From assembly GCA_946527885.1 (NCBI GenBank), contig CAMMYO010000002.1:1-59567 (forward strand): a DNA stretch of 59,567 bases. Reading direction: 5' to 3'. Of this stretch, positions 1 through 59,567 are shown one piece after another. The translations under genes and the position numbers were made by a program. Each line of letters begins with the position of its first letter. The first letter of the stretch is position 1. This DNA is from an uncultured Candidatus Saccharibacteria bacterium (GTDB lineage Bacteria; Patescibacteriota; Saccharimonadia; Saccharimonadales; Saccharimonadaceae). The notes under the pieces are model-generated. The model was not told the origin of the DNA and made no database searches. It worked only from the letters and a program-made list of their open reading frames with translations.

Positions 1-3000
1 CCTGAATATAGCGCTGATAGACGCGCGCTTCATCCCAGGTCGGAGCGCCACTTACGATAGCGGTAAAGTTATACTTGTCGTTCTTGTGTTCCTCTTCGTA
101 CTGCTCGATTTTCGACTGGACTCCGTTCGGACCATAAATTTCCTCGTATAAAGTGTTTATTCGATCTATTGCGGCTTGTAAATCGAGGCCGTAATTTCTC
201 TGGAATGCGGTTTCGTTTTGGTTAAAGTCGCCATTTGGGCTGCGGAATGTAAACTTATAGCCGTTAGAGTCAACAGTACCAAAGTATAGTGTGCCGTCAG
301 GCTGAATATCGTTCTGGTAGTTATTTCTCACTTTCGTAACATCTTCGTCACTTAAGTCGAGGTCTCTGCCGCCCGGAACGTCTTTATACGGAGCTATTGT
401 TTGATTATCGTTAGGCTCAACGCAAAGATAGTACTTACAATTAAACTCAGCGCTATTTCGTTGGCTTTCTATCTCGCTATGATAGGTTTGGATCGGCCCA
501 ATCAATGATTCGCGGTTGTCGTCCCCTGGAGAAGGCAAGTTAGCATAAGTACCAACCATACCAAAAGTAGCTAGCGAAGCATACGATTCATAAAGCTCGT
601 CGTTTGCGGTCTTGCGTCTTTCGATATTATCTCTATATTCGAGAGCGCCCTGCAAATCGAGAGAGGTACTGCTGTTGATAGTACCACTAGATGAACCAGT
701 GACACAGGCTTCGCCCGTAATATAGCCAGCATAGGCAATCATCTTAGCATCGTTCAAGAGCTGGATGCCCGAACCAATGATTGGGATGGCACTCACGAGA
801 CCGTTTGGGCTACCACCGGTAATACTGTCAGCAATATTCTGATCAGTAACACCAAGCGGAGATGGACGGCGCGAGCAGTATTTAATCCACATGCCGAGCC
901 CGCTATTTTCTTTAATACGCCGCTTGCCATTCGAGTCGGTCTCGAGACTCTCTTGAATAATTTCGGTGTTTTCAACTTCGTCCGGATCGGAGCCAGCCGT
1001 GTTGAGGTCGGAAATAATGAGTGGATTACAGAAGGCATCCGTGACAGCACCAATTGAGTACTGCAATGGACAGTGGTTCTTGGTGTTCTTAATTGCAGAC
1101 TCGACATTAATGGTTGTACTGACGGCACTAGCGGTCGGCAATAGATTTGTAATTGCCTTTGAGAGAACCGAGCCGAAGCTCTTTATGCCGCCACCTAAGC
1201 TAACGCCTACGTAAGCACTAACTGGCACGAGCTGGTTCGCAATACTACCAAAGAATGTATTAGTCGAGCGAAGATCGAATGGGCTATAGATTTCCCTTTC
1301 GTAGCGAGCATTGTCTGCAATTACGGCTTGGCTAGCGGACAGGAACGCCGGTAGGCTCGATGCACTAGCAGCTGAGCCGCCATCGAACTGCGATGCGCCA
1401 CCCATCAGCTGGTTAAAGCCTGACACAAGCGAGTTTCCGAGGTCCTCCCCTACAAGTTTATCCAGTACCTCTGGTACATAAACCGCAATCAGCTGCGGCA
1501 AGAGGTAGCCGATGAGCTGCGAGACGAGATATGTGACCGCCAGGGTTGCAACTTGAGCCGCCACCTCAATAGCGACATCTTCGAGAACCGAGACAAGACA
1601 ACCGATACCCAAGCTCGCAATACAGCCAACCACGTTAATAACATCTTTCGCAAAAGCCGCCATGTCGGTCGCTAGGCGCGTAAAGGCACATTTGCGGAAA
1701 CTTGATACAGCGAGATTGACGTGCTTCGAAGCGCCCTCGAGAGATGAGAATAAGTTAAACTGTGATGCACTGCTATCGTGATATGTATCCATAGCGCGAC
1801 CAGAATATGACGCCTGGAAAGCTTCCGAAGTGAGAGCGCTACCAGTCTTTTCCTCCATATTGTCCATCTTGTATGAAACGTTGTCTAGGTTGTCTGGATT
1901 ATCGTCACCCTCCTGTGCACCAATTACTTCAGCCGAAGCGTAGCCGTCTTTCTTGGCGGCATAGTTTTCGGTATATTGTTGCACGAGCTGCTCAATATAT
2001 TCTGCGAGCAAGCGCGAATCTCCTGCCTGCGACGCTTGCAAAGCCGCAAGGAATTGTTGCGATATGGACAATATCTTGAATGCGCTATCTTGGAACACAA
2101 GCTGGAAAAATGCCGTCATAATCGTAAATACCGAACAAACAATGTTGGCGACTTTACCCGCAACGGCAAGCCCCTTCGCGACACCGTTAGCCTTTTGGCC
2201 GACAGAACCAGCCGCTGCACTCTTCGACGAATCATCATCTGGTTTCAGAGGAGGAGAGTCGAAATCTTTATCTGCAGTGTCCATATTGACAAGCTTGTTA
2301 CTACTACTACTCGCCGGTGGGTCAACGCCTTCTTGGTAAGAGATTGTGGCGCCATTTTCATTTTTAAGCTCGGCTTCCCTAAATTTAGCCGCAGTTCTCG
2401 AGCCTCGCGGAATATTTAACACGCTACGAAAACCCGCTACAGCAACGCGCGCGAATCTCTTCGCGATACCTTTATATTTGTAATAATTGTCTAGGCTTTC
2501 GGCGAGATACTGAGAAGTGGATTTACGCCAAGTGGCCGTTGCGGCGTTATAGGCGATATGAAAATCTACATTGTCGTTATAGTAGTCATCGAAAAAGAAG
2601 ATATTATTACTCGGGTCGGCAGCATCCTCTTCAACTACGATTTTGGCAGTATCGCGGAAAGTCATCGTCTTGGCGGCCGTATCAATTTCAATCTTAGAAC
2701 GCCTAAAACGCTCAATCTGACGTGAGCTAAACTGGAACTTCATTGTGCCCTGATGTTGCGAACTGTTGAGCTGATAATCACGATAAGTACTAGCGGCGCC
2801 CATCATTGACTTCATAAGACTGTCGCCGCGAATATTATTAACAACGCCAAGTGAATCATAGTTGTTCGTGAAAAGATTTACGATACTGTACGGCAAAACA
2901 CCTTGAACGCCTGCGAAACCGACGCCACCGCCGAGCAAACTCGTCAATAGACTGATAAGCGGGCCAACACGCTTGGCTTTCTTGCCTTGAGACATGGCAT

Positions 3001-3334
3001 TTTTGGCTTTATCTGCCGCGCCTTCGCCCTTGCCGGAAACATTGTTCGAAAAGTCGGATTTTACGTTGGATTCGGCTTTGTTTTGCCCTTCTTGGCTGCC
3101 ATCAGCTTTGCTGCCTTGAGAGTCGCCAGATGCACTGCGCTCGCCATCGCGTAGCATATTGGCACTATCATTGCCACCATCATTATCTGATTTCGAAGAA
3201 GACGAATCGCCGTCGTTTGAGCTATTGCTCAAGAAATCTGGACGCATGTCATTATGGGCAGCGTTGAGCACAGCGCTGTTTGGATCCCCCTCAGAGGTAT
3301 AGTGACCACCCTCGTACAACTCATCGTCGTCCAT
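1..3334 (-). CDS. Giant membrane protein, T4SS-associated type; 3' end truncated by the window's left edge
   Basis: Open minus-strand frame from ATG at 3334 to position 1 (not in the ORF track because it runs off the edge). N-term MDDDELYEGGHYTSEGDPNSAV, charged leader, hydrophobic segment, and blocks shared with the 1140-aa protein at 19160..22582 (e.g. YSPFDLRSTNTFFGSIANQL vs RSPFDTTSTNTFLGSLLSQF). Confidence 0.8.
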   Translation of the reverse strand, partial: MDDDELYEGGHYTSEGDPNSAVLNAAHNDMRPDFLSNSSNDGDSSSSKSDNDGGNDSANMLRDGERSASGDSQGSKADGSQEGQNKAESNVKSDFSNNVSGKGEGAADKAKNAMSQGKKAKRVGPLISLLTSLLGGGVGFAGVQGVLPYSIVNLFTNNYDSLGVVNNIRGDSLMKSMMGAASTYRDYQLNSSQHQGTMKFQFSSRQIERFRRSKIEIDTAAKTMTFRDTAKIVVEEDAADPSNNIFFFDDYYNDNVDFHIAYNAATATWRKSTSQYLAESLDNYYKYKGIAKRFARVAVAGFRSVLNIPRGSRTAAKFREAELKNENGATISYQEGVDPPASSSSNKLVNMDTADKDFDSPPLKPDDDSSKSAAAGSVGQKANGVAKGLAVAGKVANIVCSVFTIMTAFFQLVFQDSAFKILSISQQFLAALQASQAGDSRLLAEYIEQLVQQYTENYAAKKDGYASAEVIGAQEGDDNPDNLDNVSYKMDNMEEKTGSALTSEAFQASYSGRAMDTYHDSSASQFNLFSSLEGASKHVNLAVSSFRKCAFTRLATDMAAFAKDVINVVGCIASLGIGCLVSVLEDVAIEVAAQVATLAVTYLVSQLIGYLLPQLIAVYVPEVLDKLVGEDLGNSLVSGFNQLMGGASQFDGGSAASASSLPAFLSASQAVIADNARYEREIYSPFDLRSTNTFFGSIANQLVPVSAYVGVSLGGGIKSFGSVLSKAITNLLPTASAVSTTINVESAIKNTKNHCPLQYSIGAVTDAFCNPLIISDLNTAGSDPDEVENTEIIQESLETDSNGKRRIKENSGLGMWIKYCSRRPSPLGVTDQNIADSITGGSPNGLVSAIPIIGSGIQLLNDAKMIAYAGYITGEACVTGSSSGTINSSTSLDLQGALEYRDNIERRKTANDELYESYASLATFGMVGTYANLPSPGDDNRESLIGPIQTYHSEIESQRNSAEFNCKYYLCVEPNDNQTIAPYKDVPGGRDLDLSDEDVTKVRNNYQNDIQPDGTLYFGTVDSNGYKFTFRSPNGDFNQNETAFQRNYGLDLQAAIDRINTLYEEIYGPNGVQSKIEQYEEEHKNDKYNFTAIVSGAPTWDEARVYQRYIQ

Positions 3335-3423
3335 AATCTATATAAAATAATAGCATAATCGTTTATGGAGGCGCAATATGCTTGTGCTTTGCGAATAAAA
3401 ATGTTTTAATTATAGTAAAGGCC

Positions 3424-4041
3424 ATGAAAAGAAAAATCCGAAGAAGCAAAAACTACTCAGTAATCAAAACCATACTCGGCACTGCGACCATTACAGCATT
3501 GGTTTGTTTTGGCGTTTTCTGTGTCATTCGTTATCGCGAGGAGCAGCAAAAGATTAGCACAGAGAGCGAAACCGAGACACAAACACAAGTGCAGAACGTG
3601 ACCGATCGCAAAGATTCAGATAGGCAAATTACCGAAACTACTACGACAGAAAATGAAGAATCGTCAACCGAAATTGAGGAAGATCCAAAAGTCGCGGCGG
3701 AAGCAGCGGCAACACCGAAAGAAGTTGCGAAAAATGATGACGGTTTGAAGATTGCAGAGCCGCAATTTTCGAGCTACGAAAACGACGACCATTCTGTAGA
3801 TTTTTATGGCGAAGTGCCAAATATTTTAGACGAAGAAGCAACGTGTACTTTTGTATTTGAAAAGGATGGCGAAAGGGTCGAAAAAAGCGTTGGCCTGATG
3901 CCCGATTTTCATATGAGTCGTTGCGAAAAGCTCACGCTTGCTCAATCCGAGTTATCCGTAGGAGAATGGACAGTACAGCTAAAATACAAATCAACATATG
4001 CGGAGGGAGAAAGTGGAAAAGAAAAAGTTAAAATCAATTAG
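3424..4041 (+). CDS. Single-pass membrane/secreted protein of unknown function
   Basis: ORF with internal start MKRKIRRSKNYSV, one N-terminal TM helix, acidic low-complexity linker. Overlaps the next CDS. Confidence 0.7.
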   Translation: MKRKIRRSKNYSVIKTILGTATITALVCFGVFCVIRYREEQQKISTESETETQTQVQNVTDRKDSDRQITETTTTENEESSTEIEEDPKVAAEAAATPKEVAKNDDGLKIAEPQFSSYENDDHSVDFYGEVPNILDEEATCTFVFEKDGERVEKSVGLMPDFHMSRCEKLTLAQSELSVGEWTVQLKYKSTYAEGESGKEKVKIN

Positions 4042-5686
4042 CATCATAGGAGCGACGGCGGCATTTACGGCGGTCTTTTGCATGCTTGCTTTCGGCCAGA
4101 TTCCTAGCTCGGACGCTGCGATTCGAGCGACAGATTTTAAGGCTGGAAGAATTATCGACGATGAGGTTTTCTATAACTCAAAGTCGATGACGGTCGCGCA
4201 AATCCAGGCACACTTGGATAAATATTTACCAGAGTGCGATATGTGGGGAACGAAACCGGTTGGTAGTGGACGCTATATTAACGGTAAAGCCGTTAATGCA
4301 AATACGCGGCGCGTCGACTATGCACGTATGATGCGTGAAAATGGTAATTCAAATTATCACGATGCGCCATATGTTTGCGTAAATAAATATTACGAAAACC
4401 CAAATACGCACGAAAATTCCTACGACACCAAGGGTAAGGTAAAGTCCGGTATGATTTCGGCGGCGCAGATTATTTATAATGTTGCGCAAGATTACAGCAT
4501 TAATCCACAAGTCTTGCTTGTAATGCTAAAGAAAGAGAGTTATGTCTGGGGCGATTCTTGGCCGCTACGCTGGGAATACAATACCGTAATGGGTTACGCC
4601 TGCCCTGACGGCGCACCATGCAATACGAAATATTATGGTTTTTATAATCAGGTAAAGATGGCGGCTTGGCAGCTAGATTACTACAAGAAACATATTAATT
4701 CATACAATTACCACCCGTACAGGAATAACAATATTCTCTACTCACCTGACAGATCCTGCGGTACGAAGACAGTATATCTCGAGAACTACGCCACCACATC
4801 GTTATATATATACACGCCATACACGCCAAATGATGCAGCGCTCGCTAATTACCCTGGCACCGCAACTTGCGGCTCTTACGGAAATCGCAACTTCTTTATG
4901 TATTTCGCGGAATGGTTCGGTAGTCCGCTTTACACAAAGAACACCCAACAAACAACTACCCCTGCGCCAGAAGATCCGATTACGACAGTTTCAAAGGATC
5001 CACAAGGCGCAAAAATGATTGCGAAGTATAAAACACTAAAGAATCAAGGAACCGATCTTGGCACTCTCCTAGAATCCAAGATTCATTACGACTCAAAGAC
5101 CGGCATGCGCTGGATTACATTCGAAAAAGGCTTTATTGTCGGCACCGAAAAATACGGCTACTTCGAATCATTACTCGGATCAATTCGGTCAGTTTGGGCG
5201 GCAAGCGGCTACCAAAATGGCAAGTTCGGCGTGCCGATATCTAGCATTAATAACGATCCAAAAACAGGAATGTATTGGCAACAGTTCCAAAACGGCTATA
5301 TTGTCGGCTCGAGCAAAACCGGTTATTACGAATCCATGAATGGTCCAATTCGTGAAGTCTGGGCAAAGAACGGTTACCAAAATGGCGTACTCGGAATGCC
5401 ACTCGAGAATATTATGCACGACTCAAAGACCGGAATGTATTGGCAACAGTTCCAAAACGGCTATATTGTCGGCTCAGATGCGACTGGCTACTATAAGTCT
5501 ATGAATGGTCCGATTCGCGACGTTTGGGCAAAGAACGGTTACCAAAATGGCGTACTCGGAATGCCGACTAGTGAAATCATTAGGAACAGTTCCGCAAAAA
5601 CGCAAACTCAAGTATTTCAAAACGGGCAGATTGTTTATAGCGAGGAAACCGGCGAAGCAAAAATGATTCTCAAGAACGAGAACTGA
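4013..5686 (+). CDS. Secreted LGFP-repeat protein, probable host/cell-wall-binding surface protein
   Basis: N-terminal hydrophobic signal; at least 3 C-terminal repeats of type YESMNGPIREVWAKNGYQNGVLGMPLENIMHDSKTGMYWQQFQNGYIVGS. GTG at 4013 follows a GGAGGGAG ribosome-binding site; the ORF track starts at 3998. Confidence 0.85.
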   Translation: MEKKKLKSISIIGATAAFTAVFCMLAFGQIPSSDAAIRATDFKAGRIIDDEVFYNSKSMTVAQIQAHLDKYLPECDMWGTKPVGSGRYINGKAVNANTRRVDYARMMRENGNSNYHDAPYVCVNKYYENPNTHENSYDTKGKVKSGMISAAQIIYNVAQDYSINPQVLLVMLKKESYVWGDSWPLRWEYNTVMGYACPDGAPCNTKYYGFYNQVKMAAWQLDYYKKHINSYNYHPYRNNNILYSPDRSCGTKTVYLENYATTSLYIYTPYTPNDAALANYPGTATCGSYGNRNFFMYFAEWFGSPLYTKNTQQTTTPAPEDPITTVSKDPQGAKMIAKYKTLKNQGTDLGTLLESKIHYDSKTGMRWITFEKGFIVGTEKYGYFESLLGSIRSVWAASGYQNGKFGVPISSINNDPKTGMYWQQFQNGYIVGSSKTGYYESMNGPIREVWAKNGYQNGVLGMPLENIMHDSKTGMYWQQFQNGYIVGSDATGYYKSMNGPIRDVWAKNGYQNGVLGMPTSEIIRNSSAKTQTQVFQNGQIVYSEETGEAKMILKNEN

Positions 5687-5715
5687 AGTCGGTGAACGCA
5701 AGAATATAAGCGTAA

Positions 5716-5762
5716 ATAGCCAAAATAATGAGCGGGAGCGTTTTCAGCTTCCGCTCGTTTCT
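5716..5762 (+). terminator. Hairpin downstream of the LGFP gene
   Basis: GAGCGGGAGC...GCTTCCGCTC followed by a T-containing stretch. Confidence 0.5.
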
Positions 5763-5777
5763 GTTATAATATAGGAA

Positions 5778-6872
5778 ATGAAGGTCGCAATTGTATGCGA
5801 TTGGCTAACTACTGTTGGCGGCGCAGAAAAAGTATTACTCGCCATCCACGAAATGTATCCAGAAGCGCCAATCTATACTTCAAAATATGACAAACGCGGA
5901 ATCGACTGGTTTAATGACGCTACAGTCAAAACTGGTTGGATGCAGTTGTTCCCAACTAAGCTACGTCGATTTTTGGCGCCTTTGCGACAAATCTATTTTA
6001 ATCATCTCGACTTATCGGAATATGATCTTATTATCTCGGTGACTGGCGCCGAAGCTAAGAGTATCAAGAAAGGTAACGCCAAACATATTTGTTATTGTCA
6101 TGTGCCAACCCAATACTATTGGCAAATGTATGATGATTATGTCGAACGACCTGGCTTCGGTAAACTCGACCCGTTGGCAAGAGTTGGCCTAAAGAGTCTC
6201 GTACGACCGTTACGAAAGGCAGATAAAAAAGCAGCCAATCACCCAGATTGTTTCGTAACAATCTCTAGCTATGCTGCCGAGCAAATTAAGAAATATTATG
6301 GACGCGATTCGTATGTCGTAGCGCCGCCGGTTGAAACCGAAAAGTTTACTTACAAAAATACAAAAAAGCGCAGTGGCTATATTAATTTTTCGCGCCAAGT
6401 CTCATGGAAACGCCAAGATCTAATCATTCAGGCTTGTATTGCCGAAAAGAAGCACGTGACGGTGATTGGCGATGGCGACGAACACGAGCGCCTAGTAGAG
6501 CTTGCAAATGGCTCGGAATACGTTCGATTTTTACCGCGAATGACAACCGAAGAGCTAAACAATGAATTACTGCACGCGAAAGCATTTATTTTCCCAAGCA
6601 TGGAGCCGTTCGGGATTGCTCCGGTCGAAGCATTGGCGGCTGGCTGTCCGGTCATCGCATACAAGGAAGGCGGTGCGCGTGATTACATTCATGATCACGA
6701 AAATGGCATCTTCTTTAGCGAGCAGAGCGTGGATTCTTTGCGTCGAGCTATTCGCCGTTTTGAGAAGTTGGATTTTGATCGAAAAGCAATCGTAAAGAGC
6801 GCTAAAAAATTCGACACGGCAAGTTTTAAAGAAAAGTTGCAAAAAGTAATCGATGAAGAAATGGCTAAATAA
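5778..6872 (+). CDS. Glycosyltransferase family 4 (GT-B fold)
   Basis: MKVAIVCDWLTTVGGAEKVL N-terminus and FIFPSMEPFGIAPVEALAAGCPVIAYKEGGARDYI donor-site motif. Confidence 0.9.
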   Translation: MKVAIVCDWLTTVGGAEKVLLAIHEMYPEAPIYTSKYDKRGIDWFNDATVKTGWMQLFPTKLRRFLAPLRQIYFNHLDLSEYDLIISVTGAEAKSIKKGNAKHICYCHVPTQYYWQMYDDYVERPGFGKLDPLARVGLKSLVRPLRKADKKAANHPDCFVTISSYAAEQIKKYYGRDSYVVAPPVETEKFTYKNTKKRSGYINFSRQVSWKRQDLIIQACIAEKKHVTVIGDGDEHERLVELANGSEYVRFLPRMTTEELNNELLHAKAFIFPSMEPFGIAPVEALAAGCPVIAYKEGGARDYIHDHENGIFFSEQSVDSLRRAIRRFEKLDFDRKAIVKSAKKFDTASFKEKLQKVIDEEMAK

Positions 6873-8229
6873 GCTAGAGCGATATTTGCTATGGTTGCTG
6901 CCGGTCGTAGTATTTTTTGCATATTATCCGGTTTTGCGACTCGGCGAGAACGAGCAAATGAATTTCGAATTGTCGCTACCTTTGATATGGCTGGCGATTT
7001 TTGGCGGCTTGAGTATTTTGCGACTGCCACGCATTTGGCATTCTTTTAAGACTAGGCGGTTTTGTCTGCTGGCAGCTTTTCCTGTTTTCGCCACACTTTC
7101 AGCAATCTGGTCAGCCAACCATGTGCGGGGTGTATTAGTAGCCGGTGTCTTGGATTTAGTCTTTTTGGGCGGATTAAATATAGTCTCAATGAAGCTCGAC
7201 CGACAAGAATGGTGGAAACTCGCAAAATTACACGTTTTCGCAGGTGTATGCGCAGGTATAATTTGCATAATTCAGTGTGTTTTGGACGTTGCCGGCGTCG
7301 GTAAGGAGTATACCTTGCTTTGTGCGGGCTGCGGTTTTGATGTTTTTGGCTTTCCGCATCCAAACGGTTTAGCGATCGAGCCGCAATTTATGGGAAATTT
7401 ACTCATTGCGCCAGCGTTTCTATCCCTGTTATTTACATATAATGCAATAAAATCCAAGTACCGCAAGGGTCGCGTTCTTTGCTCTACTCTCTTGAGTTTT
7501 TTGATTATTATGTCGTTATATATCTGCTTTTCACGCGGCGCAATTTACGCATTTATACTCGCTTTGATATTTTTCGTGTTCTATCAACCGGTGTGGAAAA
7601 AACCATTGTTTATGCGCGTCATGATATTTTTCGGCATTTCTGGGCTCGCTTTTGTGGGCGCGATTCTTTTCCAAGGTGTTATGGCAGAGTTTTCCACAAC
7701 TTCGGAGGGTTTTGCACAGGGTATCGCGCGATCAATTCATCAGATTAGCTTAGGAAAAATTGATTTACGCCAGAAAGACGAAACAGAGATGCCAACTGAG
7801 AAAACCGAAGAAAAAGAGGAGGCGATTTTTAATGGCTATATCGAAGAGTCGACCGATATCCGTCTGAATCTAAACGAGATGGCGCTAGAAACTTGGAAAG
7901 ATGCGCCGGTTTTTGGTGTTGGTCTGGGCGGAGCCGGGGTGGCACTGAATCAAAAGTATAATTATTACGCGAAAGAAATAATCCAGAATCAGTTTTTGAG
8001 TATACTTTTGGAAACTGGGGTTGTTGGTAGTATCTGTCTATTATTAACGTTTACAGGGGTTATTATGTGCGCGAGAAGGCTTCGTGCAGGTATTGCTTTT
8101 TGGACTTGCGCAATCGCCTATATTATTACGATTAACTTCTTCTCGGGGCTGCCAAATGCGCTACATATTTACTTGATCTCGCCTATGCTTATGCGGTTGG
8201 GCGATAAGACCAAGTATGATAAACTATAA
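6853..8229 (+). CDS. O-antigen ligase / Wzy-like polytopic membrane protein
   Basis: Multiple TM helices; WKDAPVFGVGLGGAGVALN...NQFLSILLETGVVG resembles the Wzy_C/O-antigen ligase region. Overlaps the upstream GT gene by 20 nt. Confidence 0.75.
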   Translation: MKKWLNKLERYLLWLLPVVVFFAYYPVLRLGENEQMNFELSLPLIWLAIFGGLSILRLPRIWHSFKTRRFCLLAAFPVFATLSAIWSANHVRGVLVAGVLDLVFLGGLNIVSMKLDRQEWWKLAKLHVFAGVCAGIICIIQCVLDVAGVGKEYTLLCAGCGFDVFGFPHPNGLAIEPQFMGNLLIAPAFLSLLFTYNAIKSKYRKGRVLCSTLLSFLIIMSLYICFSRGAIYAFILALIFFVFYQPVWKKPLFMRVMIFFGISGLAFVGAILFQGVMAEFSTTSEGFAQGIARSIHQISLGKIDLRQKDETEMPTEKTEEKEEAIFNGYIEESTDIRLNLNEMALETWKDAPVFGVGLGGAGVALNQKYNYYAKEIIQNQFLSILLETGVVGSICLLLTFTGVIMCARRLRAGIAFWTCAIAYIITINFFSGLPNALHIYLISPMLMRLGDKTKYDKL

Positions 8230-8231
8230 TA

Positions 8232-10070
8232 ATGAGCAACGGAAGGTCTATTGATGGGCTCCAGCGGAGGAGTTCCCCGAAAAATAGCAAAAACCGCACC
8301 ACTACTAGTACGGTGATGACTCGCCGCAGCACGAAAAAACCTGTCACTGTTTCTCGGAGCACAATTCAGAAAGCCCGCCCAACCAACAAGCAACCTAATG
8401 CTACGGTTAGTAGGATTGGCGGTGCGCGCAAAAATACCCCTCAGAATATCCGCGAGAGGAGTTTTGACGACGATTTCGATATCGAATCAAACAATGCTGA
8501 AATTATTAGCGATATTGATCGCATTGACGAAATCAATAATCGCGAACTTGGTCTGAACGACCGTTCCGCAGTAAAAGATTTCTTATCTGAAGTGCGAGAT
8601 ACTGATCCAACCGATTTGTCTGAAGTACCACTAAAGGAGCGAAAGGCGCGCAAGATGAAGAAACAGAAGAAAAAAGGCAAGAAAAAGATTCTACGCTGGG
8701 TTATTTTGGTAATTGTTTTGCTTTTGATTGGCGGCGGCGTTGCAGCGTATTTCTATTTTGATTCGTTTGTTGCCGATGTTACGAATGGCGGCAACTTGAT
8801 TACGATGATTTTCTCGGATCCAACACAGCCTCTCGAACAAGACGAAAATGGTCGCACAAACGTGCTAGTTTTCGGTACGGAAGGCTACGATATGGACGAC
8901 CCGCAATGGTCCGGTGGCTTTTTGACCGACTCGATGATGTTGCTTAGTCTCGATCAGGAGACCGGCGACGTGAAGGCGATTAGCTTGCCGCGCGACCTCA
9001 AGGAGCGAACTTGCACGGCGACCGGAAAGCTCAATGAGGTATTTTGGTGTACTTATAGCAAGAATGATGGTTCCGCTGAGAGCGTTGCGCGATACGAAGA
9101 AGAAGGCGCGAAGGCGCTGGCTGATACTTTTGAGCGAATTCTTGGTGTAAAAATCCATTATTACTCACATTTGAACTGGATGGCGCTCATTCAGATTGTT
9201 GACGCTATTGGTGGTATTGATGTCGTATTTACTTATGGCGACCAGACTTGGGATGGTGACGAAGTTACGATTGAAACTTCCGATAAGCGTGGCTTGATGG
9301 ATCGCAAAGGCAAAGAGGTTTTCTATAGCTATCCAAATGGCGAAGTAGTCCACTTGGATGGCGAACACGCGCTAGCGGTCGCACGTACACGTAACGCCTT
9401 CGGCGGTTACGGCGCGATGCGTGGTAACTTTAGCCGCGAGTATTTCCAGCAACGTATTATTGAGGCGATCGCGAAGAAGATTCGCAAGACCGATTTCGCA
9501 TCAAATCTTGGTTCCGTACTAGCCCTTAAGAGCGCGGTTGGCGACAATCTGCGCACAAACTTCAAAGATACCGAAATCAAGACACTTTTGAAGTTGGCTA
9601 AGGATTTGGACTTTTCAGGTATCGAAACAATTCCGCTTTATGGCGACGAAACACATCGCGCTGTTATGACAACAGGCACCGTTAATGGCATTTCTTATGT
9701 TTTGCCAACCGCCGGCGCAGGACAATATTCACAAATTCATAATTACATCAAAGAGCAACTTTATGCTGATCCGGCTGCATCCGAAAGCGCATCTATTACC
9801 GTCTTGAATGGTAGTGGCGAGACGGGCGTAGCCGCAGAAGAAAAAGACAACCTCGCTACACGTGGATTTAGTGTAAAAGAAACCGCGAATGCGCCAGAAG
9901 ATCAGTCCGGCTTTGATGGTTATCGAATTTATGCGAAGTCTGGCGATAAGAAGAATACGCTTGCGTCGCTCGAGAAGCTATACAACACCCAAGCAATTAC
10001 CGAGCTTCCTGAGTCGCTCGCGTCTTATGATTGTGATTTCATTATAGTGATTGGCAACAAGGCGAAATAA
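8232..10070 (+). CDS. LytR-CpsA-Psr (LCP) family cell-wall glycopolymer transferase with C-terminal LytR_C-like domain
   Basis: TDSMMLLSLDQETGDVKAISLPRDLKE, LDGEHALAVARTRNAFGGYGAMRGNFSREYFQQ and C-terminal VLNGSGETGVAAEEKDNLATRGF. Confidence 0.92.
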   Translation: MSNGRSIDGLQRRSSPKNSKNRTTTSTVMTRRSTKKPVTVSRSTIQKARPTNKQPNATVSRIGGARKNTPQNIRERSFDDDFDIESNNAEIISDIDRIDEINNRELGLNDRSAVKDFLSEVRDTDPTDLSEVPLKERKARKMKKQKKKGKKKILRWVILVIVLLLIGGGVAAYFYFDSFVADVTNGGNLITMIFSDPTQPLEQDENGRTNVLVFGTEGYDMDDPQWSGGFLTDSMMLLSLDQETGDVKAISLPRDLKERTCTATGKLNEVFWCTYSKNDGSAESVARYEEEGAKALADTFERILGVKIHYYSHLNWMALIQIVDAIGGIDVVFTYGDQTWDGDEVTIETSDKRGLMDRKGKEVFYSYPNGEVVHLDGEHALAVARTRNAFGGYGAMRGNFSREYFQQRIIEAIAKKIRKTDFASNLGSVLALKSAVGDNLRTNFKDTEIKTLLKLAKDLDFSGIETIPLYGDETHRAVMTTGTVNGISYVLPTAGAGQYSQIHNYIKEQLYADPAASESASITVLNGSGETGVAAEEKDNLATRGFSVKETANAPEDQSGFDGYRIYAKSGDKKNTLASLEKLYNTQAITELPESLASYDCDFIIVIGNKAK

Positions 10071-10167
10071 TATTCGCCTTTTGTCAAATTGGCAATTTAA
10101 AATTTTTATGTTTTAATATTGTTTGGATTTTAAAAAAGTTTTCCACAGGTGTGAAATAGTTAGACAA

Positions 10168-10201
10168 CAAAATACCCCACTTTGCAAGTGAGGTATTTTT
10201 C
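10168..10201. terminator. Bidirectional terminator between the LCP gene and jag
   Basis: AAATACCCCACTTTGCAAGTGAGGTATTTTTC hairpin with A/T tails. Confidence 0.7.
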
Positions 10202-10207
10202 TTTGCT

Positions 10208-10669
10208 CTACTCTGCCTTTTTGGCAATGTGGAGTCGGCGTTCGCGCCCTTCTCCAGTGCTAAAGGTTTCAATATCCGAGTAATCTTCGGCGAAGCGGTG
10301 AACGACGCGGCGATCAGCAGCATTCAGGTCGAGAACCTTCTCGTTGCCAGTGCGGCGAACCTCTTTAATCCAACGCTCGGCTTGATGCTCGATTTTATCT
10401 GCACGTTGGCGCTTGTAATCAGCAATATCAATATTCACACGAGTCGTTTCGGCGTTGCGAGCAACTAGAGTCATCATAACAATGTGCTGCAAAGCGCGAA
10501 GATTATTTGCATTCTTACCAATCAATAGTGAATTCATGCTGGTCGATGGAATTGAGAGTTGAATCACATCGTCTTCAATCGTCGAATATACCGCAACATT
10601 AATACCAAAGAACGACAACAAATCCTCCAAATACTTCGTAGCGAAGCGGATTGATTCATCTGTATTCAT
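10208..10669 (-). CDS. khpB: Jag/KhpB RNA-binding protein (KH + R3H)
   Basis: LLIGKNANNLRALQHIV (KH) and RRVVHRFAEDYSDIETFSTGEGRERRLHI (R3H); sits next to yidC. Confidence 0.88.
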   Translation of the reverse strand: MNTDESIRFATKYLEDLLSFFGINVAVYSTIEDDVIQLSIPSTSMNSLLIGKNANNLRALQHIVMMTLVARNAETTRVNIDIADYKRQRADKIEHQAERWIKEVRRTGNEKVLDLNAADRRVVHRFAEDYSDIETFSTGEGRERRLHIAKKAE

Positions 10670-10671
10670 AA

Positions 10672-11817
10672 TTACCTCCTTTTCTTTTTATCAGAAGCAG
10701 AAATACGGGTAATATGGAGGTTTTTATCCTCTTTTTTGTTTTTATTTGAGTTGCTATAATGCGATTTTTTAGCCTTAATCTTGGTAGTCTTCTCGGACGG
10801 CTCAACAATTTCAGCCTCTTTAGCCTCGACTTCTTTGAGCTCCTTAATGATTTTCTTGTCCGCAGCAACTTCGAGCTCAGTCAACTTGCGACTAAGGATG
10901 ACTTTCTGCAAGAAGGTAGTAATAAGGTTGTTTAGCAAGTAGTAGAAGACGATGGCGCCCGGCAAATTAAAGGTAATAAACAACATCATGAGCGGCATCA
11001 TGAAAGTCATCTGACCTTGAGCAACAGCATTAATTTCACTCTGATCAGTCTCTTTACCATCAGCAGCTTCCTTTAGCAAGTCGCGCATCGTGCGTTTCTT
11101 GCCGCTCTTGCGACTTGGGTCGTTTTGACGCGCAACAATAAACTGCGTAAAGGCAGACGCTAGTGCGAATATTGTGACAGAGATGGTGCTAAGGTTCGGC
11201 GTTGATAAGACCTGATTTGGACTAACAGACAAATCAATTACACCGAAGAGCGTTGGTTCGAAGGTATATTTTGCCTCTTCGCTATTCTCTTCGTAAGCTA
11301 CGAAATAGTCTTTTTGCTTTTGAATAAGATCATCAATGCGATTCATAGAGCGCACAAAAGAATACGCAGAGTGCTCTACATTATACTCAATCGTGGTCTC
11401 TTTCGCGTTAGCGCAACGAGTGCCAGCGATTGGTGCATTATACTCACTATTAACAGCGCATGGGCGCACAGATACATTAATTGCAGTAAACAAAGCGATA
11501 AAGATAGGAAGCTGAATAAAAGTAGTAGCAAGCGAACGGAAAGGCTTGATATTATTGCGCTTGTAAAGATCCATCATCTGGAGCGACTCCATCTGACGAT
11601 TACCGTTACAGCGCTTCTTGATCTCTGCTAGCTCTGGCTGAATCTTGCGCATTGCGCGAGTCTGATGGAGCTGGCGTTTCATGAGTGGCCACATGGCGCA
11701 CTTTACAACAATCGTAAAGATAATAATAGCGAGACCAAAATCACCAACAACACTATAAATAACAAAAAGGATATTCACGATCGGACGCACGATAAACATA
11801 TCCAGCAAATCAAACAT
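10672..11817 (-). CDS. yidC: Membrane protein insertase YidC/Oxa1
   Basis: GLAIIIFTIVVKCAMWPLMKRQLHQTRAMRKIQPELAEIKKR; TM layout; synteny. Confidence 0.93.
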   Translation of the reverse strand: MFDLLDMFIVRPIVNILFVIYSVVGDFGLAIIIFTIVVKCAMWPLMKRQLHQTRAMRKIQPELAEIKKRCNGNRQMESLQMMDLYKRNNIKPFRSLATTFIQLPIFIALFTAINVSVRPCAVNSEYNAPIAGTRCANAKETTIEYNVEHSAYSFVRSMNRIDDLIQKQKDYFVAYEENSEEAKYTFEPTLFGVIDLSVSPNQVLSTPNLSTISVTIFALASAFTQFIVARQNDPSRKSGKKRTMRDLLKEAADGKETDQSEINAVAQGQMTFMMPLMMLFITFNLPGAIVFYYLLNNLITTFLQKVILSRKLTELEVAADKKIIKELKEVEAKEAEIVEPSEKTTKIKAKKSHYSNSNKNKKEDKNLHITRISASDKKKRR

Positions 11818-11851
11818 TTTATCCTTCTCCCTTAATTAACTGTGTATTATA

Positions 11852-12193
11852 TTACACTATCTCCGCCCCTTGAATCAAGCTACGAATCAGGTTTCGCAAC
11901 TCCATAAACTCCATGGTGGCAACTTCTTTTGAATAGATAACAAAAATGCAGTCGACCGGAGCAGTGATATGTGGATGCTCGAGACGAATTGCTTCGTAAA
12001 CACGACGGCGGATTCGATTGCGACCGACTGCGGATTTTAAGACTTTTTTGCTTACAACAACAGCGAAGCGTTGTTTTTTGCGCGAGTTTTCAGCAAAAAC
12101 TAGGGAGATTTTAGACCCCCGAATAGTTTTGCCGTTTTGGTATGTATAGCGCACACCTCCACGAGAATGAAAACGATATTTGCGCGATAGCAT
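11852..12193 (-). CDS. rnpA: Ribonuclease P protein component
   Basis: RFAVVVSKKVLKSAVGRNRIRRRVYEAIR signature; synteny. Confidence 0.93.
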   Translation of the reverse strand: MLSRKYRFHSRGGVRYTYQNGKTIRGSKISLVFAENSRKKQRFAVVVSKKVLKSAVGRNRIRRRVYEAIRLEHPHITAPVDCIFVIYSKEVATMEFMELRNLIRSLIQGAEIV

Positions 12194-12204
12194 TTAAAGG
12201 CCAA

Positions 12205-12342
12205 TTAAGCTGTCAAGCGTGCGCGACCTTTAATACGACGGCGAGCAAGAACCTTGCGACCGTTTACGCTAGAATTGCGCTTGCGGAAGCCATGCTCTAC
12301 TTTGCGTTGGCGCTTGTGTGGCTGAAAAGTTCGTTTTGGCAT
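12205..12342 (-). CDS. rpmH: Ribosomal protein bL34 (45 aa; missing from the ORF track because it is short)
   Basis: Translated by eye: [45 protein letters not shown]. Confidence 0.96.
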
Positions 12343-12570
12343 GAGTATTTTCCTGACTTTCTAATTATTGTTTAATTGAGTTAATTGTGTCAATTATAGC
12401 GTTTTTTTGCACATTTTTCAAGGGTTTTTCCACATATGCTTTTCCCCGTTAGCTATATTTCTGTGGAAAACTCGTATCTGTTAACATAAAAAACTATTAG
12501 AAAATATAATTATTTTTGTGGAAAACTGTGGAAAAGTCGTATAATTAGTTTCAAGAAGGAGGTTCAAGAG
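12343..12570. promoter_or_regulatory. Probable oriC part 1 (rpmH-dnaA intergenic): DnaA-box-like sites
   Basis: AT-rich; TGTGGAAAA/TTTTCCACA at 12426-12434, 12462-12470, 12517-12525, 12527-12535 (last two 10 bp apart). Confidence 0.75.
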
Positions 12571-13998
12571 ATGTCAGACAAGTGGCCGGCTATCTTAAAT
12601 GCCGTAAAAGCCGAAGTTTCCGAAATGGCGTTCGAGTCATATTTTACGAACCTCAAGTATGTAAGCTGTGAAAACGATACGCTTACAATTTCTGCACCAA
12701 GCGTTTTTTTGCAGACGCAAATCGATAAAAAATATCGCGGGATTGTTATAGATGCTGCAAATAGCTGCGGTTTACCCTGCTCTGATCTAAATGTTATCGT
12801 TAAGAGTACCGAAAGCCAGAAGTCTACAGTTATAAAACGCGGCGCTTATGAAATTCGACCAGATAATGCACCGCAAACGATTTCGACTAGCTACACACCA
12901 CCGAGCACTGCGCCGAGAATGGCTCCGAGTGGCAATATTACAACCTACGCCGGCGTCAAACGCTTTACGACTACTGATAATGGCCTCAATAAAAAGTATC
13001 GCCTCGATAATTATATTGTCGGCAGCAATAATGATGTTGCCGTAAATGCCGCGCTTTCCGTGATCGAGAATCCCGGAACACGCTACAACCCACTGTTTAT
13101 ATATGGTGGTCCTGGTCTTGGAAAAACACATTTAATCCAGGCGATTGGTAATGAAATTCTCGAGCGCAACCCACAGATGAAGGTGCTCTATGTTACGATT
13201 GAACAGTTCTACCACGATTTCGTCGAGGCAATGCGCAAGAAGATTGAGGGCTTTACTGAGAAATATCGCAATGTTGATGTTTTGATCGTTGACGACTTTC
13301 AAGGTATTGTCGGTAAGGAAAAATCCCAAGACGAATTCTTTCATACTTTTAATGAGCTCGATCAGCACAATAAACAAGTAATCGTAAGTAGTGATAGGCG
13401 CGCCGATCAAATTGCAACCGTCGACGAACGTCTCGCCTCGCGCCTAATGCAAGGCATTCCGATCGATATTCAGATGCCGGACTTTGAGGTTCGCTGCGCA
13501 ATCATTAAGATGAAAGCCGATATCGCGCATCAAGATATTGATGATGCTTCGGTTGAATATATCGCTGGTCTTGGCTGTCGTAATATTCGCGAACTAGAAG
13601 GTGTTCTAAACCAAGTATTCTTGCGCGCAGATTTACGCAATAAAACAGTAGCTGAAGTCATTAAAGAAGATTTCGCCGATACAACTCAGCTTGCGCCGGC
13701 GCAACGACAGGCTTCTATTCAGCCAAAGAAACTGGTAGAAAAAGTCGCGAAGTACTACGGTTTGACTAGCGATGACCTGTTCGGCACATGCCGCGTTAAA
13801 AATATCAATACCGCGCGACAGATTAGCTGGTATTTGATGAGCGAAGAGTTGAAGATGAGTACGGTTAAGATCGGTTCGGAATTTAGCAAGGATCATACAA
13901 CGATTATGAGTGGCCTAAAGAAGATACGTGGCTCCATAAAGACGGATTTTAGTCTACGTGAGCAAATTTCAGAGCTTCGGGAGCAGTTATATGCCTGA
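12571..13998 (+). CDS. dnaA: Chromosomal replication initiator DnaA
   Basis: PLFIYGGPGLGKTHLIQAIGNE, DVLIVDDFQ, SKDHTTIMSGLKKI (DnaA box-binding). Confidence 0.98.
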   Translation: MSDKWPAILNAVKAEVSEMAFESYFTNLKYVSCENDTLTISAPSVFLQTQIDKKYRGIVIDAANSCGLPCSDLNVIVKSTESQKSTVIKRGAYEIRPDNAPQTISTSYTPPSTAPRMAPSGNITTYAGVKRFTTTDNGLNKKYRLDNYIVGSNNDVAVNAALSVIENPGTRYNPLFIYGGPGLGKTHLIQAIGNEILERNPQMKVLYVTIEQFYHDFVEAMRKKIEGFTEKYRNVDVLIVDDFQGIVGKEKSQDEFFHTFNELDQHNKQVIVSSDRRADQIATVDERLASRLMQGIPIDIQMPDFEVRCAIIKMKADIAHQDIDDASVEYIAGLGCRNIRELEGVLNQVFLRADLRNKTVAEVIKEDFADTTQLAPAQRQASIQPKKLVEKVAKYYGLTSDDLFGTCRVKNINTARQISWYLMSEELKMSTVKIGSEFSKDHTTIMSGLKKIRGSIKTDFSLREQISELREQLYA

Positions 13999-14323
13999 AA
14001 GCTGTGGAAAACTATCCATTTTATGTGGAAAAGTTGTGCAAAAGTGCGTAGAAAAGTCCGTGCAAAAAGCGTGCAAAAAAGTTGTGCAAAAGTTGAAACT
14101 GTGGAATAAAAATTCGACTTTCGCACAAATGAACGAGAAATCCACTAACTGTGAAAAACTTTTACCACGAATTATTAACAAGATTCTCACAATTAAAGAA
14201 GCGGTTTTGCATCTGTTAAGGGAGAGTTTTCCACTTTTTCCACATAGAACTACTATTACTACTACTGCTTTTATATATAAAGGAAATGACTTTTAATAAT
14301 ATTAAACGAAAGGAAGGATGCTA
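13999..14323. promoter_or_regulatory. Probable oriC part 2 (dnaA-dnaN intergenic)
   Basis: TGTGGAAAA at 14003-14011 and 14024-14032, TTTTCCACA at 14236-14244, plus four GTGCAAAA repeats at 14036, 14060, 14071, 14084. Confidence 0.7.
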
Positions 14324-15427
14324 ATGGAAGTTGAGATATTACAGGACAAGTTGGCGAAGGCATTAAATGCGGTAAGTCGCGTAGCAGCAAGCACGAAGGC
14401 TGGACTTCCGATTTTGGTGAATGTTCTTTTAAGAGCAGACGACAATCAACTCACTTTAACAGCGACCAATATGGAATTGGCGACAGTTGAGCATGTAGAT
14501 GCAAAAGTTGCGAAGACTGGAACCATTACAGTACCAGCGAAGCTATTAGCGGAATTTGTTTCGAATCTTCCGAAGGAGCCGGTGACAATTAAAACCACTG
14601 GCGACAAGATGACGATTTCGGCCGGCAAATACAAATCCACGATTAATGGTATTTTGGCGGATGATTTCCCGGAGTTACCGAAGATAGATGTGGAAAAAGC
14701 GGTCGGTTTCAAGATTAATGTGGATATCTTTAAAGAGGCGCTCAATGAGGTGATTATTGCTGCTAGTAACGACACGACGCGCCCTGCTCTGACTGGTGTG
14801 TATTTTAATACTTTTGAACAGGCGCTTTATATTGCGGCGACTGACGGATATCGCTTGGCGGACAAGAGATTTGTCGAAGATGTGCAGAGCGAAATAAAGG
14901 CGATTGTGCCAGCTTCGACTTTGCAGGAAGTTCTGCGTTTGGTTTCGGATTCGGCGCAAGAAGTTGAGGTGCAGATCAGTGATTCGCTGATTTGCTTCAA
15001 GATGGGTGACGTGGAAGTAACTTCGAAATTAATTGACGCAAGTTTTCCGGATTATCGCCTGCTAATTCCGAAAAATACGGTTCTGAATTTGGAGCTAGAT
15101 AAGGCGGAATTGCAACGCATGACGAAGGTGGCGGCGTTATTTGCACGCGCGAGCGGTGGATCGATTGTTTGCGAGGCGCTGGCTGATAGTAATACTTTCA
15201 GTGTTAGCGCGGTAGCGAGTGAGCTTGGCGAAAATACAGCTACGATGGAGGTAGAGGTTTCCGAAGATGAAAAAGTGGCGTTGAATTCGCGCTATCTATT
15301 GGATGCTTTGGGGGCAGCAAAAGATAACAAGATTCTATTCGGGATTTCGAGCAAGCTTGAACCGGTCGTGATTAGAAATGCACAGACTAACGACTATACG
15401 CATATAATTATGCCTTTGAAGAGCTAA
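14324..15427 (+). CDS. dnaN: DNA polymerase III beta clamp
   Basis: LAKALNAVSRVAASTKAGLPILVNVLL...YKSTINGILADDFPELP; position between dnaA and recF. ORF track starts at 14318; SD spacing favours 14324. Confidence 0.96.
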   Translation: MEVEILQDKLAKALNAVSRVAASTKAGLPILVNVLLRADDNQLTLTATNMELATVEHVDAKVAKTGTITVPAKLLAEFVSNLPKEPVTIKTTGDKMTISAGKYKSTINGILADDFPELPKIDVEKAVGFKINVDIFKEALNEVIIAASNDTTRPALTGVYFNTFEQALYIAATDGYRLADKRFVEDVQSEIKAIVPASTLQEVLRLVSDSAQEVEVQISDSLICFKMGDVEVTSKLIDASFPDYRLLIPKNTVLNLELDKAELQRMTKVAALFARASGGSIVCEALADSNTFSVSAVASELGENTATMEVEVSEDEKVALNSRYLLDALGAAKDNKILFGISSKLEPVVIRNAQTNDYTHIIMPLKS

Positions 15428-16446
15428 TGAATATTGTTGAGCGGGTAGATTTGCGAAATTTTCGTTGTCACGATGAGTTTTTACTGGATTGTCCACAGGC
15501 GACAACCTTAATCGTTGGCGAAAACGGGAGTGGAAAAACCTCGGTTTTGGAGGCGATTTATTTAGCGTTGCGTGGAAAATCCTTTAAAGGGGTGGATCGG
15601 GAGATTTTGCGGCGCGGTGCGGAGTTTTATCGGGCGGAAATTAGTTTGGCGGATTCGAAAAAAGTAATTATTCGCTATGACGGATCAAAAAAGAGTTTTG
15701 AAATTGATGGGAAGAAAAGTTTACGCTTGCCGAAGCGCGAGCGCTATCCGGTGGTTTTATTTGAGCCGGACGATTTGTACTTAGTCGGTTCTTCTCCGTC
15801 GCGTCGCAGGGATTATTTTGATGAGTTGTTTCAGCAGATTAGTGATTTGTATGGCGCGGCGCTTGCGAAGTATAAAAAGGCGCTCAAGCAAAGAAATGAT
15901 CTTTTAAAGGAAGAAACGGTTTCGGCGGACGATTTGTTTTCTTGGAATGTGATGTGCGCGCATTATGGTGCAGAAGTTTTGCACAGGCGTGTGGAAAACT
16001 TGGCAAAGATTAATGAGTTGTTGACGGAAAATTATCGGAGTATAGCGAAAAACGAGGATACTTGCGCCCTGCACTACCTCGGCGAAGAAGTGGACGAAAA
16101 TACATATATGCAGATTTTGGAGCGCAATTTTGAGCGGGATGTTTATTTGGGGCACTCGAGTTTTGGGCCGCATCGTGACGATTATGAGTTTGTATTTAAT
16201 GATAAGAAGGCTGATGGTTCGGCATCGCGCGGTGAAATAAGAAGTATGATTTTGGCGCTAAAATTTATCGAGGCGCGAATTTTAGAAAAGGAGGTTGGTA
16301 AGCGACCGGTGGTTTTGTTGGATGATATCTTTTCTGAATTGGATGAGTCGAGGCAGCGTCATTTGGTAGATAATTTTAAGGATTATCAGATGATAATTAC
16401 AAGTACGGCGGCGCCGGATATGATGGCGGTAAATAAAGAGCTGTAA
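15427..16446 (+). CDS. recF: DNA replication/repair protein RecF
   Basis: LRNFRCHDEFLL...VGENGSGKTSVLEAIYLALRGKSF; GPHRDDYEF; VVLLDDIFSELDESRQ. Start overlaps the dnaN stop. Confidence 0.96.
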   Translation: MNIVERVDLRNFRCHDEFLLDCPQATTLIVGENGSGKTSVLEAIYLALRGKSFKGVDREILRRGAEFYRAEISLADSKKVIIRYDGSKKSFEIDGKKSLRLPKRERYPVVLFEPDDLYLVGSSPSRRRDYFDELFQQISDLYGAALAKYKKALKQRNDLLKEETVSADDLFSWNVMCAHYGAEVLHRRVENLAKINELLTENYRSIAKNEDTCALHYLGEEVDENTYMQILERNFERDVYLGHSSFGPHRDDYEFVFNDKKADGSASRGEIRSMILALKFIEARILEKEVGKRPVVLLDDIFSELDESRQRHLVDNFKDYQMIITSTAAPDMMAVNKEL

Positions 16447-16473
16447 AAATAGCCGCGGGGGCGGCTATTTTTG
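16446..16473. terminator. Terminator downstream of recF / of the convergent 307-aa gene
   Basis: AAAATAGCCGCGGGGGCGGCTATTTTT. Confidence 0.75.
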
Positions 16474-17388
16474 ATTGGCGGATTTAAGAATTTCGAGCGG
16501 AGTATCTGGATTGTTCTTGGTCGTTAGAAGCGGTTGTGGTTGGCCGGTAACTTTCCAGCCGTCATTGCTCTTTTTGAGTAGGATGCGATAATGCTCGATT
16601 TCTTGATTGTAAAGATTGCGGCTGGATAGTTTTACGAGCGCATAATCATCATCTAGTTCTTCGGCTGACGAGAAACTAAAGCGCGAATCAGCTTCGACTA
16701 GTTCCATGGCGGCTTTGCGCGCGTCGCTTTCCGTGCTTGTGGAAAAGTCTGTGGAAAAGTCGGTGTCGCGGAAATTGATCTGCAGTGTTTCTACTTCTAC
16801 GCCGTCAAAATTTTGGAGGCGAAACGCGGCAATGTCTAGGTATTCTGGGTCGTTGGCGAAGAGTGTGATGATCGGTTCAGATTCTGGGGTTTCGCGGGTA
16901 TAAGTAATGGAATACATGGCATTGTTGATAGGGAGGAAAGCGACGACTGGATATTGCTTTTGAAATTTTTCGCCCTGCTCGTTTAAGACGCGACCAACGA
17001 AACCTTCGACAGTGGTAAACTGGATTTTGTGCTTGTTTATGTAATCTTCGCCCTGCTCATCCGATGCGGCTAGGACACCCATGATATAGTTGTTGTCTTC
17101 GGAAATCGTAATGTCTTCTTCGTAGTCCGTGAAATGATTGGATGATACTTTAAGATGGTATTTGCCTGGAAGTAGATAGGCGGTAGAATTGTTGCGAATC
17201 TTAGCGTCGTTTAGTGTGATAGTGGCATTATATGGTGCAAATTTAACTTGGGTGGCGATTTTGCCGTTTCTGGAAATTACTGTGACGATTGAGTAGATGA
17301 TAGCGATGGCGATAAAAGCGATAATTGCGATTAACGCAACGAATTGACCGCGGGTGATTTTTGGTTTTTTGTGTGAGGTGGTTGCCAC
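16465..17388 (-). CDS. Membrane-anchored protein with PEGA-like segment
   Basis: N-terminal TM helix; FAPYNATITLNDAKIRNNSTAYLLPGKYHLKVSS resembles PEGA domains. Confidence 0.7.
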   Translation of the reverse strand: MATTSHKKPKITRGQFVALIAIIAFIAIAIIYSIVTVISRNGKIATQVKFAPYNATITLNDAKIRNNSTAYLLPGKYHLKVSSNHFTDYEEDITISEDNNYIMGVLAASDEQGEDYINKHKIQFTTVEGFVGRVLNEQGEKFQKQYPVVAFLPINNAMYSITYTRETPESEPIITLFANDPEYLDIAAFRLQNFDGVEVETLQINFRDTDFSTDFSTSTESDARKAAMELVEADSRFSFSSAEELDDDYALVKLSSRNLYNQEIEHYRILLKKSNDGWKVTGQPQPLLTTKNNPDTPLEILKSANQK

Positions 17389-17390
17389 GA

Positions 17391-19163
17391 TTAATCTCCT
17401 GAAATTCTTGTATTGATGCGTGCAGCTGCGCCCTGACCGTTCGTGTAGCTAGGGTTGCGATACCAGCGAACTGTGGAGCCGTTGCCATAGTCGGTAGCTT
17501 CGCGTCCGGCCATTGGGGCGCGTTCACCGTAAGACGCGGAGGCGATTTGCGAATTGAAGCCAGGAATTTCGCCAACATAAATGAAAGTGTGGCCATGCGA
17601 GAAGGCGACGTCGCCGGCCTGTAGGATGCTTGGGTCGACCGGTGTGTTTGGGTCCGAGTTTAGCAAGACCCAGCCATGCTGCTGCACCCATGGCTCTTGA
17701 GCGGAGGTATTACCTGGGCCTGGCGCGGTTTTGTTATAGTCTGGCTCGAGGCCGGAGTTTTGAACAAGAATCGTGACGAAGCCGCCACAGTCGACGCCTT
17801 CGAAGCCGCCAACATAACGCCCTTCGGCGACGGATTTATTAACGGCGTCAATATATTCTGGGCGACGCTCGGTAAAACCGGACGGATGATAGTCTGGCCA
17901 AGCGTAAGAAAGGACTAAATCTTGGAAGTCGCTGCTGACAGTACAGCCAAAGTTGCTAGCATTAGAATTGACTGCATCGAAAATGGTTTGCGCGAACAAG
18001 TCGGCGCCGGTACTAGTTGGGTGAACGAGATCACTGTAGAGATATTGGGTCGGATCATTCTTGATAGCTTCGTACCAGTCGGCAACAACAACGTTTGAAT
18101 ATTGCTTGGCGGCGTTTTTGAGAAGCTCATTGTTGCTCTCTGGGTAACCGTCGGTGGCGGTGCCGTTGTAGTTGGTAACAAATACAATAAGGCGATTGCT
18201 GCCGAGAATTGAGAGCGCGTTGTCGATGTCAGATTGAGAAAGGCGATCATTGTTAGTGCCGAGTGCGAAAACGACAACGTCTTTTAACTGCATGGATTGG
18301 GCGACTTGCAGACCTTCTGCCCAAGGGCGGCTAACGCGGGCGTCGATATCACTATCTGAAATACCTGAGAAAACGTTTTTGAGCGAAGAACTTGAGCCGA
18401 CAGTAATGGAGTCGCCGATAATGGTAACATTTCCGCCGTCGTTACTGGTTGATGCGGTACCAACGATACCGTTGCCAGAAAACTCGTCAAACCATTTGCG
18501 CGCAGCGGCAACACGCTTGGCGGTCGCCTGATACATGCGGCCTTTATACGGGGCGTAATATTGAATTGGTGTGTCGCCGTTAATAGCGCGTTCGTAATGA
18601 ACGAGGAAGATTTCGGCGGCTTCTTCTGGAGTTTGAGCGTTTTTGAGCTCGGTTTGCCACATGGTGTCATTTGGGTCAAAGGTGTAATCCATGATAATGC
18701 GAACGAGCGCGTCGAGCGCGTCTGGCGGAATATTATTCACTGAGCCGGCCGGCCAGTAGGCTGTACTGAGATATTCGCCATAACCTTCGGCGGTGATTTG
18801 AGCCCACATTGCGTCGCGCTGTGCGGTATGCATGAGCTGGAAAAGACCCCAATAATCATTAGCGCCGCGGCGAGTCGGTTCGAGACCGGATTCGATTTCG
18901 GCGTTACCGAGAATACCGGCCGCTTGGGCATCGTTGTAGCCTTTTTGAATCATATAGTTCCAGATTTTTTCAGCAACGGTATCGCCAGGAAGCATGGTCG
19001 CTCCGCCGCCGCAGGCATCAAGAATGCCGTCTGGGTTGTAATAATAGATACCGTTTTGATCGAAAAAGTCTAGCACGCTTTCGTCTGGAACAATAGCAAA
19101 AGTAGGCTGAATGACTAATAGCGCCGATAGGAAAGAGATGATGATATTGCGGAGAGTTTTCAT
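17391..19163 (-). CDS. Three-domain peptidoglycan-active enzyme: lysozyme/transglycosylase-like + SGNH hydrolase + CHAP/NlpC-like cysteine peptidase (VirB1-like role possible)
   Basis: AAGILGNAEIESGLEP...YWGLFQ (phage-tail-lysozyme-like); VTIIGDSITVGSS...ALGTNND...DLVHPTSTGADL (SGNH); GVDCGGFVTILVQNSG...GDVAFSHGHTFIYVGE (Cys/His peptidase). Confidence 0.75.
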   Translation of the reverse strand: MKTLRNIIISFLSALLVIQPTFAIVPDESVLDFFDQNGIYYYNPDGILDACGGGATMLPGDTVAEKIWNYMIQKGYNDAQAAGILGNAEIESGLEPTRRGANDYWGLFQLMHTAQRDAMWAQITAEGYGEYLSTAYWPAGSVNNIPPDALDALVRIIMDYTFDPNDTMWQTELKNAQTPEEAAEIFLVHYERAINGDTPIQYYAPYKGRMYQATAKRVAAARKWFDEFSGNGIVGTASTSNDGGNVTIIGDSITVGSSSSLKNVFSGISDSDIDARVSRPWAEGLQVAQSMQLKDVVVFALGTNNDRLSQSDIDNALSILGSNRLIVFVTNYNGTATDGYPESNNELLKNAAKQYSNVVVADWYEAIKNDPTQYLYSDLVHPTSTGADLFAQTIFDAVNSNASNFGCTVSSDFQDLVLSYAWPDYHPSGFTERRPEYIDAVNKSVAEGRYVGGFEGVDCGGFVTILVQNSGLEPDYNKTAPGPGNTSAQEPWVQQHGWVLLNSDPNTPVDPSILQAGDVAFSHGHTFIYVGEIPGFNSQIASASYGERAPMAGREATDYGNGSTVRWYRNPSYTNGQGAAARINTRISGD

Positions 19164-22100
19164 ACGTGATAATTTCTCCTATCAATGAAGATGCTGACTG
19201 GATCGATAATTGTCGCGTAAACTGGTGAGCCTGGTTGAGAATTGTCGATAGTGATGATTTGCGGCTCGGTTTCGGTTGCGCCAAAAGCGTAACGCTCTTC
19301 CGGATGATAATTAGCGAGCATGGTTGAATATTCGACATATTCGAGCATGAAGGCGATATCTTCTTTGGTCTGCCCTGTCATGCGTGCGAGTGTGCCTTCG
19401 TAGCTTGTATCGATTGGATGTGTTTCTTCGTAGTCGGCTTCGTAAGCCATGATTGGGTTGGCGCCGCCAGAGTTATCTTCCATAGTACCAAGAATGCGCA
19501 TATCTTCGACGTAGCGCTGGTAGTACTTCATTTCGGAATCCCAGCGCGGGTTGCTACTCGAATTGAGACAGTTGGCGCCGGTGGCCCAATCTTCGTTGGC
19601 GATATCTTCGGCCGCGTTAATAACATCAAGGATATCGTTGACGACTGGCATGTTATTTAGGACGATGCCGCCGTCGGTTTGGAGTGCGCTCAAAATGTTG
19701 GCGTCTTTGACGCCCCAAGGCGATTCGCGATTGACGCAGAAGTTGATGAACTTGGCGAGTTCGGAGTTTTCTTTTACTTTGTGGCCGCCGTTTGAAATGT
19801 TATGGACGGATGCGGAGGCGCTACTGTTTGATTTGCCGGTAGCGGCAGTGACGGTAGTGCCGACTTTGTAGCCAAATGGATCGCCCTGCTTTGTGTCTGG
19901 GTCGGCCCAATCCCAGAAAACATAGTCGCTGCCATAACGATTATGAAGAACAGTGACATTGCGGATGTATTGTGAGCGGTCGTCGCGATCGATTTCGACA
20001 CCGTTGTTTTCGGCTGAAGTAATGTCGTAGCCATATGAGCCACAGTTAATGCAGTCATGTTCGAGAATTTCTGGTGGAATAGTGCGATTGCCGTTGACGA
20101 GAATGTCGCGTGCGGCTTCGAGAGAGTCTTTGATTTCTGGCTCGTAATTCGTGTCGTAGCGGCTGCGAGAGCGGCTGGAGAACCAGCTGCTGTTGCGAAT
20201 AAACTCAACTATGCTGCCCTGCGCGTCGGAAATACCTTTGCTTTTGCGATATTCGTAGAGATTAGCGAAGAATGAAAGTTCGGTCTTGAGCGCGTTGAGG
20301 CTGGAGCCGTTTTCGGCGCCGGCGACTGCGATAAGGCTGCGAAGCTCGCCATCATTGAGTGTGTATTTTTTGCCACTCCAAATGCTACCAGAGTTTGGGC
20401 TAGCAACGGCTGTGGTAGTAGTGCGACTGGTTTCGTCGGTATATTCTAGGTTTCGGCTAATGACGGCTTCGTAAGTTGCATCGTCTGGGTCTATATCGAT
20501 GGTCGAGAAATCGGTAGCAGTAATTGGGACGCCATACATGTCGCAGACGGCTTCCTTCATAAATTCGCAAGGCTGATAGATAGAGTTATACATGAGATCT
20601 TCGCTATAGGCTGAGGCGGCTGGGGTTAGCGAGCGAACGGCGCGACCGAAAGTATTCGTAATACTAGAAATGAAAGTAGACGGAGTCTTAGTATAGGCTG
20701 CAAAAGTGAATTGAGATAATAGTGAGCCCAGGAAAGTATTTGTGCTAGTAGTATCGAATGGACTGCGATTATAGCGATCAAGTTCGGCTTCTTCGCGGAG
20801 TGCGACGATGGTTTCGTGATTTTGCGTATCTACGCGATCGCTTGATGATGGCATGAAGCCAGAGGCGTTAGTGGCTAACTGTGATTTTGAGGCGGAGTCA
20901 CCTTGATCGAAGAGGTTGCCGGCTGGGATACCGGTGTATTTTTCGAAAACATCTTCGATGATAATACGAGCGAGGAAAGGAGTGACAGCGTTAATGAGTG
21001 CTGAAACAGCCCAAGTAATTGCAATGCCGCCGGCGGTTTGAACGACTGCGCCAATCACGAATTTTGCTAGTGCGCCGCCAGGAACGGCAATCGAAGCAAG
21101 CGAAACAATAGCGCTTGCTGCCATGGCGCCAGCACAGACAGTATTGGTTGCGCCGGTGCTGACGGCGATAGTGGTAGCAGCGCGCGTAATTGAGCCGATT
21201 GTGTAGTCGGCTGCATCGCTGACCTGCGTGATAGTATTACCGAGTTTGACTCTTGCGCCGGCTGATTGAATCGGGGCGCCATAGACGGTTTTTGTAATCG
21301 GGTTGCCGTTTTCGTCGGTCGATTCAACTTCTGATGTGGTTGGTGTGACGAGGAAGTTTAGGGTTTCATTGACGCCGGAAGTGCTACCCTCGCCTGCTTT
21401 AGCTTTACTAATTGGCTCCATGATGCTATGGAAATAAGCGATGGCGCGTGCGGTCTGAATGACGCTCGCGGTAATAGCGATCATGTTGGCGACGCGCAGG
21501 ACCGTACAGACAGGGACTGCAACATCTGACACTTTACTCGCGACGCTATTGGCGATGGCGCGAGCTTTAGTTTCGGCGTCAGCTTTAATTTTGCCGGTTT
21601 CGGTTTTTTCGCCACTACCACGAATTTCGTCTTCGCCGGTTTCTTCGTTTTTCTCGTGGTGACCGGTCTCAATAGTGCCATCAACCGAGCCGACATGTTC
21701 GGTGACGGTTTCTTTAAAAGCTTCGGTATCTTGTTTAGAATCGCCGGTAGCTTTGTGATTATCGTAAATATCGCGAGGGATACGCTTGTTAGTGTAAAAA
21801 CGGTCGGCGGCGTCATCGAAAAAGCCTGCCACGCGTCCGCGCTTGGCTTTCGTGTAGGCTTCACGGAAATTCATATCAGCGGCAAAATGCTGCTGGAAGT
21901 CGTTTGCGGTGATTGTTTCGCCGTTGTAGCGAAGAACGGTTGAGTGATTGGCGAGAATTTGATCGGTTTTGAAATTGCCCGCTGAGTCGATATAGCCAAC
22001 TTCGATGCCGTTCTTGCTGAGGCGTTTTTTCATGTAAGGCGTGAAAGTGGTATAGCGTTTGGTAAAATTGCTAACCTTGACCTGGTTGCCGCCATCGAGC

Positions 22101-22582
22101 ATGTATTTGAAAATGCGAGCGTTACGCATATGGTAAGAAGTAAACTGAACGTCGGTTGCCTGGGTATAGAGTGCGGAAATAAGCGGACCAAACATAGAAG
22201 AGGCGCCATAAAATAGACTGCCGCCACCAATAAGGAAACCGATTAGTAAGGCGATTGGGCCTTTGCGGGTTTTATCCTTTGATTTTTGATGCTGTCTGTT
22301 GCTGCCGGTGTATTGGCGGCCAGTTACGGAATTCCTGTGGGTGTTCCGATTGTCATCAAAAGGCTGTTTGAGGTTTGAGCTGGTTTGATTGGCTTCGTAA
22401 TTGCGCAAGGAATTTGCAAGGCGATCAGAAATAAGCGGCGTATTGTCGTTATCTGTTTTACTGGCCGCTTGTTCGGCTTCGGAAAGTTGGCGCTTAATAT
22501 CCGACGGGCGAATTATCGCCTCTTCCATCTGCATATATGGATCGTTTGGGCGACGATATCGTTGGTTTGGTGTGGAGACCAT
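19160..22582 (-). CDS. Giant T4SS-associated membrane protein, paralogue of the 1..3334 protein
   Basis: 1140-aa ORF; polar N-terminus, TM segments, shared blocks with the left-edge gene; operon-like with virB4 and prgI. Confidence 0.8.
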   Translation of the reverse strand: MVSTPNQRYRRPNDPYMQMEEAIIRPSDIKRQLSEAEQAASKTDNDNTPLISDRLANSLRNYEANQTSSNLKQPFDDNRNTHRNSVTGRQYTGSNRQHQKSKDKTRKGPIALLIGFLIGGGSLFYGASSMFGPLISALYTQATDVQFTSYHMRNARIFKYMLDGGNQVKVSNFTKRYTTFTPYMKKRLSKNGIEVGYIDSAGNFKTDQILANHSTVLRYNGETITANDFQQHFAADMNFREAYTKAKRGRVAGFFDDAADRFYTNKRIPRDIYDNHKATGDSKQDTEAFKETVTEHVGSVDGTIETGHHEKNEETGEDEIRGSGEKTETGKIKADAETKARAIANSVASKVSDVAVPVCTVLRVANMIAITASVIQTARAIAYFHSIMEPISKAKAGEGSTSGVNETLNFLVTPTTSEVESTDENGNPITKTVYGAPIQSAGARVKLGNTITQVSDAADYTIGSITRAATTIAVSTGATNTVCAGAMAASAIVSLASIAVPGGALAKFVIGAVVQTAGGIAITWAVSALINAVTPFLARIIIEDVFEKYTGIPAGNLFDQGDSASKSQLATNASGFMPSSSDRVDTQNHETIVALREEAELDRYNRSPFDTTSTNTFLGSLLSQFTFAAYTKTPSTFISSITNTFGRAVRSLTPAASAYSEDLMYNSIYQPCEFMKEAVCDMYGVPITATDFSTIDIDPDDATYEAVISRNLEYTDETSRTTTTAVASPNSGSIWSGKKYTLNDGELRSLIAVAGAENGSSLNALKTELSFFANLYEYRKSKGISDAQGSIVEFIRNSSWFSSRSRSRYDTNYEPEIKDSLEAARDILVNGNRTIPPEILEHDCINCGSYGYDITSAENNGVEIDRDDRSQYIRNVTVLHNRYGSDYVFWDWADPDTKQGDPFGYKVGTTVTAATGKSNSSASASVHNISNGGHKVKENSELAKFINFCVNRESPWGVKDANILSALQTDGGIVLNNMPVVNDILDVINAAEDIANEDWATGANCLNSSSNPRWDSEMKYYQRYVEDMRILGTMEDNSGGANPIMAYEADYEETHPIDTSYEGTLARMTGQTKEDIAFMLEYVEYSTMLANYHPEERYAFGATETEPQIITIDNSQPGSPVYATIIDPVSIFIDRRNYHV

Positions 22583-22643
22583 ATCTTTTATTATTTTACA
22601 ATATTTTACCTAAAAAGTCTAGATGTGGAGCTAGACGGTAATG

Positions 22644-24431
22644 CTATTTTTTAGCGTTCGGATTAGTGGTAATGAGCTCTTCTTCACGCTCGCTAGCAAT
22701 AATCTGAATATGTACGTGGTTTTGGCCAGCAAAGAAGAGGCCTTGACCGACCGGGAAGTTGGCGAGACGTTTGCGCTCCTCGTCGGTGAGTTTAAAGACA
22801 TCCGAAAGAACATCGACGGCCGAAGCGGACTGCTTGAGAAGTAGCTGCATAGAAGAGTTGCCAACAATAGCGCGGCCAAGCTTTGAGCTCATAAAGTCCT
22901 CAACATCCTGAGTAATCGTGGTGAGACCGAGATAATATTTACGAGCGCGCTTAGCGAGACTAAACAAGAAGTTAGCGGAATCTTCGTACTGCATAAGCTG
23001 CCAGGCCTCGTCAACCAAGAGGAGGCGCTTGCGCTGATCGGCGCGAACGATACTCCAAATGTGCGACAAGACAACGTACATAGCGACTGGGCGCAATTCG
23101 TCTTCAAGGTCGCGAATGTTAAAGACGACCATCTGGTTATTAATATCAATATTGGATTGCTGCGAGAAAATACCTGCAAAAGTACCAGTAGTATATTTGC
23201 GAAGGCGCTGAGCGAGAGCTGGACCCGAGCCGCCCATATGCAAAAGCGTGTCGAAAAGGTTGGAAATGGTTGGAGGTGGTGCGTTATGGGTAAGTGGGTC
23301 GCTGGTAATGCCGGCGCGCGCATAAGTATCGATGATAGCTTGATCGAGGTCGGCTTCTTCGACAGAAGTTAGGCCTTGTCCGCCGCCGAGCATGATGCGG
23401 AACAAACCATGCAGAGTGGCGATATTGGTGCGCAACGAGTCGTTGGCATCTTCGGAATCGACGAGCTTTGGTAAATCGAAAGGATTAATGCGGACGTCGG
23501 AGTTGAGGCTGAGGCGAATGTAGGTGCCACCGACAGCATCGCAAAGCTTTTGATACTCGTTTTCTGGGTCGATAATGAGGATTTCAGCGCCGACCATCAT
23601 GGAGCGAAGCGCTTCAAGCTTCACGGTGAAGGATTTACCTGCACCAGACTTCGCGAAGACGACCATGTTGGCGTTTTCCAAAGTAAAGCGGTCGAAAATA
23701 ACGAGACCGTTGTTGTGCATATTGATGCCGTAGAGAATACCTTTTTCCTGAGTCAAATCGGCCGAAGTGAATGGGAAGCTAGTAGAAATCGCGCCCGTGT
23801 TCATGTTGCGGCGAATTTGCAACTGGTCGGTACATTGCGGCATGGTACTGTTCATGCCCTGCTCCTGCTGGGAAGTAGCAACTTTTGTGAAGACCATTTG
23901 CTGACCGAAAATGTTTTCAATTTTGTGCTGTACGAATTGGAGTTCGTCGAGAGAATCGGCATAAACGGTAATATAGAGACCGTAGCGGAAGAATTTTTCG
24001 GCGCCGACCTGAAGTTGATCGCGGAGTTCCTCGGCGTCGTTAAGGGCGGCTTCGAGCTCTGGGTCACGAGTTTTGCCCTTTTCGTTATTGATATTCATGC
24101 TCGCTTCGAGCTGGGTAACCTTCTTGGTAAGGTTTTTCATAATGACGCTGGTGTCGGCCGGGTAAATATACATTGAGATGTCGAGTACTTCGTCGATATT
24201 GATGACAGTACTGAGCCAGCCCGTGTAAAGCGTGCGTGGGTAGCCATAAACGTAAATCGTGCGGCCATATTTGGTGCCGAGACGGAAAAAGTCGCGTTCG
24301 ATTTCGATGCTTGATGGCGAAATAAGATCGCGTAAAGTGGTAATACCGGCCTCAAAGGCTTGCTGGACTTCGAGCTCTTCTTGGAGCTGAGCTTGCTGGG
24401 CGATGTCGCCGGCGTTTGTTTTCTTTGCCAT
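22644..24431 (-). CDS. virB4: VirB4/TraC-family T4SS ATPase
   Basis: Walker A VVFAKSGAGKSFTVKLEALR, Walker B RLLLVDEAWQLMQ, IIDPENEYQKLCDAVGGTYI. Confidence 0.93.
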   Translation of the reverse strand: MAKKTNAGDIAQQAQLQEELEVQQAFEAGITTLRDLISPSSIEIERDFFRLGTKYGRTIYVYGYPRTLYTGWLSTVINIDEVLDISMYIYPADTSVIMKNLTKKVTQLEASMNINNEKGKTRDPELEAALNDAEELRDQLQVGAEKFFRYGLYITVYADSLDELQFVQHKIENIFGQQMVFTKVATSQQEQGMNSTMPQCTDQLQIRRNMNTGAISTSFPFTSADLTQEKGILYGINMHNNGLVIFDRFTLENANMVVFAKSGAGKSFTVKLEALRSMMVGAEILIIDPENEYQKLCDAVGGTYIRLSLNSDVRINPFDLPKLVDSEDANDSLRTNIATLHGLFRIMLGGGQGLTSVEEADLDQAIIDTYARAGITSDPLTHNAPPPTISNLFDTLLHMGGSGPALAQRLRKYTTGTFAGIFSQQSNIDINNQMVVFNIRDLEDELRPVAMYVVLSHIWSIVRADQRKRLLLVDEAWQLMQYEDSANFLFSLAKRARKYYLGLTTITQDVEDFMSSKLGRAIVGNSSMQLLLKQSASAVDVLSDVFKLTDEERKRLANFPVGQGLFFAGQNHVHIQIIASEREEELITTNPNAKK

Positions 24432-24432
24432 A

Positions 24433-25254
24433 TTATAGTTCCTCTCCTAGTTTACTCTTTCGTACGTATAGATGGGCGAGTTTGTTGAAGTCGCCGAGTG
24501 GCTGATGGACAGCAGTGTCTGGGTTGTTGAAGTTATAGTAAAGCTGGCTGAGTTCGCGAGTGTTAAGGCGAACGGCGTGGACACCCATTTGATAAAGGCC
24601 GGAAACGACAGTTTCGCAGTAGTTATTCATTTCACTGATAGCCTTGTCGTACTTTTCGCGAGAGATGCGAACAGTGGTTGGCTGTGCAGTGGCGCGAGAA
24701 ATCATCTGAACGATGCTCTTGGTTTGCTCTGCTGCCTTGGCGTCTTCTGGAGAGCTGTAGTATGGAATGATAATAAAGAAAGATTTATCCATAATGTTCG
24801 CCTCCTGAGAGAGAACGTCGATAAAGTCGATGTAGTAATCCATAAGGCGACCGAGAAGCATGTTATCCTCGTTGCGGCGCATTTCGGAGAGGCTGTTGAG
24901 ATATGGGCCAATATCGACGCGCTGAGAGCGGATTAAGATTTGGATTGGGAAATTGAGAGAGTTAAGGAAGTTTTGATAGGAATATTCGATACCCTCGCGC
25001 TCGTTGTTTGACATGAGGTCGAAGTTGATGGATTTACATGCAATAACGGAGCGGAAAGAGCCATCTTTCATGACAACCATGGAGTCGCGGAGCTCAGAAA
25101 TCAGCAAAGTGCCCTGCGAGGAACGTGGGTCGTCCTTTTTTCTTGTAGTGGTTTCATCTGGCGTAGGCTGCGCTGCCGGCGCGGCGGCATTAGGAGCGGC
25201 TTGCGGAGCGGCTTGGGCTGGATTTATGGATTGATTTTGCTGATTTGGTTGCAT
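24433..25254 (-). CDS. VirB4/TraC N-terminal-domain-like protein without ATPase domain
   Basis: TLLISELRDSMVVMKDGSFRSVIACKSINFDLMSNNEREGIEYSYQNFLNSLNFPIQILIRSQRVD resembles TraC/VirB4 N-terminal segments; no Walker motifs; 1-nt gap to virB4. Confidence 0.75.
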   Translation of the reverse strand: MQPNQQNQSINPAQAAPQAAPNAAAPAAQPTPDETTTRKKDDPRSSQGTLLISELRDSMVVMKDGSFRSVIACKSINFDLMSNNEREGIEYSYQNFLNSLNFPIQILIRSQRVDIGPYLNSLSEMRRNEDNMLLGRLMDYYIDFIDVLSQEANIMDKSFFIIIPYYSSPEDAKAAEQTKSIVQMISRATAQPTTVRISREKYDKAISEMNNYCETVVSGLYQMGVHAVRLNTRELSQLYYNFNNPDTAVHQPLGDFNKLAHLYVRKSKLGEEL

Positions 25255-25263
25255 AATAACTCC

Positions 25264-26763
25264 TTAATGTAATGAAATATACACTTCCCCATTGTTTTGT
25301 TGGCTTCCCTTGACGCGGTTAGCCTGCTTTGCGATAGTCTCGACGGAAAATACTTTGTTGTTGGCTAATTCAATCATGTCTGCATCTGGCTCTTCTTCGG
25401 ACGCGTCTTCTTCCTCGACTTCGGTATTCTCGGTTGGTTGCTCGACTTTGGTGTCCGATTTCTGGTATTCGTTGCGGATAGCATTGAAATCTTCTACATT
25501 AACGCCGGCGCCGGATTTGCCTTGTGCCAGTGCGATGGCGTTACGGGCGGCGATTTGAGCATCGGTGAGTTTCTCGTCGTCTTCGATAGGGTCGATTTTG
25601 GCTTTGCGACTTTCGATTTCTTCAAGCGAAGGCATTGCGTAAGGGTTCATTGGCTCTGGCACGAAAACGGCTTTTACTGGCATATCGGCTTCGACGATGA
25701 CGGAAGATTTCGGCTTGGCTGGTTCTGGAGCGACTTGAGACGGCTCTGGAGAGGTTTCGGCTGGTGCTTGATAATCGTCGATGTCGCCAGCGTCGGCCAA
25801 TGAAGTGCCGGCTGATTTTTGTGGTTGCGGTTGTGGAATTGGTTGAGCTGCAGCAACCGGGATTTGTGGCTGTGGCATTGGAAGTGGCTGGACAGGCTGA
25901 GCTTGTGGTTGCGGCATTGGTTGAGTTTGCGGAATTGGTTGCGGCATCGGCATCGGCTGCGATTGTGGATTTTCGGCGATTGGCTGCGCGATAGTGTTGT
26001 TTTGTGGTACGTCGTAATATTGTGGCACCTGGAAATTGTTTGGAGGGAGATTCGGCACCTGGGTTTGCGGTGTTGGCGAGGCTAGTTCGGAGCCTTCGAT
26101 ATTTGGAGAAACTGGGACTGGCTCTGGTTTAACATGAGCTTCGATGGCAGCATTTTGCGATTGAGCTGCATTGTTAGTTTCGATGGCGGCACGCATTTGA
26201 TCGACAAGCTGCTGGTGGCGATTCTCGGTGCTAGTTTGGATAGCTTGGTCGAGATTGGAGTTTTGCGGCAACTCAAAAATATCTTTCTGAGCTTGCGCTT
26301 CTGCGTAGACATCTTCTTGGAGCGAGGTTTGAGCGGCGCCATCTTTAATGGCGTAACCCTCAGTATCAATAAGATTGGCAAGGAAGGATAGACGATGTGA
26401 GGCCTCTTCTTGTGATAGACCGTTAGTACGATCCTCTTCGATTTGTTTTGGTGCGGCGATTTCGACCGTGGTTTCGGACATGCCTGGATACCACGGGCGA
26501 ATATGGGTCTTTTTGTAGTAACTGTAGATTGCGCCAAAATAAGTTTCCATTGGCTGGTCGCGCTTGATAGGCAGCGCTAGAGCGCCAAAGAAAGCGACGA
26601 ATGGTAAAACAATAATGCAAAGTAATGGAAAAATATTAAACAAAACAACGCCGAGGCCGATAAAAGCCGCGACGATCAAAAGATAAATAAACTGGCGAAA
26701 AGTAAATGGCCCAAGAAGTTTATCTTCGGCTTCGACATCCTGAGGAACTTTATATTGCGCCAT
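25264..26763 (-). CDS. PrgI-family protein with long Pro/Gln-rich cytoplasmic extension
   Basis: MAQYKVPQDVEAEDKLLGPFTFRQFIYLLIVAAFIGLGVVLF is PrgI-like; C-terminal PQPIPQTQPMPQPQAQPVQPLPMPQPQ. Confidence 0.85.
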   Translation of the reverse strand: MAQYKVPQDVEAEDKLLGPFTFRQFIYLLIVAAFIGLGVVLFNIFPLLCIIVLPFVAFFGALALPIKRDQPMETYFGAIYSYYKKTHIRPWYPGMSETTVEIAAPKQIEEDRTNGLSQEEASHRLSFLANLIDTEGYAIKDGAAQTSLQEDVYAEAQAQKDIFELPQNSNLDQAIQTSTENRHQQLVDQMRAAIETNNAAQSQNAAIEAHVKPEPVPVSPNIEGSELASPTPQTQVPNLPPNNFQVPQYYDVPQNNTIAQPIAENPQSQPMPMPQPIPQTQPMPQPQAQPVQPLPMPQPQIPVAAAQPIPQPQPQKSAGTSLADAGDIDDYQAPAETSPEPSQVAPEPAKPKSSVIVEADMPVKAVFVPEPMNPYAMPSLEEIESRKAKIDPIEDDEKLTDAQIAARNAIALAQGKSGAGVNVEDFNAIRNEYQKSDTKVEQPTENTEVEEEDASEEEPDADMIELANNKVFSVETIAKQANRVKGSQQNNGEVYISLH

Positions 26764-26838
26764 ATGTATATTTTACCATAATCATTATTATTTTTGCCTG
26801 TGCCCCGCCCTTAAAATCCGCCGTTTTGCGGGCGGATT

Positions 26839-29800
26839 TTAAGGTGTTGTTGGTGGCGTAGGCGTGAATGTAATTGTTCTTGGATCGACCCAGCCTGCGC
26901 CAGTATTGTTGTCTTCCGTATGTAGGCCGAGCAATTCGACGATAGAAGTATTCATCTCGCCTAAGCGCATACTCTGGTTCTTTTGACAGAGCGCATTGAG
27001 CTGACCATGAGCGTTGAGTGCATCGATAAATTCCTTGCTAAGAACCATCTTGCCATCGGCGGACATACACTTGTCGGCATGAATATCAACGGTAGGATCA
27101 ATAGCGTGTTGGCGGCGTGCTTTTGCGTCGTTGTAAGCGAGCAAGAATGCGTTGAGAGACTTGATGGTATCGGATTTCTGTTTGGCAATTTGCTGCGGGG
27201 ACATGTCGCGGACAAGCTCAAGAACCTGCTTATGGATGATGTCCTGGTGCACTTCGGACGCGAGATAATCGCGACGATTAGCAAATAGTTGTTCTCCATC
27301 AAATGTGTTATCTTTAATTTGGCTTTGCATTTGGCCGATATTGACATCGAAGTTACCAGTAGCCATGAGAATTTCATATTTGAGCTTCTCGCCCTCTGGA
27401 CCGTCACACAAGGCGCTGCGCAAGTACTTGAGCTGGTGCGCGATTGGACTTTGCTCCTTAACGGACAAGACGCTGCCGTCGGGAGCATAAGTGGTAACGG
27501 TTGGGGCTGGCATGCGATAGACGAAAGTCTTAGCGCCAGTAGCCGGATCAACTTCTTCTTCGCCATACATATCGCGAACTTGCTGTTTGATACCATTCTT
27601 ATCCATTTCGAGAACGAAGCTAGCGTTCTTTTCATCGTCTGCGAGCTGATCGATACAGACTTTGCGGAACATCTTAGCGTTTTCGCCAGTAACGGAGTCG
27701 ACTGTTTCGCCTTGGGCGTTGGTGACGGTGACGATTTCGCCGTTAGAGTCGAGATGGCGGCGTTCGCTAAGGAATTCGTCAAAGGTGACGAAGGAGCGTA
27801 GGTTGAGATCGTTGCCGTTGTATTCGGCGTTACCGTTCATGCCGCGACGCATCATGAGGGCCTTACCGTAAAGGCCAAGGCGCCAGTCGTCTTTCTTGTA
27901 CTGAACGAGCGTATCGGCGAGACGTTTCTGCATTTCGATATTCTCTTCCCCAGTAATCATTGGGGTAATTTCTGCAACTTTACGATCGAGCAAGTCCCAG
28001 TCGCCGCGTTTTGCAACGATGCGGAGCGCAGCTTCGAGCGCGTTGGCGTCTTTGTTGCGAGCTGCTTCAGTAAGCTGATTGAGAGGGCCAGGACCAGCCG
28101 GCATAGCGTCGAAGAGAGTCTCGTATTCGGCTTCTTCTTCGCGGTCAACCTTATTGCGAGCGCTAATAGCGGTAGCCATAGCAGAGCGCAAACTGTGGTG
28201 AGCATCCTGCGAGTTGAAGTTCTGATAATGGAAGGTGTCGAGAAGCTGATTCTGAATATTCTGCGACTCGACGCTGGTATCCTTGAAATCGCCATTTTTG
28301 TCGGTTTCGAGCGCAGTTCTGATGCGATCAGCGCGAGATTTGGCGTTAGCAAGAGAGACTTGGCGCTGGCGGACGGTTGCCATATGATCATCGACAACAA
28401 GATGGCCAAAGCGGTTATTGTTGGCGATAATTGCGTCGCGATGGCGTGCGCCAAATGCGTTTTCGTCGAGACCTTCATCGATATCGGTAGCGATTTGACG
28501 GCGTGCGATATCGTTTTCCATCTTGCGAATTTGCTGCTCTTGGTAAGCACGCAAACGGTAGCCGCGGTTGGAGCCGAAGCCATCAGTGCGCATACTGGCC
28601 ATAGCGTTCGTAGTATAAGTATCGACATTGTTCGCGGTGAGGTTGCGCGTATCGAAGGCGCGGCGAGCGCGGCGATTTTCAAGATATTGCGCAAGACGAG
28701 TAGATACACCACGGTTTGGATTGGTGTTGGCGAGCTGGCGTTGGCGTGCGAGTTCGCGAGATTCGCCAGCGTAGCGCTGTAGTGAGCGAGTAGCAGGATT
28801 GGCGAGACGGAAGACCATGCCATTGATGCCACCAAGGACGGTGCCAGTCATGCGTAGTAATGGGAATGTCATAAATAGCGGTAAGACACGAACGGCGATA
28901 CCGAGAATTACGGTGAGCCAGTTATCGGCAGAAGTAATAATTACGACACCAGCAAGCTGAGATGCGCCATAAAGGACCGAGAACATCGGATAGAAGATAA
29001 GCATGCGTACGAAGGTATCGTACCAGCGGCGGAACCATTTTTCGGTGTTCGGCAAGGTGTAGCAAATGATTGCGAGCGGCGAAATCATAGCCAAGAAATA
29101 GACCAAGGCTTGGCGGGCGGCCATAGTGATAATGGCGGAAACGACAGCAAGCACGCCAGCGAGAATGACTGGCAAAAGCATAACCATCAAGCCCATAACG
29201 CCACCGTTCATAGTGAGCGCGACTGTAATAACACCTGCACCGGTTACGCCAATACCAAGAATGGCGGCGGTAAGATCGGCGATAGAAATGGATTGTGCGA
29301 AATCGGAAATGTTGCCGTTCGCGAGTGCCGAAGCGAGAATATCGTTAAAGAGAGCGTATAGGCCAGAACCGGTGATAGTACTGAGATCCATGGCGACCAT
29401 ACAGATAGTAAGGCTAACGTTCGCGAGAATTGCCCCAACAATAAAGCGCGGCAATGCTCGTTTGACGCCGTAATTGCTAATTCCAATGCCGGAAATTTGC
29501 GAGAAAACGATAATTAAGAGGAAAATCACCAATACAGTGTTAGTGAAGCCGCGGAAATACTCCCAGACTTGTAAGAATGGCGAGTTGGCGTCACGAGAGA
29601 TTGGTTTTATCTTGATGAGTTGCTCTAGAATATTGAAGGCGCCATCAATAATACCGGACAAAAAACCCGCGCCTGGACAGACTAACCAGCCGACATAGCC
29701 GGCGGCGTCGTAACAAGTTTCGCGGTTTTCATCTGAAAAGTCGGTAACTTCAGTGATTTCACTTAGATCAGTTGGCGATTCGCCTGTGTTAGTTTCTGGC

Positions 29801-29886
29801 TCAGCAAAAACTGGCGCTGCGCATGCGTATACGCTAAACAGCGTCGCAAAGATAATTAACACTAACCTCTTAAGGCGTTCTGCCAT
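26839..29886 (-). CDS. VirB6/TrbL-like polytopic T4SS channel protein
   Basis: Signal peptide, at least 6 TM helices, long soluble C-terminus; immediately upstream of the prgI-virB4 genes. Confidence 0.8.
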   Translation of the reverse strand: MAERLKRLVLIIFATLFSVYACAAPVFAEPETNTGESPTDLSEITEVTDFSDENRETCYDAAGYVGWLVCPGAGFLSGIIDGAFNILEQLIKIKPISRDANSPFLQVWEYFRGFTNTVLVIFLLIIVFSQISGIGISNYGVKRALPRFIVGAILANVSLTICMVAMDLSTITGSGLYALFNDILASALANGNISDFAQSISIADLTAAILGIGVTGAGVITVALTMNGGVMGLMVMLLPVILAGVLAVVSAIITMAARQALVYFLAMISPLAIICYTLPNTEKWFRRWYDTFVRMLIFYPMFSVLYGASQLAGVVIITSADNWLTVILGIAVRVLPLFMTFPLLRMTGTVLGGINGMVFRLANPATRSLQRYAGESRELARQRQLANTNPNRGVSTRLAQYLENRRARRAFDTRNLTANNVDTYTTNAMASMRTDGFGSNRGYRLRAYQEQQIRKMENDIARRQIATDIDEGLDENAFGARHRDAIIANNNRFGHLVVDDHMATVRQRQVSLANAKSRADRIRTALETDKNGDFKDTSVESQNIQNQLLDTFHYQNFNSQDAHHSLRSAMATAISARNKVDREEEAEYETLFDAMPAGPGPLNQLTEAARNKDANALEAALRIVAKRGDWDLLDRKVAEITPMITGEENIEMQKRLADTLVQYKKDDWRLGLYGKALMMRRGMNGNAEYNGNDLNLRSFVTFDEFLSERRHLDSNGEIVTVTNAQGETVDSVTGENAKMFRKVCIDQLADDEKNASFVLEMDKNGIKQQVRDMYGEEEVDPATGAKTFVYRMPAPTVTTYAPDGSVLSVKEQSPIAHQLKYLRSALCDGPEGEKLKYEILMATGNFDVNIGQMQSQIKDNTFDGEQLFANRRDYLASEVHQDIIHKQVLELVRDMSPQQIAKQKSDTIKSLNAFLLAYNDAKARRQHAIDPTVDIHADKCMSADGKMVLSKEFIDALNAHGQLNALCQKNQSMRLGEMNTSIVELLGLHTEDNNTGAGWVDPRTITFTPTPPTTP

Positions 29887-30051
29887 ATGTTCTTAATTAT
29901 ATCACAGTTGAGCTTTTTAGTCAAGTGGTGACCATAGGATTGGCGAGCTTACGCTAGCTTGGCTACTCTTGACTGACCCACCGTGATTATTTGACCTTTA
30001 TATATATAATGTATGTTATAATTTTATCAAACAATTGGAAAAATTTAAAAT

Positions 30052-30408
30052 ATGAGCTCAAACAATAAGAAAATATTTCAAAAGGTGCTAACAGCTGTCT
30101 TTGTTTGCGTCTTTGCGGCTAGCGCGCTAGTCGTGTCAAATGCATACGCCGAAGGCGATTGTATGTTTTTGAATCCGTGCGATATGGAAGGGATTGCGGA
30201 ATCTGCAGTTACAGCTTTAACTGGTGCTGTTTACGTCGCGGGCGGCGTTGGCGTAATTATTTGTGGTATCATCTGGGCGACTGCGCTAGATAATGATGGT
30301 CGTGTAGCGATGGCGAAGCGGCGCATGACGGAAATTATTGTTGGCGTAGCGGTATTTGCTTTAATGGATGCAATTATTACTGTGCTTGGTCTAAGGAGCG
30401 ATGGATAA
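30052..30408 (+). CDS. VirB2/TrbC pilin-like protein
   Basis: Signal-peptide-like N-terminus and two TM helices; first gene of the pilin cluster. Confidence 0.7.
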   Translation: MSSNNKKIFQKVLTAVFVCVFAASALVVSNAYAEGDCMFLNPCDMEGIAESAVTALTGAVYVAGGVGVIICGIIWATALDNDGRVAMAKRRMTEIIVGVAVFALMDAIITVLGLRSDG

Positions 30409-30411
30409 AGT

Positions 30412-30957
30412 ATGAGCGTCTTTTCGTATTTTGGTATTCAGTTAGGTACTCCGCTTAACTATGATGCTTTCAACGGCGGCAGCATTGAAGGCATTATGAA
30501 TGGTATCTATGAAAACATCGGCAATATCATGGGTCAGGTTTTGACCGTTATGGGTATTGTTGGTTTGATTGGTATCGTATATGGCGCCTTGATGTATTCT
30601 ATGGCAGGCGCAAGTCCAGATAAGGCCGGAAAAGGTAAGAAAGCGATTACGAACTCGATAATCGGTACGATTATTTGTGGTGTTGGTACTACGGTCTTGA
30701 GTGCCATTTATGGTATTATGCAGGCTGCTGATTTGAATACTGTTATTACGACGATAGTTGACGAGCTTGCTTTCTGGGTTGGCGCGGTTTCGATTACGAT
30801 GATTGTTTACGGCGCATTGCTCTACGCGCTTGGTGGCACGAATCCTTCGAATACGGCAAAAGGAAAGCAAGCGATTACGATGGCTTGTATCGGTATGGCG
30901 ATCGCAATGTTGGCTGAGGCGATTTTGCACTTCGTAACAAATGCGGTGGGCTTGTAA
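30412..30957 (+). CDS. VirB2-like double pilin (two fused units)
   Basis: Two copies of TM-loop-TM: GASPDKAGKGKKAITNSIIGTIICG and GTNPSNTAKGKQAITMACIGMAIAM. Confidence 0.75.
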   Translation: MSVFSYFGIQLGTPLNYDAFNGGSIEGIMNGIYENIGNIMGQVLTVMGIVGLIGIVYGALMYSMAGASPDKAGKGKKAITNSIIGTIICGVGTTVLSAIYGIMQAADLNTVITTIVDELAFWVGAVSITMIVYGALLYALGGTNPSNTAKGKQAITMACIGMAIAMLAEAILHFVTNAVGL

Positions 30958-30973
30958 TTAATAGGGGTAATAT

Positions 30974-31594
30974 ATGAAAAATGCATTAAAGAAAATCTTA
31001 CTCGGGATGGCACTAATTTGCGGTAGTGTTGGCGTGTGCTTGACTTTGTCGCAAAATGTTGATGCCTGCCCTATTGATTCTAGGTTGTGCTTTAGCGAAG
31101 GATCGATTGATAACGTAAAAGATACATCGGCGAATCTTCGCAATACCGTGATGTCGTCAATCGAAATTTTAGCGGCACTTGTGGGCGCAGTTTCGATTAT
31201 GGGCATTATGTATAACGCAATGATGTATTCTTTCTCTTTGGGCGATCCTGGAAAAGCAAGTAAGGCGAAGCAAGGTATCGTTTTTTCGATTACCGGTGCG
31301 GTTATCGCGGCTGGTGCCACGATTATTACGGGTCTCGTGGCGATGGTGGCGAATGTTGGAGATCTCTCGGAACTTCCGGCTGGTATTCTTACGCTTGCAA
31401 ACTGGTTTGCGATTATGACCGGAAGCGGTATGTTGCTAGCGGCTGCATATGGCGGTTTCTTGATGGCGACCTCGGCCGGAAATCCGCAAAAAGTTCAGCT
31501 GGGCAAAAAGTGTATTATTGCGGGCATCACTGGTATTGTGATTACGGTGTTTGCTCATATATTGCTTGGTCTGTTTGTAGGTGCTATAGGTTAG
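30974..31594 (+). CDS. VirB2-like double pilin
   Basis: SLGDPGKASKAKQGIVFSITGAVIAAG and SAGNPQKVQLGKKCIIAGITGIVITVF. Confidence 0.75.
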   Translation: MKNALKKILLGMALICGSVGVCLTLSQNVDACPIDSRLCFSEGSIDNVKDTSANLRNTVMSSIEILAALVGAVSIMGIMYNAMMYSFSLGDPGKASKAKQGIVFSITGAVIAAGATIITGLVAMVANVGDLSELPAGILTLANWFAIMTGSGMLLAAAYGGFLMATSAGNPQKVQLGKKCIIAGITGIVITVFAHILLGLFVGAIG

Positions 31595-31664
31595 TCTTGC
31601 AAAAGATAGTTCGTATATTATAAAATATAACCAGAATAACATTTTCTACTAAGAAGGAGAAAAG

Positions 31665-32201
31665 ATGAAAAATATAAAAAGTATCTTGAAGGCCGGCGCT
31701 CTAGCGATTCTTGCTACCGTTATGATTGCGTCGCCTACGTTTGCGGATTGTCCAAATCTTCCGGGCACTCCAAGCAACTACCCTGATCTCTACTTCAACA
31801 GCGAACATGCTTCGCCTGGAAACGGGTTTGTTCAGTACTGCCAGCGCGCTCGCTTGACGGCCGAAGATGGCTCTGAGTCTACCTATTACATTTACGGTAA
31901 ATCGACCGCAGCTTGTGCTCAGGCTGGTGTTGCTACTTCTGATGGCAATATTTGTACTGAAGCTACTAGCTTAACTTTGAACGAGATTGTCTCGCAGGTT
32001 ATCAGCACGATTATTTATATCATTGGTATCGTTGCGGTTATCATGATTATTCTTGGCGGTATTCACTATGCTACTTCCCAGGGCGATCCTGCTAAGGTTA
32101 AGAAAGGTAAGGATACAATCCTTTACGGTATCATTGGTCTCGTAATCGCGATTCTTGCTTACGCAATTGTTAACTTCGTTCTCGAAGCTCTTAACAGATA
32201 A
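31665..32201 (+). CDS. VirB2-like pilin with Cys-containing N-terminal domain
   Basis: Signal peptide; SQGDPAKVKKGKDTILYGIIGLVIAILAYAIVNFVL. Confidence 0.8.
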   Translation: MKNIKSILKAGALAILATVMIASPTFADCPNLPGTPSNYPDLYFNSEHASPGNGFVQYCQRARLTAEDGSESTYYIYGKSTAACAQAGVATSDGNICTEATSLTLNEIVSQVISTIIYIIGIVAVIMIILGGIHYATSQGDPAKVKKGKDTILYGIIGLVIAILAYAIVNFVLEALNR

Positions 32202-32212
32202 TATCGTTTCTC

Positions 32213-32243
32213 TGCTCCGCTATCAGTTTGATAGCGGAGTTTT
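32213..32243 (+). terminator. Terminator inside the pilin cluster
   Basis: CTCCGCTATCAGTTTGATAGCGGAGTTTTTG. Confidence 0.85.
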
Positions 32244-32297
32244 TGTTGGCAAAAAATCGGTTTGATGTTATATTATACATTAGATAAGGAGAATAAA

Positions 32298-32678
32298 ATG
32301 AGTAAAATTAAAAATGCATTAGCGATTGCTGGAACTACTATTACTTGGGGCGCATTAAACGCTTTCAATAAGGTTTCTGCTATGAGCGCACACGACGCTG
32401 CAAATAGAGCAAAAGTTGGCGGCGGATTCGATGATTCGGAGACCGGTGATATTTCGGTTGATATTCGCAGCATCTTTAACTTTATTTTCGGCGTGATGGG
32501 TATTGTTGCTGTGATTGTAATTATCTTGGGTGGCTTCAATTTCATGACTTCGACTGGCGATCCTGGTAAGGTAAAGAAAGGCAAGGATACGATTTTGTGG
32601 GGTGTCGTTGGTTTGTTGGTTGTGCTCTTCTCGTTCGCAATTGTGAACTTCATCTTGAACGCAATTAGTGGAGAGTAG
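32298..32678 (+). CDS. VirB2-like pilin
   Basis: MSKIKNALAIAGTT...STGDPGKVKKGKDTILWGVVGLLVVLFSFAIVNFIL; start chosen after a GGAG. Confidence 0.8.
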   Translation: MSKIKNALAIAGTTITWGALNAFNKVSAMSAHDAANRAKVGGGFDDSETGDISVDIRSIFNFIFGVMGIVAVIVIILGGFNFMTSTGDPGKVKKGKDTILWGVVGLLVVLFSFAIVNFILNAISGE

Positions 32679-32679
32679 G

Positions 32680-33306
32680 ATGAAGACGTCAAGTAAGATT
32701 GCAATTGCTTCTGGTTCGGTGTTTGCTAGTATTGCTGCCCTTTTGATCAGGGGTCATGCGTTTGCTGCGTATAGTATTGGAGATAAGGTGTGTCACACTG
32801 CTGGCTGTGCCGACGGCGACCCTACTGGTGCCGTAGCTGGCATAGTTGAGACGATTACGAATGCGATTATTGGCATAGTTGGTGTCTTGGCCGTACTGAT
32901 GATTGTTTGGGGTGGCATTCAGATGATGACCTCTTCGGGCGATCCTGGTAAGGTAAAGAAAGGCAAGGACACGGTTATCTGGGGTCTTATCGGTATGGTA
33001 ATTGCTATCTTTGCCTATACGATTAGAGATATGGTTTACAACGCAGTTACGGGTAATGCTGGCGGCATCGATGGCACACTTGCTTGGATTGGCACAGAAG
33101 TTGGCCAAGTTGTAACGCTAATATTCGGTATTATCGGTATCATTGCGGTCGGTGTTACGATTTGGGGTGGTATCCAGATGATGATCTCGACTGGTGACCC
33201 TGGCAAGATTAAGAAAGGCAAAGATACTTTGATTTGGGGTATTGTCGGTCTTTTGATTGCCCTATTCTCCTACACGATTGTTGGCTTCGTGCTAAATTCA
33301 ATCTAG
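32680..33306 (+). CDS. VirB2-like double pilin
   Basis: Two near-identical units: SSGDPGKVKKGKDTVIWGLIGMVIAIFAYTI and STGDPGKIKKGKDTLIWGIVGLLIALFSYTI. Confidence 0.82.
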   Translation: MKTSSKIAIASGSVFASIAALLIRGHAFAAYSIGDKVCHTAGCADGDPTGAVAGIVETITNAIIGIVGVLAVLMIVWGGIQMMTSSGDPGKVKKGKDTVIWGLIGMVIAIFAYTIRDMVYNAVTGNAGGIDGTLAWIGTEVGQVVTLIFGIIGIIAVGVTIWGGIQMMISTGDPGKIKKGKDTLIWGIVGLLIALFSYTIVGFVLNSI

Positions 33307-33402
33307 ATATCTTGAAGATAAAAAATATGCGCCTGAGGGCGTATATTTTTTAGGTTTTCGTCACGACTTTATACTAATAAAGCGGCTGGTTTGATATGCG
33401 CA

Positions 33403-33432
33403 AAAGCCCCGTCTTGATGAACGGGGCTTTAA
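33403..33432. terminator. Terminator for the hsp20 gene
   Basis: AAAGCCCCGTCTTGATGAACGGGGCTTT. Confidence 0.8.
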
Positions 33433-33434
33433 GA

Positions 33435-33947
33435 CTAGTTGATAGTGATGCGCTTGGCTTCTTGAATCTTCTCTTTTTCGAAAGAGATGGTTAGGACGCC
33501 GTCTTTGAGGACTGCTTCAACGCCATCTTCCTTGACCTGAACCGGCAAGGCGATAGTGCGGCTGAATTCACCCCAGTAGCATTCCTGAATGTGCCACTGA
33601 GTAGCCTTATCGTCTTCGCCGCCGCTGAGGACGCCAGAGATGGTAAGGATGTTGTCTGAGATAGAAACATCGAGATCTTTGCGTTCGATACCGGCAGTGC
33701 GGGCTTTTACGATAAGTTTAGTTGCGGTTTCGTAAACATCAACAGCGAGCTGGCCTGGAAGATCGTCCTCTTCCCAAGCGTCATTTGGATCTTCTGCGAC
33801 GTAAGTTTCTTCAACCGCAACAGCTGGAGTGTTGTCTGGGGTTTCCACCATTTCCTCTTCGGCAACTAAACCAGGATTGCCATCCTCTGACAAGAAGGCG
33901 GCAGTGAGCTCATCATCCAAGCTCATTTCGTCTTGTTTGCGAGACAT
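33435..33947 (-). CDS. Small heat shock protein HSP20 / alpha-crystallin family
   Basis: DVYETATKLIVKARTAGIERKDLDVSISDNILTISGVLSGG...FSRTIALPVQVKEDGVEAVLKDGVLTISFEK; start MSRKQDEM at 33947 (the ORF track over-extends). Confidence 0.92.
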   Translation of the reverse strand: MSRKQDEMSLDDELTAAFLSEDGNPGLVAEEEMVETPDNTPAVAVEETYVAEDPNDAWEEDDLPGQLAVDVYETATKLIVKARTAGIERKDLDVSISDNILTISGVLSGGEDDKATQWHIQECYWGEFSRTIALPVQVKEDGVEAVLKDGVLTISFEKEKIQEAKRITIN

Positions 33948-34032
33948 AATATAAATTTCCTCCACTATTACACTCTTAAGCTTTATTATATGGGGATTTT
34001 TTCTTAAAATCAAGCAATAAGGAGGTAATGTT

Positions 34033-34701
34033 GTGAAAAATACAATAATCAGAAATTTGGGCGAAATGTTTTGTCCGCACACCTGTATTTCTTGCGGTAG
34101 GATTGGTGGAGTAATTTGTGATTGTTGTAAAAATAACATCATTAATCAAGAATGACGCTTTTGTTTAAACTGCGGGTCGTCATTAAGGGATGGTTTCTGC
34201 GCTGAATGCAGGGATTTGCCATTCGATAGGCAGTTTTGCGTCGGGGCGCGAATTGGTGCTTTGGAATTGCTGATTAACGACTACAAGTTTAAGGCGGTGC
34301 GAGCAGCGCGGTTTGACTTGGTTGATATGTTGAGCGCGCGGATTGATAGACTTCCAGGTATGAGGGTGGTGCCGATTCCGACGATTCCGCGACATGTACG
34401 GGAGCGTGGCTTCGATCATATTGGAAGCTTAGCGAAAGAATTGGCGCTCAGAATTGATGGAGTGTATTGCCCCGCGCTAACGAGAAACAAAAATACGACT
34501 CAGGTGGGAGCCGATAAGGAAAAGCGGATTGCGCAAGCGACCGAGGCGTTTAGTTGCGGCAAGAAAATGGAGCCAGGCGCGGATTATCTGCTGGTTGACG
34601 ATATTTGGACAACTGGCAGTAGTATGAAATCCGCAGCGAGGCTCCTAAGAGCGAATGGAGCGAGAGCAGTTAGTATTGCTCTGCTGGCGCGTAGTGCCTA
34701 G
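34033..34701 (+). pseudogene. comF: ComF-family phosphoribosyltransferase interrupted by one in-frame TGA (34153-34155); distal ORF 34216..34701
   Basis: GTG 34033 after GGAGG; frame reads VKNTIIRNLGEMFCPHTCISCGRIGGVICDCCKNNIINQE-TGA-RFCLNCGSSLRDGFCAECRDLPFDRQFCVGARIGALE...LLVDDIWTTGSSMKSAARLLRANGA; Zn-finger cysteines on both sides of the TGA. Confidence 0.8.
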
Positions 34702-35117
34702 TTCGAGACAGTGCCGATAGCGCCGATGACGAAGTTTACGATTGCATACGAGAAGACGGCGATGATAAGGCCGATGATGGCATACATAATAGTATTCTTT
34801 GCGTCGGTAACTTTCTTGCTGTCGCCGCCGGAAAGGATGTAGCGGATGCCGCCAAGAACTAGCATGATAACGGCAATAATACCAACGATGTAAAGAATCG
34901 TATTGGTGATGCGTGAAAATGCACCGTCAGTGCCGACGAGTTCGACAGGCATGCCTGCACCGCGAGCGGCATTGGCGCCGGCCTGGGCTGGGTTGGTGTT
35001 TAGAGTTGCTTCTTCGGTGGCGAATACCTTGTGTGCGGCTAGGCTAATGTTTGCACTAGCGAGAACAGCGGCAGCGGCCATCTGTGTGGTAAATTTGTTC
35101 ACTTTTATTGCTCCCAT
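34698..35117 (-). CDS. VirB2-like pilin (seventh, detached, opposite strand)
   Basis: SGGDSKKVTDAKNTIMYAIIGLIIAVFSYAIVNFVIGAI. Confidence 0.8.
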   Translation of the reverse strand: MGAIKVNKFTTQMAAAAVLASANISLAAHKVFATEEATLNTNPAQAGANAARGAGMPVELVGTDGAFSRITNTILYIVGIIAVIMLVLGGIRYILSGGDSKKVTDAKNTIMYAIIGLIIAVFSYAIVNFVIGAIGTVSN

Positions 35118-35219
35118 TCGTTAGAAATATATTTTTATTATATCACAGATTGCGGAAAAATGCAATAGCAGTATAAAGCTTGGCAGTTTCGGACTATCTG
35201 TGGTAAAATATAGGTTATT

Positions 35220-35312
35220 GGAGGGTTACCCAAGTGGCTGAAGGGGACGGTTTGCTAAATCGTTAGACTGGCGAAAGCTGGTGCGAGAGTTCGAATCTCT
35301 CACCCTCCGCCA
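35220..35312 (+). tRNA. tRNA-Ser(GCT), CCA encoded
   Basis: GGAGGGT...ACCCTCC acceptor, GTTCGAATC T-loop, long variable arm, anticodon GCT in TTTGCTAAA, 3' GCCA. Confidence 0.95.
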
Positions 35313-35381
35313 AAAGATACTCAAGGAATTGGGTATTTTTTGTTGCTTTTTATTTTGATTATGCTCGTGTATAATTAAACT

Positions 35382-35852
35382 ATGGAAAAGAATAGTGAGA
35401 CTTTTGTAGAGTGGGACGCTAAGGAGTTTATCGAATACAAGCGCGGCACTAGCTGGTATATCGTATTGGCGTTGGTAGTGCTATTGCTTGGCGCGTTTGC
35501 GGTCTGGCAGCAACAGTGGAGTTTCTTGGTTTTGATCGTGGTGGCGACAATTGCGCTTGTGATTTATATTATGCGTCCGCCGCGTACGTTGCACTATAAG
35601 CTGACGGCTGAGGGTATTGAGGAAGGTAAATATACTCTCAAATATGAAGATTACCGCTCGTTCGGTGTTCTAAACGAAAACAATCACTATTCTATTGTCT
35701 TGATTCCAAAAAAGCGCTTTTCTCCTCGTATTATGATTTACTTCCCAGAGGATTCGGGCGAAAAAATCGTGGACGTATTTGGCGAAAGATTGCCGATGGA
35801 GCCGGTAAAGCTTGATTTGGTTGATCAGTTGATTAGGCTTTTGCGAATTTAG
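35382..35852 (+). CDS. Two-TM membrane protein of unknown function
   Basis: 156-aa ORF; TATAAT ends 6 nt before ATG. Confidence 0.7.
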   Translation: MEKNSETFVEWDAKEFIEYKRGTSWYIVLALVVLLLGAFAVWQQQWSFLVLIVVATIALVIYIMRPPRTLHYKLTAEGIEEGKYTLKYEDYRSFGVLNENNHYSIVLIPKKRFSPRIMIYFPEDSGEKIVDVFGERLPMEPVKLDLVDQLIRLLRI

Positions 35853-35906
35853 CATAAGCGTGATATACTTGGAGCAAGGTTTATATAAAATTAAAAGGTG
35901 GGCTAT

Positions 35907-36437
35907 ATGGACAAGAGTAATGATGCTGCGCAGGATGAATTGCAGCAAGCGATTAATAATATAACGAATGGAGCTGGCGGCGGTGCGTCGAGCAGTGCTG
36001 ATGTTGTAGCGGCGATTGAAAGCCAGGTTGCTGGTAACGCTGCGGCGGCAGGCGCTTTGCCTTTGCCTGAATTCCCTGCCCCGGAAGCGCCAAAAGTTGA
36101 TGAGCCAAAGATTGAGATTGCGGCTGCGCCATTGGATGCTCGTCCAGAAGCTGCGGCAGTTGCAACGAAGGCGATTTATGGTGATCCGGATTTGGATAAG
36201 GTACGCTCGAACGCTTTGAGTGACATTCGCCCAATTTTGGAGAAAATTGATATTAGTGCCGAAAAGAAATTCATGGTTTACCGTGATATTATAGATGTCT
36301 TTGATGACAAAGCCTGCTTTGAGCCTGCCTATGCTGCGGCAAATAAGATTGCCGACGACAAGGAACGCGCAGAAGCATTGCTCTATATCATTGAGAAGAT
36401 TGACGCCCTTGGCATTCAGATGCCGACTGCGAAATAA
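35907..36437 (+). CDS. Hypothetical protein (Ala-rich N-terminus, helical C-terminus)
   Basis: ORF with start MDKSNDAAQDELQQAINN. Confidence 0.7.
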   Translation: MDKSNDAAQDELQQAINNITNGAGGGASSSADVVAAIESQVAGNAAAAGALPLPEFPAPEAPKVDEPKIEIAAAPLDARPEAAAVATKAIYGDPDLDKVRSNALSDIRPILEKIDISAEKKFMVYRDIIDVFDDKACFEPAYAAANKIADDKERAEALLYIIEKIDALGIQMPTAK

Positions 36438-36453
36438 TATAGCTGACTTTTGG

Positions 36454-36485
36454 AAATCCCCTGCTCGCTGGCGGGGGATTTTTGG
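36454..36485 (+). terminator. Terminator of the 35907 gene
   Basis: AAATCCCCTGCTCGCTGGCGGGGGATTTTTGG. Confidence 0.8.
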
Positions 36486-36517
36486 TGGTTGGGGTTGCGG
36501 CGTTGATGTTTGGCTGA

Positions 36518-36581
36518 TGTGGAGATTGTGGGTTTGCTTGGTGGAGAGCTGTGGAGATTGTGGGTTTGCTTGGTGGAGAGC
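36518..36581 (+). repeat. Perfect tandem duplication, 2 x 32 bp
   Basis: TGTGGAGATTGTGGGTTTGCTTGGTGGAGAGC at 36518-36549 and 36550-36581. Confidence 0.97.
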
Positions 36582-36616
36582 TGTTTTTAATGTCTTTTTG
36601 AGCAAGAGTTTGTTGG

Positions 36617-36803
36617 GTAAACAATTTATTTACAGCCTGTCGAAAAAACAGATTGTCGGATGTAAACTATTTGTTTACTTTCGTTTCGTTTGTGTTTGGC
36701 GGTAAAGTGATTGTTTACGCTTGAGCAGTAAGGATGGCTGGGTAAAGTATGGGTTTACGCTGAAAATAGATTTGGTTTTAAAATTAGTAAACTTTTTGTT
36801 TAC
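36617..36803. repeat. Array of five 17-bp inverted-repeat sites, consensus GTAAAC-N5-GTTTAC
   Basis: 36617-36633, 36662-36678, 36702-36718, 36742-36758, 36787-36803; start spacing 45/40/40/45 bp. Confidence 0.95.
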
Positions 36804-36848
36804 CGGGGTGTTTTTGTAGTTTTGGGCGTGAAAATATAAAGCTTAAAA

Positions 36849-36875
36849 AAGAGTCGAGGTGTGAGCTCGACTCTT
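36849..36875 (-). terminator. Terminator of groEL
   Basis: AAGAGTCGAGGTGTGAGCTCGACTCTT with T-run on the minus strand. Confidence 0.85.
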
Positions 36876-36914
36876 AAAAGTTTTTATGTCTAATACTGAT
36901 TGTGGGTGATGGAA

Positions 36915-38540
36915 TTAGTACATTCCGCCCATGCCGGCGCCAGCGGCGGCATTGTTGTCTTTCTCTGGGAGATCGACGATAAGCGCGCCCATCGTAATAG
37001 TGGTCGCCGCAATGCTAACAGCATTTTGAACAGCTTCGCGTGTGACGCGGGCTGGATCGATGACGCCAGCCTTCTTGAGGTCGATGAGGCCCTTGTCTGG
37101 GGTCATAACGTTGATGCCCTGGCCGTCTTTGGCGGCTTCAACCTGAGCGAGCAAGGCCTGAGAATTGAGACCGGCATTTTCCATAATCTGGACAAATGGG
37201 GCTTTGAGGGCGTTCTTGAGGATGGTTTGTCCTGCATTGTCGTCCTTAATGCCCTTGCTGAGGTTGACTAGAGTGACGCCGCCGCCAGGAACGATGCCTT
37301 CGTCGAGAGCGGCTTTGGTTGCAGCAACCGCATCGTCGACGCGATATTTCTTCTCGTCGATTTCGGTTTCGGTGGCACCGCCGACCTTGATGATAGCGAC
37401 GCGGCCTTCGAGAGCGGCTGCGCGTTTGTTGTATTCGCCGGTTTCGTAATCGGATTTGCTGGCTTCGGCCTGGGCTTTGATTTGAGCGATGCGAGCCTTG
37501 ACTGCCTTGCTGTCACCATTGCCCTTGATGATAGTGGTTTCGTCCTTGGTGGCAATAATCTTATGGGCGGAACCGAGAACTTCGAGACCAGCGTCTTCGA
37601 GGCTCATGCCCTTGTCGCTAGAAATGACGGTTGCACCGGTAAGGATTGCGATATCTTCCATGATTTCCTTGCGGCGATCGCCAAAGGCTGGAGCTTTGAG
37701 AACGAGCGTATTGAAGACGCCCTTGAGCTTATTGAGAACGAGTACGCTGAGCGCTTCGCCTTCAACTTCTTCGGCGATAATAACGAGGTCTTTGCGACCG
37801 GTCTGAGCCATCTTCTCGAGGAATGGAACGATGTCTTGGACGCTAGAGATCTTCTTGTCAGTGATAAGGATTTCTGGCTTGTCGAAAACGGCTTCTTGGC
37901 GGTTTGCGTCGGTAACGAAGAATGCGGAAGCGAAGCCCTTGTCGTAGCTGTAGCCTTCGGTGATTTCGGATTGCATTTCAAGGCCTTGGCCCTGCTCGAC
38001 GGTTACGACGCCGTCTTTGCCGATCTTGGCGATGACATCAGCGATGAGTTTACCGATTTCGGCGTCGCCAGCAGAAATCGTGGCAACTTCGGCAATCTTC
38101 TTATCGTCGCCGTCGATTTTCTCGGCGATCTGGTCGATACCCTTGACGATTTCAGCGCCAGCGGCTTCGATGCCCTTGCGGAGATCCATTGGGTTGTGAC
38201 CTGCCGCGATAAGTTTATTAGCTTCAGCGATAATATTATAGGTCAAAACGGTAACAGTAGTAGTACCATCGCCGGCGGCTTTGTTGAGCTTCTGTGCGGC
38301 AGTCTTGATAAGTTTGGCGCCCATTTGGTAGCCGAGTGTTTCATCGTCATTGTTGCCGAGATCGACGGCTTCGGCAACGGTTACGCCATCATGCGTAATA
38401 GTTGGGGCTCCGTAGCTTTTTTCGATTACAACGTTGCGGCCTTTTGGACCGAAAGTGACTTTGACTGCGTCATATAGCGCCTTGGCGCCGCCGAGAACTT
38501 TCTCGCGAGCTTCGGCATCATAAAAAATCTTCTTTGCCAT
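36915..38540 (-). CDS. groEL: Chaperonin GroEL
   Basis: AAGDGTTTVTVL, VTFGPKGRNVVIEKSYGAPTITHDGVTVA, C-terminal GMGGMY. Confidence 0.98.
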   Translation of the reverse strand: MAKKIFYDAEAREKVLGGAKALYDAVKVTFGPKGRNVVIEKSYGAPTITHDGVTVAEAVDLGNNDDETLGYQMGAKLIKTAAQKLNKAAGDGTTTVTVLTYNIIAEANKLIAAGHNPMDLRKGIEAAGAEIVKGIDQIAEKIDGDDKKIAEVATISAGDAEIGKLIADVIAKIGKDGVVTVEQGQGLEMQSEITEGYSYDKGFASAFFVTDANRQEAVFDKPEILITDKKISSVQDIVPFLEKMAQTGRKDLVIIAEEVEGEALSVLVLNKLKGVFNTLVLKAPAFGDRRKEIMEDIAILTGATVISSDKGMSLEDAGLEVLGSAHKIIATKDETTIIKGNGDSKAVKARIAQIKAQAEASKSDYETGEYNKRAAALEGRVAIIKVGGATETEIDEKKYRVDDAVAATKAALDEGIVPGGGVTLVNLSKGIKDDNAGQTILKNALKAPFVQIMENAGLNSQALLAQVEAAKDGQGINVMTPDKGLIDLKKAGVIDPARVTREAVQNAVSIAATTITMGALIVDLPEKDNNAAAGAGMGGMY

Positions 38541-38550
38541 TCTCTACTCC

Positions 38551-38805
38551 TTATAGTGTTGCTAGTAAATCTTCTTCTTTGATAATCAGGTAATCGGTAC
38601 CGTCGAGCTTGACGTCGGTTGCGGAATATTCTTGATAGAGGACGCGATCGCCAGCTTTGACATTTTTTACATCTGGACCGACGGCTTCAACTACGGCAGT
38701 ATTAGACTTCTCTTTAGCTTCGCCAAGCAAGATGCCGGAAGCGGTTGCGGTAGTGGCAGCCTCTTTCTTCGCGACGATGCGGTCGGCGAGTGGTTTGATA
38801 GACAT
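38551..38805 (-). CDS. groES: Co-chaperonin GroES
   Basis: MSIKPLADRIVAKKEAATTATASGILLGEAKEKSNTAVVEAVGP. Confidence 0.97.
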   Translation of the reverse strand: MSIKPLADRIVAKKEAATTATASGILLGEAKEKSNTAVVEAVGPDVKNVKAGDRVLYQEYSATDVKLDGTDYLIIKEEDLLATL

Positions 38806-38857
38806 ATGTAATTTTCCTCCTGAAAAATTAGTTCTGCAATCAGTGTAGCGCGGTAAA

Positions 38858-38884
38858 TTAGCACTGTCAAGTGTCGAGTGCTAA
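38858..38884 (-). promoter_or_regulatory. CIRCE operator (HrcA-binding site) upstream of groESL
   Basis: TTAGCACTG-TCAAGTGTC-GAGTGCTAA; one mismatch to TTAGCACTC-N9-GAGTGCTAA. Confidence 0.92.
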
Positions 38885-38942
38885 TTATGGTTTTTTCGGC
38901 GATATTTGATAGAATAAAGGTAGTGTTACTTTAAGGAGAATT

Positions 38943-39596
38943 ATGGAAGAAGCAAATTCCAATCCAAATACTTATCCAAAAGAAGCATCAAATAAAGCGT
39001 GGATTATTTGTTCGGCAGTTTTGTTTGTAGCGGTGATTGTTTTGACGATTTTGTTCGCAACGAGTAGTTCGAATAATAAGACGGATACTGGCAATAATCG
39101 CGTCACTGAGCTCGAGTCATTGGTCGAGGAGCAGAAGTCGAAGATCGCAGAGCTTGAAAGCGGCACCGGCAGCGAACCGGCTAGCGATGATGTTGCGGCG
39201 CTCAAGCAGCAGATCGAAGAAAAAGATGCCAAGATTACGGAGCTAGAAAAACAGATTAAAGAAAGCAATGTTACGACTAGTGTAAAGCCAGTTAATATTA
39301 GTCAAGATGAGCTTGTAGCAGCAGCGAAAAAGGTTGCCAACGCAGATTCTTTTACCGAGATTCATATCGAGAATTATGACGGTTCGAAATATATTGTTGC
39401 GCATGGCGGTGTAACGCAAGGTTTTTCGGGTGCTTATCTATTTATGTATAAGGAAAACACATCGGACTCGCAGTGGAAGGAAGTTTATACGACGCAAGGG
39501 CTTTCGAGCTGCGATTCGTTTAGCAGCCTGCAAAAGGAAGTTTTGCACGGTATTGTTACGTGCGCAAAAGATGATGGAAGCACAACAAAGCTTTAA
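38943..39596 (+). CDS. Membrane-anchored coiled-coil protein of unknown function
   Basis: One TM helix followed by a coiled coil (VTELESLVEEQKSKIAELESG...LKQQIEEKDAKITELEKQIKE). Confidence 0.75.
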   Translation: MEEANSNPNTYPKEASNKAWIICSAVLFVAVIVLTILFATSSSNNKTDTGNNRVTELESLVEEQKSKIAELESGTGSEPASDDVAALKQQIEEKDAKITELEKQIKESNVTTSVKPVNISQDELVAAAKKVANADSFTEIHIENYDGSKYIVAHGGVTQGFSGAYLFMYKENTSDSQWKEVYTTQGLSSCDSFSSLQKEVLHGIVTCAKDDGSTTKL

Positions 39597-39708
39597 TTGT
39601 TAAAGAAACGCCCTGCTCTTGCGGGGTGTTTTTTGATGCATATTAATTCTTTTTGCCTTGCCTGTCTGGTGGGGATATTTTTTGTCTGGAGAATGATAGA
39701 ATAAAGAT

Positions 39709-40968
39709 ATGGGTATGAAAGAGAAAATTCCGTTTTATGACAAACTTGTATTGCCGTATCATTTCGGCAAAGCGGCGCTGTATGGCAGCCTGAGTGGCTT
39801 CCCGGCGAAGCGCATGACTGTGATCGGGGTGACTGGCACGAACGGCAAGACGACGACTTCTTTCATGATTTGGAAAATGCTGAACTCGGCTGGTCGGAAG
39901 GCCGGCTTGATGACGACGGTTGGTTGGGGTGTCGACGAAGTGCATGAGCAAGTCGAGCACATGACGACTGTCGACGTGAAGCCATTAAATGAGCGCATCA
40001 AGAAGATTGCGGATGCGGGCGCGGAGTTTTTGGTGCTTGAGTTGACTAGCCATGCGCTTTCGCAGTATCGCGATCTCGGTATTCCGGTAGACGTGGCGGT
40101 AATGACGAATGTGACGCACGAGCATTTGGATTATCACAAGACATTTGAGAACTATCGTGACGCGAAGCGCAAGTTGTTTAAGAAGGCGCGTTTTGGCGTG
40201 ATTAATGCGGATGATCCGTCGGCGGAGTTTTTTGAGAGCGATATTGAGAAATATACGACTTACGGTGTTGAGTATGGTGAGTTGAAGGCTGAGAAGATTA
40301 AGCTGAAGGCAGATGGCGTTGAGTATGTCTGCTCGGATGGCCTGAAGATAAAAACTCAAGTGGCGGGTAAATTTAATGTTTACAATTCTCTGGCCTGTGT
40401 GGCGGTCGGTCGTCGTTTGGGCCTGAGTGATGAAGAAATTGCGACTGGTATCGCAGCGTTGGATTCGGTCGAAGGCCGTATGGTGCGCATCGATGAAGGA
40501 CAGGATTTTGCGGTGATTATGGATTATGCACATACGCCGGACGCGTTTGAAAAGTTGTTGCCGGATATGAAAAAGGCTACCAGTGGCCGCTTGATTGTAA
40601 TGTTTGGCTCGGCGGGTGGTCGTCGCGATCCTTCGAAGCGTAAACCAATGGGCGAGATTGCGGGCAAATTCGCAGATATCGTGGTTTTGACCGAGGAAGA
40701 CGATCGCGATACTCCTGGGATGGAGATTTTGGAACAGATTGCGGAAGGAGCGCGTGAATCTGGCAAGAAGGACGATAAGGACTTGTTCTTGACGCTAGAC
40801 CGACCATCGGCGATTTTGCAGGCTTGCAAGATGGCGAAGGCTGGCGATACGGTGATGTTCCTTGGCAAAGGAAACGAGAAGACGATTGAGCGAGCGGATG
40901 GCGCACACGCATACTATGAGCTCGATGAAATTAAGAAAGCTTTGAGCAAGGTCGTCAAGAAAAAATAA
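39709..40968 (+). CDS. murE: MurE-like Mur ligase (UDP-MurNAc-tripeptide synthetase family)
   Basis: VIGVTGTNGKTTTSFMIWKML, MTNVTHEHLDYHKTFENYRDAKRKLF, VIMDYAHTPDAFEKLL. Confidence 0.88.
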   Translation: MGMKEKIPFYDKLVLPYHFGKAALYGSLSGFPAKRMTVIGVTGTNGKTTTSFMIWKMLNSAGRKAGLMTTVGWGVDEVHEQVEHMTTVDVKPLNERIKKIADAGAEFLVLELTSHALSQYRDLGIPVDVAVMTNVTHEHLDYHKTFENYRDAKRKLFKKARFGVINADDPSAEFFESDIEKYTTYGVEYGELKAEKIKLKADGVEYVCSDGLKIKTQVAGKFNVYNSLACVAVGRRLGLSDEEIATGIAALDSVEGRMVRIDEGQDFAVIMDYAHTPDAFEKLLPDMKKATSGRLIVMFGSAGGRRDPSKRKPMGEIAGKFADIVVLTEEDDRDTPGMEILEQIAEGARESGKKDDKDLFLTLDRPSAILQACKMAKAGDTVMFLGKGNEKTIERADGAHAYYELDEIKKALSKVVKKK

Positions 40969-40988
40969 TACTTATGCTTTGAAGGTTC

Positions 40989-41026
40989 TGTCATTCCCGA
41001 TAATATTTGGGGATGACAGATTTTTA
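40989..41026 (+). terminator. Terminator of the murE-like gene
   Basis: CTGTCATTCCCGATAATATTTGGGGATGACAGATTTTT. Confidence 0.85.
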
Positions 41027-41334
41027 TTTAGAAGAAAAAGTAATTCGTAAAATAATCGGGGTCAGTAGTAGAAAGTGACGCTCGATGCGTAGGCGTGCTT
41101 TAGCGGAGCGGCGGATTATTTTGGCTGGCCGCGAGAGGCGCTATTTTAGCGCAAGAGATATTGCGAAGATGGAGCCGGAGCAGTTTCGATGCGATTTTGT
41201 AAAAGAGATGCGGCGGTTGTCTCGAGATAGGACTTGCTCTGCTATAAAGATGATTGATAAGGAAGAGGATTTTTGGTGATGCCTGGAGCGCGAGCAAGAA
41301 AAAGTCGCCCGGCTGGGCGACGACGAAAGTGGGA

Positions 41335-41847
41335 TTAGCTAAGGTCTGCGACGATTGCCTGAATCTTGGCGTAAATAAACTGCTCCATGGCTTCGCAGGC
41401 TGTTTCGAATTCCTCGTTGGTTTGGCCGTAGAAACAGTCGAAATCGTGGTTGCTCTGCTCTTCGAGCGAAGACGCGTCGATTTTAGTGACGATAGCGTCG
41501 AAGTATTGCCAGATGATATAAGTGTTGCGATAGTAGCCCAGTCGGTGAATGACGTCTTTACCGAAGATTTGCCAGCTTGTACCGGCGATCCCGTACGGCG
41601 TGCCATCCGAATGAAATGATGGATCATACTGATAGTTGTGGCGGGTTTCATTGCAGTCGCTGAAAGTCCAAGCTTTGGCGCTGTAATATAGCATGTCATC
41701 GAGGCTGAGACGTGCGATTACGGCAGCGTTTGAGCAGGTGCCGAGAGCGCAACAGGTTACAGCGAAAATGTTTGCCGGAGTGAAACGCTCGCGATCGGTA
41801 ATGATATTTGGTCGCGGCGTAAGGCTATAGTCGACGAGATATCTCAT
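41335..41847 (-). CDS. Hypothetical protein
   Basis: 170-aa ORF with AAAGGAG upstream of ATG and promoter TGTGATATAAT at 41906-41916. Confidence 0.65.
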   Translation of the reverse strand: MRYLVDYSLTPRPNIITDRERFTPANIFAVTCCALGTCSNAAVIARLSLDDMLYYSAKAWTFSDCNETRHNYQYDPSFHSDGTPYGIAGTSWQIFGKDVIHRLGYYRNTYIIWQYFDAIVTKIDASSLEEQSNHDFDCFYGQTNEEFETACEAMEQFIYAKIQAIVADLS

Positions 41848-41957
41848 AACTTATGCTCCTTTCGATGGGAATGTGCCTTGTTCTTACGAACACGTATATC
41901 TTATTATTATATCACAAAATAAGCATATGGTCAATGTATTTCGGTTGCGAAGGCATG

Positions 41958-42255
41958 AAAATAGGGCGCCCGAAGGCGCCCGTTGTTTTAGGATGCTCTG
42001 TCTCTAGAATAGGGTTTTGCCTGGTTGGTGGTTGGGCGGACTGCGCACATAGTTTTGCTCGCACCGGTGTGCGAAAGACGCGTGGATTCACTTAGTGAGT
42101 GCACCGTAGCGCGGTGCAGCGGATTTTGCCGGCGACCGGCAAGAAAGCTGGCAGCTTAGTGTGAGTTTTGGCAGTCATGTTTACCGTGCGCATAAATAGA
42201 GACAGAGCGAAAGAACCCTCAGAGGACGATGGATGCCGATGCATCGTCTTGAGTT
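41958..42255 (-). ncRNA. Structured ncRNA candidate B (unidentified)
   Basis: Promoter TTGCCA(42285-42290)-17 bp-TACACT(42262-42267) on minus; 12-bp perfect long-range helix 41995-42006/42197-42208, nested 7-bp helix 42042-42048/42186-42192, several internal hairpins, terminator GGGCGCCCGAAGGCGCCC at 41964-41981. Confidence 0.6.
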
Positions 42256-42299
42256 GTTTTAAGTGTAGCATGCAGTATTTATGGTGGCAAGCATGAGTA

Positions 42300-42530
42300 T
42301 GAAAAAAGACGCCCAGATGGGCGTCATAATGTTGGCAGGTGGCTCCACCTCCGCGAATTTCGCTAAGGACAGGCCCGCAAGGGGTGATGAAATTAACGAA
42401 ACGAATGAGAATGAGCCGCGTTCGCTCGCCACTACTAACGGCTGGAGCCGGATGTGGATTTATATAAAGCGGAGGCGGAGTCACGAAAGAACACCCTGCG
42501 GGCGAAACAAATGGTCCGCTCGAGGGATCT
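42300..42530 (-). ncRNA. Structured ncRNA candidate C (unidentified; 6S-like is one hypothesis)
   Basis: Promoter TTGCAC(42559-42564)-17 bp-TATACT(42536-42541) on minus; complementary arms 42343-42354/42469-42480 (12 bp, one GU) and 42373-42386/42492-42503; terminator GACGCCCAGATGGGCGTC at 42308-42325 with T-run. Confidence 0.6.
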
Positions 42531-42607
42531 GAGATAGTATAGAATAGATTAGTTTTTCGTGCAAGCGTAAACAAAAAGGAGGGCTTTTGCCCTCCTCTGC
42601 ATCGCGC

Positions 42608-45600
42608 CTAGCTGCGGTGCAGCTTTTTGCGTATTGTGACGAAGATGCCACCTGCGACAATCGAGCTAGCAAGGATTGCAAGGCTGGCAATAATCGTATC
42701 ACCGGTGTTTGGTGTGTTTGTCGGAGTGTTCGCTGGTGAATCGTCGTCGGTCGTACCGGCCGGGTTGCTTGGGTCGCTTGGATCGCTTGGATTATTTTCT
42801 GGCTGATTGGATTCTTCTTTGATGAGCGTGTGAGTGAAGGTGCAGATGATATTGTTACTGTTGGCAACATCTTCGCAGTTCTTCTCTGTTGTGTAGCGCT
42901 CAACAGCAACATCAGGAACGGAATAGTTGGTCCTGTCGATGAGTGGGAGATCGGAAATTGTAGTCTGGGTATCGATTGAGGCGAGATTGTGTGTTGTGCT
43001 CTCTGCTCCGTCTTTGCTGAGCGTATAGGTGACGCCAGTAGCTGGGCGAAGGTTGCGCTCGTTGTCGTTATCGACCCAAACGTGCTTGATGGTGATATTG
43101 AATTTTTCCTCAAGCTTATGAGTGAAGGTGCAGACGACGTCGTTACTGTTGGCAACATCTTCGCAGTTCTTCTCTGTTGTGTAGCGCTCAACAGCAACAT
43201 CAGGAACGGAATATTTGGCTTTGTCGAGAAGTGGGAGATTTGCGAAGGTGTCTTGAGCGTCAATATTGCCAAGCGTAAGAGTATCAGTGGCTGCGCCGCT
43301 TTTATCGAGAGTGTACTCGACGCTACCTGGGCGAGAGCCGTAGGCGTTATCGGCGTCATTCCAAACATGCTTGACGGTAATATTGAAGTTTGCGGAGAGG
43401 GTGTGGGTGAAGGTCCAAGTTAGACCGTCATCGCTGACCTTGAGTGCAGTGGTGTAGTCGTCGATTGGATTGGCGGCAACTGAGAAATCGTCAATGAGGC
43501 CGACTGGAACATTCTCGAAGTAGAAGTCGTCCGTATTGCCGGTGACGGCTAGCTGATGGGTGTTGTCGATGGTATTGCCGTAAAGAAGATTGAAATCGAC
43601 GGTTGGTGGGCGGAGATTGTAGCGGTTATCTTCGTCGTTCCAGATATTGACGACCTTGATTTTACTGAGAGTGAGAGCGCTTTTGAATGTATAAGTGTGC
43701 GTTCTCTTGTTATAGCTTTTGGTGGTAGTGTAATTCGGAATAGCATCAAGGTTGACGTCGTATTGGCCGTCGTAGTACTCGTGTAAATTATGATAATCAA
43801 GAGTGCTCTCGCCGTTGGCGATATTGATAGATGAGCTGTGATCGATAGTTTCGATATCGCGAGTGAGTTTTGGCGTGATGGTGCTTGGGCGAGTATTGTA
43901 TTTGTTGTTGAAATCATCCCACTGTTTAACGACGTGGATGTCGAAGAGATGGTCGATTTGAACGCGCGTGGTATTAGAAGAGATGCCCTCGATTTGCGGA
44001 ACTGGCATACCGGAGTTTTGATCGATGGCGTTCCATTCGGTGCGGAAGTTATTGTATGCAAAAGCGGTGCTTGGATTGTCGGCCGGGGCTTTCATGCGAA
44101 GGAGCGTGTATACGTAGCTATTGGCCGGAATGGTTGTCGGGTTGCCGTTAGCGTCAACGTATTTGAAAGCGATAGATTTGACGAGAGAAGGATCAGTGGT
44201 TCCTTCGATATACTCTTGCCAGCTGTTATCCGAGGTTAGCGAGCCAGGATCGGTGTTTGGTGAATAATAGGTTTTGATATGAATAGGATTGCCATTAGCG
44301 TCGTTTTGAGTTTCGACATAGCTGGTGTCGATGCCAAGGAATTCGCCTTGCCAGTGCTCATTGTTGCCGAAGGCAGCCTCAACAGTATCGTATACTACAA
44401 CGTTGGTAGCCTTACTGTTACCAGTGCGGATGGCGAGCTTGTGATAATATTCGCTGCCGGCGGTGGCGTAGGAATCTTCTGTCGTGTAGGAGTTATTCTG
44501 GTCGGTTTGCGTCGTAGCTTTGATGGATTGCTCTGCTGCGACGGCAGTGAGAATCGAGAAGTCGGTATCTCTTGTGTAGAAGACATCCTCAATGCTTTCG
44601 TCTTCGTCGACGTCTGCATAGGCAGCATTGCCGAAGAAGGTGCCGTCGTCTGGCGTTGGATTCCAAACAATATTGGTTGTGCCGAGCTTATAGCTATCGT
44701 CGTTCGCGACAACAGTCTTTAGAAGATATTTATGGCCTGGGTCTGTTGCCTCGTTTTCGGCATAGACGTCGTATGGGATGCGAATCTTAATATTGAACGA
44801 AGAAATGCTGCCCGAATAATTTGCCAAGTGTGCAAAGAATGGTTTTTCGGAAAAATCGATGTGAGTACGGATGAGTTCTTGGCCGCTATTGCGCCAGTTC
44901 TTTATTATGCTGACTTGAGTATGTGTTTTGACATAGTTACTTAGGTCGGACTGAGTATTGAAGACTGTTGTGCCGTCTAAATTGTAGAGATACTTATAAG
45001 TTTGTTCGGCAGAGGCGCTATTAGCGATTTCTTCTGGGGTTGAAGCAACGGTAACTCCAGGCGGCAAAAGGATATATTGGGTCCAATCGGTAGTTAGATC
45101 TGCTTCTGTAAGATCTTGACGAAGGACGTCAAAATTTAGTTCCTTATCTGAAGATTGTTGAGTAATGTACGCGTTATCTTTGAGCATGCCCTCGTAGCCA
45201 TCGGCAGAGGCATTATATGCAACCGATTGGCTGTCGAGAGTTGGGCCGCCCGTTGCAACATTTAGGATAGGTGCAACCGGGCGTATGTCGTAGCTATATT
45301 CATGGAAAGCACGCTGTTGGTAGTGTCCGTATGTGGCTTGGTCGTATGGTGCGAGGTTTTCCTGTGTTAGTTCGGAGGCGTATGATTCGAAAGGAACGAC
45401 GTTTAAGGTTTGTCCATTGCGTTGCACTTCTGCATAGGAGAAGTTGTACAGTTTGCCGTATTGCGGCACGTTTTGGGAGTGATAGTTTGCTTCGGTGAAG
45501 ATAGGATAATCTGCGATACCTTTGTCGAGGTTCTTGATTACGATTTTCCAAGCAACGCTATTGTCTGGTAGATTCCAGGTTGGTTGCATAGTGTAGTAAC

Positions 45601-47317
45601 CATCTATCCATCTGCCGCATGGGTGGGCGTGGTTGCCGGTGACGTTGTTGAGTCTGCGATAATCAGATTCGCCGCTGAGTCGGTAGTAGACCTCCACGTC
45701 GTAGTTTGCGCAGGTAAAATCTTCTCCGTTGGCGGCAACGAGCTCGTATGGCGCCCTAATGCGAGCGAAGGAGTGTTCGTCGTCGTTAAATTTGGTGACG
45801 GTGCCAGTGGTTCGGTCTTCGTAGAAAGCGATATCGTCGCCAATTATTAAGTCGTACGGCTCGGAGCCAAGATTTAGAGCGCTAACATGAATGTCGTAGT
45901 AGAAGGAAGCACCAGCTTTTGTGCGGAGACTCTGATAGGTTGCATAATTGACGTCGCCATGAGCGTTTACGGTGTTAAGGGCTTTTGAAACACTAACAGA
46001 GTTACCTTCGTAGGTAAGCGCAAAATTACGAAGATCAATTTCTGCCGTGTCGCTATCAAGCAGTTCTTCCTGGTCGGATAGGAAATAAGTGCCGCGGGAA
46101 TAAACAGTATTGTCGACTTTATTAGTCCCTAGTGTTTCGTTAAACTTATCTTTTGGAAATGCGACGTAGATTTCGTAACAGGTGTTGAAGACATAGACGC
46201 TGGAGTTTTTTTCAATTCTACAATAAGAAGTGGTCTTTGCTGGAGATGATGAGATGATGTAGTTGCCCTCATCATTCTTGGTCATTGGCTGCTTGTCTGA
46301 ATTGAAGACAAGAGCGTCGTCGCTGAAAGTATCTTCCCAACGCCAGTCTTTTACGGGGATGTAGGTGCTTCTGCCTTGTGCATACACATAGTTTTCTGGG
46401 CCGGTTTCTGGCGTGTAGGGGGCTTCGTAAGGGGTAGTGGTTTGAGTGTCGGTTTTTTGTTTTACACTGGCGCCGTAATAGACATAATGAACCCAAGTGT
46501 AGTCGTTTGCGTTGGCGACATTGAAGCCATCGAGAGAGTCGAGTTTGCGCGGGATGGTATTGACGGTATAATTGCGTTTTTTCCATTCGACAGCGGTGTC
46601 TTTAGAGAGGTATATATTAATAGGATTGCTACTGACTGTATTATTGAGGGTAGCCACGCCTTCGTATGCCAATTCTTCATGGAAGGTTTCTCCGAAGAAC
46701 GGAGCACCGTTGGCGCCGCCATTGATATGGAACTGCAAGGTTACCTGGAAGCTTCCTTGGAGGCTAGTGTTTTTTTCGATGGTCTTGAGGTTTCTAAAGA
46801 GGCAGTAGTTTTGATCGCTTGGGCATTCATATTCCCAATCGTAATCAATGGTAGAAGTGCCTTTTAGAGGTTTAGCGGAGACGTTATAGCTATCTAGCCA
46901 GAGGAATGCAGAGTCGGTCCATTCTTGGCCGAGAGCGTTGATTGTTGTGTATTGTCTTCTAGTTGAGTAACCTGGGCGAATAGGAAGCTCGAGCTTAATT
47001 TCGAGCTGTCTAGGATTGTACGTTTTATCGACGATGTTTGCCGAGTAGTTTGTCTGGATAGTGAATGTGCGGGAGCCGCCGTATGTTTGGTCGACCGGCA
47101 CGCTCCAAGTTTGTTGCGTAAGTTCTGTGTTGCCATTGTTAACGGTACTATCGTAGAAGCTGAGGCTGAGATTCCAAACGTCGCTGCTAACTTCTGCGAG
47201 TGCGCTGGTTTTATTGTTGGCCTGAATGATAGCCGTAATAGAAAAACCGCTTAGAATTGCGATAAAAATAGCAGCAAAAAGCCGCCTTAAAAACTTTGAC
47301 CTTCGTCGAATACTCAT
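42608..47317 (-). CDS. Giant cell-wall-anchored surface protein with four Cna-B-like repeats and sortase-type C-terminus
   Basis: Signal peptide; VVKQWDDFNNKYNTRP, VVNIWNDEDNRYNLRP, VKHVWNDADNAYGSRP, IKHVWVDNDNERNLRP; C-terminal NTPNTGDTIIASLAILASSIVAGGIFVTIRKKLHRS. Confidence 0.88.
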   Translation of the reverse strand: MSIRRRSKFLRRLFAAIFIAILSGFSITAIIQANNKTSALAEVSSDVWNLSLSFYDSTVNNGNTELTQQTWSVPVDQTYGGSRTFTIQTNYSANIVDKTYNPRQLEIKLELPIRPGYSTRRQYTTINALGQEWTDSAFLWLDSYNVSAKPLKGTSTIDYDWEYECPSDQNYCLFRNLKTIEKNTSLQGSFQVTLQFHINGGANGAPFFGETFHEELAYEGVATLNNTVSSNPINIYLSKDTAVEWKKRNYTVNTIPRKLDSLDGFNVANANDYTWVHYVYYGASVKQKTDTQTTTPYEAPYTPETGPENYVYAQGRSTYIPVKDWRWEDTFSDDALVFNSDKQPMTKNDEGNYIISSSPAKTTSYCRIEKNSSVYVFNTCYEIYVAFPKDKFNETLGTNKVDNTVYSRGTYFLSDQEELLDSDTAEIDLRNFALTYEGNSVSVSKALNTVNAHGDVNYATYQSLRTKAGASFYYDIHVSALNLGSEPYDLIIGDDIAFYEDRTTGTVTKFNDDEHSFARIRAPYELVAANGEDFTCANYDVEVYYRLSGESDYRRLNNVTGNHAHPCGRWIDGYYTMQPTWNLPDNSVAWKIVIKNLDKGIADYPIFTEANYHSQNVPQYGKLYNFSYAEVQRNGQTLNVVPFESYASELTQENLAPYDQATYGHYQQRAFHEYSYDIRPVAPILNVATGGPTLDSQSVAYNASADGYEGMLKDNAYITQQSSDKELNFDVLRQDLTEADLTTDWTQYILLPPGVTVASTPEEIANSASAEQTYKYLYNLDGTTVFNTQSDLSNYVKTHTQVSIIKNWRNSGQELIRTHIDFSEKPFFAHLANYSGSISSFNIKIRIPYDVYAENEATDPGHKYLLKTVVANDDSYKLGTTNIVWNPTPDDGTFFGNAAYADVDEDESIEDVFYTRDTDFSILTAVAAEQSIKATTQTDQNNSYTTEDSYATAGSEYYHKLAIRTGNSKATNVVVYDTVEAAFGNNEHWQGEFLGIDTSYVETQNDANGNPIHIKTYYSPNTDPGSLTSDNSWQEYIEGTTDPSLVKSIAFKYVDANGNPTTIPANSYVYTLLRMKAPADNPSTAFAYNNFRTEWNAIDQNSGMPVPQIEGISSNTTRVQIDHLFDIHVVKQWDDFNNKYNTRPSTITPKLTRDIETIDHSSSINIANGESTLDYHNLHEYYDGQYDVNLDAIPNYTTTKSYNKRTHTYTFKSALTLSKIKVVNIWNDEDNRYNLRPPTVDFNLLYGNTIDNTHQLAVTGNTDDFYFENVPVGLIDDFSVAANPIDDYTTALKVSDDGLTWTFTHTLSANFNITVKHVWNDADNAYGSRPGSVEYTLDKSGAATDTLTLGNIDAQDTFANLPLLDKAKYSVPDVAVERYTTEKNCEDVANSNDVVCTFTHKLEEKFNITIKHVWVDNDNERNLRPATGVTYTLSKDGAESTTHNLASIDTQTTISDLPLIDRTNYSVPDVAVERYTTEKNCEDVANSNNIICTFTHTLIKEESNQPENNPSDPSDPSNPAGTTDDDSPANTPTNTPNTGDTIIASLAILASSIVAGGIFVTIRKKLHRS
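42854..43213 (-). repeat. Direct 72-bp repeats, period 288 bp, within the adhesin gene
   Basis: 42854-42925 and 43142-43213: GTTACTGTTGGCAACATCTTCGCAG...GGAACGGAATA, encoding SVPDVAVERYTTEKNCEDVANSN. Confidence 0.92.
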
Positions 47318-47376
47318 AAATACACTCCCTTTTGCTTAATTTTAACATAAAGGGAATGAGCAATACTACGGGAATA

Positions 47377-48228
47377 TTAGCTTAGCCAGAGGCTAATGCA
47401 ACGAATGTAGCCACCGCCTTTTTTGAGTTCAGATATTTCTGGAGTGAGGCATTTGAGTCCGCGAGTTTCGAGCGCAGCCTTGAGTTTTGGTGCGTGAGCG
47501 GACATAACGACGGTCTCCCCGGTGCTGACTAGATTGCAGGCAAAACCCTCGGTGCATTCCTTAGGATCGACATGGATTTTTTCTAGATCGGGAATGGCTT
47601 CGAGCTTTTTGAGTGAGTCTGCGTCAAAAGCGTCTGGGCAATAAGCAATTGTATGCTCATCAATAACACTGAGCGCCAAATCTAGATCGTAGAAAAAGCT
47701 ATCGGCGTGATTGGTTTCTGGGTTGATGAACTCAGAGCCGTCTGGATTGGTTTTTGGCATGGCGTGAAGCTGCACGAGTTGGAGGCCGAGTGTTTCGGCG
47801 ACGAATTGTTGCGCGGCCGGATCGGAACGGTAACCTGAGCCGGCAAATAGATAATCGCCACAAATAAGCGCATCGCCTTGGCCGGAAAATAATAGATTGT
47901 CGGGAACGCGAACGGTTTTAATGCCCTGCTCTTGTAAGATATGCTCGGCGTATGGCTCTTCAGCTTTGCGCGCGTTTGGCAAGTTTGACATTACGGCAAT
48001 GCCGTTGCGAACGAGTGCCCAGTTGGCAGTATAGACGCCATCTTGGCAGTCGGCTGGTGGGTCGACTTTTATAATTTTGATGCCTGCTCGTTTGAAGCAT
48101 TTGATGAGCGCAGCATGTTCGCGTTTGGCTTTTGCGCGATCGATTTTGGTTTCGGAGTAGTATGGGTTGATTTTGTGGTCGTCTGCAAAAAAGTCTGCGC
48201 CCGACACGAGTAGGGTTTGATTAATCAT
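47377..48228 (-). CDS. Amidinotransferase / dimethylargininase-like (arginine-modifying superfamily)
   Basis: Catalytic-type elements: FSGQGDALICGDYLFAG, NHADSFFYDLDLALSVI, C-terminal KKGGGYIRCISL (Cys). Confidence 0.82.
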   Translation of the reverse strand: MINQTLLVSGADFFADDHKINPYYSETKIDRAKAKREHAALIKCFKRAGIKIIKVDPPADCQDGVYTANWALVRNGIAVMSNLPNARKAEEPYAEHILQEQGIKTVRVPDNLLFSGQGDALICGDYLFAGSGYRSDPAAQQFVAETLGLQLVQLHAMPKTNPDGSEFINPETNHADSFFYDLDLALSVIDEHTIAYCPDAFDADSLKKLEAIPDLEKIHVDPKECTEGFACNLVSTGETVVMSAHAPKLKAALETRGLKCLTPEISELKKGGGYIRCISLWLS

Positions 48229-48237
48229 ATATATTAG

Positions 48238-48975
48238 TTATGCTTTTGGTTCGTAATTTGAGATGCCGTCGACGATGAAGTCTGAGTTGAAATCCATTGT
48301 GGAGGCGGCGAGCGCGGCGGCGGCCATATAATTGACTGCTTCTTCGTCGGTTACGTATGTGGCCATATCGTAACTTTCGCCGCGATAAGTTACGTTAGTT
48401 TCGGTGCCGACCTTGTAGACCTTGGAACGATTGATACGCATGTCGGCATCGCGGCTGCGACCATAAGTCAGGGTTGCGGTCTTGGCCGGGAATTTTGCGA
48501 AGAGTTCATACTTTGGGTCTTCGCGATTTAAAATACTGTATACAGGCTCTTTATTAAATAGGATCGCTTTGGCGTCGTCGGTATTAATATCGGTGTTCAT
48601 TACGCTCGATGCGGTGCCCTGTTCTTGCGAGTCGGTCAGAATGGCGGCATAAATCGGCATGCCATAGAAAAGATGATTAGCGATAGCATGAGCCTGCGTG
48701 GCGATTACGGCGTAGTCGGTGCCGCTGCGCCAAATTTGATAGAGCTGCTTGTAAAGATCAGAAGTGCTCTGCGGGTCGATAATTAGACCAACTTTTTGGT
48801 CGCGGGTCTTGATAATTTCTTGAAGATAATGCGCAACGATATCGCGACCCTTGTCACCAGTAATAGCGATAATTTTGAGGTCTTTTGCAGGATTACTATA
48901 GTAAGTAGCTAGAAGCTTAGCTTTGGCTTTTTGGAGTTTTGGTTTGAGTCCGGATTTTGTTGCGTTAGTAGCCAT
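48238..48975 (-). CDS. Degenerate, truncated Mur-ligase-like protein
   Basis: IIAITGDKGRDIVAHYL in place of the GTNGKT P-loop; YSILNREDPKYELFAKF similar to Mur ligase VINADDP region; no C-terminal ligase domain. Confidence 0.6.
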   Translation of the reverse strand: MATNATKSGLKPKLQKAKAKLLATYYSNPAKDLKIIAITGDKGRDIVAHYLQEIIKTRDQKVGLIIDPQSTSDLYKQLYQIWRSGTDYAVIATQAHAIANHLFYGMPIYAAILTDSQEQGTASSVMNTDINTDDAKAILFNKEPVYSILNREDPKYELFAKFPAKTATLTYGRSRDADMRINRSKVYKVGTETNVTYRGESYDMATYVTDEEAVNYMAAAALAASTMDFNSDFIVDGISNYEPKA

Positions 48976-49096
48976 AAAATTAGTATATCATTTCAGAGAC
49001 AAATGTGCTATAATATATTACATCACACGCAAGTGCGATGCTCGTTTAATCTTTAACGTGGTATAATCGCCCTTTCGGGTGATTAAAACCACACAT

Positions 49097-49173
49097 GTGC
49101 CCGTAGCTCAGATGGATAGAGCGTCAGCTTGCGGAGCTGAAGGTCGTACGTTCGAATCGTATCGGGCATACCA
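49097..49173 (+). tRNA. tRNA-Arg(GCG), CCA encoded
   Basis: GTGCCCG...CGGGCAT acceptor, TCAGC-TTGCGGA-GCTGA anticodon arm, GTTCGAATC T-loop, ACCA. Confidence 0.93.
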
Positions 49174-49395
49174 TAATTTGAGTTAAAAATGCCTATTAGG
49201 GCATTTTTTGTTGCTTGCTCGTCCATTAGGCGCGCTTCACTCGGAGAAATTACCAACCTACGGCTTTTTGTTGACGAATTATTCTTTAGAAAAAACTGCT
49301 GATCTAGACTATTTTTTATTGCAATTACTCTGAGCCTAACACTAAATAGACTTTTCTAGGCTAGTCTGTTTTTGGTACACTGGCCGTGAAAAAAC

Positions 49396-49816
49396 ATGAA
49401 AAACCCCCGCATGTGCGGGGGTGTGTGCCCGAGTGATCGGGCGGGAAATGGCCCTGTCCAGGGCGGTGAAGTTATAAAAGACGCAAAACTTTTTTCAAGC
49501 CGCAGCTCTACATCTGTTCCTCAGAGTCTACTTGCCTCACTTAGGAGGCTTTGGAGTCGGAGGCTGTGCTAAATGGATAGCCATTTGTTTGGCTGGAACG
49601 CCTGGCTATTTGTGCCTTGTGGCACGAATTTAGTTTTGCACCGTCCGGTGCGGGGTTAATGAACTCGAATGGCTTTGGGCCAGTAGCCTTCGGGTTGCGG
49701 ACATCGCTATGGGTGGTGCATCGCTTGCCCATTAACGCGATGCGTGCGATATAATTAATTAAATCGCCGGCATAGAAAGGACCGTGAGCGGAGTTTGCTA
49801 CGCGGCCTCCGACGAT
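49396..49816 (-). ncRNA. Structured ncRNA candidate A (unidentified, ~420 nt)
   Basis: Promoter TTGACA(49846-49851)-17 bp-TATAAT(49823-49828) on minus; 9-bp helix GTCGGAGGC 49556-49564/49805-49813; terminator CCCCCGCATGTGCGGGGG at 49404-49421 with T-run. Confidence 0.7.
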
Positions 49817-49909
49817 TTATTTATTATATCACACTGACGTATAAATGTCAACAGTTTTTGTAATTTTAGTACAGAATCAAAAATCTCCCCTGTTGCGGGG
49901 AGATTTGTA

Positions 49910-50143
49910 CTAGTTATTGCAAGACATGATTTTGTCTTTATGAACGATGACCGTAGGGGCGTTCTCGTAGATGGTTGCAAGATTTGAGAGCATGCGATTA
50001 GCGTTTGCGACGAGTGTTTGACATGTTACGTTTTCGAGGACAATTAGCGTATCGTCTTCGTCGACGAGTGTGCCGAAATACTGCAATGGCGCTTCGATAT
50101 TGCAAGTAATAACTCTTACCGCCTGATTGGCGAACTTATTCAT
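49910..50143 (-). CDS. Small protein, possibly LSm/Hfq-like fold (tentative)
   Basis: MNKFANQAVRVITCNIEAPLQYFGTLVDEDDTLIVLENVTCQ...TVIVHKDKIMSCNN; two Sm-like segments by eye. Confidence 0.5.
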   Translation of the reverse strand: MNKFANQAVRVITCNIEAPLQYFGTLVDEDDTLIVLENVTCQTLVANANRMLSNLATIYENAPTVIVHKDKIMSCNN

Positions 50144-50204
50144 ATACATAATTTGATTGTAACACGAATGGAAATAGGTTGAATTTTATGATAAGATAAG
50201 AAAC

Positions 50205-50292
50205 GGAAGCGTGGCCGAGTGGTTGAAGGCGCACGACTCGAAATCGTGTGGGCAGAAATGTCTCGGAGGTTCGAATCCTCTCGCTTCCGCCA
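50205..50292 (+). tRNA. tRNA-Ser(CGA), CCA encoded
   Basis: GGAAGCG...CGCTTCC acceptor, ACGACTCGAAATCGT anticodon arm, long variable arm, GTTCGAATC. Confidence 0.95.
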
Positions 50293-50507
50293 TAAAAATA
50301 ACAACCCGATGGGTTGTATTTTTTAGGTCTTTTTGTTGCTTATGGAGAATGTAAAGAAAAAATTGACGTTTTGTCTTTTTGGAAAAGTGCGGTCTAGTTG
50401 GGAATATTTTTCGGTTTGGGCAAATCGTCAATTTTTGTTTGACAAACTGCATAAGGGCGAGATTTTGGGTTGGGATGGATGATATAATTAAGAGAAAAGG
50501 AGTGTAT

Positions 50508-50882
50508 ATGGCAAGTATTTTTTCGAAGATCATTGCGGGCGAGATTCCGTCATATAAGATTTATGAAGATGATAAGACTTATGCTTTTCTTGATATAAAT
50601 CCAGAGACGAAAGGTCACACTTTGGTGGTGCCTAAGGTTGAGGTTGATAAGATCTATGAGTTGAGCGACGATGATTATTTTGCTCTTTGGGCAAGCGTGA
50701 AGAAGATTTCGCGGCATATCGAAGACGTGACGGGTCGCCGTGTAGTGATGAAGGTGATTGGCACGGATGTGCCGCATGCGCATGTTCATCTTATGCCGCT
50801 TGATGAGAGTTGGGAGTATGGCAAGACGCTTAGCTTGACCGAAGACGAGTTCAAGACTATAGCAGAAAAGTTAGCATTGTAA
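50508..50882 (+). CDS. HIT family protein
   Basis: MASIFSKIIAGEIPSYKIYEDD...HTLVVPK...DVPHAHVHLMPL (HxHxH). Confidence 0.93.
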   Translation: MASIFSKIIAGEIPSYKIYEDDKTYAFLDINPETKGHTLVVPKVEVDKIYELSDDDYFALWASVKKISRHIEDVTGRRVVMKVIGTDVPHAHVHLMPLDESWEYGKTLSLTEDEFKTIAEKLAL

Positions 50883-50901
50883 TTGTCAATAGCATAAAAA
50901 G

Positions 50902-50932
50902 AAAGTCAAGCCTCTGTTGTCTTGACTTTTTT
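50902..50932 (+). terminator. Terminator of the HIT gene, overlapping the -35 of the next promoter
   Basis: AAAGTCAAGCCTCTGTTGTCTTGACTTTTTT. Confidence 0.75.
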
Positions 50933-50950
50933 GGTCTCTTGTGATATAAT
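50922..50950 (+). promoter_or_regulatory. Sigma70-type promoter
   Basis: TTGACT(50922-50927)-17 bp-TATAAT(50945-50950) with extended -10 TGTGATATAAT. Confidence 0.8.
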
Positions 50951-50999
50951 AATGGTATATACGCTGCCTGTCTACTAGAGGAAAGGAGAGTACCTTGTT

Positions 51000-51452
51000 A
51001 TGAGAATCGAGAGAACTTTTGGAGAGGGAGGTGCTTGCAAGGTAATTGATCTCTCTGCTATGACCAAGAAAATCGGAAAGGAAGATCTTGGTTCTGCCCT
51101 GATGTGGGCGCAGAAAGAAATCGATCGCCTTGGAGTCGTCCCGGAAATTACTCGTTTTTCAGAGTTCGGCAACGTTCCGGATGATCCGGATATCCATGTC
51201 TCTATGTTTATGATTGACGCAAATACGGCGCTTTGGCGCTGCTCTGCGACTTTCGAGAACAGAGAGAATGGATATTTGCAGCGGAGACCTGGTTCGCCGA
51301 TGCGGGTTGATCGCATTACATACAAGCGCGTGATTAACTTCGCAGAACTCTACGAAAAAAATGCTGCTCGTGTCGAGCAGCTACTCCGAAATGGAGCTTA
51401 CCTTGCTTTGCGCGATGTCAACCCTTTGAGGGCTAAAGCGCAGTTCCGCTAA
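51000..51452 (+). CDS. Hypothetical protein, possible paralogue of 51953..52393
   Basis: ORF with promoter upstream; ALMWAQKEI...DANTALWRCS...LRNGAYLALRDVNPLRAKAQF. Confidence 0.65.
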   Translation: MRIERTFGEGGACKVIDLSAMTKKIGKEDLGSALMWAQKEIDRLGVVPEITRFSEFGNVPDDPDIHVSMFMIDANTALWRCSATFENRENGYLQRRPGSPMRVDRITYKRVINFAELYEKNAARVEQLLRNGAYLALRDVNPLRAKAQFR

Positions 51453-51532
51453 GGTTGGTTTCCGTTTTTGAGGTTTGCCCTGGTTAATGACCGGGGCATT
51501 TTTTTATGATTCAAATTGTAAACTGGTTTGGC

Positions 51533-51787
51533 TTAGTGACCGACGTTGTCGAGGTAATCGCGAATGGCTTGGTTGTATTCTTCGCGAGTACCGGAGAATG
51601 GTGAGCCATCTGGCAAGTAATCGTGAATGATTTCTTGCTGAGCGGTGGTCATTTCTGCTGCCTGGTTGGCAGCTTTGCCGATAGCCTGAGCCTCTGTTTC
51701 TTCGATAGCTTTTTCGGTTTCTTGAACTTCAGCGGCTTCTTTTAGATTCTCAGAGTTTGACTCTGGAGTTTTTGGAGCGTTTTCCAT
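51533..51787 (-). CDS. Small acidic hypothetical protein
   Basis: 84-aa ORF; helical Glu/Ala-rich N-terminus. Confidence 0.55.
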   Translation of the reverse strand: MENAPKTPESNSENLKEAAEVQETEKAIEETEAQAIGKAANQAAEMTTAQQEIIHDYLPDGSPFSGTREEYNQAIRDYLDNVGH

Positions 51788-51952
51788 GAAGGTTTGGTTC
51801 CTTTTTTATTTTTTGTGGTGTTTGTGTTTGTGGTGGATTGATGCGTGGTTTTGTGGTTTTTGTTTTGATCAATCTTGCTATCACTATAGCAAAAAACTTA
51901 TGTTTTGTCAAGAGTGAAGAAATGCCCCTGCTCTTTCGAACAGGGGTAATTT

Positions 51953-52393
51953 TCAATGTCTGGGTGCCATGAGCTGTGCGCGTCGCGGTTGCGTATGCTG
52001 GATGTAGAGATAGGCGCCGTTGAGGCGATATTGCCAGACTTCGATGGGGCTGGTGCGTTTGAGATCCTGCCAGTTGGTGATGCGACTGTAAGAAACGTAG
52101 GTTTCGCCGTTTTGGGTCCAGGCGTGGCGATAAAGCGCGGACTTTCCATCAGGCTTACAAAAGATGCAAGTGAGTTCACCCATTGCTTGTGGCCGGCCGC
52201 CAAGAGCGGGGATTTCTCTTTCGGTTACAGGGATTTTGTAGGTTTTGATTTCCTGGAGCGCCCATTCGTAGGACTGGTTGCAGTCTTCGATGGTGGGCCC
52301 GGGTTGGATTGGCGGATTACTTTCGTCGGTAGAAAGATAGGGGATTTGTGGATGGGGAACGATGCGGCTGTTTGTTGTCATCGTGATTTTCAT
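51953..52393 (-). CDS. Hypothetical protein, possible paralogue of 51000..51452
   Basis: SYEWALQEI...PDGKSALYRHAWTQNGETYV...YRLNGAYLYIQHTQPRRAQL. Confidence 0.65.
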   Translation of the reverse strand: MKITMTTNSRIVPHPQIPYLSTDESNPPIQPGPTIEDCNQSYEWALQEIKTYKIPVTEREIPALGGRPQAMGELTCIFCKPDGKSALYRHAWTQNGETYVSYSRITNWQDLKRTSPIEVWQYRLNGAYLYIQHTQPRRAQLMAPRH

Positions 52394-52542
52394 TCAGCTC
52401 ACCTCCTTGGTGATTGGTCGGATTCAGACATCGAAAAAGAACACTGCTAGGCAGATATTTATATAATACCATAAAATGCTCTGATTGTCAATGCAAGAAA
52501 ATACCACCCGTTCGAGGTGGTATTCCGCTCTGTCCTAATCCG

Positions 52543-55101
52543 TTAGGCGACGAGATTGAGCTCGTCTTTCATCTTGGCAAGGAGATCTTCCTTGGTTTCG
52601 AGCTGCTGGCGAGTTTCTTCGACAAGCTCCTTTGGTGCGCGCTCGACGTACTTTGGATTACGGAGACGTGCCTCAAGAGTGTTGATTTCGTTGCCGAGCT
52701 TGAGAATGTTTTCTTCAAGATTTGACTTGTACTTGGCGTGGATTTCGGCTGGAATCTGTAGATAGATGTTGTGGCCTGGAATTGCGAGGCGTAGGCCGGA
52801 AATCTCGCTAGCGGTGATTTTTGGTACGCTCGGTGCCTTGGTCAAATGCTGAATGAGAAGCTGATTCTCGTATACGAGTTGGTCGTCGACAAAGGTGATT
52901 GGATAGCGGCCGGAGCCTGGAAGTGCCTGGTAGTGACTGCGGACATTGGTGATGATATCGATAAGTTCGCGGTACTGGTCGGCTTTCTTGCTATCGACCG
53001 TGAGTGGCTTTGGCCAGCTTTGACAAATAATCGTTCCTTCGGTCCAGCTGAGGCTTTGCCAGATGGCTTCAGTAACGAATGGTGCGAATGGATGAAGCAT
53101 GATGAGGAGTTGCTCGAGCGTTTGCTTGATGAGCGGAGTGTTCTTCCAGAGCTTCTCGCTTTCGATAAACCAGTCGGCGTAGCGGTTCCAGACGAGATCA
53201 TAGATGAGGTCGCCGGCTTCAGCGAAGCGATAGTCTTCGATGAGCTTTTGGAGCTCTTTGCTGGTCTGATTAAGTTCGTCGCAAATCCAGTCTTCGCCGA
53301 GATTCTTGCAGCTTGGAGTTTCGTCACTTGGGTTATCGTCGACGATTTGCTGCGCGAGACGAGAGACGTTCCAGATCTTGTTGCAGAGATTGCGGCTTGC
53401 GATAACCTTGCTCTTGCTGAAGGCCTGATTGACGCCGGCGCTACGGCTAGCGATGAGGCCAAGACGGAGTGCGTCGGAGCCATATTGGCTAACAACATCG
53501 ATCGGGTTGATAACATTACCTTTTGATTTGGACATCTTTTGGCCTTTTTCGTCGAGAACCATGCCGTGCATGTAGACATCCTTGAATGGGATATCGCCTT
53601 TCACGTAAAGGCTAAGCATGATCATGCGACCAACCCACTGGAATAGAAGGTCGGCGCCGGTCTCCATAACAGAGGTCGGGAAGAATTTTTGATCGTCGCT
53701 CGTTGTGATGTATGGCCATTGGCCCGAGCTAAACCAGGTGTCGAAAGTGTCTTCGTCGCGGCGATAGGTGTTGCCGTTGATTTCGATTTCGGTTTGATCG
53801 ACGCGATTGTCGTAAATCCAGTCGGTCGGATCGTTGACGTTCTGGAAGGCAGGAATCGGAATGCCCCACGGAATTTGGCGAGAAATGTTCCAGTCGCGTA
53901 GATTCTCAAGATAATTGATGAGGGTCTTTTTCTTGCTGGCTGGGTGGAATTTGATTTTGCCCTCTTTGAGAACTTCGATAGCTTTCTTTGCGAGTGGTTT
54001 GACGTCGACGAACCATTGCTCGCGAAGGAGTGGCTCGATAACGGTGTCGCACTTGTAGCAGTGGCCGACATCGTGTAGGATTTCTTCTTCGCCGCGGCGG
54101 AGATTTAGGCTGTCGAGATCTTTGAGAACTTGCTTGCGGCAATCTTGAGTGGTCATGCCGGCGTATTTTTCGCCTGCTTCTTCGGTCATGAGGCCGTCGA
54201 AGCCGATAACGGTGATCATTGGAAGGTCGTGGCGCTGGCCGACTTCGTAGTCGTTTTGGTCGTGGGCCGGCGTGATCTTAACCGCACCAGTACCGTAGCT
54301 CATATCGGCGTGCTCGTCGGCAATAACTGGGATTTCACGATCGGTAAGAGGTAGCTTGACATTCTTTCCGATTATGTTCTTATAGCGTTCATCGTTAGGG
54401 TTGACAGCGACGGCAGTATCGCCAAGGAGAGTTTCTGGGCGAGTGGTGGCGATGATGATTTCTTCAATATCGTCAGTTGGCTCGACTAATGGATAGGCGA
54501 TGCGCCAGAGTTTGCCCTTCTCTTCTTTGTGAGTAACCTCGATATCAGCAAAGGCGGTTTGGTGCTTGGTACAGAAGTTGACGAGCTTTTTGCCGCGGTA
54601 AATCAACTTGTCTTTGTAGAATTTTTCAAAAGTGTCGTAGACGGTTGAGACGACTTTTGGATCAAGTGTAAAGGTGAGACTTTCCCAGTCGCAGCTGGCG
54701 CCAAGTGCGCGGAGCTGAAGCTCCATGTTGCCGCGTTGCTCATGGACGAAGTTCCAGACCTGTTCGTAGAGTTCGTCGCGAGTATAGTCGAAGCGAGTTT
54801 TGTGCTTGCTTTCAAGGTAGCGCTCGTAGACAACCCAGGTTTCGAAGCCGGCGTGGTCGGCGCCAGGGATATACCAGGTATTGTCGCCCTTTAGGCGGTG
54901 GTAGCGAACTAGAATGTCTTCAAGAGCGATGGTAAGGCCATGGCCGATGTGAAGATTGCCGTTTGCGTTTGGCGGCGGCATTACAATGCAGTAGTTCTTG
55001 GCTTTGTTGTCTGTTTTTGGTCGGAAAGCACCGGATTTTTCCCAGAGTGCGTATACGTCCGTCTCGTATTCGTTTGGCTCGTAGGCTTTGCTAAATTTCA
55101 T
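52543..55101 (-). CDS. valS: Valyl-tRNA synthetase
   Basis: MPPPNANGNLHIGHGLTIALED (HIGH), KGQKMSKSKGNVINP (KMSKS), C-terminal coiled coil. Confidence 0.96.
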   Translation of the reverse strand: MKFSKAYEPNEYETDVYALWEKSGAFRPKTDNKAKNYCIVMPPPNANGNLHIGHGLTIALEDILVRYHRLKGDNTWYIPGADHAGFETWVVYERYLESKHKTRFDYTRDELYEQVWNFVHEQRGNMELQLRALGASCDWESLTFTLDPKVVSTVYDTFEKFYKDKLIYRGKKLVNFCTKHQTAFADIEVTHKEEKGKLWRIAYPLVEPTDDIEEIIIATTRPETLLGDTAVAVNPNDERYKNIIGKNVKLPLTDREIPVIADEHADMSYGTGAVKITPAHDQNDYEVGQRHDLPMITVIGFDGLMTEEAGEKYAGMTTQDCRKQVLKDLDSLNLRRGEEEILHDVGHCYKCDTVIEPLLREQWFVDVKPLAKKAIEVLKEGKIKFHPASKKKTLINYLENLRDWNISRQIPWGIPIPAFQNVNDPTDWIYDNRVDQTEIEINGNTYRRDEDTFDTWFSSGQWPYITTSDDQKFFPTSVMETGADLLFQWVGRMIMLSLYVKGDIPFKDVYMHGMVLDEKGQKMSKSKGNVINPIDVVSQYGSDALRLGLIASRSAGVNQAFSKSKVIASRNLCNKIWNVSRLAQQIVDDNPSDETPSCKNLGEDWICDELNQTSKELQKLIEDYRFAEAGDLIYDLVWNRYADWFIESEKLWKNTPLIKQTLEQLLIMLHPFAPFVTEAIWQSLSWTEGTIICQSWPKPLTVDSKKADQYRELIDIITNVRSHYQALPGSGRYPITFVDDQLVYENQLLIQHLTKAPSVPKITASEISGLRLAIPGHNIYLQIPAEIHAKYKSNLEENILKLGNEINTLEARLRNPKYVERAPKELVEETRQQLETKEDLLAKMKDELNLVA

Positions 55102-55366
55102 GTCAAAATTATAACACGTTTTTTAGGGTTTTAACAGGGGCGGATGCGCGATTTTGCGCCCTGCTCTGTTAGCGAGTTTTAATGTGCGACTTGGTTGCTT
55201 ATGCAAAATGTCAAATATAAATTGACGTTTTGTCTTTTTTGAAAAAGATTTTGTAGTATTTTTATCTGTTATTGGCGATTTTGGCGGTTTGGCTTATGCA
55301 TTTTGTGCATTTTTTGATTTGGGCTTAAAAAATAGGCATTTCTGCCCTGCTCTAAAGTGTTTATGC

Positions 55367-55383
55367 GTAAATTTTTAGTTTAC
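55367..55383. promoter_or_regulatory. Solitary copy of the 17-bp dyad
   Basis: GTAAATTTTTAGTTTAC flanked by GC..GC, matching the array at 36617-36803. Confidence 0.7.
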
Positions 55384-55616
55384 GCAACCAAAATTTAGCA
55401 AACGTGAAATATTTTGCTTATGGAAAACAAAGATTTTTGTGTTTTTTCGAATTGTTCCCTAAATAATGCGTCTCGTCCAAAATGGAAGGTTCGCCCAAAC
55501 TTATTGGTTGGTTTTAGTTTAGCATAAGCGGGATGCTAATGTAAATAGTTCATTTGTAGGTGTTATTTTTTTGTCAAGAGTGTGGAAAAATTTGTTTTTT
55601 GCTACAATTCTATTAA

Positions 55617-55876
55617 TGGCATTTGTGAGAAAATTCAAAACGGCAAGCGGTGCGACTGGGGTGCAGGTGTGCTGGAAAGAACACTCGGAAGTCGTGCGCA
55701 CGGAGCATATTGGATCCGCGACGACTGAAGAAGAGTTGCGTAAACTAATGGTTGACGCGCAAAAAGTGATTGATAGGGGAAAGCAATCGTTGTTCGATCT
55801 TGATTCTTTTAATGATGAAGACGTAAAATTCGATCTTATCGAAGGCGCGCCGGCAGGGAAGCGCAGAAAGAAATAG
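55617..55876 (+). CDS. Short protein resembling the N-terminus of IS1634-family (IS4-type) transposases; transposase relic or domesticated fragment
   Basis: MAFVRKFKTASGATGVQVCWKEHSEVVRTEHIGSATTEEELRKLMVDAQKVIDRGKQSLFDLD; stops at 86 aa, followed by hairpin GCCCCAATGGGGGCG+T. Confidence 0.65.
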
Positions 55877-56063
55877 TTTACGCCCCAATGGGGGCGTATT
55901 TTTATCTGTCTATTTTAGCATCCTGAATTTTGGGATGGTATATTTTTGTCAAGTAAAGTTCGGTGATTTCACGCTTGCAATTTTAGTATCCTGGGCGTTT
56001 GGGGTGAAAAAATGGACAAATCGGGTGATTTGTCCAAAATTTTTCAATACCGTTTATGCTATT

Positions 56064-57242
56064 TTATATCGCTTTTGACGTTGAATTCGTCGAATCTGCC
56101 AATAATTTCACAATTTTTGCTAATTCTGCGTTCGGTAAATCCGTGGGAAGACTAATTGTGCGTACGCTCATCTTTTCGGCGATAGGCGTGTTTTGCGGAT
56201 TAAAATGATATTTGCGATTATTGAGCGGGCCAGGGTAGAGCAGCGGCGCATACCAGCGGCGAATAAAAAATCCACTCGACATCAGAAGGTCGTAGGCTTG
56301 GGCGGCCTTAGTTGGGTCGCTAAATGAAATTGGATAAGCGAGCAATGGCTGAATTTCGTTGGTAACTGATTCGAAATTTTTTGATTTGAGATGTTTTTGA
56401 TAGTACTTAACCGATGCAAGGCGGCGAGCGTAATTTTGTTTTAGAGTTTTGAGGTTTTTGAGAATAGTTTCATTCACGAAATCGTTAGTTGCCATTGACT
56501 GGGCTTGGTGTGCTTCTTGCTCAAAAGGGTAGACGGCCGGTTCGAGTATCTTTGTCTTAATAGCGAAAGTGCGCAGGGTAGGGCGGAAATTTTGCGGGGT
56601 GCGCTGAAGCATGGCGTTGATTGTGCGATAATGGCGAATTCTTTTGGCGAGCGATTTGTCTGGTGCCGAGAGCGAGCTAAGTTTCTGGGTAATGTTTAGG
56701 TATAGATCGGGATTTGTGGTTTTTAGGCGTGGATTTACGTAGATAGCGCCGCCGAACTTGGTACCTGGGATGATTTTTTCGACACCGAAAGAGTGAGCGG
56801 AAATATCTGCTAGAATTTCGCCTTTTTCATTTTTGGCAAAACGGAGCAGGGCGTGTGCCGAATCTTCGATTAGTAGAATCTCATTAGCGATTGCTGTTTT
56901 GGCGGCTTCGTCTGACAGAATGCCGAGTGTGTGCTGCATAACAATAGCGCGTGTTTTTGGACCGATGGTTTTTTGGGAAATTTCGCCGGTAGAAAGCGTG
57001 ATTGGGTTGATGTCCTCGTAGACCGGTTTGTGACCGCCGACAATGATTGGGTTAATCGCAGTTATACAGGTGTAGGGCGTTGTGATAACTTCACCAGGGC
57101 CGACAGTTTCGGTAATCGCTTTGTAAACTTCGGCCATGCCGAAGCGTTGCTTGAGACACAAAAACCAGTCCTCTGCTTTTGTACCAGAGAACTTTGCGAG
57201 CGCCTCACGAACGGCGAGATTACTGTCGATAACACCTTCCAT
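56064..57242 (-). CDS. DegT/DnrJ/EryC1/StrS-like PLP-dependent aminotransferase
   Basis: GEVITTPYTCITAINPIIVGGHKPVYEDINPITLS; LLIEDSAHAL; SAHSFGVEKIIPGTKFGGAIYV (PLP Lys context). Confidence 0.82.
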   Translation of the reverse strand: MEGVIDSNLAVREALAKFSGTKAEDWFLCLKQRFGMAEVYKAITETVGPGEVITTPYTCITAINPIIVGGHKPVYEDINPITLSTGEISQKTIGPKTRAIVMQHTLGILSDEAAKTAIANEILLIEDSAHALLRFAKNEKGEILADISAHSFGVEKIIPGTKFGGAIYVNPRLKTTNPDLYLNITQKLSSLSAPDKSLAKRIRHYRTINAMLQRTPQNFRPTLRTFAIKTKILEPAVYPFEQEAHQAQSMATNDFVNETILKNLKTLKQNYARRLASVKYYQKHLKSKNFESVTNEIQPLLAYPISFSDPTKAAQAYDLLMSSGFFIRRWYAPLLYPGPLNNRKYHFNPQNTPIAEKMSVRTISLPTDLPNAELAKIVKLLADSTNSTSKAI

Positions 57243-57262
57243 ATAATATATAGTATAGCACT

Positions 57263-58300
57263 TTAGTATATTGCAGAGCGCGGGGAGATATCTAGAGAGT
57301 ATGGGTCGGTGAATTTGTCGCCGGCTTGGATGGAGTAATAGGCGGCAGAAGCGACCATGGCGCCATTATCGGTGCTGAATTTTGGTTCTGGGAAGTAAAC
57401 TTGGCGGGTTTTGGCGAAGGCTTTGGTTAGCTCGTCGCGGAGAAGCTGGTTAGCGGAAACGCCGCCGGCCAACAAAATTGATTTTGCCGGGTGGATTGTG
57501 CTGGCTTTTTGAAGCTTTTGAATAAGGATTTTAATGGCCGTGTACTGGAAACTGGCTGCGAAATCGGCAATTTGTTGTTCGTTAAGCTTGGTGGCAAGTT
57601 CGTGTGATGGAGTCGTGATTGGTAAATCGAGTTCTTTTTGGACGGCGCGGAGAACGGCAGTTTTGAGTCCGCTAAAAGAGAAATCAAGATCTGAAACTTG
57701 CGGAATTGGGAGTTTATACTTTTGCGCGTCGCCATTTTTGGCGGCTTTAGCGATGGCTGGACCGCCAGGGTAGGGTAGGCCAAGAATTTTGGCGACTTTG
57801 TCAAAACATTCGCCAATCGCGTCGTCGCGAGTGGTGCCAATAATTTCGAAATGGTCGTGGCGCTCCATATATATTATTTGTGTGTGACCGCCAGATACGA
57901 CTGCGGCAAGGAGTGGGAATTCTGGTTGATGACCTGAAAGCCAGTTGGCGTAAATGTGAGATTTTAGATGGTGGGTAGGGTAAAAAGGAATGTTATTAAT
58001 AATAGCGATAGTGCGGGCGGCAAGCGTACCGACAAGAAGGCTGCCGACGAGACCCGGTGTATGGGTGACGGCGATGACGTCGACGTCTTTGATAGTTAGC
58101 CCGGCGTCGGAGAGAGCCTGATTGATGACAGGATTTATCGCTTCGATGTGTGAGCGAGCGGCAATCTCTGGAATGACGCCGCCGTAAGCAGAATGAATAT
58201 CGATTTGGGAAACAACTACGTTCGACAAAATATTGCTACCGTTTTCGACGATGGCGGCGGCAGTTTCGTCACAAGATGATTCGATTCCCAAAATTCGCAT
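57263..58300 (-). CDS. tsaD: tRNA N6-adenosine threonylcarbamoyltransferase TsaD
   Basis: MRILGIESSCDETAAAIVENG; VTHTPGLVGSLLVG; HHLKSHIYANW; GGVSANQLLR. Confidence 0.97.
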   Translation of the reverse strand: MRILGIESSCDETAAAIVENGSNILSNVVVSQIDIHSAYGGVIPEIAARSHIEAINPVINQALSDAGLTIKDVDVIAVTHTPGLVGSLLVGTLAARTIAIINNIPFYPTHHLKSHIYANWLSGHQPEFPLLAAVVSGGHTQIIYMERHDHFEIIGTTRDDAIGECFDKVAKILGLPYPGGPAIAKAAKNGDAQKYKLPIPQVSDLDFSFSGLKTAVLRAVQKELDLPITTPSHELATKLNEQQIADFAASFQYTAIKILIQKLQKASTIHPAKSILLAGGVSANQLLRDELTKAFAKTRQVYFPEPKFSTDNGAMVASAAYYSIQAGDKFTDPYSLDISPRSAIY

Positions 58301-58416
58301 GATTTAAATATTATATCATATTTTGAGCGATTTTCAGGGGAGAGCAGGGGTTTGGTATTGCGCTATTGTTTATGCTATTATTAGCATAAGGTTTAATATC
58401 AGAAAGGTCAAAATTA

Positions 58417-58752
58417 ATGGAAAACGTCGAGCAATTTATCGACCAGATAATTGCCGAGAAGGGATACACAAATCTCGAACCGGCAGTGCACATGCAACTA
58501 AAATCGGATTTAGTCCAACGTCTTTTGGATCAAATCGATACGGCGGCGATTTATGCTTTGCCGGAAGATAAGGCGGTTGAGTTGTCGCAAAAGCTCGATG
58601 ATCCGAATTTTACTGACCAGATGGTGACTGAGTTTATGGCGAATAGTGGAATTGACTTGGCGAACATTGCCTTGAAAACGATGCTGCAGTTTAGGATGCT
58701 ATATCTCGGCGATGCGGCCAAAAATGTTAACGTAAGTGCGGTGGCGGCATAA
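58417..58752 (+). CDS. Small helical hypothetical protein
   Basis: 111-aa ORF, MENVEQFIDQIIAEKGYTNLEPAVHMQLK; directly upstream of the right-edge ORF. Confidence 0.65.
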   Translation: MENVEQFIDQIIAEKGYTNLEPAVHMQLKSDLVQRLLDQIDTAAIYALPEDKAVELSQKLDDPNFTDQMVTEFMANSGIDLANIALKTMLQFRMLYLGDAAKNVNVSAVAA

Positions 58753-58760
58753 GGAGGAGT

Positions 58761-59567
58761 ATGACGAATAACGAAGCAGGTGCTAATAAAGGCGAGCAGG
58801 TTGGTGGCGGCTCAAGCAAGTTTGACGCTTTGAGTGAAATGCCTCCATTTGATGCTAGTAGGGCAAAGCAGGCTTTAGCTGAGCGTTTGGGTGATAACGC
58901 TCCGGCCGTCGAGGCTGGCGCAGACGGCTTAAACGGTTGGGGGTCTGCTATTGAGCATTCGGATCAAACTATTAATAATCAAGAACAGGCAAATCGTATT
59001 GCTGCGCAGCGCGGTGAAGCTGGATTCCGTCAGGTTTTGGCGCAGGAGATGGCTCGTGCCGAGGAGGAAACGGCCGCAAAGCAGGCAGCTGAGGCGGCTG
59101 CTAAGCCGGCTGAGTGGACCGATGCCGAAAAGGCACAGTTTGACTACATGTCCGCAATGGAAGATCCGGCACATTTGCAGAAATTGGCTGGTATGTCGGT
59201 TGATGAATTGCGTGCTTCGAAGCCACTCGGTTATCGTGATGAGCTTGCGCGGCGCGCCGATGCAATGCCGAAGGCGGCGGACTTCGGTCATGATGGTACG
59301 ATGGCTACGGTAGAAAAGATGCAGGAAGCCGCAAGGGCCGAAGCGGAACCACAGCGTGGCGCGGATGGCAAATATGATTTTGGAGATCCGGCGGTAGTTG
59401 ATTATTTGCTGAAAAATAATCCACAAGTTATCGCAAAAGAGATGCCTTATGGAAATCAGTTCTTGAGAAACGCGATGGAACATGGTGCGTTGCCGCAGCA
59501 GCAGGTTGAGAGTAAGCCGGCTGAGTGGACCGATGCCGAAAAGGCACAGTTTGACTACATGTCCGCA
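58761..59567 (+). CDS. Repeat-containing hypothetical protein, truncated at the window's right edge
   Basis: ATG 58761 after AAGGAGGAG; open to the end; contains KPAEWTDAEKAQFDYMSA twice. Confidence 0.8.
   Translation, partial: MTNNEAGANKGEQVGGGSSKFDALSEMPPFDASRAKQALAERLGDNAPAVEAGADGLNGWGSAIEHSDQTINNQEQANRIAAQRGEAGFRQVLAQEMARAEEETAAKQAAEAAAKPAEWTDAEKAQFDYMSAMEDPAHLQKLAGMSVDELRASKPLGYRDELARRADAMPKAADFGHDGTMATVEKMQEAARAEAEPQRGADGKYDFGDPAVVDYLLKNNPQVIAKEMPYGNQFLRNAMEHGALPQQQVESKPAEWTDAEKAQFDYMSA
59102..59567 (+). repeat. Exact 55-bp direct repeat (59102-59156 and 59513-59567)
   Basis: TAAGCCGGCTGAGTGGACCGATGCCGAAAAGGCACAGTTTGACTACATGTCCGCA; the second copy ends at the last base. Confidence 0.97.

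Follow-up and report, generated by a model that had tools for sequence, protein, structure and literature searches.

Chromosome-organizing systems such as MatP/matS, Noc/NBS, and SlmA/SBS use single sites, present in dozens or more over broad domains, together with conserved proteins. The ends of Tn7, Mu, and IS21 carry directional binding sites, which are repeated in inverted orientation at both ends with fixed spacing. In Saccharibacteria-like epibionts, whose genomes are reduced, little non-essential DNA is expected. Here, we analyzed an array of short palindromes in a 59,567-nucleotide stretch of DNA (the window) from an uncultured Candidatus Saccharibacteria bacterium, and searched 930 kb in 52 contigs (C numbers) of the genome holding it (G000) for the same palindrome. 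Literature searches found no published account of such arrays.

The array (36617..36803, no strand assigned), identified from the sequence and a site scan, consists of five 17-bp palindromes. Site 1 (GTAAACAATTTATTTAC, 36617..36633) and site 2 (GTAAACTATTTGTTTAC, 36662..36678) are the outer and inner members of the left terminal doublet, 45 bp apart, site 3 (GTAAAGTGATTGTTTAC, 36702..36718) forms the center, and site 4 (GTAAAGTATGGGTTTAC, 36742..36758) and site 5 (GTAAACTTTTTGTTTAC, 36787..36803) are the inner and outer members of the right terminal doublet, again 45 bp apart. The positions and sequences of the five 17-mers in the initial annotation, as well as their spacing of 45/40/40/45, were thus reproduced. 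Its placement of the array in a convergent gap was also confirmed, between the stop of a gene for an unknown protein without a Pfam match (35907..36437, plus strand), which neighbors groEL in relatives too, and the stop of groEL (36915..38540, minus strand), with a hairpin on each side. The left edge of this island is a terminator-like hairpin with a T-run 3' of the 35907 gene (36454..36485, plus strand, read from the sequence), and the right edge is a terminator-like hairpin 3' of groEL (36849..36875, no strand assigned), which was computed and whose position and sequence were read. The distance of about 24 kb to oriC was right, because dnaA starts at position 12571.

Eight sites with at most one mismatch to GTAAACN5GTTTAC were observed in the window, including the five of the cluster. 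For the window, a first-order Markov model predicted 0.11 sites, and pairs within 200 bp arose in none of 300 simulations; the clustering of the five palindromes is far above chance. Solitary near-matches were located at 40367 (in a murE-like gene), 55367 (intergenic), and 55740 (in a short ORF). The one at 55367-55383 is a good match 5' of a valS-like gene and is possibly a single operator. Additionally, a perfect 32-bp tandem duplication (two copies of TGTGGAGATTGTGGGTTTGCTTGGTGGAGAGC) lies to the left of the array at 36518-36581. Elsewhere in the window, we noticed by eye a run of tandem genes whose products, small membrane proteins, contain recurring GDPGKVKKGKDTILWG-like motifs and resemble VirB2/TrbC-type pilins (30052-33306 and 34698-35117), and a 1569-aa surface-protein-like ORF (42608-47317), whose C-terminal part is repetitive and whose NTGDT-hydrophobic-RKK end resembles a sorting signal.

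The island is not a solitary one, as the window array is one of about seven in G000. With a matrix built from the palindrome clusters of this genome, seven arrays were resolved, all of them intergenic. The six further arrays are found at C4:22303-22489 (spacing 45/40/40/45), C6:9149-9292 and C6:9733-9876 (both 45/37/45), C18:10530-10760 (45/38/45/41/45), C23:4826-4983 (45/51/45), and C34:1006-1240 (45/50/27/51/45). Each array has four to six sites, and the terminal doublet measures exactly 45 bp at all 14 of the 14 ends, with inner spacings ranging from 27 to 51. An extra abutting half-site (GTTTAC|GTAAAC) closes several arrays, and the outer ends of the G000 arrays are inverted (TTTTTGTTTACGTAAAC). 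When the two arrays with 45/40/40/45 spacing (window and C4) were compared, site identity was 80% and spacer identity 33% (25% in reverse), and 15 spacers of 28 nt showed a mean identity of 29%, the chance level, indicating that sites and spacing are retained while the spacers turn over.

A similar density of sites elsewhere, which the initial annotation had taken to count against its reading, was found only in the form of about six more discrete arrays. Solitary near-matches look like background, with 13 of the 15 examined in G000 lying inside ORFs, and therefore the array, not the single site, appears to be the functional unit. As expected of a site-specific nucleoid organizer, sites occur in many places, the seven arrays standing above the background of single matches. 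The orientation of the adjacent genes is mixed, being convergent (groEL, C4, and glyS-relA), tandem (infB, MTase, and C34), or divergent (dnaG and ftsE-wHTH).

An element acting as RNA, such as a hairpin regulator, an attenuator, or a CRISPR-like repeat, would agree with the folding z-score of -3.2 on the plus strand. However, folding on the minus strand is just as significant (z -3.1), as expected of palindromic DNA, no Rfam family matched, the spacers are unconserved, and the window array is placed between two terminator-like hairpins. With folding weakly significant on both strands alike, we ruled out this explanation, which is extremely improbable. It is almost certain that the array is real and acts at the DNA level.

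The distribution among relatives was examined by scanning 100 genomes for the 45-bp doublet. G000 gave 14 hits and G024, of the same genus, gave eight, and a lone hit with two mismatches was found in G055; among the 100 relatives tested with the palindrome motif, repeated doublets occurred only in G024. With the motif reversed as a control, neither G000 nor G024 gave a hit, and G059 gave a single one by chance. Exact scans for the doublet yielded three unrelated loci in 85,462 genomes and five in viral contigs, which is about chance in collections that possibly leave out near relatives. The G024 arrays have the 45-bp doublet at their left ends and 44-45 bp at their right ends, and the outer ends of most read CTAGCAAAA-N2-GTAAAC, also written CTAGCAAAAC-GGTAAAC, in inverted orientation. 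Three of the five G024 arrays share loci with G000 (prfB-ftsE, rpsA-infB, and MTase-DGK), differing in inner site numbers or gaps. The conservation in close relatives predicted by the initial annotation holds at the clade level, as two of the closest relatives carry such arrays, but not for the groEL-side copy, which is absent in G003, G034, and G026 (gaps of 97-188 bp) and would lie past the contig end in G024.

Presence or absence of an array at single loci was seen between relatives. At some of these loci, gaps bearing an array in G000 or G024 measure 283-938 bp, compared with tight gaps of 3-57 bp in array-free relatives (31-57 bp at prfB-ftsE, 10-20 bp at MTase-DGK, and 3-33 bp between YgjP and the next gene), and the dnaG array of G024 is missing from the orthologous gap in G000. 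These differences would suit the ends of a small MITE-like mobile element, in which inverted doublets of transposase sites 45 bp apart enclose an interior cargo that is usually nothing and once a winged helix-turn-helix (wHTH) gene; the invariant terminal doublets around an interior varying to about 460 bp with the gene and the inverted outer ends in G000 and in most G024 arrays would fit as well. Nevertheless, no transposase of the rve class (Mu/Tn7/IS21-type), the class searched, was found in the incomplete assemblies of G000, G003, G024, and G034, and neither a target duplication nor a clean insertion boundary was recognized. Moreover, a recent common ancestor is not evident in the spacers, although almost every site is intact and no decayed arrays were recognized, unlike what relics would show. 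We therefore consider mobile-element ends doubtful, and a transposon of the Mu/Tn7/IS21 type is unlikely.

The rpsA-infB gap is long in array-free relatives too, where it holds other genes. The region following rpsA is a hot spot, in which every species has its own accessory gene or array (L104 3790-4810, L109 4160-5070, L114 1055-2010, and L018 9418-9938). A different dispersed intergenic element was observed in G034 (C1:62442, 185070, 299283, 328276, 437195, 469072, and 524294), with equivalents in G035. Its 9-bp unit, GTCAAACTW, is repeated in tandem, and the copies read have inverted ends (CGCAGGTTTGAC...GTCAAACCTGCG). In the rpsA-infB gap, one copy lies directly 3' of a further wHTH homologue.

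The congener G003 has mirror-symmetric arrays of another site, a directional 14-mer (GCAGATAGTAAAGT) rather than a palindrome, on its contigs C8 (++++/-----) and C9, at 3210 (+++/----), 5798 (++/--), 8810 (++/--), and 10376 (+++/--). Many spacings are at 25, 34-36, and 44-46 bp, near one-turn steps, and the array sites are mostly on two seemingly adjacent contigs near a wHTH gene, not near ori. Among the species compared, G024 and G003 are nearest to G000 by marker identity (for PrfB, for example, 92-93% versus 70-82%), and therefore the G003 and G000/G024 arrays look like one system with a changed motif rather than independent inventions, as judged from these sequences. Because the G003 site is directional, the dimer geometry must differ there.

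The position of the window array 24 kb from dnaA and the clustering of the palindromes might recall a centromere, a parS-like site, or a replication-control site near oriC, as the initial annotation had proposed. Of 45 congeners, 41 encode a canonical ParB, G000 and G003 among them, and in G000 it is encoded separately (C34:9046); the array-linked gene is a wHTH gene. Neither the window nor the parB-bearing contig L020 contains a match to the parS 16-mer TGTTTCACGTGAAACA at up to three mismatches, and the 45-bp doublet recurs in only one of 100 relatives. In addition, markers neighboring the arrays map round the chromosome of the near-complete relatives G034 and G035, which rules out clustering of the G000 arrays at ori. 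With arrays round the chromosome and a canonical ParB encoded separately, it is therefore very improbable that the arrays are the partition site or have an ori-linked role of this kind. The broader proposal of a DNA-level protein-binding array was well supported by the conservation of sites and spacing between unconserved spacers, by the location of the arrays outside genes, and by equal folding on both strands, whereas its parS, centromere, and ori-linked replication-control variants were not supported.

The candidate wHTH gene (G000:C6:9347-9733, L063 1501-1887) lies between the two C6 arrays. In the orthologous G024 array a gene for a wHTH homologue lies between the two halves of the array, and in G003 a homologue follows the C9:5798 array. 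The array ends 55 bp (G000), 56 bp (G024), or 118 bp (G003) upstream of the wHTH start codon. Homologues were found in 20 of 45 congeners by profile search, and the recognition helix ISRQNFYxHRK (G000 and G003) or ISKQNFYGHRK (G024) occurs only in those three species. The other homologues of the genus have a different helix, and simple repeat scans, which could miss degenerate or distant arrays, found no such array near them (G026, G021, G035:C5:35309, and others). An AlphaFold2 model from an 18-row alignment predicts a winged HTH (pLDDT 86, order E-H-H-E-E-H). Foldseek searches with this prediction gave Bro-N/antirepressor proteins as the best, although weak, matches in BFVD (best E 1.3e-3), and weak matches in the PDB (best E 0.3), among them the DNA-bridging DdrC (7QVB/7UDI, E 0.5-1.1). 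No Pfam match was obtained for array-linked members, and Bro-N and P22_AR_N were below the cut-off for one homologue. Linkage in three related species, which are not independent lineages, the correlated helix, and the predicted fold suggest that the wHTH protein is probably the binder of the arrays. A homologue is also conserved beside a Wzz-like gene (L016:5338-5718 and G003:C9:6107); in the Wzz-side copy of G000, the recognition helix is changed (ISRQS-TGA-SAHL) and TGA occurs twice in frame.

In three species an array lies 55-118 bp 5' of the wHTH gene, and some arrays lie 5' of infB, MTase, and dnaG; this could also reflect an ordinary autoregulated repressor, the other arrays serving as operators of a small regulon or as titrating decoys. 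However, no promoter is expected where arrays lie between convergent gene ends (groEL in the window, C4 in G000, and glyS-relA in G024), the neighbors are unrelated housekeeping genes that differ between species, and the mirror symmetry and fixed doublet spacing go beyond the needs of an operator, making this reading quite unlikely. As the arrays lie between genes whatever the orientation of the neighbors (convergent, tandem, or divergent), a structural complex is likelier than a promoter switch.

Codon 41 of the wHTH gene is an in-frame TGA in G000 as well as in G024. The gene is bracketed by arrays and adjoins prfB, which encodes release factor 2. Paralogous groups in G026, G031, G005, G036, and G021 have TGA at codons 38-43, and other copies have it elsewhere. 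In most copies scored as full-length, TGA is the sole internal stop; the TAA or TAG codons reported by the search are located where matches end or belong to weak hits. Small wHTH genes interrupted by TGA include G000:C6:9347-9733, L058, L065-L068, L088-L091, L075, and L016:5338-5718, with a homologous wing position in several groups; the AlphaFold2 model places the codon in the wing strand. Beyond the TGA, the wzz-adjacent group has a dS of 0.35-0.46 and a dN of 0.03-0.07, indicating that selection at the protein level continues after the stop. TGA serves as an ordinary stop in 24 of 167 long ORFs elsewhere in the G000 DNA examined. With its in-frame TGA, the candidate gene needs readthrough to yield a full-length protein. 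The tRNA-Sec model matched all control genomes and was thus uninformative on selenocysteine as the reason for the UGA. Reassignment of UGA to Trp is reported for another Patescibacteriota family (PMC13092985), in passages without mention of the present group. These wHTH genes are a candidate case of stop-codon readthrough, and the conserved in-frame UGA of the partner gene would be such a case separately from the arrays. It is conceivable, but highly improbable, that in this clade-specific, genome-wide system the binder is made only by UGA readthrough and that array occupancy could report translation-termination capacity.

Overall, we modestly favor as the best explanation that a dedicated small protein uses the dispersed arrays, of which there are at least seven, as binding platforms at the DNA level. 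Against this reading stand the readthrough that the in-frame TGA demands, the directional site of G003, and the weak Foldseek matches. Each 17-bp palindrome would most likely hold one dimer of the Bro-N/RhuM-like wHTH protein, dimers on sites 45 bp apart would form the terminal doublets, and four to six sites per array may assemble a cooperative, mirror-symmetric nucleoprotein complex. The wHTH gene would probably be autoregulated via the array that ends 55 bp before the start codon. Such complexes might bridge, insulate, or anchor chromosomal segments; a structural rather than a regulatory or selfish role is proposed tentatively from the context of the arrays. If true, this would be a lineage-specific chromosome-organizing or selfish system, in which a small wHTH gene accompanies a motif that varies from one sister species to another.

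Compared with known systems, the arrays resemble the ends of Tn7, Mu, and IS21 in having repeated, inverted sites with fixed spacing at both ends, but differ in that neither an rve transposase, nor clean boundaries, nor cargo other than one wHTH gene was found with them. They share with ParB-parS clustered palindromic sites and an expected nucleoprotein complex, whereas the canonical ParB is separate here and the motif, protein fold, and distribution differ. The candidate protein is similar to the N-terminal wHTH of Bro-N, P22_AR_N, and RhuM in its predicted fold, its best structural matches being viral Bro-N/antirepressors and its distant relatives in the wHTH family search resembling RhuM by reading; unlike these, it is short, stand-alone, below Pfam cut-offs, array-linked, and interrupted by an in-frame UGA. 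DdrC of Deinococcus radiodurans, a weak structural match (E 0.5-1.1), condenses and bridges DNA but differs in its sequence-nonspecific binding (PMC5436757; PDB 7QVB/7UDI). Finally, MatP/matS, Noc/NBS, and SlmA/SBS are comparable in their scattered short palindromes, dedicated DNA-binding protein (a candidate here), and DNA-level function, and the present system differs from them in its approximately seven arrays of four to six sites, fixed doublet spacing, clade-specific motif, and Bro-N/RhuM-like wHTH candidate.

Follow-up and report, generated by a model that had tools for sequence, protein, structure and literature searches.

The question raised by this locus was whether the minus strand between two tRNA genes, where an earlier note had placed an orphan structured RNA gene, specifies a noncoding RNA and, if so, of which kind. 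The stretch of DNA analyzed (referred to as the window) consists of 59,567 nucleotides and corresponds to contig C2 in a genome of 930 kb and 52 contigs; its genus is represented by 45 genomes including itself. The gene content and small genome are suggestive of a Saccharibacteria-type (CPR) organism. A promoter of the form TTGACA-N17-TATAAT was found on the minus strand at 49823-49851, and matched the consensus at 12 of 12 positions with an extended -10 element (TG before the -10 hexamer; TGA TATAAT); the sigma70 promoter previously called near-perfect was, in fact, perfect. Only ~0.03 such sites per window were expected by chance from base composition. Since the pattern occurred at 28 sites in the genome (2 for a reversed control) and was present in all 45 genomes, it is the normal strong promoter of the genus. 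From the -10 spacing, transcription should start near 49816-49818. The strong terminator claimed at the other end was also confirmed on the minus strand (49422-49403; CCCCCGCACATGCGGGGG and a T run, or ACCCCCGCACATGCGGGGGT + TTTT), the loop quoted earlier being its plus-strand reading. A second terminator (49906-49881) closes an upstream 79-codon gene and lies between this gene and the promoter, and, therefore, the unit is insulated from it. The GC content of the unit was 0.53, in contrast to 0.34-0.38 in the flanking intergenic DNA. The promoter and terminator delimit a proposed transcript of ~415 nt (49403-49818), and a transcription unit is evident from the sequence.

The only canonical ORF of the unit encodes 63 amino acids (49541-49732, minus strand) and, as the earlier note stated, lacks a ribosome-binding site; its length is unremarkable because an ORF of at least 63 amino acids was seen in 35% of shuffles. 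That account stood as far as this ORF was concerned, but overlooked that its frame stays free of stop codons over 91 codons, starting at the 5' end of the transcript (ATC... to TAA, 49541-49816), and carries an unusual codon signal. The codon-usage z of this frame (the first 273 nt) was 3.8, above all 400 of 400 shuffles and above the maximum of 2.3 among 13 structured-RNA controls (tmRNA and RNase P), although the score is somewhat inflated because, of several frames, the longest was chosen. Both components of this signal, synonymous and amino-acid, were about 2.9, and the 3-base periodicity had a p of 0.008. The unit may, accordingly, be read as a present or recent small protein gene, namely, an mRNA that encodes an orphan peptide (63-91 amino acids), with a start codon that was lost or is unusual and folding that is incidental; a GGAGG sequence just after the predicted transcription start fits this explanation. 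On the other hand, no ATG, GTG, or TTG was found in the first 28 codons of the frame or at the right distance after GGAGG, an open run of 91 codons occurred in 31% of shuffles, and the final ~140 nt of the unit remain non-coding. The GC content at codon position 2 (0.54) was near the top of the range of real genes (mean of 0.40, maximum of 0.57), and no relative was found in Pfam, NCBIfam, phages, plasmids, or IMG/VR. We regard a small protein gene as somewhat unlikely on balance; if the unit is one instead, it would be an ordinary orphan ORF.

The predicted fold of the unit had a z of -6.3, with none of 100 shuffles equally stable; the value was -5.5 for 49818-49400 and -4.2 once the terminator was removed. 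Among 186 other 390-nt segments of the window, the mean z was -0.66 (sd 1.54), and six segments (~3%) reached -4 or lower, so the fold of the candidate is good, but not exceptional. Both strands of 51041-51430, inside a 150-codon ORF (51000-51452), gave folds far more stable than those of shuffles (z of -8.2 and -5.6, with 16 shuffles only), and no long inverted repeat was found there. The perfect long-range pairing reported for the candidate was reproduced: the 5' arm GTCGGAGGC (49813-49805) and 3' arm GCCTCCGAC (49564-49556) are exact complements and form a 9-bp closing helix (referred to as P1), with a pairing probability near 1 in the predicted fold of the full transcript. P1 encloses a multi-hairpin domain of 258 nt with a fold z of -4.7; however, since a perfect 9-bp inverted pair arises in ~20% of dinucleotide shuffles, P1 by itself is not evidence of a structured RNA.

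Several further elements were predicted on the minus strand. In the nascent transcript, the 5' end may form an alternative hairpin (49761-49818) between AAATCGTCGG (49818-49809) and CCGGCGATTT (49770-49761), which is predicted to be displaced by P1 once the 3' arm has been made. A putative H-type pseudoknot was read from the sequence at 49709-49743, with a GCATCGC/GCGATGC stem and an ATGGG loop that can pair with CCCAT downstream. The 3' domain (49425-49555; fold z of -2.0) contains small hairpins (GCCTC/GAGGC, GCCCT/AGGGC, and GCCCG/CGGGC) and open linkers. The structure is moderately supported. The designation as a structured RNA gene stood with respect to a fold z beyond that of shuffles, but was weakened by z values that are not unique in the window, a coding-like signal in the first 91 codons, and the lack of homologues (see below).

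No Rfam family, including GOLLD, ROOL, 6S, and SRP, was matched at the gathering threshold, and only chance-level matches were obtained at E<=10. The best sub-threshold match, OmrA-B (E 0.12), was driven by the terminator. The Rfam comparison suggested in the earlier note was, therefore, negative and placed the candidate outside the known classes, and its failure to find tmRNA and RNase P signatures was also borne out. RNase P RNA of class A (RF00010) is of roughly similar size; however, no covariance-model match was detected at the candidate, and the genome's own copy is located elsewhere, on contig C24 (211.8 bits). There is good support for an independent transcription unit that belongs to no Rfam class.

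The assignment to tmRNA (RF00023) required a separate comparison because no tmRNA above the cut-off was found in this assembly. The candidate resembles a tmRNA in its length, in UCCA following P1, and in the codons GCA AAC TCC GCT (ANSA) in the open frame, as in the tag of one relative, but differs in its ends and in the tRNA-like domain. The tmRNAs of congeners were mostly recognized with scores of 70-90 bits and retain GGGGCTG / CAGCTCCACCA ends, whereas the candidate lacks a tRNA-like domain, the GGGGCTG/GCTCCACCA ends, a G3-U70 pair, and a T-arm, and was matched by neither Rfam nor ARAGORN. Furthermore, a comM-like gene adjoins the tmRNA gene in congeners, and comM was not found in this assembly either (a search without a positive control in this genome); since the tmRNA and its neighbor are both missing, the simplest, and probable, explanation is a gap in the assembly. 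One congener, the close relative G003, has a normal tmRNA plus an unrelated orphan RNA. After these comparisons, the tmRNA identity was rejected, and a very divergent tmRNA is hardly credible. As a separate observation, the tmRNAs of the genus (loci L009 and L011-L016) carry TTAGAC rather than TTCGAC, and their T-arm has GGAGGCAGTATCC where TTCGA is usual. ARAGORN missed all genus tmRNAs tested.

An array of guide RNAs, for example, a TIGR stem-loop array, was also considered: the spacers of such an array vary, which would account for the lack of homologues, and TIGR arrays are known from CPR bacteria (PMC12045711). Like them, the candidate has a strong promoter, a terminator, and hairpins in series joined by short linkers, and its sequence is not conserved. 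However, neither direct nor dual repeats were found within the candidate sequence, and no regular CCA/UG box pairs were seen on reading it; with this lack of box-motif periodicity and no Nop/Tas match (Pfam) among the eight neighboring proteins, an array is extremely improbable. GOLLD and ROOL are large structured noncoding RNAs encoded close to tRNA genes (PMC12286853). The candidate likewise lies close to tRNA genes, but matches neither family in Rfam; many GOLLD members exceed 800 nt, in contrast to its ~415 nt, and no phage genes were recognized among its tested neighbors.

The description of the candidate as an orphan held within the collections searched (393 genomes of the order, phages, plasmids, IMG/VR, and GTDB). 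BLAST gave nothing credible in 61 relatives or in the 393 genomes. A single-sequence covariance model of the P1 domain, run against 100 relatives and the genome itself, recovered only the candidate, together with one further match of 29 nt (E 0.04). Scans of phage, plasmid, IMG/VR, and GTDB sequences returned unrelated or chance-level matches only, and exact 18-24-mers of the candidate were not found in the scans of sequence collections. The exact gapped P1 pattern had six matches in IMG/VR, five of which came from a single viral group and were nearly identical to one another, but unlike the candidate, and one of which was unrelated, and 17 in GTDB, scattered over unrelated taxa (mostly Streptomyces), when a few were expected by chance. 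Since the candidate remains a single sequence, neither covariation nor any sign of purifying selection stands behind it.

The surroundings of the unit are themselves variable. It lies in the interval between tRNA-Arg(gcg) (49097-49173, plus strand) and tRNA-Ser(cga) (50205-50292, plus strand), which form the conserved left and right borders, respectively. An HIT gene, the gene for valyl-tRNA synthetase, and the tRNA-Arg side are kept in the two nearest relatives, and with these anchors conserved, the candidate RNA is absent from the corresponding interval of both. Among congeners, the interval ranges from 73 to 2556 bp and contains differing genes, and, therefore, the tRNA-Arg/tRNA-Ser interval (49097-50292) is a hotspot of gene turnover. 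The upstream 79-codon gene (49910-50149, minus strand), which lies outside the RNA unit and ends at its own terminator, has a homologue at the same place in G003 (34% identity, E 2e-5). Its product is weakly Sm/LSm-like: the SmD3 profile was matched at E 0.6, and in a Foldseek search with a model of pLDDT 72, 1ycy ranked first and entries for Edc3 and Lsm1-7 also appeared, all at E > 1. None of these matches was significant, and a role as an Sm/LSm RNA chaperone partner of the candidate is suggestive only. The gene is possibly leaderless, with TACAAT just before its ATG.

This variability, together with the absence of conservation anywhere searched, is what would be expected if the unit were a non-functional transcript, newly arisen or decaying, in which a strong promoter and a terminator were caught around turnover DNA in the hotspot. 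Nevertheless, a perfect promoter and terminator were kept together, the fold is stable, and the GC content is well above that of neutral intergenic DNA, making this explanation quite unlikely.

The regions downstream of perfect promoters were searched for units lacking a plausible ORF in this genome, G003, G024, and a sample of other congeners. In G003 (C4:3854-4287), an orphan unit of ~430 nt was found behind the same promoter type, with no family match and a fold z of -3.6. It sits at another genomic place and ends in a terminator stem near-identical to that of the candidate; no similarity beyond the terminator was observed when the two were aligned, and the G003 unit had no homologue in the genus. 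These two units may be members of a fast-changing class of ~415-435-nt structured RNAs carried by the genus, with a fixed design (a perfect extended promoter, a multi-hairpin body, and a CCCCCGCA/TGCGGGGG terminator) and no recognizable similarity between sister species, but we consider such a class very doubtful.

Two other types of element were noted in these genomes. A hairpin RNA of ~65 nt with a terminator (TATGGCTGGG-hairpin-CCTGGTCCCAAAGCGC) follows a near-identical perfect promoter in three species: L186 (G000:C27, just downstream of promoter 10386-10414), L171 (G003:C6, from 46462), and L224 (G024:C32, minus strand below 37470). Its inner hairpin shows compensatory changes (GGGCT/AGCCT and GGGTT/AACCT), and no Rfam match was obtained at E<=0.5. 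In two species, a shared motif that looks structured, TTCGCTGGGCGCGGCCC...GACTTGAAATATGCCTAGG, comes directly after short ORFs ending in PGGL-stop. The loci are L151 (two copies on the minus strand of G000:C8, below 476) and L174 (minus strand of G003:C7, below 64227). The motif has no Rfam match and looks like an RNA element at the stop codon.

Taken together, the candidate is most readily interpreted as a lineage-specific noncoding RNA of ~415 nt, present in a single copy and transcribed independently, in the tRNA-Arg/tRNA-Ser turnover hotspot, a reading to which we assign a probability of roughly 0.55. This reading is based on the 12/12 extended promoter, the terminators at its borders, the GC content of 0.53, the fold z, and the P1 probability of about 1; on a 63-amino acid ORF of chance length with neither a ribosome-binding site nor a family match, in a frame with a position 2 GC content of 0.54; and on the presence in G003 of a second orphan unit of ~430 nt, which has the same promoter type and a near-identical terminator stem, although the sequences are dissimilar outside the terminator. 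The absence of homologues, the codon signal in the first 273 nt, and the other segments of the window that fold as well were counted against it.

As a noncoding RNA, the candidate would be made constitutively and abundantly. Its 5' arm would first fold locally and then swap into the 9-bp P1, closing a multi-hairpin scaffold. It would then act in trans, either in regulation or by binding proteins, via predicted open segments such as 49684-49675, 49661-49652, and 49503-49491. Highly expressed, poorly conserved, lineage-specific transcripts, called "RNAs of unknown function", are common in bacteria (PMC4214555), and the candidate, therefore, fits a known kind, the lineage-specific orphan RNA. It is similar to these transcripts in its strong expression signals and in the absence of conservation outside the immediate lineage, but they were detected by RNA-seq, whereas its expression is deduced from sequence.

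No dedicated study on the regulatory RNAs of Saccharibacteria or other CPR bacteria was listed among 5.39 million open papers, and these RNAs appear to be barely described. A strongly promoted orphan RNA in a genome of less than 1 Mb is a simple target for Northern blotting or RNA-seq. If the parallel with G003 holds, it would point to RNAs that are constrained in position and structure, rather than in sequence.
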